A stretch of 33,331 bases of DNA from a virus. Positions 1 to 33,331 of this stretch are shown here, one piece after another; the first letter of the stretch is position 1, and each line of letters starts with the position of its first letter. The notes beneath the pieces were generated by a model that saw only the letters and a program-made list of their open reading frames with translations, searched no databases and had not been told where the DNA came from. Location of the stretch: the IMG/VR virus record IMGVR_UViG_3300010885_010563, positions 1 through 33,331 of that record; one strand, written 5' to 3'. Made by a program: the position numbers and the translations under genes.

Positions 1-123
1 GGATCGTGCATTGTTGCAACTTCCATTGCTCTTAGCGCGGATAAGTCGTGATTCTTATTCCAGTCTGGATTGTATTGACTGTTGGCTAAAACACCGATTG
101 CTAAATCTGCACCAGAACCAATA
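1..123. repeat. Terminal direct repeat, left copy
   Basis: The first 123 bases are identical to the last 123 bases of the window. The repeat lies inside an open reading frame that is continuous across the join, so it most likely marks the overlap of a circular assembly and not a biological terminus. The unique genome is then 33,208 bp. Confidence 0.97.
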
Positions 124-488
124 GCCCAATAAGGTTTAGCCGATAACACGCTCAGGTTCTCGCTTACTAAGAATGATTGACCGTGCGTTACGAGCAAGCA
201 CTCAGCATCCATCTCGCTATCTTTTAACACATCGTCAATAAGAGTTATGACGTTAGTAACGATCCACTTCAACCATTCGCCAGACTTAACTACATCATCT
301 GGTGGCTTTGGGTATTCGATTAAATACTGCAACTGATCACAGATTCGAGCATTACCTGCGACACCGATTAACCAAGAATCTTGTTGCACAATCTTAGACA
401 TATCTGGATGTATTAGATCGCTTGTTATTCCTCGATCTGCTACTAATGTTGTTGAGTTATTACCGCTTGTTGTGATGATCGTAGTCAT
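1..488 (-). CDS. HslV/proteasome-like Ntn-hydrolase peptidase, N-terminal 162 residues
   Basis: This is the 5' part of a 184-residue protein whose last residues are encoded at 33142-33208. The length is close to bacterial HslV (about 175 aa). The protein starts MTTIITT, so Met removal would expose a threonine as in proteasome-family peptidases. Asp18 in the motif VADRGI and Lys32 in MSKI correspond to Asp17 and Lys33 of the Thr1-Asp17-Lys33 catalytic triad. WLIGVAGN (39-46) and YWAIGSGADLA (120-130) are further hallmarks of the fold. From family knowledge it would be an oligomeric threonine peptidase. No HslU or other AAA+ unfoldase is encoded by the phage, so any ATPase partner would have to come from the host. 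No clear Shine-Dalgarno sequence precedes the ATG. A standard prohead protease is present elsewhere, so capsid maturation is an unlikely role. Confidence 0.8.
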   Translation of the reverse strand, partial: MTTIITTSGNNSTTLVADRGITSDLIHPDMSKIVQQDSWLIGVAGNARICDQLQYLIEYPKPPDDVVKSGEWLKWIVTNVITLIDDVLKDSEMDAECLLVTHGQSFLVSENLSVLSAKPYWAIGSGADLAIGVLANSQYNPDWNKNHDLSALRAMEVATMHD

Positions 489-501
489 ACACAAAGTCTA
501 A

Positions 502-621
502 TCAGTTGTATTCTCTTTCTGATGCTTCCAACGCTTCCTCTAACCACTTAATGTATAACTGATGCGTTCCTAAGTTGCTTTTCATCTTGGCAATAATCTC
601 TGCCAGTCTTTGTTCTAACAC
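502..621 (-). CDS. 39-aa charged helical protein, GTG start
   Basis: A short frame begins at a GTG codon two bases after the stop of the HNH gene. The overlapping sequence GGAGTAATAGTG supplies a GGAG ribosome-binding site five bases before the GTG, which is why this start is chosen. The product is rich in Glu, Lys, Leu and Ile (LEQRLAEIIAKMK at the N-terminus, WLEEALEASERE near the C-terminus) and probably forms one or two amphipathic helices. No function is recognised. It lies between the HNH nuclease and the Ntn peptidase and is probably co-translated with them. Confidence 0.6.
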   Translation of the reverse strand: MLEQRLAEIIAKMKSNLGTHQLYIKWLEEALEASEREYN

Positions 622-623
622 TA

Positions 624-902
624 TTACTCCCAACTATTCTTTAGAAATCCCTCAGCCTTACCTTGTGCGGGATTCTGTGTAATAAATGTATGACACGGTC
701 TGCAAAGTAACGCTAGATTTTTACGATCGGTAATGCTTCCACCTCTAGCACGTGTCTTAATTTCGTGTACGTCAGTCGCGTAAGCAACGGCGCAACGCTG
801 ACACGGTGGAAAGTCGCGCAAGAGTTCCGCCACGAGTTTCCGCCGTTCAGTTGCGTAAAGGTTAGCCATCTTTTTAGATCGCTGCCTTATCGGTTTAGAC
901 AT
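624..902 (-). CDS. HNH endonuclease
   Basis: The 92-residue protein has a basic N-terminus, a zinc pair CxxC at Cys34/Cys37, the ββα-metal core VHEI with His46, NLALLC with Asn62, and a second pair CRPCH at Cys67/Cys70/His71. This order is typical of small phage HNH nucleases, which nick or cut DNA with one divalent metal. Its start overlaps the end of the upstream zinc-ribbon gene by eight bases. In many siphoviruses such a nuclease sits near the terminase and assists packaging. Here it lies at the early-gene end, although on the circle only about 3.5 kb separates it from the terminase genes. A second HNH protein is at 32825-33142. Confidence 0.85.
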   Translation of the reverse strand: MSKPIRQRSKKMANLYATERRKLVAELLRDFPPCQRCAVAYATDVHEIKTRARGGSITDRKNLALLCRPCHTFITQNPAQGKAEGFLKNSWE

Positions 903-1158
903 TAAACACGGTGTCCCGAACTATCGCTTCACATCTGTTGCGCATCATTTCCATTCCCATCTTTATATCGGGTTCAGAGTGACTTAACTGAATGTCTTTA
1001 ATTCTTTCTAGTAACGTGTCGCGGTATGCAATTAAACTTTTATTGCGATAGCAACTTGGACAAAAGAAATAACGCCGATCACGTTCAATAAACTCCCACC
1101 AATAATCTATTTCTTTTGATTCTCGCTTACAGCCGTTGCATTTAGTTTTCAAAGCCAT
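895..1158 (-). CDS. Hypothetical zinc-ribbon protein
   Basis: The 87-residue product has two CxxC knuckles (CNGC near residue 8 and CPSC near residue 34) about 25 residues apart, separated by an aromatic stretch, which suggests a single zinc ribbon. The C-terminal half is predicted helical and charged. The ATG follows AGGAAGT. It overlaps both neighbours (17 bases upstream, eight downstream), consistent with an early operon of accessory genes. No family is recognised, and a nucleic-acid or protein adaptor role is only a guess. Confidence 0.7.
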   Translation of the reverse strand: MALKTKCNGCKRESKEIDYWWEFIERDRRYFFCPSCYRNKSLIAYRDTLLERIKDIQLSHSEPDIKMGMEMMRNRCEAIVRDTVFNV

Positions 1159-1333
1159 ACTTCCTATCTAACTTATGAGCAATTGGTGTTTCGCTTTGTA
1201 AATCCTCGAACGCAAAGTTTCTAAAAAAATCTCTGTCCGATAATTCTCTGTGCTTGTTCGCTAACCAATAACCGTATCCAAAAGAACACGTTGTAATTAG
1301 AACTGTTAGTGCGATAGTTATGAATGTTGGCAT
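1142..1333 (-). CDS. Small single-pass membrane protein
   Basis: The 63-residue protein has one N-terminal hydrophobic segment (about residues 4-24, FITIALTVLITTCSFGYGYW) followed by a charged cytoplasmic-type tail. A good AAAGGA ribosome-binding site precedes the ATG. The same AACAAAGGAAAAAGAAATG start region is seen at 7555, which suggests a duplicated initiation signal. It lies downstream of ssb. No function is recognised; it could be an early membrane protein acting on the host envelope. Confidence 0.65.
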   Translation of the reverse strand: MPTFITIALTVLITTCSFGYGYWLANKHRELSDRDFFRNFAFEDLQSETPIAHKLDRKYGFEN

Positions 1334-1358
1334 TTCTTTTTCCTTTGTTAGTTGTGAC

Positions 1359-1727
1359 TTACAGCCACGGATCGTCTGTTGGTGTTGTTACTGCTTTTGT
1401 TCCTTTAACAACTGCTGCAACTTCCTCGGCAAGAATTTCTACACTCTGTCGTTCTACGCCGTTCTTGTCCTCATACTTGCTGATCTTAACTTTGCCGACA
1501 ACTAAAATGGTTTGACCTTTCTTAAATTGATCGCCTGCTGCATCGGCTAATCCTCGCCAAACAATAATGTCAAAGAAAGATGTGTCACCATCTATCCATT
1601 CGCCGTCTTGTTTCTTTCGTTCGTTACAAGCGATGCGCATTTTGCATCGGCTAATTCCGTTTGCTGTAACTCCGAAATCTGGTTCAAAAACCAAATTACC
1701 TACTGCTGTGATTGTTGGTAGTGCCAT
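1359..1727 (-). CDS. ssb: Single-stranded DNA-binding protein
   Basis: The 122-residue protein is a compact bacterial-type SSB with an OB fold. It opens with ITAVGNLVFEPDF, continues with MRIACNER and FDIIVWRGLAD, and has the strand pair ILVVGKVKISKYEDKNG. The C-terminus is short and acidic-aromatic (DDPWL), analogous to the DDDIPF tip that recruits repair and replication partners in bacterial SSB. It would coat ssDNA during phage replication and recombination. It starts after AGGAAAATAAA and follows the WhiB gene directly; RusA and a Rad52-like annealing protein are encoded just upstream, so this is a replication/recombination cluster. Confidence 0.93.
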   Translation of the reverse strand: MALPTITAVGNLVFEPDFGVTANGISRCKMRIACNERKKQDGEWIDGDTSFFDIIVWRGLADAAGDQFKKGQTILVVGKVKISKYEDKNGVERQSVEILAEEVAAVVKGTKAVTTPTDDPWL

Positions 1728-1728
1728 T

Positions 1729-2058
1729 TTATTTTCCTACTTCCTGTTTGCGTTCCCGATAAGTTCGAGATCGTTTTGCTGTTGATGTTTCAACTTGAAA
1801 CATACTTTTGTATTGCTGATCTATCCTTACGGGCGTGATCCTAAAAAACTTGCGCAAACTTTCGCGTTCGGTTTCGTTAGTTCCTGCCCAATAACCGCTT
1901 ACCTTGACGTGCAAAGCGTATTCTAAACAATCATCCATTATCGGACAATTCATACAAATTCTTTTCAAGGTTCTAGCAACAGAATGTTTCATTTCACCTA
2001 CTGGAAAAAACAATTCAGGATCGATGCTTGTGCAATTTGCTTGTTCGGTATTAAACAT
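1729..2058 (-). CDS. WhiB-family iron-sulfur regulator, first copy
   Basis: The 109-residue protein has the four conserved cysteines of WhiB proteins, Cys9 and then CxxC with a third at spacing five (Cys35, Cys38, Cys44), followed by GYWAGTNETER, a variant of the G(V/I)WGG turn. A basic tail is suited to DNA contact. Known WhiB proteins bind a 4Fe-4S cluster and act on the principal sigma factor. The start is set at the ATG whose sequence overlaps the stop of rusA by eight bases; an in-frame upstream ATG would give a long overlap and an atypical extension. Phage WhiB proteins are known in actinophages (for example WhiBTM4) and can interfere with host WhiB function. Confidence 0.9.
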   Translation of the reverse strand: MFNTEQANCTSIDPELFFPVGEMKHSVARTLKRICMNCPIMDDCLEYALHVKVSGYWAGTNETERESLRKFFRITPVRIDQQYKSMFQVETSTAKRSRTYRERKQEVGK

Positions 2059-2461
2059 ATTCACGCACCACCAAAACGTGACAGCCCGCTTCCATTCCAA
2101 CTGGTGCGTATTGTTTTGTTGCTGTTATCGCAATGATTAACGCATCATCGGAATACAAACCACCAGTCTTTAATCCGTCACAAGTAGATCGAATTAGTTT
2201 GTCAAGATCGGGTTTTACGCTTGGAAACTCTCGCTTAACACTCTTAGGTCGTGGCAAATAAAACGATAAACACAATTCGATGGGATCAATTATCATTTCC
2301 CATTTCTTTGTTTCCTTTTCTTGTATCGTTGTTGCGTGTACGGCTGCGCGCCACGGTTTAACTTTCGCTGACGATTCCCACATCACTACACGACCGTTTA
2401 CCACGCGACCAGTTTTAGAACCTTGTGGTGCTGGTTCGCCCGCTATAAAGAAATTGCCCAT
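2051..2461 (-). CDS. rusA: RusA-like Holliday junction resolvase
   Basis: The 136-residue protein shows the RusA pattern: N-terminal PQGSK, FYLPRPKS (67-74), and KPDLDKLIRSTCDGL in which Asp85 and Asp87 match the catalytic pair of E. coli RusA, followed by YSDDALI where Asp105 or Asp106 supplies the third acid. RusA dimers cut four-way junctions, so the likely role is to resolve branched replication or recombination intermediates before packaging. It overlaps the upstream 69-residue gene by 19 bases and the downstream whiB start by eight. Confidence 0.9.
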   Translation of the reverse strand: MGNFFIAGEPAPQGSKTGRVVNGRVVMWESSAKVKPWRAAVHATTIQEKETKKWEMIIDPIELCLSFYLPRPKSVKREFPSVKPDLDKLIRSTCDGLKTGGLYSDDALIIAITATKQYAPVGMEAGCHVLVVREYV

Positions 2462-2652
2462 AAAACTTTATCGATTTCATTGACTGTCGCGCACGGTGCT
2501 TCCGTTCCGCAAGTCGGACAAATGTTATGTTCGCAGGAAAGATGTAAATCAAGAATTGCAACCAACGCGTGTTTCATTGCTAATCGGCGTTCAACATTCG
2601 AATAAAAAATGTTCTGATCAACTTTAATTAGGTTTTTATTTTTCTTTGACAT
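2443..2652 (-). CDS. Hypothetical small CxxC protein
   Basis: The 69-residue product has a helical middle (VERRLAMKHALVAILDLH) and a cysteine cluster CEHNICPTCG plus a further Cys in the C-terminal third, suggestive of one zinc site. A clear AGGA ribosome-binding site lies seven bases before the ATG. It appears to belong to small proteins often seen in early regions of actinophages, but I cannot assign a function. Its tail overlaps rusA. Confidence 0.65.
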   Translation of the reverse strand: MSKKNKNLIKVDQNIFYSNVERRLAMKHALVAILDLHLSCEHNICPTCGTEAPCATVNEIDKVLWAISL

Positions 2653-2660
2653 TACATTTC

Positions 2661-3032
2661 CTATTCTCTGTGTCCACAGTTAGAACACGTGTGTTGTTTC
2701 TTACTACGATGTGGTGCGGTTTCTCTTTCGTTTACAAATTCGGGTAGGACATAAATCTGGTGTCTGCCACGCTTTGTAATAAGTCGCTCAACAAATCCAC
2801 CCTCGTGCAAGATCGATGGAATTGATGAATACGTTTGATGTTCTAGATTGTGTAAGTGTCCCCACTCACGCGCCGTTAATCCGTCAGAACCTGTGAACAA
2901 CAAATCCGACATAAACAACATTTGCATCTTAGAAGTTAAACCCGATTCATCGTTTGCAATTGCGCGTTCGTAACTTGTCTGTGATCCTGACCAGCCTGAT
3001 GTTCCAGCGTAAGGTAAATAAGCGTTACTCAT
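2661..3032 (-). CDS. Winged-helix DNA-binding protein with C-terminal zinc knuckle
   Basis: The central part of this 123-residue protein (about residues 48-98) reads as a winged helix: a helix, GLTAREWGHL, a second helix HQTYSSIPSILHEGGFVERL, and a wing RGRHQIYVLPEF. This is like MarR- or replication-terminator-type domains used by phages. The C-terminus carries CSNCG, half of a zinc site. It may be a transcription or replication regulator. It sits between a small membrane protein and the rusA cluster. Confidence 0.6.
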   Translation of the reverse strand: MSNAYLPYAGTSGWSGSQTSYERAIANDESGLTSKMQMLFMSDLLFTGSDGLTAREWGHLHNLEHQTYSSIPSILHEGGFVERLITKRGRHQIYVLPEFVNERETAPHRSKKQHTCSNCGHRE

Positions 3033-3165
3033 TATTTGTCACGATCCTTAAAGTTCCGTTGTTCTCTTTCGGTAAGACTTCACGAACTGCGAAAGCAACT
3101 GACATCAGCAACATTCCAAAGAACCCACCAAGCAAAAATAAAACTGCACCTAATACGAATGTCAT
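3025..3165 (-). CDS. 46-aa membrane protein
   Basis: A short frame begins at an ATG overlapping the stop of the Rad52-like gene (ATGA) and ends eight bases into the next gene. Residues 1-27 are strongly hydrophobic (TFVLGAVLFLLGGFFGMLL and on), giving one transmembrane helix with a glycine-rich stretch, followed by a short polar tail. The overlaps on both sides and the clean hydrophobicity support a real gene. Function is unknown. Confidence 0.6.
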   Translation of the reverse strand: MTFVLGAVLFLLGGFFGMLLMSVAFAVREVLPKENNGTLRIVTNNE

Positions 3166-3725
3166 TTAACTAACTCCGATTTCTTATTATCAAAGATGAT
3201 TCTCAAATTCCGCTTTTCATTTTCCGTATAGTTCGCATTTTGTATTTCAGGAACTAACAATGAGAGTTCTATAAAATCAACCGCGTTCTTAATTCGTTCG
3301 ATCATCTGCATTACTTCTGGTGATGTTGGCTGTGGTTTGTTGTCTTTAGGCGTGTCTATAACAGGTGTTTCTTTAGCCCATAGATCGAGAGCAACGCCGA
3401 ACCTTAATGCAGCAACACGGATCGCATTGCCGATCGCACCTTTCTTGGCATCGAACTTATCCCTGCCCTGTGGTTCGCCGTATCCGTAACGGGTAACACC
3501 GCAGACGGTTAATTTAATCCACAGCCCGCCGTTTTCATCGAACTTCGGCAAACCCGATTCATCAAATGCAACTGGTTCCCAATTCCAAGATGGATCAACT
3601 TGTAACAGTCGATCCGTTACCCAAGCGTGGCTGACGTAATCTAACTGCAATCCACCTGTCGGTAGTTTCTGAATCTTTTCTTTTCCAAATGGTGCGCGTA
3701 ACGCATCCTGTTGTTCTTGTTTCAT
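3162..3725 (-). CDS. Rad52/22-like single-strand annealing protein
   Basis: The 187-residue protein contains the core of the phage Rad52/Rad22 group: LDYVSHAWVTDRLLQVDPSW near residues 28-47, GLWIKLTVCGVTRYGYG (about 67-83), and AIGNAIRVAALRFGVALDLW (about 96-115). These proteins form rings that anneal complementary ssDNA and promote strand exchange with SSB. SSB and RusA are encoded 1-2 kb downstream, so the phage has its own annealing and junction-resolution pathway without a RecA. The C-terminal 60 residues are variable and probably a partner-binding tail. It overlaps both neighbours by four bases. Confidence 0.8.
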   Translation of the reverse strand: MKQEQQDALRAPFGKEKIQKLPTGGLQLDYVSHAWVTDRLLQVDPSWNWEPVAFDESGLPKFDENGGLWIKLTVCGVTRYGYGEPQGRDKFDAKKGAIGNAIRVAALRFGVALDLWAKETPVIDTPKDNKPQPTSPEVMQMIERIKNAVDFIELSLLVPEIQNANYTENEKRNLRIIFDNKKSELVK

Positions 3726-3943
3726 CCTTGATCCTTTTCCCTTTGTATTTTTGTAATCGATCGCTTGAGATCCATCACATCTTGCCTGCTTAACTTTTTA
3801 CTGTCGAATGGTTTGCCTAAAAGTGCGGACATAAATTCGACTTGAAATGCTGGATGCGTAATCCCTAGATGAACCAGCATCTTTTTTAGTTCGTGCTTCT
3901 CATCGATTCTTGCGCGCTCTGCGCTAAACGGAACGAATCCCAT
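3722..3943 (-). CDS. Hypothetical 73-aa protein
   Basis: The start is placed at MGFVPFSAER because a GAGG sequence lies seven bases upstream, and the ATG comes two bases after the stop of the preceding Cys-rich frame. The product is basic and helical (ELKKMLVHLGITHPAF, SRQDVMDLKRSITKI). Its stop overlaps the start of the Rad52-like gene. No family is recognised; the position suggests an accessory of recombination. Confidence 0.55.
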   Translation of the reverse strand: MGFVPFSAERARIDEKHELKKMLVHLGITHPAFQVEFMSALLGKPFDSKKLSRQDVMDLKRSITKIQREKDQG

Positions 3944-3945
3944 AA

Positions 3946-4071
3946 TCAATCCTCGCAATCTGCTGGTGATTGGTAATCGCATTTTTCGCATTGGTAAAGA
4001 TAACAATCATCGTGTTCGTCACAATCAAGCCACTTAACGCTTTGATCGCAATGTTTCATTTCGGTGTTCAT
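3946..4071 (-). CDS. 41-aa Cys-rich mini-protein
   Basis: This short frame starts at an ATG that overlaps the previous stop (TAATG) and ends two bases before the next start. It has six cysteines (8, 17, 23, 28, 31, 39) among many acidic residues, including CEKC, which suggests a small zinc-binding knuckle. The tight fit between two genes and the cysteine spacing support translation. Function is unknown. Confidence 0.5.
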   Translation of the reverse strand: MNTEMKHCDQSVKWLDCDEHDDCYLYQCEKCDYQSPADCED

Positions 4072-4196
4072 TAGTTACCACCTAACGCAAACCAAGTTCC
4101 GATAAATAAAATCCAGCCGATCCCGATCACGGCAAACGCGGTTAAAAGATTCCCGATAAATCGTGCGCGTGGTGTCCAGTTCCAGTCAGTCTTCAT
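4071..4196 (-). CDS. 41-aa single-pass membrane protein
   Basis: The start MKTDWNW is chosen because AGGAG sits six bases upstream; the ATG lies within the last codons of the upstream Cys-rich gene (11-base overlap). A hydrophobic helix spans about residues 15-38 (LLTAFAVIGIGWILFIGTWF). The N-terminus is basic. Its stop overlaps the start of the next small frame as TAATG. No function is recognised. Confidence 0.55.
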   Translation of the reverse strand: MKTDWNWTPRARFIGNLLTAFAVIGIGWILFIGTWFALGGN

Positions 4197-4398
4197 CGCT
4201 GCTCCTGACGTATTCATAAAAGTCCTGATGTGTCCATTGATCGCAGTTCTTGCAAAAAGGTGTGCAGTTAGCGGTACAGCATTCGCAGAATTCGATCGTG
4301 TCAAATAACTCACCGTCATATGTCATTGCTTCGACTTTTACGTTTGGATGTTTTGGGCAAACCATTTCATCGCTTGGAAGTAGGTGTAGTGACTTCAT
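4186..4398 (-). CDS. 70-aa Cys-rich zinc-binding protein
   Basis: The start MKSLHLLPS uses the ATG overlapping the upstream stop (TAATG) with AGGTG just before it; a longer in-frame reading would run through the preceding gene. Seven cysteines in the order CPKH, CECC, CTPFCKNC suggest a double zinc site. The tail is acidic. It follows two paralogous small genes and belongs to the same early operon. Function is unknown. Confidence 0.6.
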   Translation of the reverse strand: MKSLHLLPSDEMVCPKHPNVKVEAMTYDGELFDTIEFCECCTANCTPFCKNCDQWTHQDFYEYVRSSDED

Positions 4399-4673
4399 TA
4401 TGCACCTGCTGTTGTTGAATCGAAGTGAATTGTTAGTTCTTTGTCTTGGGTTCTTGTCGTTGCCCACTTAAGACTTCCCGAAGTCTGCGACATTCCAACA
4501 CCGATTATGCCAACTGGTGTGTCGCTGTCGTAACTTTCCGATCGAGTACGAACCGTCACTTCAAAATCTTTTCCATCTGCTGCGTAAGTAGAAAGAGTTC
4601 TGATCAGTTCCATTGCTTTTTGTGGTGTTAGAACTAACTGAATGTCATTAGTTGCTGTAAGAGTTGTTGTCAT
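4398..4673 (-). CDS. Hypothetical protein, paralogue of its upstream neighbour
   Basis: The 91-residue product shares an N-terminal pattern with the gene at 4676-4921: a short strand IQLVLTP, a helix containing MELIRTLSTYAADGK, then a β strand. Both proteins end in Gly-Ala, or Ala-Gly-Ala. This looks like a tandem duplication that has diverged. Its last codons GGT GCA TAA double as the ribosome site of the next gene. The fold is probably a small α/β protein, and the function is unknown. Confidence 0.65.
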   Translation of the reverse strand: MTTTLTATNDIQLVLTPQKAMELIRTLSTYAADGKDFEVTVRTRSESYDSDTPVGIIGVGMSQTSGSLKWATTRTQDKELTIHFDSTTAGA

Positions 4674-4675
4674 TG

Positions 4676-4921
4676 TTATGCACCTTGACTAAAGATTGTT
4701 GTTACGTTGTTATCAACATCAGTTGTTTGAACTGAAAGAAGTTCAACATTGTTCGACTGCATTCCGCTATTAACTAAAACGTTTGCGCGATCGTTGCTTG
4801 ACCATAAAGTAATCATTGTGTTCTTACCCTGTGCTGCGCTCTGAGTTAAGTTTGCAACAAGTGTCATAATTTCTTTTGGTGTAAGACTTACCTGAATTGC
4901 TGCGTTTGTTGGTGTATTCAT
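4676..4921 (-). CDS. Hypothetical protein, first of a duplicated pair
   Basis: The 81-residue protein begins with IQVSLTPKEIMTLVANLTQSAAQGK after a short leader, aligning with the downstream paralogue. A strong AAAGGA site and a hairpin-bearing leader precede the ATG, and this is the first gene after a 137-base intergenic region, so it probably heads a transcript. The C-terminus Gly-Ala-stop (GGTGCATAA) provides the initiation region for the next gene, whose ATG is two bases downstream. No function is recognised. Confidence 0.65.
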   Translation of the reverse strand: MNTPTNAAIQVSLTPKEIMTLVANLTQSAAQGKNTMITLWSSNDRANVLVNSGMQSNNVELLSVQTTDVDNNVTTIFSQGA

Positions 4922-5058
4922 TTGCTTTTCCTTTGTTCCTAGAACCGCGGGGTGCGGTTCGCTATAAGTGCAACTCTAAAGTGTCGCACCGACAAAAAAC
5001 GCCATTTCAGCAAAAAGTTTTATAACATTTAGATAACGGGATTTATCGAACAAATGTT
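4922..5058 (-). promoter_or_regulatory. Degenerate copy of the repeated promoter-leader element
   Basis: This 137-base gap has no gene. On the minus strand it holds AATGTTATA with a following TTTTTGCT (about 5010-5030), then CGACACTTTAGAGT, then a 7-bp hairpin (GAACCGC/GCGGTTC at 4942-4960) and CAAAGGAAAAGCAA before the ATG at 4921. The order matches the three clear copies at 7971-8042, 18847-18918 and 21629-21702, but the -35 and -10 hexamers are poor, so which subsequence is active is uncertain. Confidence 0.5.
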
Positions 5059-5400
5059 CTAATTTGTCCACGCCGTGATGCGTAGGAATTTGCGCCTGTG
5101 TAAGCGATCCTGCGGAACTTTTCCAGACTTCACTAAGGTAACTCGATCATCTGGTGTTAAGCCACCCCACATACCGAATTTCTCATTGATCCCGATCTCA
5201 AGGCACATACCTACCACGGGACATTCCTCGCAAACTTTCTTAGCGATCGCGTACAGGTGCGGTTCGTCATTCTCTGGGAAGCACAGATCAGACGGGTATT
5301 CGATACAGGCTGCGTGATGTTGCCACGAATCCGTAGGTGAACAGATCAGACACATACCAGAGTCTAACCATTCCTCGTGGTCGCAATCTTTTATAGCCAT
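5059..5400 (-). CDS. WhiB-family protein, second copy with extra N-terminal Cys motif
   Basis: The 113-residue protein carries a WhiB core: Cys32, then CEECPVVGMC (Cys57, 60, 66) and GMWGGLTPDD with an intact GMWGG turn. A 25-residue N-terminal addition contains CDHEEWLDSGMCLIC (Cys6, 17, 20), an additional possible metal site not present in the first WhiB copy. Cys40 replaces the usual Phe of the DLFFP motif. The tail is basic. It probably modulates the host sigma factor or antagonises a host WhiB. It lies between the helicase-loader candidate and the duplicated pair of small genes. Confidence 0.9.
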   Translation of the reverse strand: MAIKDCDHEEWLDSGMCLICSPTDSWQHHAACIEYPSDLCFPENDEPHLYAIAKKVCEECPVVGMCLEIGINEKFGMWGGLTPDDRVTLVKSGKVPQDRLHRRKFLRITAWTN

Positions 5401-5407
5401 CAGATCA

Positions 5408-5749
5408 TTATGACGGCAGTAAACCCCGTTTAACTAATTCGGCGCGCACGTTCTCTGGCATCCCGTTACCGCGTTTTGATTCTAACTGTCGCTCTGTCAT
5501 TTCTTTTTCTTGCCTGTATCGCTTTTCTGCTTTCCACGGCACGGATAAATCCGCGGGCATTATTACATCAGATTTATTCTGATAATGCTTTTTCAATGAT
5601 TCGATCGCAAACTGTAATGGCATTTCGATATCTAAAATCCCGCACCAAGCATCTGCCATCGCCGACTTCTCTGCATCAGTCTTACGAGATACACGCGGAT
5701 CAATCACCGATGCCATTACCAAAATTTGTAAGACTTCTGCGCGGTTCAT
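5408..5749 (-). CDS. Possible helicase-loader-like replication protein
   Basis: The start MNRAEVLQIL overlaps the stop of the replication initiator gene as ATGA, so the two are coupled; an upstream in-frame ATG is not preferred. The 113-residue product is helical, with LVMASVIDPRV, a segment ADAWCGILDIEMPLQFAIESLKKHY and VIMPADL. This arrangement resembles small proteins encoded next to initiators in actinobacterial phages that are sometimes likened to G39P-type helicase loaders. The assignment is by position and pattern, not by a diagnostic motif. Confidence 0.5.
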   Translation of the reverse strand: MNRAEVLQILVMASVIDPRVSRKTDAEKSAMADAWCGILDIEMPLQFAIESLKKHYQNKSDVIMPADLSVPWKAEKRYRQEKEMTERQLESKRGNGMPENVRAELVKRGLLPS

Positions 5750-6471
5750 TGTTCTAGTTCCCAATGATTAGTAGTTTCCGCTTGCAGTAAATCGATCCAG
5801 CCCTGTGCTGGTGATTTCTTTTTATCATTCCGTGTCTGTTCGGCTAATGCCCACGTGTACGAACTCGAAAGATTTGCGTGACCGCTAAGAGCGCAATCCT
5901 CTGCTGCTGCAATAAGTAGTTTCGCATCTTTACCCTCGATCAGTAACTGCTTCGCATCTTTCGCAATTCTGCCGATCGATCGCGCTGGTGGTTTCTCGCT
6001 CAAATAATGTTCGTATGAATCCACGTATTCAGCAACGATTGTTGCGGCGTTGATAATAACTTCCGATGCGTTTATTTCGCTTGGCGTAATCTCTACTTGT
6101 TCTAAGTTCTTTTTATATAGTTCTTTTATTACAGTCGAGTTTTCCGAAGTCGGTTCAACCGAAGTCGGTTTTCCGTACTGCGGTTTGTCAAAGATTAAAG
6201 AATCCGAAACCCAATGCCCTAGTTCGTTTTGATGTTTCGTGCGCTCTAAGTAACCGAAAGTTTCTAGTTCTTTAAGTGCCGTCAGGATTGCTCCCCTACC
6301 CTCGATTGATTCGTTGGCTAGTGAGTCTGCGCTAGTTCGCCAGTTGTCAGGTCGAGATAACACGCTGACTAAAATCCCCCGCGCACGAAATGATAAACGG
6401 TTGTCCCGCAGTATCTCATTTGCAAGGATCGTGAAGTTGCTCTGCGGTCGTGGTGTTCTTTGAATTGTCAT
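5746..6471 (-). CDS. Replisome organizer / replication initiator with N-terminal winged helix
   Basis: The first 85 residues of this 241-residue protein form a typical phage initiator winged helix: FTILANEILRDNRLSFRARG, then LVSVLSRPDNW, SADSLANES and ALKELETFGYLERTK. The middle is polar and contains the repeated peptides PTSVEPTSENS; the C-terminal half is helical. Such proteins bind iterons within their own gene and load the host helicase. The DNA encoding the linker contains two 12-bp repeats and an adjacent AT-rich tract (see 6144-6185). It is coupled to the downstream loader candidate. Confidence 0.75.
   Translation of the reverse strand: MTIQRTPRPQSNFTILANEILRDNRLSFRARGILVSVLSRPDNWRTSADSLANESIEGRGAILTALKELETFGYLERTKHQNELGHWVSDSLIFDKPQYGKPTSVEPTSENSTVIKELYKKNLEQVEITPSEINASEVIINAATIVAEYVDSYEHYLSEKPPARSIGRIAKDAKQLLIEGKDAKLLIAAAEDCALSGHANLSSSYTWALAEQTRNDKKKSPAQGWIDLLQAETTNHWELEQ
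6144..6185. repeat. Candidate origin iterons inside the initiator gene
   Basis: CCGAAGTCGGTT occurs at 6144-6155 and again at 6159-6170 with a 15-base period; each has CCGA/TCGG arms, and a degenerate third element (CCG...CGG) follows at 6173-6185. An AT-rich stretch lies next to it at about 6110-6132. Repeats followed by an AT-rich tract inside an initiator gene are the arrangement of lambda-type origins. The repeat also encodes a Pro-Thr-Ser peptide repeat, so selection on the protein is an alternative explanation. Confidence 0.45.
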
Positions 6472-6506
6472 TGATTTCTGATACTCTTTCTGTGATTGGT
6501 AATTCC

Positions 6507-6538
6507 GCTGCCCCCGATCCTAAACTGTCGGGGGCAGC
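6507..6538. other. GC-rich hairpin between two early genes
   Basis: An 11-bp perfect inverted repeat (GCTGCCCCCGA and its complement, 10-base loop) fills the gap between the gene at 6551-6841 and the initiator. There is no T-run on either side, so it may be a terminator without a canonical tail, an RNA stabiliser or a processing signal. Confidence 0.5.
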
Positions 6539-6550
6539 ATTGCTAATTGC

Positions 6551-6841
6551 TTACAGATTCTCTTGCATCTCTATCGCGTTCCAATGAATCTTTAATGCTT
6601 CCAAGATCGCGTGTTTATCTTGCTGAGGTAAGAGTTCCGCACTAAATAAATCGAAGTCGCTTTCACCATCTAAGAATCCTAAGAACGTGATCATCACCAT
6701 CTGATCTGCGGTGTAATCGTGAACTTCAATCTTTGCCCAAATCTTTTCCCAATCTAAAGGTTCGATTGAATCGTGATTTCGAAAAATTCCCTCATCGTTC
6801 ATCCAAGTAGTTTGAACTAGAACTTCTGTTGCCGTTCTCAT
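6551..6841 (-). CDS. Hypothetical acidic protein
   Basis: The 96-residue product starts at MRTATEVLV, where AGGAG lies seven bases upstream and the ATG overlaps the stop of the ribbon-helix-helix gene (ATGA). It is acidic and mixed α/β (PLDWEKIWAKIEVHDYTADQMVMI), without cysteines or membrane segments. Its expression is probably coupled to the small regulator encoded just upstream. No family is recognised. Confidence 0.6.
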   Translation of the reverse strand: MRTATEVLVQTTWMNDEGIFRNHDSIEPLDWEKIWAKIEVHDYTADQMVMITFLGFLDGESDFDLFSAELLPQQDKHAILEALKIHWNAIEMQENL

Positions 6842-6996
6842 TGCTTTGCTCCTGTCATTAGTTCTATCGCGGATCGAATAACTGTTGAAACATTCGTGCC
6901 GTGCTGATGCGCCCATTGCCGAACCGCCAACATCTGTTCGTTGTTAAGTCTTAGCGCGATCAGGTTGTCTTTGTTTTCTTTCGGTGTTGTTTCCAT
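6838..6996 (-). CDS. Ribbon-helix-helix (CopG/Arc-like) DNA-binding protein, 52 aa
   Basis: The frame begins after GAGGAATAGAA and encodes 52 residues. The pattern is that of a ribbon-helix-helix monomer: strand LIALRLNNEQ, helix MLAVRQWAHQHG, a turn with TNVS and a second helix TVIRSAIELMTG. Such dimers bind short palindromes as repressors. It overlaps the downstream gene by four bases. It is the only small classical DNA-binding regulator visible apart from the winged-helix protein and WhiB proteins, and is a candidate regulator for the repeated promoter. Confidence 0.65.
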   Translation of the reverse strand: METTPKENKDNLIALRLNNEQMLAVRQWAHQHGTNVSTVIRSAIELMTGAKQ

Positions 6997-6998
6997 TT

Positions 6999-7256
6999 CT
7001 ATTCCTCTATCAGTTCGTTCATCAGTTGGTCTAATTCCTCTGTGTTTAGATTTGGATGCGTGTAAAGCACGTTATCAATTGTCTTGGTTAATTTATAAGC
7101 ATTCACGAATGTTTGGAATGGTGCTGGCTTATGATCGTGCTGATTCATAAAAGTCCGCGCTGCTGAATAAATTTTTTCATTGTTGTTTATGTCCAAAGCC
7201 ACGTTCCAAGTTTCGTAGTTTGCCCAACCTTGATAACCTTTTAATTCTGTTGTCAT
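6999..7256 (-). CDS. Phage protein with GWANYETWN motif
   Basis: The 85-residue protein has the N-terminal signature YQGWANYETWNVALDINN, characteristic of a widespread but uncharacterised family of small phage proteins (W-x-N-x-x-T-W-N followed by an aliphatic strand and D/N-rich turn). The rest is helical with an acidic C-terminus. It starts at a TAATG overlap with the upstream gene. Function is unknown; it belongs to the early small-gene cluster. Confidence 0.7.
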   Translation of the reverse strand: MTTELKGYQGWANYETWNVALDINNNEKIYSAARTFMNQHDHKPAPFQTFVNAYKLTKTIDNVLYTHPNLNTEELDQLMNELIEE

Positions 7257-7555
7257 TAAATAACCTCTATGCCTATCATCTGAAATGGGATTGCAAATGT
7301 TGCTTGTTCTTTAGTTGCGTATTGTAAGAACTCTCCTATTGTTTCTATTGAACCGTCTGGCATTGCTTCGCGGATCGTGTAACCTTTTTCTGTGCGGTTA
7401 AAGTTATCCTCGCTTGTAATAAAGAACTGCCGACCTACGACTGTGTAAAGTTCTGGATAAACTTTCGAACCGAAAAACGCCAGAGTGTCTTTGCTAAAAA
7501 AGTGCTGACCTAGTTCCTTGTTTGCTTTCTTAACTTCTGTGATGTTGTTAAACAT
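7256..7555 (-). CDS. Conserved small phage protein (HFFS...FFGS type)
   Basis: The 99-residue product resembles a family common in phage early regions: AxKELGQHFFSKDTLAFFGS, followed by YTVVGRQFFITSE, a basic strand YTIREAMPDGSI and an aromatic C-terminal part. No catalytic motif is seen and the family's role is unknown to me. AAAGGA lies just upstream of the ATG in the same sequence context as the start at 1333. Confidence 0.7.
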   Translation of the reverse strand: MFNNITEVKKANKELGQHFFSKDTLAFFGSKVYPELYTVVGRQFFITSEDNFNRTEKGYTIREAMPDGSIETIGEFLQYATKEQATFAIPFQMIGIEVI

Positions 7556-7569
7556 TTCTTTTTCCTTTG

Positions 7570-7755
7570 TTAGTTACCGCAACCGATGCGGTGTAGATCG
7601 TTGTTGATCACGAATGCGAATGCCTGTGACTTTGTTTTGAAGTAGTAAGTGTCGTTGATCTGATTTCCGTTTTCGTCACGAACTAAGATTGCGATGCGCT
7701 TTGCAAATCGATCGAAGTGAATCACGAACTGCTTGCCTGTAATTTCCTGAGTCAT
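7570..7755 (-). CDS. Hypothetical 61-aa protein
   Basis: The small product is predicted as a mostly β domain followed by one helix (FVIHFDRFAKRIAILVRDENGNQ, then a Tyr/Phe-rich strand and SQAFAFVINN). It starts at TAATG directly on the stop of the upstream gene, whose terminal GGTGCA serves as ribosome-binding site. No family is recognised. Confidence 0.6.
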   Translation of the reverse strand: MTQEITGKQFVIHFDRFAKRIAILVRDENGNQINDTYYFKTKSQAFAFVINNDLHRIGCGN

Positions 7756-7970
7756 TATGCACCACGCTTTTTTAAGATGAAAACTTTTTTTAGTAGTAAG
7801 TGACCGTTACCGATGTTAAGAACCTTAACGCCGTCTGTAATTACATAAGTTGTAAATGTTCCGAATGGTGTGTAATCGGCAACTGCCTTTACTACTGTGT
7901 AAAGATTTCCTGCGATCATTCCCTGTGCGGAAATTTCTGCTTTAACTGTGTCGTTAATTTCGAACTTCAT
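7755..7970 (-). CDS. Hypothetical β-rich protein, first gene after a repeated promoter
   Basis: The 71-residue protein looks like a small barrel: FEINDTVKAEISAQGMIAG, LYTVVKAVADYTPFGTFTTYVI and VKVLNIGNGHLLL. Similar sequences occur in other actinobacterial phages as unnamed proteins. The strong promoter-leader at 7971-8042 directly precedes it, so it should be well expressed early. The C-terminus Gly-Ala-stop forms the coupled start for the next gene. Function is unknown. Confidence 0.65.
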   Translation of the reverse strand: MKFEINDTVKAEISAQGMIAGNLYTVVKAVADYTPFGTFTTYVITDGVKVLNIGNGHLLLKKVFILKKRGA

Positions 7971-8042
7971 TTGCTTTTCCTTTGCTCTTGCGGTTTCCCG
8001 CGCTTATAGTTCCAGCATAAAGTGTCGTATAACATTTGTCTA
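7971..8042 (-). promoter_or_regulatory. Repeated promoter with hairpin leader (copy A)
   Basis: On the minus strand TAGACA (8037-8042) and TATGCT (8014-8019) are separated by 17 bases, a good sigma-70-type promoter. The spacer ATGTTATACGACACTT is conserved with copy C and partly copy B. The predicted leader contains GCGG-GAAA-CCGC (7990-8001) and then GCAAAGGAAAAGCAA before the ATG at 7970. Conservation beyond the hexamers suggests a regulator-binding site or a duplicated cassette. Confidence 0.7.
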
Positions 8043-8097
8043 GTTATTTTGCACATCTTTTTTACCTAGTGCCACAAGGGTTTTACAGGTATAAAGA

Positions 8098-8135
8098 AAA
8101 TTCCCACCGCCCAAAGGATTAAACGGTGGGAATTT
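8098..8135 (-). terminator. Rho-independent terminator after the MazG-like gene
   Basis: AAATTCCCACCG pairs perfectly with CGGTGGGAATTT across a 14-base loop, and the minus-strand product continues into a T-rich run (TTTTCTTT). It lies 11 bases after the gene ending at 8147 and just before promoter copy A, so it separates the lysis/phosphoesterase transcript from the early operon. Confidence 0.8.
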
Positions 8136-8146
8136 CTGTCTGGTTT

Positions 8147-8395
8147 TTACCAGTTCCGAATAGACACGCGCAAGGCTTCCATTCGAGATCGTAGAACAAC
8201 AGCATACACAATTAAGTCATCTAATTCTTCAACTGCTTCCGTAATAAGTTGCTCATTACTTTTTAACTCGATCGCTTGCTCATCACCATTCGCATACTGA
8301 TCGTGTCCAGTTCCAGTTATTCGATCGCGCAAAGATTCAACACAATCTGTAACTTGTTTTGCTAATTCGTTACTGTTCAATTTCTCGAACCTCAT
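8147..8395 (-). CDS. MazG-like nucleotide pyrophosphohydrolase-type protein
   Basis: The 82-residue reading from the ATG has the pattern ITGTGHDQYANGDEQAIEL, followed by ITEAVEELDDLIVYAVVLRSRMEAL, an acidic helix pair like the small MazG-like proteins found in actinophages. These are thought to hydrolyse non-canonical or alarmone-type nucleotides, but the single-domain phage forms are poorly characterised. The start is uncertain: no strong ribosome site precedes the ATG, and an in-frame TTG at 8431 would add 12 residues. Confidence 0.55.
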   Translation of the reverse strand: MRFEKLNSNELAKQVTDCVESLRDRITGTGHDQYANGDEQAIELKSNEQLITEAVEELDDLIVYAVVLRSRMEALRVSIRNW

Positions 8396-8454
8396 AACAG
8401 TTTCTACATTCAACTGTCGAATAATTTGCAAAACGAATTTCTACCCATACGTGT

Positions 8455-9645
8455 TTACAAGATCGCAACATCTTGCCACCATCCTTTTCCAACTAACATC
8501 GTCAGCATCCCCGCACGTGCAGCCTGACCAGTTGAATTCTCGAACCAAGTTGAACCGCCGTCAAGTGCTGGTGCTTGCATCCAAGTCTTACGCCCTGACT
8601 GCTCGATCCGCAAGTGATGATAGTGACCAGTTAATAAAAGAGTTGCTTCACCAATGTCTTGTTGCCCGTGCGCCATATTTTTCCACCAGTCGATTACCTT
8701 GCCACGACATTGATGCCCGTGTGCTAATCCGACAACTGTTCCGCAAATGTCTAACGTAACTGTCAGCGTGTCGTACTTAGGAAATACGAAACTAACGTGC
8801 TTGTAATCGGGATGATCTGCAAGAGCATCAGCAACCGCCGAAGCAGCATCTAATGCAAATGAATCCGTATAAGTTGTTGCCATCGAATTACCGACACGCA
8901 CCGCTTCATCGTGATTGCCAGGAACGCACGGCACGATTATCCGCGGTGCTAACGGCGCAAAAGTTTTAATCATATGCAACAGCAGTCTGCGATAAACACG
9001 AATCTGCGAAGTTAGATCGAGATCAGTACGCCAGATGTGCTTCCCGCCCTGACTGTTCATTCCCTCGATACAGTCACCAAGTTGCGGCAAATAAATCGAA
9101 TCGATTTGCCTGCCGTTCTTTTTAAGTTCTTTGAGTCGGATTACGGCATCATCAATCTTTTGTAATACGTTCTGGATTATTTCCTCAGAACCGCCACCAT
9201 CAATTTTTCCAACTTGAGTGTCTGCTAGTACGACAACGTATGCGAAACCGTCTGAGGATTGCTCTGTGTGCTTTCTAGGGGCATTCTGTGGCTTCCACTT
9301 GCTAATTATTTCAAGTAGTTCATCGATCGGTATAACACCCGCGGAACTTTGCGGAATAAAAGTTGCTCTAAAACTCTCTAACCATTCGCCATCCCAACGC
9401 TGCCACTTGCTGCGCCGTAATCCTGTGATTCTCCACTTAGTCGGATCAAGTTCAAACTCCGCTAAGAGTTCCGCGTGATCGGGTTCATCACCAGCAGTTC
9501 GTGGAACTGACGTAAGGATACCGCCGTGCGCATCGTATTCAATTGCTGGTTCCCAACCTTTAGGGATTTCCCTTGCGATACGTTTGCGTTGGGCATCGTC
9601 ACCTAAGGCAGACAGATCATCTTTAAGAGTCACGGGCAAATACAT
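8455..9645 (-). CDS. Calcineurin-like metallophosphoesterase (SbcD/Mre11-like)
   Basis: The 396-residue protein has all five metallophosphoesterase blocks: LADTQVGK (D142), LGDCIEG (190-195), PGNHDE (242-247), LAHGHQ (308-312) and LTGHYHHL (339-345). These residues bind two metals. The first 130 residues form an extra N-terminal region absent from minimal enzymes and contain WxITGLRRSKWQ. Phage homologues are usually considered SbcD-type nucleases or phosphodiesterases in recombination or DNA repair; there is no SbcC partner here. The gene overlaps the upstream small gene by 16 bases. Confidence 0.85.
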   Translation of the reverse strand: MYLPVTLKDDLSALGDDAQRKRIAREIPKGWEPAIEYDAHGGILTSVPRTAGDEPDHAELLAEFELDPTKWRITGLRRSKWQRWDGEWLESFRATFIPQSSAGVIPIDELLEIISKWKPQNAPRKHTEQSSDGFAYVVVLADTQVGKIDGGGSEEIIQNVLQKIDDAVIRLKELKKNGRQIDSIYLPQLGDCIEGMNSQGGKHIWRTDLDLTSQIRVYRRLLLHMIKTFAPLAPRIIVPCVPGNHDEAVRVGNSMATTYTDSFALDAASAVADALADHPDYKHVSFVFPKYDTLTVTLDICGTVVGLAHGHQCRGKVIDWWKNMAHGQQDIGEATLLLTGHYHHLRIEQSGRKTWMQAPALDGGSTWFENSTGQAARAGMLTMLVGKGWWQDVAIL

Positions 9646-9872
9646 CCGATTTCTTTTTGACCACGAAGTCTGTGGCGCGTAAGAGTTTTGCGACTGACAT
9701 TATGACCGTGCTTAGTGAGTACCCGCGCAAGCATTGTCATAGAAGTATTTTGATTGTCAATAACTTTTAAGAGTGCTGCTGACTCTTTTTCTGGCAATGA
9801 TTTTAATAATTTGCCAACAGAACATTCGCTCTTATGTTCGCGGATCGTAGTGAGGTCGTTAAGTAGGGACAC
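9630..9872 (-). CDS. Small protein upstream of the phosphoesterase, GTG start
   Basis: The 80-residue product begins at GTG preceded by AAAGGTGG. It is helical, and the C-terminal portion LARVLTKHGHNVSRKTLTRHRLRG reads like a helix-turn-helix with a basic recognition helix, followed by GCIC. The same arrangement (small helical protein before the phosphoesterase) appears in other actinophages. It could be a DNA-binding accessory, but no specific family is assigned. A TTGACA promoter lies just upstream. Confidence 0.6.
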   Translation of the reverse strand: MSLLNDLTTIREHKSECSVGKLLKSLPEKESAALLKVIDNQNTSMTMLARVLTKHGHNVSRKTLTRHRLRGQKEIGCICP

Positions 9873-9896
9873 AATCGACCACCTTTCATCAGGTTA

Positions 9897-9924
9897 AGTC
9901 TAGGTTATACACAGGCTGTGTCAA
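9897..9924 (-). promoter_or_regulatory. Sigma-70-type promoter ahead of the phosphoesterase operon
   Basis: The minus strand has a perfect TTGACA (9919-9924) followed after 16 bases by TAGACT (9897-9902), 25 bases before the GTG at 9872. It overlaps the stop codon of the upstream membrane-protein gene. It would transcribe the genes from 9872 down to the terminator at 8098-8135. Confidence 0.65.
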
Positions 9925-10202
9925 TTTATTGATTTTTTGGCACGTGTCGGCGGTTTAGTTACAAGATTTTCAACGGCGATTAAGCGATCATCGACATTAT
10001 GTAATTTGATTTCTATTCGATTAACCGTATTTGCAACATCGGCTAAGGATCGACCACCATTTGATTCGGGGTGGATCGGATAAGTTGCTTGATCAATGTA
10101 AATCTTTATTGGTTTTACGATCGCCCATTTAATTCCGATGCCAACCAGCAGCAAGATCGCGGTAATCGCTGCTGAGTATTGACCTAGTTCAATAATGCCC
10201 AT
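9921..10202 (-). CDS. Membrane protein of the lysis cassette (possible holin)
   Basis: The 93-residue protein has an N-terminal transmembrane helix (about residues 8-28, YSAAITAILLLVGIGIKWAI) and a soluble C-terminal part with an amphipathic helix containing VNRIEIKLHNVDDRLIAVENLV. This organisation matches DUF2746-type membrane proteins seen beside endolysins in actinophages. It follows the M23 endopeptidase gene by two bases. A holin or lysis-accessory role is inferred from position and topology. Confidence 0.6.
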   Translation of the reverse strand: MGIIELGQYSAAITAILLLVGIGIKWAIVKPIKIYIDQATYPIHPESNGGRSLADVANTVNRIEIKLHNVDDRLIAVENLVTKPPTRAKKSIN

Positions 10203-10204
10203 TG

Positions 10205-10594
10205 TTAGATCGCAAGAATTGCTTTTGGATCGAGATCAGTTCCAGCACTCCAACGAATGTTGTCACGCATTTCGAAATGTAAATGCGCACCAGATGAATT
10301 TCCCGTGTTACCTGATTCAGCAATGTGTTGTCCGCGTTTAACTTGATCGCCAGCCTTAACTAAAGTCTTGGACAGATGCGCGTAGATCACCCAACCGTTA
10401 TTAACTTTTTGAACCAACTGTATGCCGTAAGCCTGACCCCACGATGCGTTCTCGATTTTTCCGTCAGCAACGGCCAGAACATCTGTTCCTACGGGGACAG
10501 CAAAATCTACGCCTGTGTGATATCCGCGCTTCCAGAGTTTCCCTTTTTTGCCATATGCTGTGGTGATCTTTCCACCTTTAATAGGTAAACCCAT
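10205..10594 (-). CDS. M23-family endopeptidase endolysin
   Basis: The 129-residue protein is essentially a lone LytM/M23 domain. The zinc ligands are visible as HTGVD (His26, Asp30) and HLHFE (His106), with His73 in YAHLS and His104 as the other catalytic histidines. M23 enzymes cleave peptide crosslinks in peptidoglycan. There is no signal peptide or separate cell-wall-binding domain, so release would depend on a holin. Membrane protein genes on both sides support assignment as the phage endolysin. Confidence 0.9.
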   Translation of the reverse strand: MGLPIKGGKITTAYGKKGKLWKRGYHTGVDFAVPVGTDVLAVADGKIENASWGQAYGIQLVQKVNNGWVIYAHLSKTLVKAGDQVKRGQHIAESGNTGNSSGAHLHFEMRDNIRWSAGTDLDPKAILAI

Positions 10595-10596
10595 AA

Positions 10597-10806
10597 TTAC
10601 TTTCCTGATCCTTTTCCAAACCGATCGTCAGCAGGATTAAGCCAAGAAATCAAAATCGGTAATGACGAAACTCCAGCGATCGCGATTGCAGGATGTAGGT
10701 TTAGGCTTCCGACATTAAGAACAACCCAACCTAAAATTCCTGCAACAAAAACTTTTAAGAAAGATGCTAATGGTGACTTTGCAAACCAAATTTGTAGTTG
10801 TTCCAT
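10597..10806 (-). CDS. Putative holin
   Basis: The 69-residue protein has two hydrophobic segments (about 14-33 and 38-56) joined by a short turn and a charged C-terminus ending in Gly-Lys-Gly-Ser-Gly-Lys. This is a class II holin-like topology. It lies two bases upstream of the endolysin. Holins have little sequence conservation, so the call depends on topology and position. Confidence 0.65.
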   Translation of the reverse strand: MEQLQIWFAKSPLASFLKVFVAGILGWVVLNVGSLNLHPAIAIAGVSSLPILISWLNPADDRFGKGSGK

Positions 10807-10820
10807 TGTTCTAGTCTAAC

Positions 10821-11000
10821 TTACTCAGGAACTGACTCAGTTATTAAATCAAGTTTAATAGCCTGTTCATCTGTTATTGCAGTTGCTGTTCCGTAATTCT
10901 GACAACCACCACAGAGAACTTGTTTAGTTGCGTTAATCACAAAACAAGGTGTGATGTTGTAAACACAATCTTTTATTGCACATTGAAATTGGTAAAACAT
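10821..11000 (-). CDS. 59-aa Cys-rich protein before the lysis genes
   Basis: The start MFYQFQCAIK is used because its ATG overlaps the upstream stop as TAATG. The product has CAIKDC, a further Cys and CGGC, a zinc-ribbon-like arrangement, and an acidic C-terminus. It is encoded between the fibre-like protein and the putative holin. Small Cys-rich proteins downstream of tail genes are found in several actinophages; function is unknown. Confidence 0.6.
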   Translation of the reverse strand: MFYQFQCAIKDCVYNITPCFVINATKQVLCGGCQNYGTATAITDEQAIKLDLITESVPE

Positions 11001-11620
11001 TATGCCGCCTGATAAACAATGGTGAACGATAAAGAAGTTGTATTTACTGCTGTCCAAGCAAACGGGATTGATGCACTTAAAACTGAACTAACCAGATAAG
11101 TTGAAGCAGAATTATTGCAAAGAAAAGAAACTGTTGTTGTGCTAGCCAAAGAAACATACCCTTGTGAACTTGAGGCAGCCAGTCTAAACATTGCTACACC
11201 AGCACCAAGATCATTACCACTTGCCGAAGCAGTAACTGGCAAACTAAAAGTAGGATTTCCAACAAATGTTGAACCCGTTCCTGCGGTGAACTTGCAAAAC
11301 CAAATTACAGTTTTTCCTATTTGAACATAACGACTGTCAAAAGTTCCACCAGCACCAACTGCCCACGCCGTAACTGTTGGTGTAAAAGTTGTCCAAGCAC
11401 CGATAGGTAACGCTGGAACCCAAGCAGAACCGTTGTAGTAATTAACCAAGTCGGTATCAGTTGAAAGTGCAAGCATTCCCTCACTTGGTGAAGCAATTCC
11501 AGAAGTTCTAGCAGCATCACTTGCAAAAAGCATAACTGTTTGATCTTGTAAATAACCTTGAACTTGCGCAGCAGTAAGAACATCACCTGCTGTAAAAGTT
11601 TTGCGACCTAAGCCAGCCAT
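11000..11620 (-). CDS. Tail fibre / receptor-binding-type protein
   Basis: The 206-residue protein opens with GLGRKTFTAGDVLTAAQVQ and LQDQTVMLFAS, a hallmark of distal tail or fibre proteins in actinobacterial phages, continues with YYNGSAWVPA, and has a β-rich Ser/Thr/Ala/Gly C-terminal half. This profile fits a short fibre or receptor-binding tip. It is the last structural gene before lysis. Host-range divergence would be expected in the C-terminal half. A good AAGGAG site precedes the ATG. Confidence 0.7.
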   Translation of the reverse strand: MAGLGRKTFTAGDVLTAAQVQGYLQDQTVMLFASDAARTSGIASPSEGMLALSTDTDLVNYYNGSAWVPALPIGAWTTFTPTVTAWAVGAGGTFDSRYVQIGKTVIWFCKFTAGTGSTFVGNPTFSLPVTASASGNDLGAGVAMFRLAASSSQGYVSLASTTTVSFLCNNSASTYLVSSVLSASIPFAWTAVNTTSLSFTIVYQAA

Positions 11621-11651
11621 TAATCTCTCCTTGTGTTAATTGAATTGTATC

Positions 11652-12878
11652 TTAATAAACTAAAACGCCAGAATCTAGCAAACCATAGATTGCGCTATCC
11701 AGCAAGAACGGATAATAAGCCAGCGATGCAAAATTAAATGTGACTTCGTGCTGATCGATTCCTACACTATGTTGAACACCAATAATTATTGCGTTCTGCG
11801 CAATCACACTTCCAATTTTGTTTGGTGTAAATCGGATTTGTAATGTATCGCCGATCTCAGCAGTAACCAATTGTGCAACTTCGAGAGATGTTTTGTCGTG
11901 CAAATTAACTGTGATTGTGTTTATCCTTAGTTCTGGTTGATCATACAAACCAACTAAATAATTGGCAAGATTAAATGACTCAGTATCATCAGTTAAAAGA
12001 ACGCCAGAAATGTTTAATGCAGAAACACCATAAAGAGTTTGCGATGCAACAGAATCTACTTGCTGTAATGCTCCATTAAGTCGTTGCACATTTACGCGAT
12101 TGTAAAAGTTTTCTGATCCGTAGATAACACTAATGTTTGTGTATTTAATGCCATTAGCAGTTGCATCATCTGCAAAAATAATTTGAGTTGCAGACGGTTC
12201 ATTAACACGATTCTTAAATGTTACTGCTCCCGATCGATTCATAAACAACATTCCATTTTCAGTTGTTTCAACAAGTTGCAGGTAGCCTAAAGCATTTTCA
12301 TTTTGAGGAATTACATCTGCTTGTAAAGTTGTTAAACCAGTTTCAATAGAACGATTAGCAATTGGCCACGCAACTTCTGGTTTGCTTAAAATTGTGTTAA
12401 TGCGTGTTGAGGATAGTTCGCTGAAGTTTGCATAATTATTTATTTGCGCAGCCGACAAAAGCATAAAACCATCTAGCGCGGAAACTGTTGCAAATGATTT
12501 TCCTGAAAGTTCGTAGTTAAAATCCCAATCATCGATGTAACCTGAAAAGATTCTGTTGCCGTTTGTTTCGATTATCAGTTGCTTGCGTGGAACAATGTTT
12601 CCGTAGTAAAGGCTGGCGGTGTTGAACGGATCAAAGATACGCGAATCATTGTGCAAAAGTATGTTGGCACTTCCTGCGGTGTATCGATCTATCTCGCGCG
12701 ACTTTCCGCGATTTATAGAAACTGATGCAACATAATTCGTAACATCCGTTAAAACTTCACCACCTAAAACGTAAACAGAATCTAGTAAGCCTTTTGTTGT
12801 GTCGTTAAGAACAAAAAAATTCTGACCTGTTGCTGTTAAGTCGAATGCAATAAAAACTTTAGTTACTGGAACTGCCAT
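11652..12878 (-). CDS. Minor tail protein (baseplate/tail-tip type)
   Basis: The 408-residue protein follows the tape measure gene directly (TAATG overlap). It has VSINRGKSREIDRYTAGSAN, DPFNTASLYYGNI, FSGYIDDWDFNY and a β-rich remainder, as in actinophage minor tail proteins that build the tail tip around the tape measure. Near-repeats KGLLDSVYVL at the N-terminus and YGLLDSGVLVY at the C-terminus resemble each other and may be docking strands. I assign it as tail tip by order and these motifs, not by a catalytic site. Confidence 0.75.
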   Translation of the reverse strand: MAVPVTKVFIAFDLTATGQNFFVLNDTTKGLLDSVYVLGGEVLTDVTNYVASVSINRGKSREIDRYTAGSANILLHNDSRIFDPFNTASLYYGNIVPRKQLIIETNGNRIFSGYIDDWDFNYELSGKSFATVSALDGFMLLSAAQINNYANFSELSSTRINTILSKPEVAWPIANRSIETGLTTLQADVIPQNENALGYLQLVETTENGMLFMNRSGAVTFKNRVNEPSATQIIFADDATANGIKYTNISVIYGSENFYNRVNVQRLNGALQQVDSVASQTLYGVSALNISGVLLTDDTESFNLANYLVGLYDQPELRINTITVNLHDKTSLEVAQLVTAEIGDTLQIRFTPNKIGSVIAQNAIIIGVQHSVGIDQHEVTFNFASLAYYPFLLDSAIYGLLDSGVLVY

Positions 12879-15007
12879 TATGCACTCAGAAAGATTGGTC
12901 CATTGGATCGTTCGTATTTTTTAATCGCATCTACAATCTCTCTACCGATCTGTGTCCCATTCGCACCCATTCCAGCATTAACAGTTAAGTTAATCGTGCT
13001 GCCTGAACTAGAGTTTCGACCTGATAACGGAATAACCGCTTCTGGTCCACGTTCACCAATCATTGCTAATGTTGGTTTGTTCACAATTCCACCGTCAGCA
13101 AGTTTCGGAACGCCTGCAAGAAGTGTATTCAGTTGTTTAACCTGTGCTTTTGTAAGGCTTCCAGCATTTAATGCTTTCTGTAAATCTTGTGGCAGCGCAA
13201 CTGCGCCACCAGAAATAATAAATCCTGCCTTTTTAACAGATGCAATAATTCCATTGACTAACGCTTCACCTTGCGTAATTCCTGCTTGGTAAAAAGCGTT
13301 CGCACCTGCTTGCGCAAGATCAGCAGCAGCAGAAGCAACGCTACTAACTAATGCATTTGTTTCCGTAATCGCACCTGCGCCACCAGCAATAAGTTGATCA
13401 GCAATTTTTGTTCCTGCTTCCGCGCCAGCAGATAAAACTTGTTGGATCGCAGTTTCAGATAATCCCATTGTAATAAGTTTTTGAATCTTTTTTCCAAAAT
13501 CAACGATGCCTGTTGCTTGCTTGCGTAAGTTCTCTAAGAATGTGCCAGTTTCAGCAGCAGCAGCATCACTAAAACTAAGTAATCCAGTAATTGAATCACG
13601 AATACCCTCACGGAAAGATGCAAACGCTTCCTTAGCCTGAGTGAGTTGATCTCTAGCAGCAGTTAGTTTGTCATTCATTTTTGTTAAAGCAGCCGTTGTA
13701 AGTTTTGTTGCAGCAGCAACAACTTTAGCCATTTCTGCTGCTGCTTTTTTTGCTGCTTCTGCTGCTGCTTCTGCTTTCTTATCTTTCTTTGTTCCCGTTG
13801 TTCCCGTTGTTCCAGTTGGAATTTCAGTCAACTTAATATCTTTGTATTTACTAGCACCAGTCATTACACCGTCAGGGGCATAACTTATCTTTGGTAAATC
13901 CTCAACCTTTGCACTATATTTATCAACAACTTTATTCACGCCAACCATTGCAACGCCGATAGCCGCAACAGCAGCAGCAGCACCAAGTGCGCCAGCAATA
14001 GCGGAAGTTCCACCAGTTGCAAATGCCATTGCAGTAGCAGTAAGGATCGCTTCTGTCTTTAATAATTTGTAAGCACCAATGATTATCTTTATTGCAGCAA
14101 CAATTGCGGTTGCAGCAGTTACGGCTTTTGATACTGCCCAGATCGCAACTAGAACTCCACCGAACACTAAAAGTTGTTTTGAATAACTAGCAACTGTTTG
14201 AATAAATGCCCTAATATTTCTGCCCCAGTCGTATCCTGCTTGCGCAGATTTATCAAACGAACTTGCAACACTTTCCTTACCTGATAAACCGTTTATGAAT
14301 CCCTCAAGTGCTGGCATTATGTTTTTAATAACGTAATCAACAAGTTTTGTCAAAGCAGGTAATAAGGCAGCACCAACAGATTCTTTTAATTCACTTGTTC
14401 GTTCACCAAGAATTGCTAACTTTCCCTCATAAGTTCCAGCAGCAACGGCAGCCTGCCCGCCGAACAAACCATTTAAGTATTCTTGCACTTTTCCAAAGTC
14501 TTTAGATTTTTTAATTGCATCTGGAATAACAATTCCTAGTTTGCTTAATCCAGCAAAATTACCGCCATATGCTTTGGTAAGCGAGAGTGAAACTGCTTCA
14601 ATATCTTTTCCAGATCCTGCACTTACATCTAAAGATAGTTTTAACAAATCTTGCGCTTTAGTTACATCACCAGTTGCACGAACAAGATTTTCTAAGGCTG
14701 GTCGAAGTTGTGTATCAGATACACCAGTTGCAAATTGTTGGCTTGTAATAAATTTTTCATTAGCAGCGATCGCTGCATCAGTTGCGCCTGTAACATTTTG
14801 TAAAGTTTTAGCAAGTTTAAGTTGTGCTTTCTGATCAGTAGCAGCAGCCCGAACTGCATCTAAAGCAAATTTGCCAGCAGCAACACCTAAAGCACCGAAT
14901 GCAACTGCGGTAACTTTTGTTGTTCCGCTTAAACCTTTGAATGCACGTTGCGCTCTATTAACTCCAGAAGCATCGAACGTGGAAAGAATAGGAAAAATGA
15001 CCGCCAT
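12878..15007 (-). CDS. Tape measure protein
   Basis: At 709 residues this is the longest gene and lies immediately after the tail chaperone region, where tape measures occur in siphoviruses. It is Ala-rich and helical, with a hydrophobic central part (about residues 280-350), a coiled coil KKAAAEMAKVV and TAARDQLTQAK, and the C-terminal signature LADGGIVNKPTLAMIGERG plus EAVIPLSG common in actinophage tape measures. A Thr-Gly-rich linker comes from a 9-bp tandem repeat near 13795-13820. By the usual 1.5 Å per residue, the tail would be about 100 nm. Confidence 0.93.
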   Translation of the reverse strand: MAVIFPILSTFDASGVNRAQRAFKGLSGTTKVTAVAFGALGVAAGKFALDAVRAAATDQKAQLKLAKTLQNVTGATDAAIAANEKFITSQQFATGVSDTQLRPALENLVRATGDVTKAQDLLKLSLDVSAGSGKDIEAVSLSLTKAYGGNFAGLSKLGIVIPDAIKKSKDFGKVQEYLNGLFGGQAAVAAGTYEGKLAILGERTSELKESVGAALLPALTKLVDYVIKNIMPALEGFINGLSGKESVASSFDKSAQAGYDWGRNIRAFIQTVASYSKQLLVFGGVLVAIWAVSKAVTAATAIVAAIKIIIGAYKLLKTEAILTATAMAFATGGTSAIAGALGAAAAVAAIGVAMVGVNKVVDKYSAKVEDLPKISYAPDGVMTGASKYKDIKLTEIPTGTTGTTGTKKDKKAEAAAEAAKKAAAEMAKVVAAATKLTTAALTKMNDKLTAARDQLTQAKEAFASFREGIRDSITGLLSFSDAAAAETGTFLENLRKQATGIVDFGKKIQKLITMGLSETAIQQVLSAGAEAGTKIADQLIAGGAGAITETNALVSSVASAAADLAQAGANAFYQAGITQGEALVNGIIASVKKAGFIISGGAVALPQDLQKALNAGSLTKAQVKQLNTLLAGVPKLADGGIVNKPTLAMIGERGPEAVIPLSGRNSSSGSTINLTVNAGMGANGTQIGREIVDAIKKYERSNGPIFLSA

Positions 15008-15010
15008 TTT

Positions 15011-15526
15011 TTACCTACCTTTTTTAAGTCTTTGAGTGTATTCTTTTTGCAGTTTTCTAATTGTATCGCGCACTTCATTTTCAACATAAGGTAATAAAGA
15101 TTCAGCAGCAGGATAAACAAATCGAGATGCCTTGCCTGATGTATTATTTAACTCTCGAATCATTGCACGACCTGATCGTGTTTTACCAGACGAACGCCTG
15201 CCAGCCATATCTGCAATCTCAAAAGCAGCACCACCTAATCCTTTACTGCCCGCAACAATTGATACCAGTTGCGATCCTCGCCGTTCTGCCTTTTTAGAAA
15301 AGTTAGTTTTAACAACTACTTTTACACCAGATAAATTCCATCCAGTTCTACCTGTGTGCATCATTCCGCGCAATGGTGCTTCTCTCGGAATGTTCGATTT
15401 AACAGAAGTAACAATTGGTTGCGCTGCGGTTCTTAAATCTTTCCGCGCACGTTTAACAATGTCTTTGTCAATACCATTCAAGATAAGAACAACTTCTGCC
15501 ATTCCAGTTGGTTTAACGCCAAGCAT
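15011..15526 (-). CDS. HK97 gp10-like / tail-associated protein
   Basis: The 171-residue protein is basic, with an N-terminal helix DIVKRARKDLRTAAQPIVTSVKSNIP, a Gly/Arg-rich β middle and the tail ARFV-like segment SRFVYPAAESLLPYVENEV. This profile resembles HK97 gp10-type tail completion proteins. Its position between the tail chaperone and the tape measure is unusual, because gp10 proteins normally come before the major tail gene. It starts at a TAATG overlap with the frameshifted chaperone product and has AGGGGA upstream. The name is therefore tentative. Confidence 0.5.
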   Translation of the reverse strand: MLGVKPTGMAEVVLILNGIDKDIVKRARKDLRTAAQPIVTSVKSNIPREAPLRGMMHTGRTGWNLSGVKVVVKTNFSKKAERRGSQLVSIVAGSKGLGGAAFEIADMAGRRSSGKTRSGRAMIRELNNTSGKASRFVYPAAESLLPYVENEVRDTIRKLQKEYTQRLKKGR

Positions 15527-15926
15527 TATGTCCCCTGACTATTTCGCCAGCGCAGATACATACTTAAAGTGTAAAGCATACGTTCCGATTCTTGCATTAA
15601 AACTGATGGAGCAATACCAGTTTCACAAGCGAGATAGGCAAGATACCAATGTTGGGATGAGTCACCCAACCCAACTATTTTGGGTCTTGTTCACTCGCTT
15701 CGATCGTATCAACATCATCGCACCATTCGTCAAAACTTTTCTTAGTCTTGCCAAATCGACTTAACCAATGCCAAGCAATCCACAACAGATCAGTTATGCG
15801 GAAGTCACTCTCTAAAGATGCAACTGACTTTGTAAACTTATCCTCGAATGCAACTAGATCACGCGCAGTCGCAGAAACTTCCTCAACTGATTCATCATTA
15901 AAAGTTACGCGCAGGTTTACTTTCAT
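15526..15926 (-). CDS. Tail assembly chaperone, -1 frameshift fusion (gpGT-like)
   Basis: The short frame at 15675-15926 ends in GAC CCA AAA TAG. The heptamer CCCAAAA (15678-15684) is a perfect X-XXY-YYZ slippery site placed directly before the stop. After a -1 slip, translation continues through 50 more residues (IVGLGDSSQHWYLAYLACE, then GIAPSVLMQESERMLY) to the TAA at 15526-15528, giving a 133-residue product. The extension has the W-YLA and ML-L patterns of siphovirus gpT domains. Lambda gpG/gpGT and their relatives chaperone the tape measure during tail assembly; the ratio is set by slippage. The tape measure gene is the next but one. Confidence 0.85.
15675..15926 (-). CDS. Tail assembly chaperone, zero-frame product (gpG-like)
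   Basis: The 83-residue zero-frame product begins KVNLRVTFNDESVEEV and includes DLVAFEDKFTKSV and LLWIAWHWLSRFGK, as in phage tail chaperones that read as small β/helical domains ending in an acidic tail. It lies three bases after the major tail protein gene. Termination at the TAG gives this product; frameshifting on CCCAAAA just before the stop gives the longer form. It would be the more abundant product. Confidence 0.85.
   Translation of the reverse strand: MKVNLRVTFNDESVEEVSATARDLVAFEDKFTKSVASLESDFRITDLLWIAWHWLSRFGKTKKSFDEWCDDVDTIEASEQDPK
15678..15684 (-). promoter_or_regulatory. Programmed -1 ribosomal frameshift site CCCAAAA
   Basis: In zero frame the site reads GA C-CCA-AAA followed immediately by TAG. 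Both tRNAs can re-pair in the -1 frame as CCC and AAA. The open downstream -1 frame encodes a recognisable chaperone extension ending exactly at the next gene's start, so slippage is probably functional. I did not identify a definite stimulatory pseudoknot. Confidence 0.8.
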
Positions 15927-15929
15927 TTG

Positions 15930-16337
15930 TTAGACCGTACCGCGTGTAACAGTTCCGCTTGTTGGCCACGTAACACTGAACGTAGCAATGTCACCAACAG
16001 AACTAGCGTGTGGTGAATAGGCGTTTACTAAGCACGTTGCCGTGTATGACGGATTAGTTGCAGAAACACTTGCAGATGTAGGAACGATTACAACAGTTGC
16101 CACGGTGTTAAACAATGGGAACAATGTTGCATCGATCGAAGATGCTGCAAAGTCTTGCATAAATTGTAAAGTTAGTGAACCTGTTTTTAATCCACCAACA
16201 CGTTCGCGGAAAGTTCCACCGAATGCAGTTGTTTCTAAATCATCGGATTCCAATGCCAGTTCAACTTGATTGAGATTTGTGGAAAAGTTAGTGCCATTGA
16301 TGGTCACCTTGTAATCCGTGGCTGCAAATTTTGCCAT
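15930..16337 (-). CDS. Major tail tube protein
   Basis: The 135-residue β-rich protein begins AKFAATDYKVTINGTNF and includes QVELALESDDLETTAFG, FRERVGGLKTGSLTLQFMQDF and a C-terminal VGDIATFSVTWPTSGTVTRG. The pattern of repeated strands with FGG and GLKTGSL loops is typical of siphovirus tail tube subunits. It is followed after three bases by the tail chaperone gene, as expected. Confidence 0.88.
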   Translation of the reverse strand: MAKFAATDYKVTINGTNFSTNLNQVELALESDDLETTAFGGTFRERVGGLKTGSLTLQFMQDFAASSIDATLFPLFNTVATVVIVPTSASVSATNPSYTATCLVNAYSPHASSVGDIATFSVTWPTSGTVTRGTV

Positions 16338-16350
16338 TCTTTTTTTGCTC

Positions 16351-16758
16351 CTAGTCTGAGTAACAAAGTATTATGAACTCTGCTGAGAAATAGTTTACAT
16401 CACCAGCAGACACTTCACCATAATTGCGAACTTCTGACACTCGAACGTCATAAGCCTTACCGCCAAGTGTCTTATCTGATTCTATTGCACGTTTGATTGA
16501 GTTCGATCCCGTAGATGAAACCCACGAATCTAAACTATCTTGTGCAGTTCTTTCCGAAACTCTACTTACTAACAACAGCACAGAAAAACTATATGTTGTC
16601 ATTCCCCCGTGGAAAGCATTGTCATAAGTTACAGATTGCGGTAAAACAATTGCAACAGGTGGCTTAGGATCATCAGGAACTTTTGCTGCTGTACGTAATC
16701 CAGTTATGGTTGCAAGATTTGTTGCCAATCCCGTTCTAAGTTCTGCGACTGATGCCAT
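16351..16758 (-). CDS. Tail terminator / head-tail joining protein
   Basis: The 135-residue protein precedes the major tail gene. It contains LRTGLATNLATITGLRT, PPVAIVLPQSVTYDNAF and TTYSFSVLLLVSRVSERTAQ, a pattern shared with phage tail terminators (gpU-type fold), which form a ring that caps the tail tube. Its start overlaps the connector stop as TAATG. The identification rests on motif pattern and gene order. Confidence 0.75.
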   Translation of the reverse strand: MASVAELRTGLATNLATITGLRTAAKVPDDPKPPVAIVLPQSVTYDNAFHGGMTTYSFSVLLLVSRVSERTAQDSLDSWVSSTGSNSIKRAIESDKTLGGKAYDVRVSEVRNYGEVSAGDVNYFSAEFIILCYSD

Positions 16759-17363
16759 TATGCAAAGTTTCTTGTCGATCGATACGGCGCAATCAACTGT
16801 TCTACATCTGGATCAAGGTAACGACTAACGCGAACTGCACCCATATCACCAAAGCCAGCAACGCCAAGTGGTGAATCTAATCTCTTAAACAAACGTGATG
16901 ATTGAATTACGCAAGCCTGAGTGATTGCTATCGGAACTGACGGCCAACCGAACACCGCGGTAACTTTTACCAAAGCCTGATCCGCTTCTACGGGGTACAA
17001 GTAATTTTCAACGGCGCGTATGCGTGTGTAAGGAACGGAAAGACCATCTGTATATCCGTTAGTTGGTTCAAGTTGATAATCGCCAACTGCCCACGTTGTA
17101 TCGAAAACGCCATCACCCGCCGATGAAGTTTGTAAAGTGATCGCCGTTCCCGCAATGTCATCGGTCTGAACAATGTAAGAATCATCTGCTGCGTAGTATC
17201 GGGTTGCAGTTCCGAAAGAATAGAAAGAACGCATTGCAAATCCATCGATCGCACGTGATGCTGATTCGATTGCCATTTCCAATAAGGAATCGTCAAGTGC
17301 ATCGGTAATTCGCATTGCTGCTTTTACCTGTGCCAATGTTGCGTAGCCGTTTGTGATTGCCAA
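16758..17363 (-). CDS. Head-tail connector (gp6-like adaptor), TTG start
   Basis: The 201-residue protein starts at TTG with a strong AGGGAG site five or six bases before it. The opening YATLAQVKAAMRITDALDD with LLEMAIESASRAIDGF is the pattern of DNA-packaging/connector proteins of the HK97 gp6 type. VKVTAVFGWPSVPIAITQA and a basic C-terminus complete the profile. It would attach to the portal. It is separated from the other head genes by the 5-kb accessory island. Confidence 0.8.
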   Translation of the reverse strand: MAITNGYATLAQVKAAMRITDALDDSLLEMAIESASRAIDGFAMRSFYSFGTATRYYAADDSYIVQTDDIAGTAITLQTSSAGDGVFDTTWAVGDYQLEPTNGYTDGLSVPYTRIRAVENYLYPVEADQALVKVTAVFGWPSVPIAITQACVIQSSRLFKRLDSPLGVAGFGDMGAVRVSRYLDPDVEQLIAPYRSTRNFA

Positions 17364-17411
17364 TGTTGCTCCCTGAGTCTTTCTCTATTCTATGACAGAT
17401 AAGATTCTTTT

Positions 17412-18356
17412 ATGACTTGGCTTGTAACTGGTGGTGCTGGTTACATCGGTGCTAATTTCCTACATCAAGCACAGCAAGATTTTATTGTGATCGATGATCT
17501 AAGTACGGGTTTTGCTAATCGAATTAAAAACAACAACATTCTTTATCAAGTAAACCTACAAAACATAAAAGACATTGATCTAGTTTTTAATCAGCACAAG
17601 ATTTCCGGTGTAATACATTTTGCTGCAAAAAAACAAGTTGCTGAATCTGTGTTAAAACCCGATTTTTACCACGAACAAAATGTTGGCGGTTTTAATAACT
17701 TAATTAAAACGATGCACAAACATTCAGTTAAGAAACTTGTATTTAGTTCTAGTGCTTCTGTTTACGGGCAGCCAGAAACAGATGAACTAATAAAAGAAAC
17801 TGATAACTGCAATCCAATAAATCCTTATGGTTTGACAAAGTTAAATTGTGAAAAGATAGCAAAGCAGTATGTCGATAACTTTGATTTTGCAGTGATCGCT
17901 CTTAGGTACTTTAATGTTGCGGGAAGTAATAACCCAGAACTGATAGACAGATTTACATTTAATTTGATCCCGATAGTTCTAGATCAAATTAAGAATAAGA
18001 AACAACCAGTTGTATTTGGCAACAATTACGACACGCCTGATGGAAGTTGCATAAGAGATTACATACACGTTACTGATCTAGCAGATGCACACATTTTGGC
18101 AATGGATTACTTAGAAAGTGTTGATTCTAAATTCGATGTGTTTAATGTCGGAACAGGAACGGGCAATTCAGTCCTTGAAGTTTTATCTATGATTGAAAAA
18201 GTTGCAGACACAAAACTTAATCCAGAAATTCGCGAAGCACGGTCTGGCGATCCGTCACGACTTGTTGCCGATGTAGAGAAAATTAGAAAGACATTGAATT
18301 GGGAAAGTAAGAAATCTTTATTAGAAATTGTTGCTGATTCCTTTATTGAGTTTTAG
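17412..18356 (+). CDS. NAD-dependent UDP-sugar 4-epimerase (GalE-like), plus strand
   Basis: The 314-residue protein is an extended short-chain dehydrogenase. The Rossmann motif is VTGGAGYIGANF at residues 5-16, followed by VIHFAAKK, FSSSASVYG, and the catalytic YGLTK (Tyr-x-x-x-Lys) after INP. ALRYFNVAGSN, SCIRDYIHVTDLADAH and VFNVGTGTGNSVLEV are GalE hallmarks. It would interconvert UDP-glucose/galactose or their N-acetyl forms and supply donors for the nearby glycosyltransferases. It is transcribed opposite to most of the genome, with no clear ribosome site upstream, and ends at a strong bidirectional terminator. AT content is high, suggesting acquisition. Confidence 0.88.
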   Translation: MTWLVTGGAGYIGANFLHQAQQDFIVIDDLSTGFANRIKNNNILYQVNLQNIKDIDLVFNQHKISGVIHFAAKKQVAESVLKPDFYHEQNVGGFNNLIKTMHKHSVKKLVFSSSASVYGQPETDELIKETDNCNPINPYGLTKLNCEKIAKQYVDNFDFAVIALRYFNVAGSNNPELIDRFTFNLIPIVLDQIKNKKQPVVFGNNYDTPDGSCIRDYIHVTDLADAHILAMDYLESVDSKFDVFNVGTGTGNSVLEVLSMIEKVADTKLNPEIREARSGDPSRLVADVEKIRKTLNWESKKSLLEIVADSFIEF

Positions 18357-18367
18357 GCAAAAGAAAA

Positions 18368-18385
18368 CCCCCGATAAATCGGGGG
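18368..18385. terminator. Bidirectional terminator between galE-like gene and minus-strand gene
   Basis: CCCCCGA and TCGGGGG form a 7-bp stem around a TAAA loop. CTGTCTTTTTA follows on the plus strand, and GGGGGTTTTCTTTT reads on the minus strand. It lies between convergent genes and can stop transcription from both sides. Confidence 0.85.
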
Positions 18386-18406
18386 CTGTCTTTTTATTAG
18401 TTAGTG

Positions 18407-18616
18407 TTATGAACCTGCATTTTCTTTTACGATCTCTAAAGCGGTCTTGCTTAGTCGTAACATTCTCTTTGCGTGTTCTACATAAGATGGCTTTACTAGA
18501 TTCTTTACGTTGTCTTCATACATCGCGATGTGTCGGTTAAGTGCCTTAACATCGTATTCTCTAACCATCATTTTAATCATATGCTGATCGTCTGCTTCTT
18601 GTAAAACTAACCTCAT
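18407..18616 (-). CDS. Hypothetical helical protein
   Basis: The 69-residue product is helical and charged (MIKMMVREYDVKALNRHIAMYEDNV, then HAKRMLRLSKTALEIVKEN), without cysteines. It starts at a TAATG overlap with the preceding gene, which is itself headed by promoter copy B. It is the last gene before the convergent terminator. No function is recognised. Confidence 0.6.
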   Translation of the reverse strand: MRLVLQEADDQHMIKMMVREYDVKALNRHIAMYEDNVKNLVKPSYVEHAKRMLRLSKTALEIVKENAGS

Positions 18617-18846
18617 TATGCACCTGCCTTTGCGATTAAAGCCTTTTCAATAATTTTGTTGCAACGCTTACATTCGAAATCGTAACCGCGACCATCACCA
18701 TTAATTGTTGAATGAACTATGTAACGCGAATTACATCTGGCTTGCACTAAATTATCTTTTGCAAGATGTACCCAATTTGTTTTTGAATCTGCAACGAATG
18801 TAAAACCTAGTTCCCGTGCCGTTGCTTTTGTGTAGTAATTATTCAT
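18616..18846 (-). CDS. Hypothetical protein with CKRC knuckle, first gene after promoter copy B
   Basis: The start is placed at MNNYYTKATARELGF because GGAG lies six bases upstream and the hairpin leader ends there; a longer in-frame reading would cover the leader. The 76-residue product has a helix, a β part with YIVHSTING and a C-terminal CKRC plus an earlier Cys, suggestive of a small zinc ribbon. It ends in AGA with GGTGCATAATG coupling to the next gene. Function is unknown. Confidence 0.6.
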   Translation of the reverse strand: MNNYYTKATARELGFTFVADSKTNWVHLAKDNLVQARCNSRYIVHSTINGDGRGYDFECKRCNKIIEKALIAKAGA

Positions 18847-18918
18847 TTCTTGCTCCTTTTTCCTAGCGGTTTCCCGCGCTGTTAAGACAAGCATACGTTG
18901 CCGTATAACAAAAGTCTA
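18847..18918 (-). promoter_or_regulatory. Repeated promoter with hairpin leader (copy B)
   Basis: The minus strand reads TAGACT (18913-18918), 17 bases, TATGCT (18890-18895). The leader contains AACAGCGC, then GCGG-GAAA-CCGC (18866-18877) and TAGGAAAAAGGAGCAAGAA before the ATG at 18846. It shares the GTTATAC spacer core with copies A and C. It lies at the low-coordinate edge of the glycosyltransferase group and faces away from it. Confidence 0.7.
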
Positions 18919-18938
18919 GTTAATTTAATAAGTTTTTT

Positions 18939-19586
18939 TTACTTAGTGGCATAAGGGTTTTGACGTATCCATTGCGGAATAACCACCCGCGCTTCCATAT
19001 CACTAGGGGCAGAATGGTTCGCGTATTCGTAATCAACATCAATGGTATGAGTCGAATCATAAGTGGCATTTAATAGAGCAGTTCCACACCAGAACACCCA
19101 ATCATCCCACGGCGTTATCGTCTGATCGAATTTAATTTTTTCCCATAACCATTTTCTAAACGGCGATCCACACGGAATCCAATTTGCACTAAGACTTAAA
19201 ATTTGCTCTGCTGTTGTTTTTGCTGGTGTCCAGATTTGTCCCGTGTCATATTGAAAACCTAATGCGAGAACATCGGCTGTGCAACTTTCGACTTTATCAA
19301 ATGCGTGTGGTCTGTAACGATCATCAATGCCGATCCACGCAATCCATTCCGTATCGCAATTTGCAATTCCTAGATTAAACATATTGCTGTATTCAAAATC
19401 ACCATCCCAATCAATAACTTTGATTCCGTCTAAATCTAAATTGCTTCGATCAGTTCCAGAGTAAAGAACTAAAACAACATCATCGGGTTTGCGGTTTAGT
19501 TTCCTAATCGATTCAACCCATCCATTTATTTTTGATTCATAACCGTGACAGATGCCAACTATTCCTATTGTTGTACCAGTCTCCAA
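18939..19586 (-). CDS. GT-A-type glycosyltransferase, TTG start
   Basis: The 215-residue protein begins TTIGIVGICHGYESKI with a nucleotide-sugar-binding strand-loop-helix, has VVLVLYSG, and a WIAWIGIDDRYRP segment whose Asp-Asp may replace the classical DxD metal motif, as in family 2-like GT-A enzymes. TPWDDWVFWCG could hold a catalytic acid. The only in-frame start before the conserved region is TTG; its end is the end of a three-gene set of sugar transferases. Acceptor and donor cannot be told from sequence. Confidence 0.65.
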   Translation of the reverse strand: METGTTIGIVGICHGYESKINGWVESIRKLNRKPDDVVLVLYSGTDRSNLDLDGIKVIDWDGDFEYSNMFNLGIANCDTEWIAWIGIDDRYRPHAFDKVESCTADVLALGFQYDTGQIWTPAKTTAEQILSLSANWIPCGSPFRKWLWEKIKFDQTITPWDDWVFWCGTALLNATYDSTHTIDVDYEYANHSAPSDMEARVVIPQWIRQNPYATK

Positions 19587-20359
19587 AATGTGTCACCTGC
19601 CTTGTCAATCATTTCTCGTAAGCGATCGGCATCATCCCAATCTTCAACAGATGTAATTCCTACATTGTCGTTGGTGTGAATTTTGCAACCTGAAAGTACC
19701 GCTTCCATTACGGCGCGACATTCGGATTCAAATGCTAAAGGTAAATGAACAAACCATTCTGATCTAGCCATTGCATCTAAAACTACGGAACGATCAACAT
19801 TGGTTAGATCGAGAAATGGCAAACCATTTTCTAATGACCAAGCGTGTGCTTTCAATCTACCTTTTAACGGATGGTTACGAGCAGCCCATAATGCCATCGA
19901 CTTTTTATCAAAATGATCGTGGCATTTATTCGTGTCGAAATAAGAAAGAACCTGTGCAGTTTTGCGTGGTTTTGACCAAGATAATTCACGGCGCATATGC
20001 GCTGGCGTATGAGTAACGAATAGCCGACTACCGCGAATCAAAGCGTTCAGACCTGCCCGTGGTGTTTGTAAATGATGAACGAATACGAACGGATCATATT
20101 CACTTAGCCGAAACAATTGCTGATCGGTAAATAAGTCTGTTCCTGTAACCACTATTGAATCGAATTTGTGTATGTCGTGTGTATCGAAATCTTGCGGCGT
20201 GACGATCTGTATATCAAAATCTAAGGGTGCTTGTTGTTGGTATTCGTAATCCGACATTTCAGCACCACCCGCGAACTTTCCGCTAAATAGCCATTCCTGC
20301 CCCTCAGAGCAAATCTCAGGGGTTTTTACAACGTGGTGGGTGTACCAACCTATGTTCAC
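19565..20359 (-). CDS. Glycosyltransferase-like protein (GT-B C-terminal type)
   Basis: The GTG overlapping the upstream stop as GTGA gives a 264-residue protein starting NIGWYTHHVVKTPEIC. The N-terminal half has GKFAGGAEMSDYEY and FDSIVVTGTDLF; the C-terminal half ends with VHLPLAFESECRAVMEAVLSGC, which matches the E-x7-E donor-binding region of GT-B retaining enzymes. Overall length is short for GT-B. An upstream in-frame ATG at 20413 would overlap the GT4 gene by 58 bases and is not preferred. Confidence 0.65.
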   Translation of the reverse strand: MNIGWYTHHVVKTPEICSEGQEWLFSGKFAGGAEMSDYEYQQQAPLDFDIQIVTPQDFDTHDIHKFDSIVVTGTDLFTDQQLFRLSEYDPFVFVHHLQTPRAGLNALIRGSRLFVTHTPAHMRRELSWSKPRKTAQVLSYFDTNKCHDHFDKKSMALWAARNHPLKGRLKAHAWSLENGLPFLDLTNVDRSVVLDAMARSEWFVHLPLAFESECRAVMEAVLSGCKIHTNDNVGITSVEDWDDADRLREMIDKAGDTFWRLVQQ

Positions 20360-21543
20360 GGAGTTGGTCTTTCTACGGAACGCTGTGCAAGAATTTCCAA
20401 TGTTGGTTTCCAATGCTTCTCATAGACATAATCCGCGCTGTAACTTTTAGCAAATTCAATTGCTTTCTCTGATCGTTCCTGCCCGCGATTGTAAGCATCC
20501 TCTAATGATTCGACAATCTTAGGAACTGACGGCATATGAAACCACGCTGTCTGCGGTGCATCCCAAAGCGGTTGCCCATCTACTAACCAGCCGTCACCAA
20601 CAAGTTCAGTTGATGCTGCGAACTCCGACACGATCACGGGTGTTCCACAGGCTTGCGCTTCGATCGTAGGAATTCCAAAACCCTCGCCATAAGAAGTCGC
20701 AAGCAAAACATCCATTGCGGTATAAATCGTTGCAAGTGTTTGCTGATCGATTCCTGTTCGGTAAACGTAAGGATCAATGAATTTGTATTGATGTTCTTTT
20801 AATCCAACTGAGGTTAAAAGATCAACTAACTTAATCCCGCCAAGTGCGCCCATCGAATCTGTGTGCAAATAAAGGATCGCATCATCGTGCTTCTGCGCGA
20901 ACATCGAGAACGCCAAGATGTTTTCGCCAAATGCTTTTCTGTTAGGGCTGACACCCTTATTCGCTGCATTCATTCCAACAATAAATCGATCGTTAGAAAT
21001 TCCAATGTAATCTCTGCCTGTAATTCCTTTATGTCTTTTCATTGGCTTGAATACAGATTCGATTCCGTGCGGAACATATAAAGATTCGATGCCAACATTT
21101 TCTAACATCGCTTGTCCGTACTGACTCATTGCAATAGGCGTTACAAAATCCTGCCGACACCACGCAGCAACTTGTGGCGGTGCTGGAACGTGATCGATTG
21201 GAACCCAACTTGCAACATTCCAATCTGACCATCGCTTACCTTTGAAAACCCACACATCATAAAGTGTAAAAAGAATATGCGGTTGCTTAGGATCGATCAT
21301 TGTCCAGTCGTGCATATGCGCGGGAACAACATCATTCGAATAGAGATCAGCACCGCGTTGATAAATCGGTATGCCGTTCCAGTCTGTGTTGCTTCCCTCT
21401 AATCCATAGTTGGAAAAAATTGCAACATCGTGTCCTTGCTCTTTCATTCGTTGCGTAACTTGCGCAGTTTGCGTTCCGTATCCAGTCGCAGCCCACGGCG
21501 CGTTGCTATTCCAACCGATTCTTAATGAGGATTTATTTGACAC
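20356..21543 (-). CDS. Family 4-like glycosyltransferase (GT-B)
   Basis: The 395-residue protein has two Rossmann-like halves. The N-terminal GWNSNAPWAATGYGTQTAQV forms the acceptor-side loop, and the C-terminal signature YGEGFGIPTIEAQACGTPVI (285-304) carries the E-x7-E donor motif with Glu287 and Glu295. It would transfer a sugar from a nucleotide donor with retention. GTG start follows AAGGAG. Genes for two more transferases follow with overlapping ends. Such clusters in phages can glycosylate virion proteins or alter host surface glycans. Confidence 0.88.
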   Translation of the reverse strand: MSNKSSLRIGWNSNAPWAATGYGTQTAQVTQRMKEQGHDVAIFSNYGLEGSNTDWNGIPIYQRGADLYSNDVVPAHMHDWTMIDPKQPHILFTLYDVWVFKGKRWSDWNVASWVPIDHVPAPPQVAAWCRQDFVTPIAMSQYGQAMLENVGIESLYVPHGIESVFKPMKRHKGITGRDYIGISNDRFIVGMNAANKGVSPNRKAFGENILAFSMFAQKHDDAILYLHTDSMGALGGIKLVDLLTSVGLKEHQYKFIDPYVYRTGIDQQTLATIYTAMDVLLATSYGEGFGIPTIEAQACGTPVIVSEFAASTELVGDGWLVDGQPLWDAPQTAWFHMPSVPKIVESLEDAYNRGQERSEKAIEFAKSYSADYVYEKHWKPTLEILAQRSVERPTP

Positions 21544-21628
21544 AGATTCTCCTTAGATTGTTTACAGCGTAATTTAACAACCCTCAAAAGTCTAATAACC
21601 ACGCCACGAAACAGATGTTGAAATAAAC

Positions 21629-21702
21629 TAGACAAATGTTATACAACACTTTATGCTTGTAGTAACAGCGCGGGGATACCCGCTAGGACAAAGGATCAAG
21701 AA
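21629..21702 (+). promoter_or_regulatory. Repeated promoter with hairpin leader (copy C, plus strand)
   Basis: TAGACA (21629-21634), 17 bases, TATGCT (21652-21657) form the promoter. The leader has GCGGG-GATA-CCCGC (21670-21683) and TAGGACAAAGGATCAAGAA before the ATG at 21703. It is nearly the same as copy A over the promoter (spacer ATGTTATACAACACTT) and as copy B over the leader. It is in opposite orientation to copies A and B and drives the metallopeptidase operon. The 159-base gap 21544-21702 also contains the start region of the GT4 gene. Confidence 0.75.
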
Positions 21703-21966
21703 ATGAGCGGAATCAAGTTAATCGAACTAAACACAATCGGTGGTGAAGTTCTTTCTAACGTAGATGTAAACAGTGAACTTGCACTTAGCGTTCGTCAGTT
21801 CGTTGAGTCAGTTACTAAATACCAAAACAAAAAGACAAGCAAAACAATCGATTACTTAGTACGCGATATGTTGCGCGACATTGATTCATTAAAAATCTAC
21901 GGTTACGCAATCGCAGCAAAGCACACCACGAGCGGTCAGATCGAAATCTTTAAGGTAGGTGCATAA
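21703..21966 (+). CDS. Hypothetical protein, first gene of the plus-strand operon
   Basis: The 87-residue protein has an acidic β start (GIKLIELNTIGGEVLSNV), a helix ELALSVRQFVESVTKYQNKK and a C-terminal helix IDYLVRDMLRDIDSL, then a strand ending GA-stop. AAAGGA precedes the ATG. The stop region GGTGCATAACAATG provides the ribosome site for the metallopeptidase two bases later, as with the minus-strand pairs. No family is recognised. Confidence 0.65.
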   Translation: MSGIKLIELNTIGGEVLSNVDVNSELALSVRQFVESVTKYQNKKTSKTIDYLVRDMLRDIDSLKIYGYAIAAKHTTSGQIEIFKVGA

Positions 21967-21968
21967 CA

Positions 21969-22523
21969 ATGGGCGATAAGCAACAGCAAAGACTTTACGC
22001 AGCAGAAACTAAAGCGGAACTAAAATCAACACCAGATTTCGTAACAGTTGCAGAATGTCAAAAGTACGTGAACAAAGTTCTAAACAGCAAAGCGGTTCTA
22101 GATATGTTCAGCAGCAAAGAACTAGGTCACGGTGCGTTAGTAGTTACAGTTTTAGATGGTCGCGGTCATCGCAGAGCGACAGCAACAACAGATGGTCGTG
22201 GTGGATTAGTTATTCAGTTGCCAAAATGGGCGCGCAGTAAATTCGTAATACTGCACGAATTAGCACATCACTTGCAAAAAAATTACGCGATTAACAACTG
22301 GCGCGAATCAATAAAGATTGGTCAAACCGATCCGATCGCAACCCAATCGCACGGTGCGAGATTTACAGCATCATTCCTTTTCCTAGTTAAGCGAGAACTT
22401 GGAAAAGATGTTCACGATCGATTTGCCACCGCGCTCTGGGAAAACCGATGCAAGACACTTGATGGCGGTCGCGTTGTTTCGGTATCGCTTCCGCGAAAGC
22501 AGGCAGACAAACTAACAGCCTAA
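21969..22523 (+). CDS. Zinc metallopeptidase with HELAHH motif
   Basis: The 184-residue protein has LVIQLPKWARSKFVILHELA (HExxH at His96-Glu97-His100), followed by His128 in QSHGARFTASFLFL, a plausible third zinc ligand. The arrangement resembles the actinobacterial and actinophage metallohydrolases grouped as TIGR04338. There is no signal peptide, so it would act in the cytoplasm or be delivered otherwise. It is the second gene of an isolated plus-strand operon ending in a very stable terminator. Substrate is unknown; it could target host proteins early in infection. Confidence 0.75.
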   Translation: MGDKQQQRLYAAETKAELKSTPDFVTVAECQKYVNKVLNSKAVLDMFSSKELGHGALVVTVLDGRGHRRATATTDGRGGLVIQLPKWARSKFVILHELAHHLQKNYAINNWRESIKIGQTDPIATQSHGARFTASFLFLVKRELGKDVHDRFATALWENRCKTLDGGRVVSVSLPRKQADKLTA

Positions 22524-22525
22524 AT

Positions 22526-22569
22526 AAGAAAGAACCCCGACAGCCTGCGCTCTGTCGGGGTTCTTTCTT
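22526..22569. terminator. Strong bidirectional terminator after metallopeptidase and capsid genes
   Basis: The stem of 18 bp has AAGAAAGAACCCCGACAG pairing perfectly with the right arm, with an 8-base loop. TTCTTTCTTTG gives a T-rich tail in the plus direction, and the reverse is also T-rich. It lies between the convergent metallopeptidase and major capsid genes. Confidence 0.9.
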
Positions 22570-22582
22570 TGTTCCTAAATGA

Positions 22583-23773
22583 CTAGGATGCTCCACCAGC
22601 AAAATACTTCACGTGTGAAGTCTGGATTAGATTTCCATCCACGCGCATTGTTGCGCGGAATGTAATCAAGTCATTCTGGAATGCGTAATCATCCGAACGA
22701 TCTAAACGCAATCCACCAACGGTGCGTGCGTAGTAACTTGGCAAGTGACCAAAGATTACTGACTTAGCACTCGTAGCGGTATTAGCCATTGCTGGATTCT
22801 CGTAGATTGGGTAACCAAGTAAAAGGTCACGTGCTTCTGCGGATAGTGATGGCGCGAATAGGTACTGTCCTGCGGTGTCTTTCAACTTGCGAACCTTACC
22901 GATACTTGCGCCGTTCATCTGCCAACCAGTTCCTGGCAAAGTACGACCAGCAACATCAACCGAATACACAAGATCGATTAAGTTGTCTGCGGTGAATACA
23001 CCAGCAACTGCGGTCGAACCCGTAATGCCTGAACCAGCAGAAGTAATAATTCCTGTTGGCTGAGTAGTTCCAGTTCCAGTTGTTAGTGCGCCGTTTACTG
23101 CATAACCAAGTGCGTTACCAGTCTGTGTCGCTAGGAATCCAAGAATGTCCACGCCTGCATCTTCAACCATTTCACGGCTGATCTGTGTTAGGAACGAATA
23201 CTTGTATGCGCCTAGAGTTACGAACGAATTGAATGTTGGATCGCTCTCACCAATGGCTGCTGCTTCTGCGGATACTGTGCCTGTGCTGTACGCGCTTAGG
23301 CTAGGAATCTGCAAGTTCTCGCCACCCGATGTTGAAAGGATGGTTGAAGTTTCAAGCATTGGTCCAACGTGACGGGCGAGCATAAGCACTTGGTCATAGA
23401 AAGAAGTTGGAACTGGGCTGCCAGTACTCGACTTCAAAACATCGCGCTTTTCAAATGAATGTGAACGGATTTCGCCACGGGCAAGTGAACGGATTAGATC
23501 TGCATCATTAATAGATGGTACAGATACTTCTGGTCGTGCCTGTGCTTCGAAACCTGCCATTGCTTCGGCAGCGCGTTCTTCACGTTCTGCTTGTGCTTTG
23601 ATAGTGTCGATCGTTGCAGCACGCTGATCTAGATCAGCCATAATGCGGTCGTAAGTTTGATTTTCTTCAGCAGACAAATCGCGCTTTTCTGATGCTGCGA
23701 AATCTAGCAATTCTTTTGCTTGTTCCCACGCTTTTGCGCGAGCATCTACTTGCTGATTGATGTAATCAGACAT
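22583..23773 (-). CDS. Major capsid protein (HK97 fold)
   Basis: The 396-residue protein has an N-terminal helical δ-domain (residues 1-75, with DARAKAWEQAKELLDFAASE and MADLDQRAATIDTIKAQAER) that is normally cleaved by the prohead protease, then STGSPVPTSFYDQVLMLARH, GENLQIPSLSAYS, YKYSFLTQISREMVEDAG and ATRMRV-like FRATMRVDGNLIQTSHVKYF. These are HK97-type capsid features. A strong TTAGGAGCAACAT site precedes the ATG. The upstream intergenic region has a terminator and paired repeats, so it may have a separate late promoter. Confidence 0.95.
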   Translation of the reverse strand: MSDYINQQVDARAKAWEQAKELLDFAASEKRDLSAEENQTYDRIMADLDQRAATIDTIKAQAEREERAAEAMAGFEAQARPEVSVPSINDADLIRSLARGEIRSHSFEKRDVLKSSTGSPVPTSFYDQVLMLARHVGPMLETSTILSTSGGENLQIPSLSAYSTGTVSAEAAAIGESDPTFNSFVTLGAYKYSFLTQISREMVEDAGVDILGFLATQTGNALGYAVNGALTTGTGTTQPTGIITSAGSGITGSTAVAGVFTADNLIDLVYSVDVAGRTLPGTGWQMNGASIGKVRKLKDTAGQYLFAPSLSAEARDLLLGYPIYENPAMANTATSAKSVIFGHLPSYYARTVGGLRLDRSDDYAFQNDLITFRATMRVDGNLIQTSHVKYFAGGAS

Positions 23774-23818
23774 ATGTTGCTCCTAAGTTTGTTGGTTGTT
23801 GTGTTCTTACAAAATCTG

Positions 23819-23856
23819 CGTGGCTCCACGACAGTAAACGCAACGGTGGCTCCACG
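23819..23856. repeat. Paired palindromic repeats upstream of the capsid gene
   Basis: GTGGCTCCACG occurs at 23820-23830 and 23846-23856, 26 bases apart. Each contains the GTGG-CT-CCAC inverted repeat. They lie between the terminator at 23888-23925 and the capsid ATG at 23773. They could be operator sites or leader hairpins. The 163-base gap 23774-23936 has no supported gene. Confidence 0.6.
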
Positions 23857-23887
23857 CAATTGCATAACTTAATTATGACACAAAAAA

Positions 23888-23925
23888 AAATAGGCTTGGT
23901 GGCTTCCTCTCCACCTAGCCTATTT
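23888..23925 (-). terminator. Rho-independent terminator upstream of the capsid gene
   Basis: AAATAGGCT pairs with AGCCTATTT, and after one mismatch GGTGG pairs with CCACC; the loop is CTTCCTCT. The minus-strand transcript continues into nine T residues. It follows the small gene at 23937-24113 and would reduce read-through from the portal/protease transcript into the capsid gene. Confidence 0.88.
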
Positions 23926-23936
23926 CTCAGAAAAGA

Positions 23937-24113
23937 TTAACGTGTTTCAGTTACCTTTGCAATCCGTGTTTCCTCAACAGGCTTAAAGGATTTAACCTCA
24001 AAGCATTCGGCAACTATCGCTTCGCAAATAACATCCGCGAACTCTACAAAAACACCTGACTGCGGATTACCTAGAACATTCATATACGCTTTTTTAACAT
24101 TCTCTAAATTCAT
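23937..24113 (-). CDS. 58-aa protein between protease and capsid genes
   Basis: The ATG overlaps the stop of the protease gene (TAATG), giving a 58-residue product with helix LENVKKAYMNVLG, GVFVEFADVICEAIVAECF and a polar C-terminus. It stops 12 bases before the terminator. Capsid-region position suggests a minor head or scaffold accessory, but nothing in the sequence is diagnostic. Confidence 0.6.
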   Translation of the reverse strand: MNLENVKKAYMNVLGNPQSGVFVEFADVICEAIVAECFEVKSFKPVEETRIAKVTETR

Positions 24114-24820
24114 TAGAACACCTTTGCCATTAGATCAAGTTGCTTCCGCTTTAGTTCTAGTAGTTCGAGATTCGTTGGCTGTTCGGCGCGTAGTTTAGAA
24201 ACCACCTCAGAAATTAAATCAGCGTGTTCTGCATCTAGAGTTTCGCCCGCTTCTAGTCGCGTGATTGCATCGCTTAACGCATCTACATCCACGGCAGTAC
24301 GGGTAGCAAGAATGTCTAGAGATCGCACAGATGCAGTCGTTGCTTGATACGCGGGGAATCCTGTAACAATAGAAACTTCGTGCAAACGAATTTGATGCAG
24401 TTCGCGTGTTGATCCATCGTCTGACCATCGATCTCCACGCGGGGGAACGCTAAAACCAAATGACATTGAATTAACATCGCCACGTTGCATTAGAACCGAA
24501 AGATCACGACCAGCAGTTGTATCTGGCAGATCTGCTTCCGCTAGTAATCCGCGTGAATCCTCGCTGAGTCTTAAAGTTCCAGCACGACTAGAACCTAGAA
24601 CAACATCTGTGTTGTGATTCATAAATAGTTTTATTTCGTTGCGCGACTTTAACGAACGCTGAAATGCACCACCCTTAATAACTTCTGTGAATGGTAAAGG
24701 TTCTGATGGTGAATCGAATACGGCTGCGTATCCTGTAAAACTCATTCCATCGCTTGATGCTTCGCCGTTACGAACATCAAACTCAACTGTATTAACTCTA
24801 CGTTCTACTGTTGTTGTCAT
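24113..24820 (-). CDS. Possible internally initiated prohead protease (short form)
   Basis: In the same frame as the fusion, ATG at 24820 (Met285) is preceded by GAAAGGCAAGAA, a good ribosome-binding site at seven bases. It would give a 235-residue protein containing only the protease domain, the usual length for stand-alone prohead proteases. The long and short forms could then be incorporated in different numbers. Whether the internal start is used cannot be told from sequence alone. Confidence 0.45.
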   Translation of the reverse strand: MTTTVERRVNTVEFDVRNGEASSDGMSFTGYAAVFDSPSEPLPFTEVIKGGAFQRSLKSRNEIKLFMNHNTDVVLGSSRAGTLRLSEDSRGLLAEADLPDTTAGRDLSVLMQRGDVNSMSFGFSVPPRGDRWSDDGSTRELHQIRLHEVSIVTGFPAYQATTASVRSLDILATRTAVDVDALSDAITRLEAGETLDAEHADLISEVVSKLRAEQPTNLELLELKRKQLDLMAKVF

Positions 24821-25672
24821 TTCTTGCCTTTCATCGTTGTTCAAGTTTAGTGCAATAGTTTTCCATTTTTCGTTTTGTTCCGCGTTCCGATCTTGCTGTT
24901 CATTTCTAATTCGTTCAACAACTCGATCCGCGTAAGACATAGTTCGCCGTGCTTGTTCTTTCGTTGCTCCTGATCCCCACAGGAAATGTGCGACAACTCC
25001 AGCACTAGGATAACTTTCATTACTAGGGGAAGCAGCAGGAGCATCTAGGTCAGGCATATGGCGCGCAATCCACGCTGCTATCCGAATCCACTTATCATCG
25101 GAAACTTGTCCATCAGCCATCAGTCTTGCTTCCCGAACAGTCTTATCAGTTAAGCCATCGCCCGCTTTTCCATCGGCATAAAATTCTAAACCACGACGAG
25201 CAGCAGCGCGCATAAAACTTGGTGCATCTTGATTTATTGCGCGCATACTTTCTTGCACGTCATTACTTTGATCTGACGGAACTTCTGGAATATCAGAAAC
25301 ATTTAACGCGGTGATTCCTAGTTCTCTAAATGCTGCGCGGTTCTCTGCGTTGTTATCGATTGCAAGAATGACGTTGTATTTCTGAAGCAACATTTCTGCG
25401 GTTGCTTTCTTAAACTCTACGGAATCAACTGAACTATTTTCTTTCATAAACAATTGGTCATAGTCGATTCCTAAAGAATCTAGTTCAGCGATTGTTGTAT
25501 CTCGATCTGCCTGAACACGCGCTGTAACAATAATTATTTCTGTATCTGACATATCATCTAAATAGTTGTAAGTCTTTTGAATTAGAACACCATCGTTAGA
25601 AATAAGTGTGCCGTCAATGTCTGCGATTACAGCAAGTTTTCCTGACTCAATTCGTTCGCTTAAAAGTTCCAT
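24113..25672 (-). CDS. HAD phosphatase / helical domain / HK97 prohead protease fusion
   Basis: The ATG at 25672 overlaps the preceding stop as TAATG, giving 519 residues. Residues 12-125 form a HAD-type phosphatase: DIDGT (Asp18, Asp20), VTAR (Thr50), Lys88/Lys89 and AIDNNAEN (Asp106). Residues about 140-240 contain FMRAAARRGLEF and PSAGVVAHFLWGSG, a domain found in other phage proteins of unknown role. From about residue 285 the sequence is an HK97 prohead protease (U35/S78): EFDVRNGEA, GYAAVFDSPSEPLPF, FMNHNTDVVLG with the catalytic His and VNSMSFGFSV with the catalytic Ser. Typical proteases have about 200-235 residues. A TTG at 25696 is a less likely start. Confidence 0.85.
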   Translation of the reverse strand: MELLSERIESGKLAVIADIDGTLISNDGVLIQKTYNYLDDMSDTEIIIVTARVQADRDTTIAELDSLGIDYDQLFMKENSSVDSVEFKKATAEMLLQKYNVILAIDNNAENRAAFRELGITALNVSDIPEVPSDQSNDVQESMRAINQDAPSFMRAAARRGLEFYADGKAGDGLTDKTVREARLMADGQVSDDKWIRIAAWIARHMPDLDAPAASPSNESYPSAGVVAHFLWGSGATKEQARRTMSYADRVVERIRNEQQDRNAEQNEKWKTIALNLNNDERQEMTTTVERRVNTVEFDVRNGEASSDGMSFTGYAAVFDSPSEPLPFTEVIKGGAFQRSLKSRNEIKLFMNHNTDVVLGSSRAGTLRLSEDSRGLLAEADLPDTTAGRDLSVLMQRGDVNSMSFGFSVPPRGDRWSDDGSTRELHQIRLHEVSIVTGFPAYQATTASVRSLDILATRTAVDVDALSDAITRLEAGETLDAEHADLISEVVSKLRAEQPTNLELLELKRKQLDLMAKVF

Positions 25673-25938
25673 TAGTCTTGTGTCTGCCTTAACCAAGAAA
25701 CTGCGTGTGATCCTGACGCACTTATTGCGTATAAGGATTCAGCAGGATTCATAATAAGTTCTATCGAATCTAATTTCATTAAACGTAATCCTGTTGCACT
25801 TGTAACCGAACTGTTGCCTAAAAATAAATCTTGAGTATTGTCGTTGTTATGCACGTAAAGTCGTGATCCGTTACTCGAACATCCATCTATTTGTATTGCG
25901 CTTGTTCCTACGGTTATCTGTCCAGAAGTAATTGCCAT
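25672..25938 (-). CDS. Small β-rich head-associated protein
   Basis: The 88-residue protein has SGQITVGTSAIQIDG, SRLYVHNNDNTQDLFLGN, MKLDSIELIMNPAESLYAIS and HAVSWLRQTQD. This β-sandwich-like pattern is common in small head or virion-associated phage proteins encoded near portal and protease. It is coupled through TAATG to the fusion protein. A decoration or stabilising role is inferred from position only. Confidence 0.6.
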   Translation of the reverse strand: MAITSGQITVGTSAIQIDGCSSNGSRLYVHNNDNTQDLFLGNSSVTSATGLRLMKLDSIELIMNPAESLYAISASGSHAVSWLRQTQD

Positions 25939-25947
25939 TATGATCCC

Positions 25948-26538
25948 TTAAACGCTTGCTGCTGTTCTTGATTTTTCAATAAGTTCTGTTCCATCTGAAA
26001 CAAAAGTTAATACAAAGTATCTGCCCGACAAAATTCCTGTTGCTAAAGTTCCAGTTGTTTTGAAGTTCGCTGAATTAAAAGTTACTGTTCGTGAAGTCGT
26101 TCCAGTTGTTACAAGTATTAAAGTGCATTGTGTCCCTGCTGGTGGGCAAATAGTATTCGAAAGTGTAATGCTTGCTCCAACAGTAAGTTGCATAACTGTA
26201 ACTTGCTCAAAGGAAAGATCCTGTGATGCAGAGATAGTTCCAATGTTTGAATAAGAATCTCTTAATATTCCTGCGTTCGTTATTCCATCGATGCCTGTGG
26301 TAAAACTTAACGCGCTTATGTTCTGACCTGTATTAACTATCGGAACATCAAAAGTTGCAGCAGTTAAATCAATATTTAATGCGCTTGAAAGTGCGAGAAT
26401 GTCGAATGCAACAACAGTATTAGCAACAATCTGATCATCAAGATAAATTGCATTCGCATTAATGTCACCAGATTCATCGCGCAGAACAATAGAGTTTGGG
26501 GTTGTTGTTGTTGTTATTAGATACTTTGATTGACTCAC
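25948..26538 (-). CDS. Putative virion structural protein, GTG start
   Basis: The start GTG overlaps the portal stop as TAGTG. The 196-residue product has a Thr-rich N-terminus, NSIVLRDESGDINANAIYL, and a β-rich remainder with ITLSNTICPPAGTQCTLIL, TVTFNSANFKTTGTL and FVLTFVSDGTELIEKSR. This resembles fibre- or spike-like β-structures in phages. It may be a head fibre, given its position between the portal and the protease. Function is not proven. Confidence 0.55.
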   Translation of the reverse strand: MSQSKYLITTTTTPNSIVLRDESGDINANAIYLDDQIVANTVVAFDILALSSALNIDLTAATFDVPIVNTGQNISALSFTTGIDGITNAGILRDSYSNIGTISASQDLSFEQVTVMQLTVGASITLSNTICPPAGTQCTLILVTTGTTSRTVTFNSANFKTTGTLATGILSGRYFVLTFVSDGTELIEKSRTAASV

Positions 26539-27896
26539 TATTTAACTCCATAAACAGATTCAGGATCAGCAGGATCAATCTGCGCGATTGCTTGAAGTTG
26601 AACAGACGGTAAACCTGTGTGAGAAATTGATGGCAAATCTAAAGCAGATAAAACACCAGCAGGATCAAATCCGCTTAGAATAAGTTTTTGCGCCATCGTA
26701 ACTCTCTTGTCAGTTTCCACGAGAGAAGCAGCACCCAAATCCACGTTAGCCAAAGGAACACGATAAACCTCACCACCATCGACAGGCAGTAAATCCTCGA
26801 ACCTGCGAATGTCATTGACCGATAAGAAACCTGCTTGCGATCCAATTGAATACCCGTTCATTCGTGTAGCAAAATCACCACGCAATAATCCATCAACATT
26901 AAAACGAATAAACGCACCCTCTGGCAACAAAGTGCTGTAAGCATCCTCCATCTTGGCAATATACGGTCGTAAAGTATGCGTTACGAAATTTATGTTTTGT
27001 TGCTCTACGGAATTGTAAGACATTGCGCCAGCAGATGTAATTCCGATCATCGGCGGTGGTACGCGGAAAATTCTTGCAATCTGTTCAACTGCAAACTTTT
27101 GTGAGTCGAGCATTTGCGCTTCATCGGGATTAACACCTGTACGAACAAACTTTGCGCCACCAGTTAAGATGCCAGTTTTGTGTGCCTTGCGAAATCCTTT
27201 ATGACGAGAATCGAAACCATCAACTAATTCTTTTGCTTGTTCTCGATTTAATCCCATCGGGGTTTCGATAACACCAGAAGTTGTAGCACCTTGTCCAAAG
27301 AATCTAGATGCAAAAGATTGTAACGCGCTAGCCAAACCAAGATTATCTTTTAATTCAGAAACTCTACTTACACCACGAAGTTCGCCAGCCTTGCGCATTT
27401 CCGTCATATGCAACATATCTTTTGCTACAACTGGATATGTATTGTTCTCGTCAATAATGTAGATCAGTTCCCGCGTTACTGCGGTGCGTGTAACTTTTAC
27501 TCTGTTCGGATCGATTACAACTAAGTTTGCAACCTGTCCAGAATTATCTCTGTAAATACGAACGAAAGCATTACCATCTAGCAATAAAGAAATAAGCACC
27601 TGTTGGTAATGTTCCGTGCGTAAAAGATCAATGTCTGGTCGCTGAACCCAAGATGGTTGCGGGCGATACGGTTCACGGTTGCCATCTACACGGCGAAAGG
27701 AATCAACTGGAAGTGTAGAAATCGTGTCAGAGATTAAAAGAACACAAGCATAAAAAGCATTGATGCGCATCGATGTAATCTGATCAATGTTTGTTCCCGC
27801 TTCGGTAGTAAATGCAAAAGAATCACCCGCACCCCAAATTGATTGGAAACTGATTGCTCGATCCTCTTGCTTGTTATTCGATAAACGCCCAAGCAT
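26538..27896 (-). CDS. Portal protein (HK97 family)
   Basis: The 452-residue protein shows the HK97 portal pattern: MRINAFYACVLLISDTISTLP, QVLISLLLDGNAFVRIYRD, VKVTRTAVTRELIYI, MTEMRKAGELRGVSRV, FAVEQIARIFRVPPPMIG and NSVEQQNINFVTHTLRPYI. It would form the dodecameric ring at one capsid vertex. It begins at a TAATG overlap with the small membrane-protein gene and is followed by small structural proteins and the protease. Confidence 0.95.
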   Translation of the reverse strand: MLGRLSNNKQEDRAISFQSIWGAGDSFAFTTEAGTNIDQITSMRINAFYACVLLISDTISTLPVDSFRRVDGNREPYRPQPSWVQRPDIDLLRTEHYQQVLISLLLDGNAFVRIYRDNSGQVANLVVIDPNRVKVTRTAVTRELIYIIDENNTYPVVAKDMLHMTEMRKAGELRGVSRVSELKDNLGLASALQSFASRFFGQGATTSGVIETPMGLNREQAKELVDGFDSRHKGFRKAHKTGILTGGAKFVRTGVNPDEAQMLDSQKFAVEQIARIFRVPPPMIGITSAGAMSYNSVEQQNINFVTHTLRPYIAKMEDAYSTLLPEGAFIRFNVDGLLRGDFATRMNGYSIGSQAGFLSVNDIRRFEDLLPVDGGEVYRVPLANVDLGAASLVETDKRVTMAQKLILSGFDPAGVLSALDLPSISHTGLPSVQLQAIAQIDPADPESVYGVK

Positions 27897-28036
27897 TATT
27901 CATTACCTTTCTCAAACGCTAAACCTACGACAACGCAACTGATGCCTATTGCAACAATTCCTAAAGGCAAACTAAATAAACCTAATCCAAAAGAAATGCA
28001 AGCAAGACCAACTAATTGTAAAATTGTGGATAACAA
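27896..28036 (-). CDS. 46-aa membrane protein between terminase and portal, TTG start
   Basis: The start is a TTG preceded by GGGAG at six bases, only 10 bases after the terminase stop. The product has two hydrophobic segments (STILQLVGLACISFGLG and SLPLGIVAIGISCVVVGLAF) and a short polar tail. It ends at the portal start as TAATG. The hydrophobicity, strong ribosome site and tight packing support a real gene. Many siphoviruses have a small hydrophobic protein here; function is unknown. Confidence 0.6.
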   Translation of the reverse strand: MLSTILQLVGLACISFGLGLFSLPLGIVAIGISCVVVGLAFEKGNE

Positions 28037-28046
28037 CTAACACTCC

Positions 28047-29561
28047 CTAAAAACTAAAGAACTGTGGAACAACGGGTTCGTCACGTGAAACAGTTGCCCT
28101 ATCAAATCCAATGATACTAGCAACCGCAGCATCTATCTTTCGCGGTGATCCTCTATGTTCTTTTACGATGCGTGGTCCAATACGATCAGTCTTAACAACA
28201 GCGTTAGATAAATGTCTAGTTAGCAATGGATTGCCATCGTGTGTAAGTTTCCCCGAAACAACTGCATCGTAAAATTTTGCACACGCTGGAACCATACGCG
28301 CTGGTGATGTAGATGGCCACTCAACGATAGGGAAACCCGCTTCATCTAAAACTTGCATTGTTCGTTGCCACCTAAAAGGATCGCAAGCAATTTCTCTTAC
28401 GTTATGTGTGCCACAAAATTCAATGATTGTATTTTCAACATCAAGGATATCTACGCGCCAATCATCTTCATCATCTGGTTGTTTTTCCCAAGCCTTAACC
28501 ATAAAGACATAGGGCTGTTCCTCGCAAGTAACACCAATGATTACGGAAGCATCACCAGAGAAAGAACCATCAAAACCTAGAATAACTGGTGTATCAGAAT
28601 CGATAACGCGCTCAATCGCTAATGGTTCCCACGATCCGTTAGGTAACCACGACAGTTGCGAACTTACCCATTGATTGCATCGCTTAGTTCGAAACTCTGC
28701 TTCTGGTGTACGTTTAACCATCGCTGCGAAATCTGCTGGATCATTAAGATCACCGAACGCAGGATTCGCTGCTTTCCAAGTTTTTTCAATTGTGTGATCC
28801 GCTTCATTCTGTGCTTCCCACCACGCCATAAAAAATGTTGGATCATCAACTTCTTTTGCAGCAACTCTTTTACCGTACTGATACAAATTGTATGCAGTTG
28901 AATCTTGTCCAGTTGAATCCGACTTAACACCCGCAGTTGTAATTGCAATTGCCATAGGCTCACGGCGCGCACCCATACCAAGCAACATCGTGTCCCAAAG
29001 TTCTCGATTCGGTGCTGCGTGTAGTTCGTCAAAAATAACCATCGTTGGTGACAAACCCTCTTTTGTAAATGCTTCACTTGATAGAACGCGATACACCGAT
29101 CCAGTTGTGGGAACTTCGATTGCATCGCGGTAAACATTACACAGTTCGGATAGTTCGGGTTCTGCTTCAATCATTTTCTTAGCATCACCAAAAACAATTC
29201 GCGCTTGTTCTTTATCTGCTGCACAGGAATAAACTTCACCACCGTGCGCACCCATAATCAAAGACCATAAACCGATGCCAGAACCTAACGCACTTTTTCC
29301 ATTCTTTCTTGCCATTCCGATTAGAGCAGTTCTGTGCTTAAACTTTCCCGCGGTGTTTACTGCAAACAAATTATTTAAGAGTTCAGATTGCCACGGTCGC
29401 ATTTTCATCGGATCGCCTGAATAACCTGCAACTGTTTCTTTAGTTTGAATTGCAAATGTATTTATGAAATCGGTAACTTCAAAACCACGTGATTTTTTTA
29501 ACGCAGTTTTATTGACAGGCGTTAAAAGAGTTGGTGGCCAAGATTCAATTTTGGCTGGCAC
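28047..29561 (-). CDS. terL: Terminase large subunit
   Basis: The 504-residue protein has an N-terminal ATPase with Walker A GMARKNGKS (82-90), Walker B MVIFDELHAA (174-183) and coupling motif AITTAG, then the C-terminal nuclease of RNase H fold: ILGFDGSFSGD (Asp331), ACDPFRW and a final KIDAAVASIIG. It cuts and translocates concatemeric DNA into the prohead. It overlaps the small subunit by 17 bases. Packaging mode (cos or headful) cannot be told with confidence; circular assembly is compatible with either. Confidence 0.96.
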   Translation of the reverse strand: MPAKIESWPPTLLTPVNKTALKKSRGFEVTDFINTFAIQTKETVAGYSGDPMKMRPWQSELLNNLFAVNTAGKFKHRTALIGMARKNGKSALGSGIGLWSLIMGAHGGEVYSCAADKEQARIVFGDAKKMIEAEPELSELCNVYRDAIEVPTTGSVYRVLSSEAFTKEGLSPTMVIFDELHAAPNRELWDTMLLGMGARREPMAIAITTAGVKSDSTGQDSTAYNLYQYGKRVAAKEVDDPTFFMAWWEAQNEADHTIEKTWKAANPAFGDLNDPADFAAMVKRTPEAEFRTKRCNQWVSSQLSWLPNGSWEPLAIERVIDSDTPVILGFDGSFSGDASVIIGVTCEEQPYVFMVKAWEKQPDDEDDWRVDILDVENTIIEFCGTHNVREIACDPFRWQRTMQVLDEAGFPIVEWPSTSPARMVPACAKFYDAVVSGKLTHDGNPLLTRHLSNAVVKTDRIGPRIVKEHRGSPRKIDAAVASIIGFDRATVSRDEPVVPQFFSF

Positions 29562-29994
29562 GTGCTTTTAATTCCTCTAATTTTGATTGTCGTTTAACTT
29601 CGGCAACACCAAGTCGTGTTCGATCCGTTGGCGTGAATCCTAGTAACGAAAGATTTGCAACAAGTTGTCTATCTAACTCTCTTAATGCTTTTCTTTCATC
29701 TGGTCTGTTGCTGCTCATAACTTGAATGCGCAAATTCCATCGTTCGTCTAGTAACTCACAAGTCATTAGCAATAAATCAATGTCGGTCGTAGGGCTGATC
29801 CAACTTTGTCCCATTCCCCAAATACGATCCCAGAGTTGTTGTCCAGCAGATAGTAATGGTCTGTGAGGTTCGGGAATGCTGTAAGCAGATGGAAGCAAAA
29901 CCATCTCACCTTGATTCGGTAAAGGTCGCTTGCCAGGATTGCCAATCATTCTTTTTTGTTCAGTTGGCTTTGGTGGTCTGCCACGTGTAGCCAT
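29545..29994 (-). CDS. terS: Terminase small subunit (P27 family)
   Basis: The 149-residue protein begins ATRGRPPKPTEQKRMIGNPG with the basic Pro-rich opening of P27-type small terminases, then LLSAGQQLWDRIWG, a helical ELLDERWNLRIQV and the C-terminal LSLLGFTPTDRTRLGVAEV, all typical of this family. It would recognise packaging sequence and regulate the large subunit. GAGGG lies upstream of its start. Confidence 0.92.
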   Translation of the reverse strand: MATRGRPPKPTEQKRMIGNPGKRPLPNQGEMVLLPSAYSIPEPHRPLLSAGQQLWDRIWGMGQSWISPTTDIDLLLMTCELLDERWNLRIQVMSSNRPDERKALRELDRQLVANLSLLGFTPTDRTRLGVAEVKRQSKLEELKARASQN

Positions 29995-30012
29995 AATTTT
30001 TTATCCCTCTAG

Positions 30013-31032
30013 TTATTTATTTGACGAGAACCAAGTGATGCCATCGTTCTTTCTAAACCAATCAACAGTTTCACTTATTCCATCTTGCAAAGACTTAAAA
30101 CTTTGATGATCTATTCCTATTGCTGCAAGCGTTGAAACATCTGCACTAACTACTGTACCAAGTTCGCGGATAACTCTGCGAACATCAATGCTTCGCAAGT
30201 AAGGATTAACATCAAGAACGCTATGAACAACTGTCATTAACTTTTCTTGTGTATCTATTGCACCGCCAAATGGTTCGCCCGCGCGCATCGGCACGGTTTC
30301 GATCGTACCGCCATCAACATTTGCAATTACTTCATTAGCGACTGCAAGAACACTTGATGGTATCTTGTTGCCAACATCGATCGGATGATCTGGAACATTA
30401 CCTTTGCTTGCTTCCTCTAAAGCGGTAACAAATACGCGGGCAACATCGCCTACCCAAACCGAATCACTAATTTGTGTGCCGTCACCATAGACACGTAACG
30501 GTTCACCGCTTAACGCAGATGTTACGAATGACGGAACAATCTTTCTTACCTTTGATGAACCCTTAGGTGCTGGCGCACTTTGTCGTGGTCCATACGCATT
30601 CATTGGTCGAACGGAAGTCACACGCAGACCTCGATCCATTCGATACATATCAACAAATCTTTCGCTTGCTGATTTCGTAATGCAGTAAGTTCCCCGCGCA
30701 ATGTTCGCGTTACCAACGGCTGCAAACACAACGGGTAAGTCGTATCGTGTCGCTGCTTCAAAAACATTAAGAGTTCCGATGATGTTTGTTTCTGCTGCTG
30801 GTAGCGGAGCATCAATTGTTTCAACTGTTCCTAGTACGGCTGCAAGATGGATAATGCCATCAACGTGTGCTGCAAGTTCATTAACGATCGTGCTATCTCG
30901 TACATCACCAAGCATTCCATTTTCTGCTCGCCCGCGATGATCTAGGATAAGCGGTGTATGACCACGCTTTGTTAATTCCTCGCAAACATACGAACCGATA
31001 AAACCTGAACCGCCAGTTACACCAATTTTCAT
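30013..31032 (-). CDS. NAD-dependent sugar epimerase/dehydratase
   Basis: The 339-residue protein is an extended short-chain dehydrogenase: GVTGGSGFIGSYV (4-16), DVRD, GIIHLAAVLG, catalytic YCITK (Tyr-x-x-x-Lys), VRPMNAYGPRQ and VWVGDVARVF. It differs from the GalE-like protein at 17412 in lacking its SxxxYG pattern and resembles nucleotide-sugar epimerases/dehydratases more generally. AAAGGA precedes the ATG, two bases after the TAGT glycosyltransferase stop. The neighbourhood suggests it provides the sugar nucleotide donor for that enzyme. Confidence 0.85.
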   Translation of the reverse strand: MKIGVTGGSGFIGSYVCEELTKRGHTPLILDHRGRAENGMLGDVRDSTIVNELAAHVDGIIHLAAVLGTVETIDAPLPAAETNIIGTLNVFEAATRYDLPVVFAAVGNANIARGTYCITKSASERFVDMYRMDRGLRVTSVRPMNAYGPRQSAPAPKGSSKVRKIVPSFVTSALSGEPLRVYGDGTQISDSVWVGDVARVFVTALEEASKGNVPDHPIDVGNKIPSSVLAVANEVIANVDGGTIETVPMRAGEPFGGAIDTQEKLMTVVHSVLDVNPYLRSIDVRRVIRELGTVVSADVSTLAAIGIDHQSFKSLQDGISETVDWFRKNDGITWFSSNK

Positions 31033-31034
31033 TT

Positions 31035-31892
31035 CTATTTCCTTTTGTATTTTTCATTGATTATTTTAGGGACAGCGTTATCCCATTTAATTGAATGATG
31101 AAAACGTCTATCAGTTCTGCCCATCGTTCCGATGCTTACGCAAGATGGTGCCATCATTACCGTGTAAAAACTTTTTGTGTATGTGCCGGAATCTTTGTAA
31201 AATTCAGACATTCCACCAGATGCTTGTTGTGTCTGCACCTGATTTAATTGCAAAGCCATTGTTGTTAAGAATAGTGAACCGCGCTGTCCATAGCAAACGT
31301 AAGAATTAACATCATCATTAACTCTGCCAATAAAATTTATTGGTGTATCTGTGCGACAAAAAAATGAATTCATTGCTTTACGCAGTAAACCGTTTTTTAT
31401 TTTGCCATCTACTCCGCCCATATGATCGCCACCTTGCGACATTGCAACTGTAACGGCGTTTGTGCTTTCTAGTAGATCGAGCATTGAATCAACTATCTTG
31501 TCAAAGTTAGTTATTTGTTTTGAGCAAATTTTGTCACCCTTGACAAACCTATGTAAGAAAACCGTGTAGTCATCATCTAGTTGCAAAAAATAATCTAGTT
31601 TTAATTGTTTAGCAATTTCAAAGGAAGCATTGCGAGCATAAACAATTGCGCGATGATCGTCACCCGAATAAGCATCATCAAAAGTTTTTGCAATTGCTTT
31701 CTTGTCAAACATAAACACGTTTTCTTTTCCGAACTTGTCTATGTAAGTTTGTCCCTGCGTATCCTCATTATCAATTATGAAATAAGTTTTGCCAGAATAG
31801 TTTGCTTTCTTTAATGACTCTAAAGTAATTACATTGTCTGGTCTGCCGTGTGTCAAAATAAAAATAGCAAAATTCTTTTTATCTCTAGCCAT
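31035..31892 (-). CDS. TAGT/GREB1-type glycosyltransferase (candidate DNA glycosylation)
   Basis: The 285-residue protein has the pattern of TET-associated glycosyltransferases: FAIFILTHGRPDN (8-20), YFIIDNEDTQGQTY (37-50), AIVYARNASFEIAK with conserved Arg-Asn, and YFLQLDDDYTVF with an Asp cluster (106-108), then GGDHMGGVDG and a C-terminal GRTDRRFHHSIKWD. Such enzymes have been proposed from comparative genomics to glycosylate modified bases in phage DNA. No TET/JBP oxygenase, thymidylate/hydroxymethyl synthase or kinase is seen in this genome, so the acceptor is unclear. Its stop-start overlap is eight bases with the ParB gene. GATC is less frequent than in neighbouring genes, compatible with different origin. 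Confidence 0.7.
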   Translation of the reverse strand: MARDKKNFAIFILTHGRPDNVITLESLKKANYSGKTYFIIDNEDTQGQTYIDKFGKENVFMFDKKAIAKTFDDAYSGDDHRAIVYARNASFEIAKQLKLDYFLQLDDDYTVFLHRFVKGDKICSKQITNFDKIVDSMLDLLESTNAVTVAMSQGGDHMGGVDGKIKNGLLRKAMNSFFCRTDTPINFIGRVNDDVNSYVCYGQRGSLFLTTMALQLNQVQTQQASGGMSEFYKDSGTYTKSFYTVMMAPSCVSIGTMGRTDRRFHHSIKWDNAVPKIINEKYKRK

Positions 31893-32646
31893 CTTGTTTT
31901 TCTAACAGTTCGATTGTTTCCATAAATTTTACATAACCATTTTTGATTGCATCTGCCATATCAATAATTACTAGGGCTGACTGCTCCATTAATTCTTGTG
32001 TGTCCTTATCGCAATGCGCGTAGTATTCAGCAATCAATTTATAGTTAAAAACTAAATGCCTGTATGTTCCTAAGATTAAAAATTGTTCAACATTTTTATC
32101 CGACAAATTTTTAGCATAAATTTCTTTTTGCAAAAACTTTGTTTTACTTTCGTTCACTAAAGATTCACTTGTAGGTTTCTCGCCAACTATTTCGTACTGC
32201 GGAATGTTTAATGATTGTGTATAAAGATTCTCGTGATCATCGGGATTACCTAGCGGTGGTTGCAGTTCAACAAATCCAAACTCTTGTAGTTCCCAACCGA
32301 CAGCATCAAGTTCTAACATCTGTTCTTTAAGAACTTCCGCATTCCATTCCGCAAGTTCAGCAGTTCGATTATCGGCAAGTGCGTAGGCTTTGATCTGATC
32401 CCAACTCCAACCAATCGGTGTTCGACTTATTGCTATTTCAGTCCAACCTAATTTCTGTGCTGCTTCGAGAGTTCCGTTACCAGCAACAACGATGTTGTCG
32501 GGCGTGACAACAATCGGTTTACGCTGCCCGAATAATTTAAGCGATCCCGCAATTGCATCTAGATTTTTTGCATCGTGTTTTCTAGCGTTCGTAGGATCGA
32601 ACTTCAATAAATCAATTTTTACATTTTCAATTCGCAGATCAGTCAT
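31885..32646 (-). CDS. ParB-N domain protein near terminase
   Basis: The start MTDLRIENVKIDLL gives 253 residues. The first 100 residues are a ParB/Srx-like N-terminal domain with LKFDPTNARKHD, LKLFGQRKPIVV, VVAGNGTLEAAQKL and ALADNRTAEL. In phages, ParB-like proteins are frequent next to terminase or DNA-modification genes, and may bind DNA as nucleases or CTPase-type clamps; no helix-turn-helix of partitioning ParB is obvious. The C-terminal 120 residues are helical and acidic and match nothing I know. In-frame codons continue upstream to a GTG at 32817, but the sequence there does not resemble protein of this family. Confidence 0.8.
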   Translation of the reverse strand: MTDLRIENVKIDLLKFDPTNARKHDAKNLDAIAGSLKLFGQRKPIVVTPDNIVVAGNGTLEAAQKLGWTEIAISRTPIGWSWDQIKAYALADNRTAELAEWNAEVLKEQMLELDAVGWELQEFGFVELQPPLGNPDDHENLYTQSLNIPQYEIVGEKPTSESLVNESKTKFLQKEIYAKNLSDKNVEQFLILGTYRHLVFNYKLIAEYYAHCDKDTQELMEQSALVIIDMADAIKNGYVKFMETIELLEKQDG

Positions 32647-32653
32647 AAATCGG

Positions 32654-32681
32654 ATGTTACAGGAAAAACGTAAGAAATCAA
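32654..32681 (-). promoter_or_regulatory. Candidate promoter for the ParB/TAGT operon, possibly leaderless
   Basis: TTGATT (32676-32681) and TAACAT (32654-32659) are 16 bases apart. The -10 box ends seven bases before the ATG at 32646, so transcription would begin at or within a base or two of the start codon. No Shine-Dalgarno sequence precedes that ATG. Leaderless messages are common in Actinobacteria. The rest of the 178-base gap 32647-32824 holds only the hairpin at 32800-32823. Confidence 0.45.
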
Positions 32682-32799
32682 CAACTGTTCTAAAAAATCC
32701 TTTTAATTCGGGGTTTTTAGGAAAACTGGGAATTTTGCGACAATGCCTACATAGGTGGATTCGGGGTATCGCTTCCGTGTGCGTATAAGAAAATGACCC

Positions 32800-32823
32800 A
32801 CCCCCGCCTGATACCACGGGGGT
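32800..32823 (-). terminator. Hairpin after the HNH gene
   Basis: ACCCCCG and CGGGGGT pair perfectly across a 10-base loop just downstream of the HNH stop. In the minus direction GGGTCATTTTC follows, a weak T-run. It may act as an imperfect terminator for the Ntn-peptidase/HNH transcript, ahead of the ParB promoter. Confidence 0.55.
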
Positions 32824-32824
32824 T

Positions 32825-33142
32825 CTAGGGATTGATTACTGGCTTGTTTCCTCTAGCAGCGTTACAGGCTGCGTGTGCGGGCATTAGAACACTTCCCTTA
32901 ACTCCAGCAAGCACGTGATCTGCCTGTATCTGTGAGCGATCTGTAAAGGCTTCCCCGCATAACCAGCAATGAGTCGCAAATTCCTTAATTAACTTTGCCT
33001 GCTTTCGATGGCTAGCATCGTAAAGAGTTCGCTGTGCTTTCCTTGCATTAACTTTCGAATCGATTACTGCTTGATGATCCTCGCATCGTGATCCAAGTCG
33101 CGTAAGTTTTCCGCAGTCTAAGCACGGTCGCTGAAACGCCAT
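32825..33142 (-). CDS. HNH endonuclease, second copy
   Basis: The 105-residue protein has an N-terminal CLDCGK zinc knuckle with a second pair near CEDH, a basic helix (VNARKAQRTLYDASHRKQAK), and an HNH core: HCWLCGE (Cys59/62), QADHVLAG (Asp75-His76), PAHAACNAARGNK (His90, Cys93, Asn94). The extra N-terminal knuckle is absent from the HNH protein at 624-902. It starts as TGATG on the stop of the Ntn peptidase. Location upstream of the terminase genes suggests a packaging-associated nuclease. Confidence 0.88.
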   Translation of the reverse strand: MAFQRPCLDCGKLTRLGSRCEDHQAVIDSKVNARKAQRTLYDASHRKQAKLIKEFATHCWLCGEAFTDRSQIQADHVLAGVKGSVLMPAHAACNAARGNKPVINP

Positions 33143-33331
33143 CAGAAACTCTTTATAACATTACCCGCAGGATGCGACACCCATCGGTCGATCGTTCCGC
33201 GTGTATTTGGATCGTGCATTGTTGCAACTTCCATTGCTCTTAGCGCGGATAAGTCGTGATTCTTATTCCAGTCTGGATTGTATTGACTGTTGGCTAAAAC
33301 ACCGATTGCTAAATCTGCACCAGAACCAATA
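33142..33331 (-). CDS. HslV/proteasome-like peptidase, C-terminal part
   Basis: This is the 3' end of the gene starting at 488 on the circular molecule. Bases 33209-33331 repeat 1-123, and the unique end, 33142-33208, encodes the last residues (NTRGTIDRWVSHPAGNVIKSF). The complete gene is 555 bases with stop. Its TGA overlaps the next start as TGATG. Confidence 0.8.
   Translation of the reverse strand, partial: IGSGADLAIGVLANSQYNPDWNKNHDLSALRAMEVATMHDPNTRGTIDRWVSHPAGNVIKSF
33209..33331. repeat. Terminal direct repeat, right copy
   Basis: This sequence is identical to 1-123. It should be removed when the genome is circularised. Confidence 0.97.

Follow-up and report, generated by a model that had tools for sequence, protein, structure and literature searches.

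What does a phage gain from a proteasome-type peptidase when its genome encodes no unfoldase? The question is raised by a gene in the window, that is, the whole 33,331-nucleotide stretch analyzed here (IMG/VR record IMGVR_UViG_3300010885_010563), which a sequence-only reading had described as encoding a proteasome- or HslV-like threonine peptidase. We examined the gene, its homologues and its neighborhood in other phages, together with the predicted fold of the product.

A gene split by the ends of the linear sequence

Bases 1 to 123 of the window are identical to bases 33209 to 33331, and therefore the window represents a phage genome that is circular, with a unit of 33,208 nt and a 123-nt terminal overlap (the copy at 33209-33331 is the assembly overlap of the circle). 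The peptidase gene lies on the minus strand and crosses this junction, running from 488 to 1 and then from 33208 to 33142, with 184 codons plus a stop and an uninterrupted frame from ATG to TGA. Its first part (1-488) has the start codon at 488-486 and the codons for residues 1 to about 162, while its last part (33142-33208) ends in the TGA at 33144-33142, which shares one base with the ATG of the next gene, an HNH endonuclease-like gene directly downstream (32825-33142, minus strand). The suspicion that the linear form of the genome had split the gene was thus borne out, and the length of 184 residues and all the motifs originally listed (Thr after the initiator Met, Asp18, Lys32, and GSGAD, the last at residues 124 to 128) were present in the rejoined protein. 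With Met counted, Thr2, Asp18, and Lys32 correspond to residues 1, 17, and 31 of the mature chain, which leaves the lysine two residues short of the proteasome Lys33. A chance open reading frame was ruled out by the homologues, the invariant residues, and the dN/dS ratios given below.

Family, conservation, and predicted fold

In a profile search, PHROG 1040, "peptidase HslV family," matched residues 1 to 175 of the window protein (E value, 1.9e-19) as well as all 38 members of our diverse alignment (A3), whose representatives are about 25 to 89% identical to the window protein. The Pfam family Proteasome (PF00227) scored the window protein alone just below its cut-off (20.8 versus 22.4 bits) and matched 36 of the 38 members. 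A single-sequence search of PDB gave a best E value of only 0.15, and a diverse profile was needed: compared with solved structures, the A3 profile found the betaproteobacterial proteasome homologue (BPH) as its best match (E value, 1.7e-9; positions 2 to 160), with Thr2 placed on BPH residue 1, followed by HslV (E value, 5.7e-8) and then by 20S β subunits, as the sequence-only reading had anticipated for the last two. Only PF00227 and PHROG 1040 matched; the head-protease families S78, S49, and ClpP gave no match to the window protein. These results support the assignment of the gene product to the proteasome-like N-terminal-nucleophile (Ntn) threonine peptidases, closest by sequence to the BPH/HslV group.

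Relatives 46 to 89% identical to the window protein were encoded in 35 IMG/VR contigs, and the homologue of phage ct2KA10/E7, used as a query, yielded 144 IMG/VR matches of a more distant type (start, MTTIIGVE), 80 of which were kept. The window clade forms a divergent branch of PHROG 1040, about 25 to 35% identical to the E7-type members. Seven positions were invariant throughout A3 (Thr2, Asp18, Lys32, Gly45, Gly124, Gly126, and Thr165), and position 125 was always Ser or Thr, so that G-S/T-G was found in 38/38. The triad of the Thr1/Asp17/Lys33 type and the oxyanion glycine were therefore identical in every aligned sequence, a conservation on which the original proposal depended, while the position of proteasome Asp166 held Asp in only 27 of the 38. 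Every homologue began with MTT and had no propeptide, a trait of proteasome homologues other than 20S β and most HslV (PMC8665760). Within the close clade, dN/dS was about 0.07 to 0.13 for the pairs in which dS was computable, suggesting strong purifying selection on the gene. Scans of genome contigs and a plasmid tblastn search found no bacterial or plasmid relatives, although the contig scans need short exact motifs and do not by themselves demonstrate absence. One distant homologue (L129, 1002-1157) has a premature stop that leaves 52 codons, even though its tblastn match spans the full length, which suggests a broken copy or a sequencing error.

An AlphaFold model built from A3 reached a pLDDT of 91 (an earlier run with 14 close sequences gave 51 and was set aside). 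The model aligned with a 20S β subunit (6z46 chain V) over 170 residues at 2.7 Å with a Z score of 20.8, in the alignments with many 20S β chains its residue 2 is the first aligned position and falls on their residue 1, and helices follow S4 at 47-56, 64-69, and 72-87. A proteasome β fold with an intact active site is thus well supported, and the structural match to Ntn hydrolases agrees with the first proposal. The segment after H2/third helix was acidic in the A3 rows printed (net charge, -1 to -5; mean, -3.1). BPH likewise has an acidic pore-loop segment and is ATPase independent, whereas HslV has in the corresponding stretch a basic pore cluster needed for activity with HslU (PMC5777263). 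Since BPH was inert on standard substrates (PMC5777263), peptidase activity cannot be assumed here either.

No match to AAA_2 (PF07724) or AAA (PF00004) was found in the window, with positive controls in 14/14 reference genomes, in keeping with the reported lack of an HslU- or ClpX-type ATPase gene. Family searches thus ruled out a phage-encoded unfoldase; the AAA match examined in the second phage family described below (phage of L071) was a 260-amino-acid DnaB-like helicase. Another contig, L124, gave two AAA-type matches, and its 79,356 bases, about twice the 37 to 40 kb of its relatives, perhaps reflect a joined or doubled assembly. Two genes for WhiB-like regulators in the window (1729-2100 and 5059-5400, both minus strand) make an actinobacterium the very probable host, since such genes are used to recognize phages of these bacteria (PMC6802176). 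For Actinobacteria, Table 1 of PMC8665760 has no HslV entry, and for these two reasons a host HslU as partner or a host HslV as target of interference, both suggested at the outset, was judged unlikely. The protein might instead act independently or through a different AAA+ ring of the host (Mpa/ARC, ClpX, or ClpC). Taken together, the profile, structure, and conservation tests support a proteasome/HslV-type Ntn hydrolase with an intact triad in a genome without an unfoldase.

Genomic setting in two phage families

The gene order in the window is SSB, small genes, HNH, peptidase, HNH-like, ParB-like (31885-32817), sugar genes, terminase small subunit (29545-29994), terminase large subunit (28047-29561), portal (26538-27896), a conventional S78 prohead protease (24113-25696; PF04586 E value, 1.8e-43), and major head protein (22583-23773), and all of those with coordinates given, like the HNH endonuclease gene upstream of the peptidase (624-902), are on the minus strand. 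Among 28 compared loci, selected by the presence of the peptidase (28/28), SSB and each of the two HNH genes were kept in 26. Starting instead from the terminase, the peptidase was found in 10/10 loci with at least 3.5 kb upstream; the terminase loci without it had flanks shorter than the distance of the gene in the window and are not evidence of loss. The place between the two HNH genes, upstream of the terminase, is therefore fixed in the WhiB-carrying lineage of the window. Pontimonas phage phiPsal1, the closest relative in culture (TerL, 55%; head genes in the same order), lacks the peptidase. Given its presence in all ten terminase loci and its absence from phiPsal1, the peptidase looks like a core gene of the window lineage that is dispensable beyond it. 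The sequence-only reading of the genome was sound in its own observations, which included the presence of the standard prohead protease, but did not notice the link to the packaging and head genes.

Other features of the genome are worth recording. The S78 protease has an N-terminal stretch resembling HAD/polynucleotide phosphatases (about residues 17 to 144), possibly a fusion. Between the ParB-like gene and the terminase small subunit (30013-31892, minus strand) lie a nucleotide-sugar epimerase and a beta-glucosyl-HMC-alpha-glucosyltransferase-like gene, common to L021 alone among the compared loci, which suggests a variable sugar modification of DNA or surface. A 98-nt repeat (71% alike) occupies two intergenic places (7966-8063 and 18842-18939), and a 66-nt inverted copy (83%) is found at 21609-21674; these are perhaps shared promoters or regulatory sites.

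A homologue with the same triad and start was found in the Planktophila phages E7 and F5 (OX376640.1 and OX376641.1; tblastn E value, 4e-8; A3 profile E value, 9e-81), at 28 to 30% identity to the window protein. Both are cultivated phages of freshwater actinobacteria, E7 having been cultivated on Planktophila LanE-43 (PMC10202952); OX376640.1 (LanE43-AprE7) was equated with E7 by record name. The E7/ct2KA10-type phages have almost no other gene in common with the window phage, and the position of the peptidase differs, since in 11/11 E7-type loci it lies about 18 nt behind the portal gene, inside the structural block. It is followed there by genes for structural-region proteins of about 150 and about 1600 amino acids and by scaffold-like and head genes. 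Directly behind the portal is the usual place of the head maturation protease, and the E7-type genomes searched gave no S78, S49, or ClpP match (0/11), whereas S78 was found in 10/10 genomes of the window lineage. Two or three genes behind the portal, the E7-type phages also encode a giant protein of PHROG 10618 (function unknown; L107, 6998-11617; about 1540 to 1760 amino acids in relatives), possibly an ejection protein and a candidate substrate of the peptidase. Relatives also occur in larger named phages, in other regions, for example near early genes or genes of nucleotide metabolism; their annotations include "Ntn_hydrolase-like protein," "protease," "ATP-dependent protease subunit," and "proteasome subunit beta."

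Possible roles and known relatives

We consider it probable (ca. 0.6) that the product is a proteasome-like Ntn threonine peptidase that self-assembles and cleaves without a dedicated unfoldase during infection. Host methionine aminopeptidase would remove Met1 and expose Thr1, and the subunits would form a single or double homo-oligomeric ring. Such a particle might cut peptides, proteins in an unfolded state, or a small set of particular phage or host proteins, most probably at the time when infection turns to packaging and head assembly. The Pfam score of the single sequence, the incomplete conservation of the Asp166-type Asp, the inertness of BPH, a conceivable AAA+ partner from the host, and the lack of the gene in phiPsal1 all count against this explanation.

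The neighborhoods described above bring in a different role, in virion assembly, where the peptidase would trim portal, scaffold, ejection, or capsid proteins and might replace the usual head maturation protease in E7/F5-type phages. The place behind the portal in all E7-type loci, ahead of structural-region, scaffold-like, and head genes, the lack of the common head proteases in these genomes, and the position just upstream of the terminase-portal block in the window lineage all speak for it. However, in the window phage an S78 protease competes with the peptidase as the candidate head protease; the relatives in large phages sit in early or nucleotide-metabolism regions; and known cleavage sites are lacking. 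A head protease is often dispensable in phages that have a separate scaffold, and for this reason we keep the assembly role as a rival that is rather unlikely. A general version, in which freshwater-actinobacteria phages use threonine peptidases of the proteasome fold in virion assembly, to mature head or ejection proteins in the E7/F5 type and to add a processing step beside S78 in the window lineage, seems to us unlikely; if it were true, the maturation proteases of phages would have arisen from one more, unrelated source. A literature search for links between prohead proteases and Ntn folds retrieved nothing relevant.

A ring of subunits could also recruit an AAA+ unfoldase of the host (Mpa/ARC, ClpX, or ClpC) and degrade chosen host proteins, since AAA+ rings are the partners of the HslV and 20S β relatives and no phage ATPase was found. 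We regard this as distinctly improbable: judging by the HslV row of Table 1 in PMC8665760, an actinobacterial host is unlikely to have HslU, the pore-loop segment is acidic like that of the ATPase-independent BPH (PMC5777263), and the 20S α ring that binds Mpa is not part of the window protein. Very little weight falls on a nonproteolytic Ntn enzyme, be it a connectase-like ligase, a binding protein, or a decoy in the assembly of the host proteasome. The family does hold the ligase connectase (PMC8665760) and the apparently inert BPH (PMC5777263), but the invariance of triad and oxyanion residues across very divergent phages argues for catalysis and against a decoy, and the modeled helices after S4 are absent from connectase.

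Phage proteasome homologues have so far been without a known role. The one studied here is strictly conserved, keeps what looks like an intact active site, and has a constant position in each of two freshwater-actinobacteria phage families that are otherwise unrelated; with E7, F5, and a cultivated host (PMC10202952), the role of an unfoldase-less phage peptidase of the proteasome type becomes directly testable.

In 2021, Fuchs, Alva, and Lupas added 22 proteasome homologues to those known; of these, PPH and AAH occur in tailed phages, with no co-occurring AAA+ partner (PMC8665760), a setting similar to that of the window protein. PPH has about 140 residues and lacks helix H2 (PMC8665760), and membership was ruled out by the 184 residues and the helix that the model places at the H2 position. 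For AAH, the same authors reported no carrier among phages specific to actinobacteria; the connectase of the same survey is a specific ligase within the proteasome-like family (PMC8665760). HslV, a dodecamer of two six-membered rings, resembles the window protein in the MTTI start, the triad, the GSG motif, and the two-helix layers, but the window protein has no basic pore cluster, and a search of the window for the HslU partner gene (PF07724 and PF00004) was negative. BPH (PDB 5ovu/5ovt), the best solved relative by sequence over the full length, has the same Thr/Asp/Lys positions and an acidic pore loop, and for it, too, no partner ATPase is known; the window protein differs in being phage encoded and in an identity under about 20%. 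Nothing tested sets the window protein apart from PHROG 1040. The sequence-only reading was therefore right about the identity, the triad, and the lack of a phage unfoldase gene and overstated the novelty, since this kind of protein is already catalogued, both as the named PHROG 1040 and as phage proteasome homologues without AAA+ partners (PMC8665760). What is new here is the informative genomic context, not a new mechanism.
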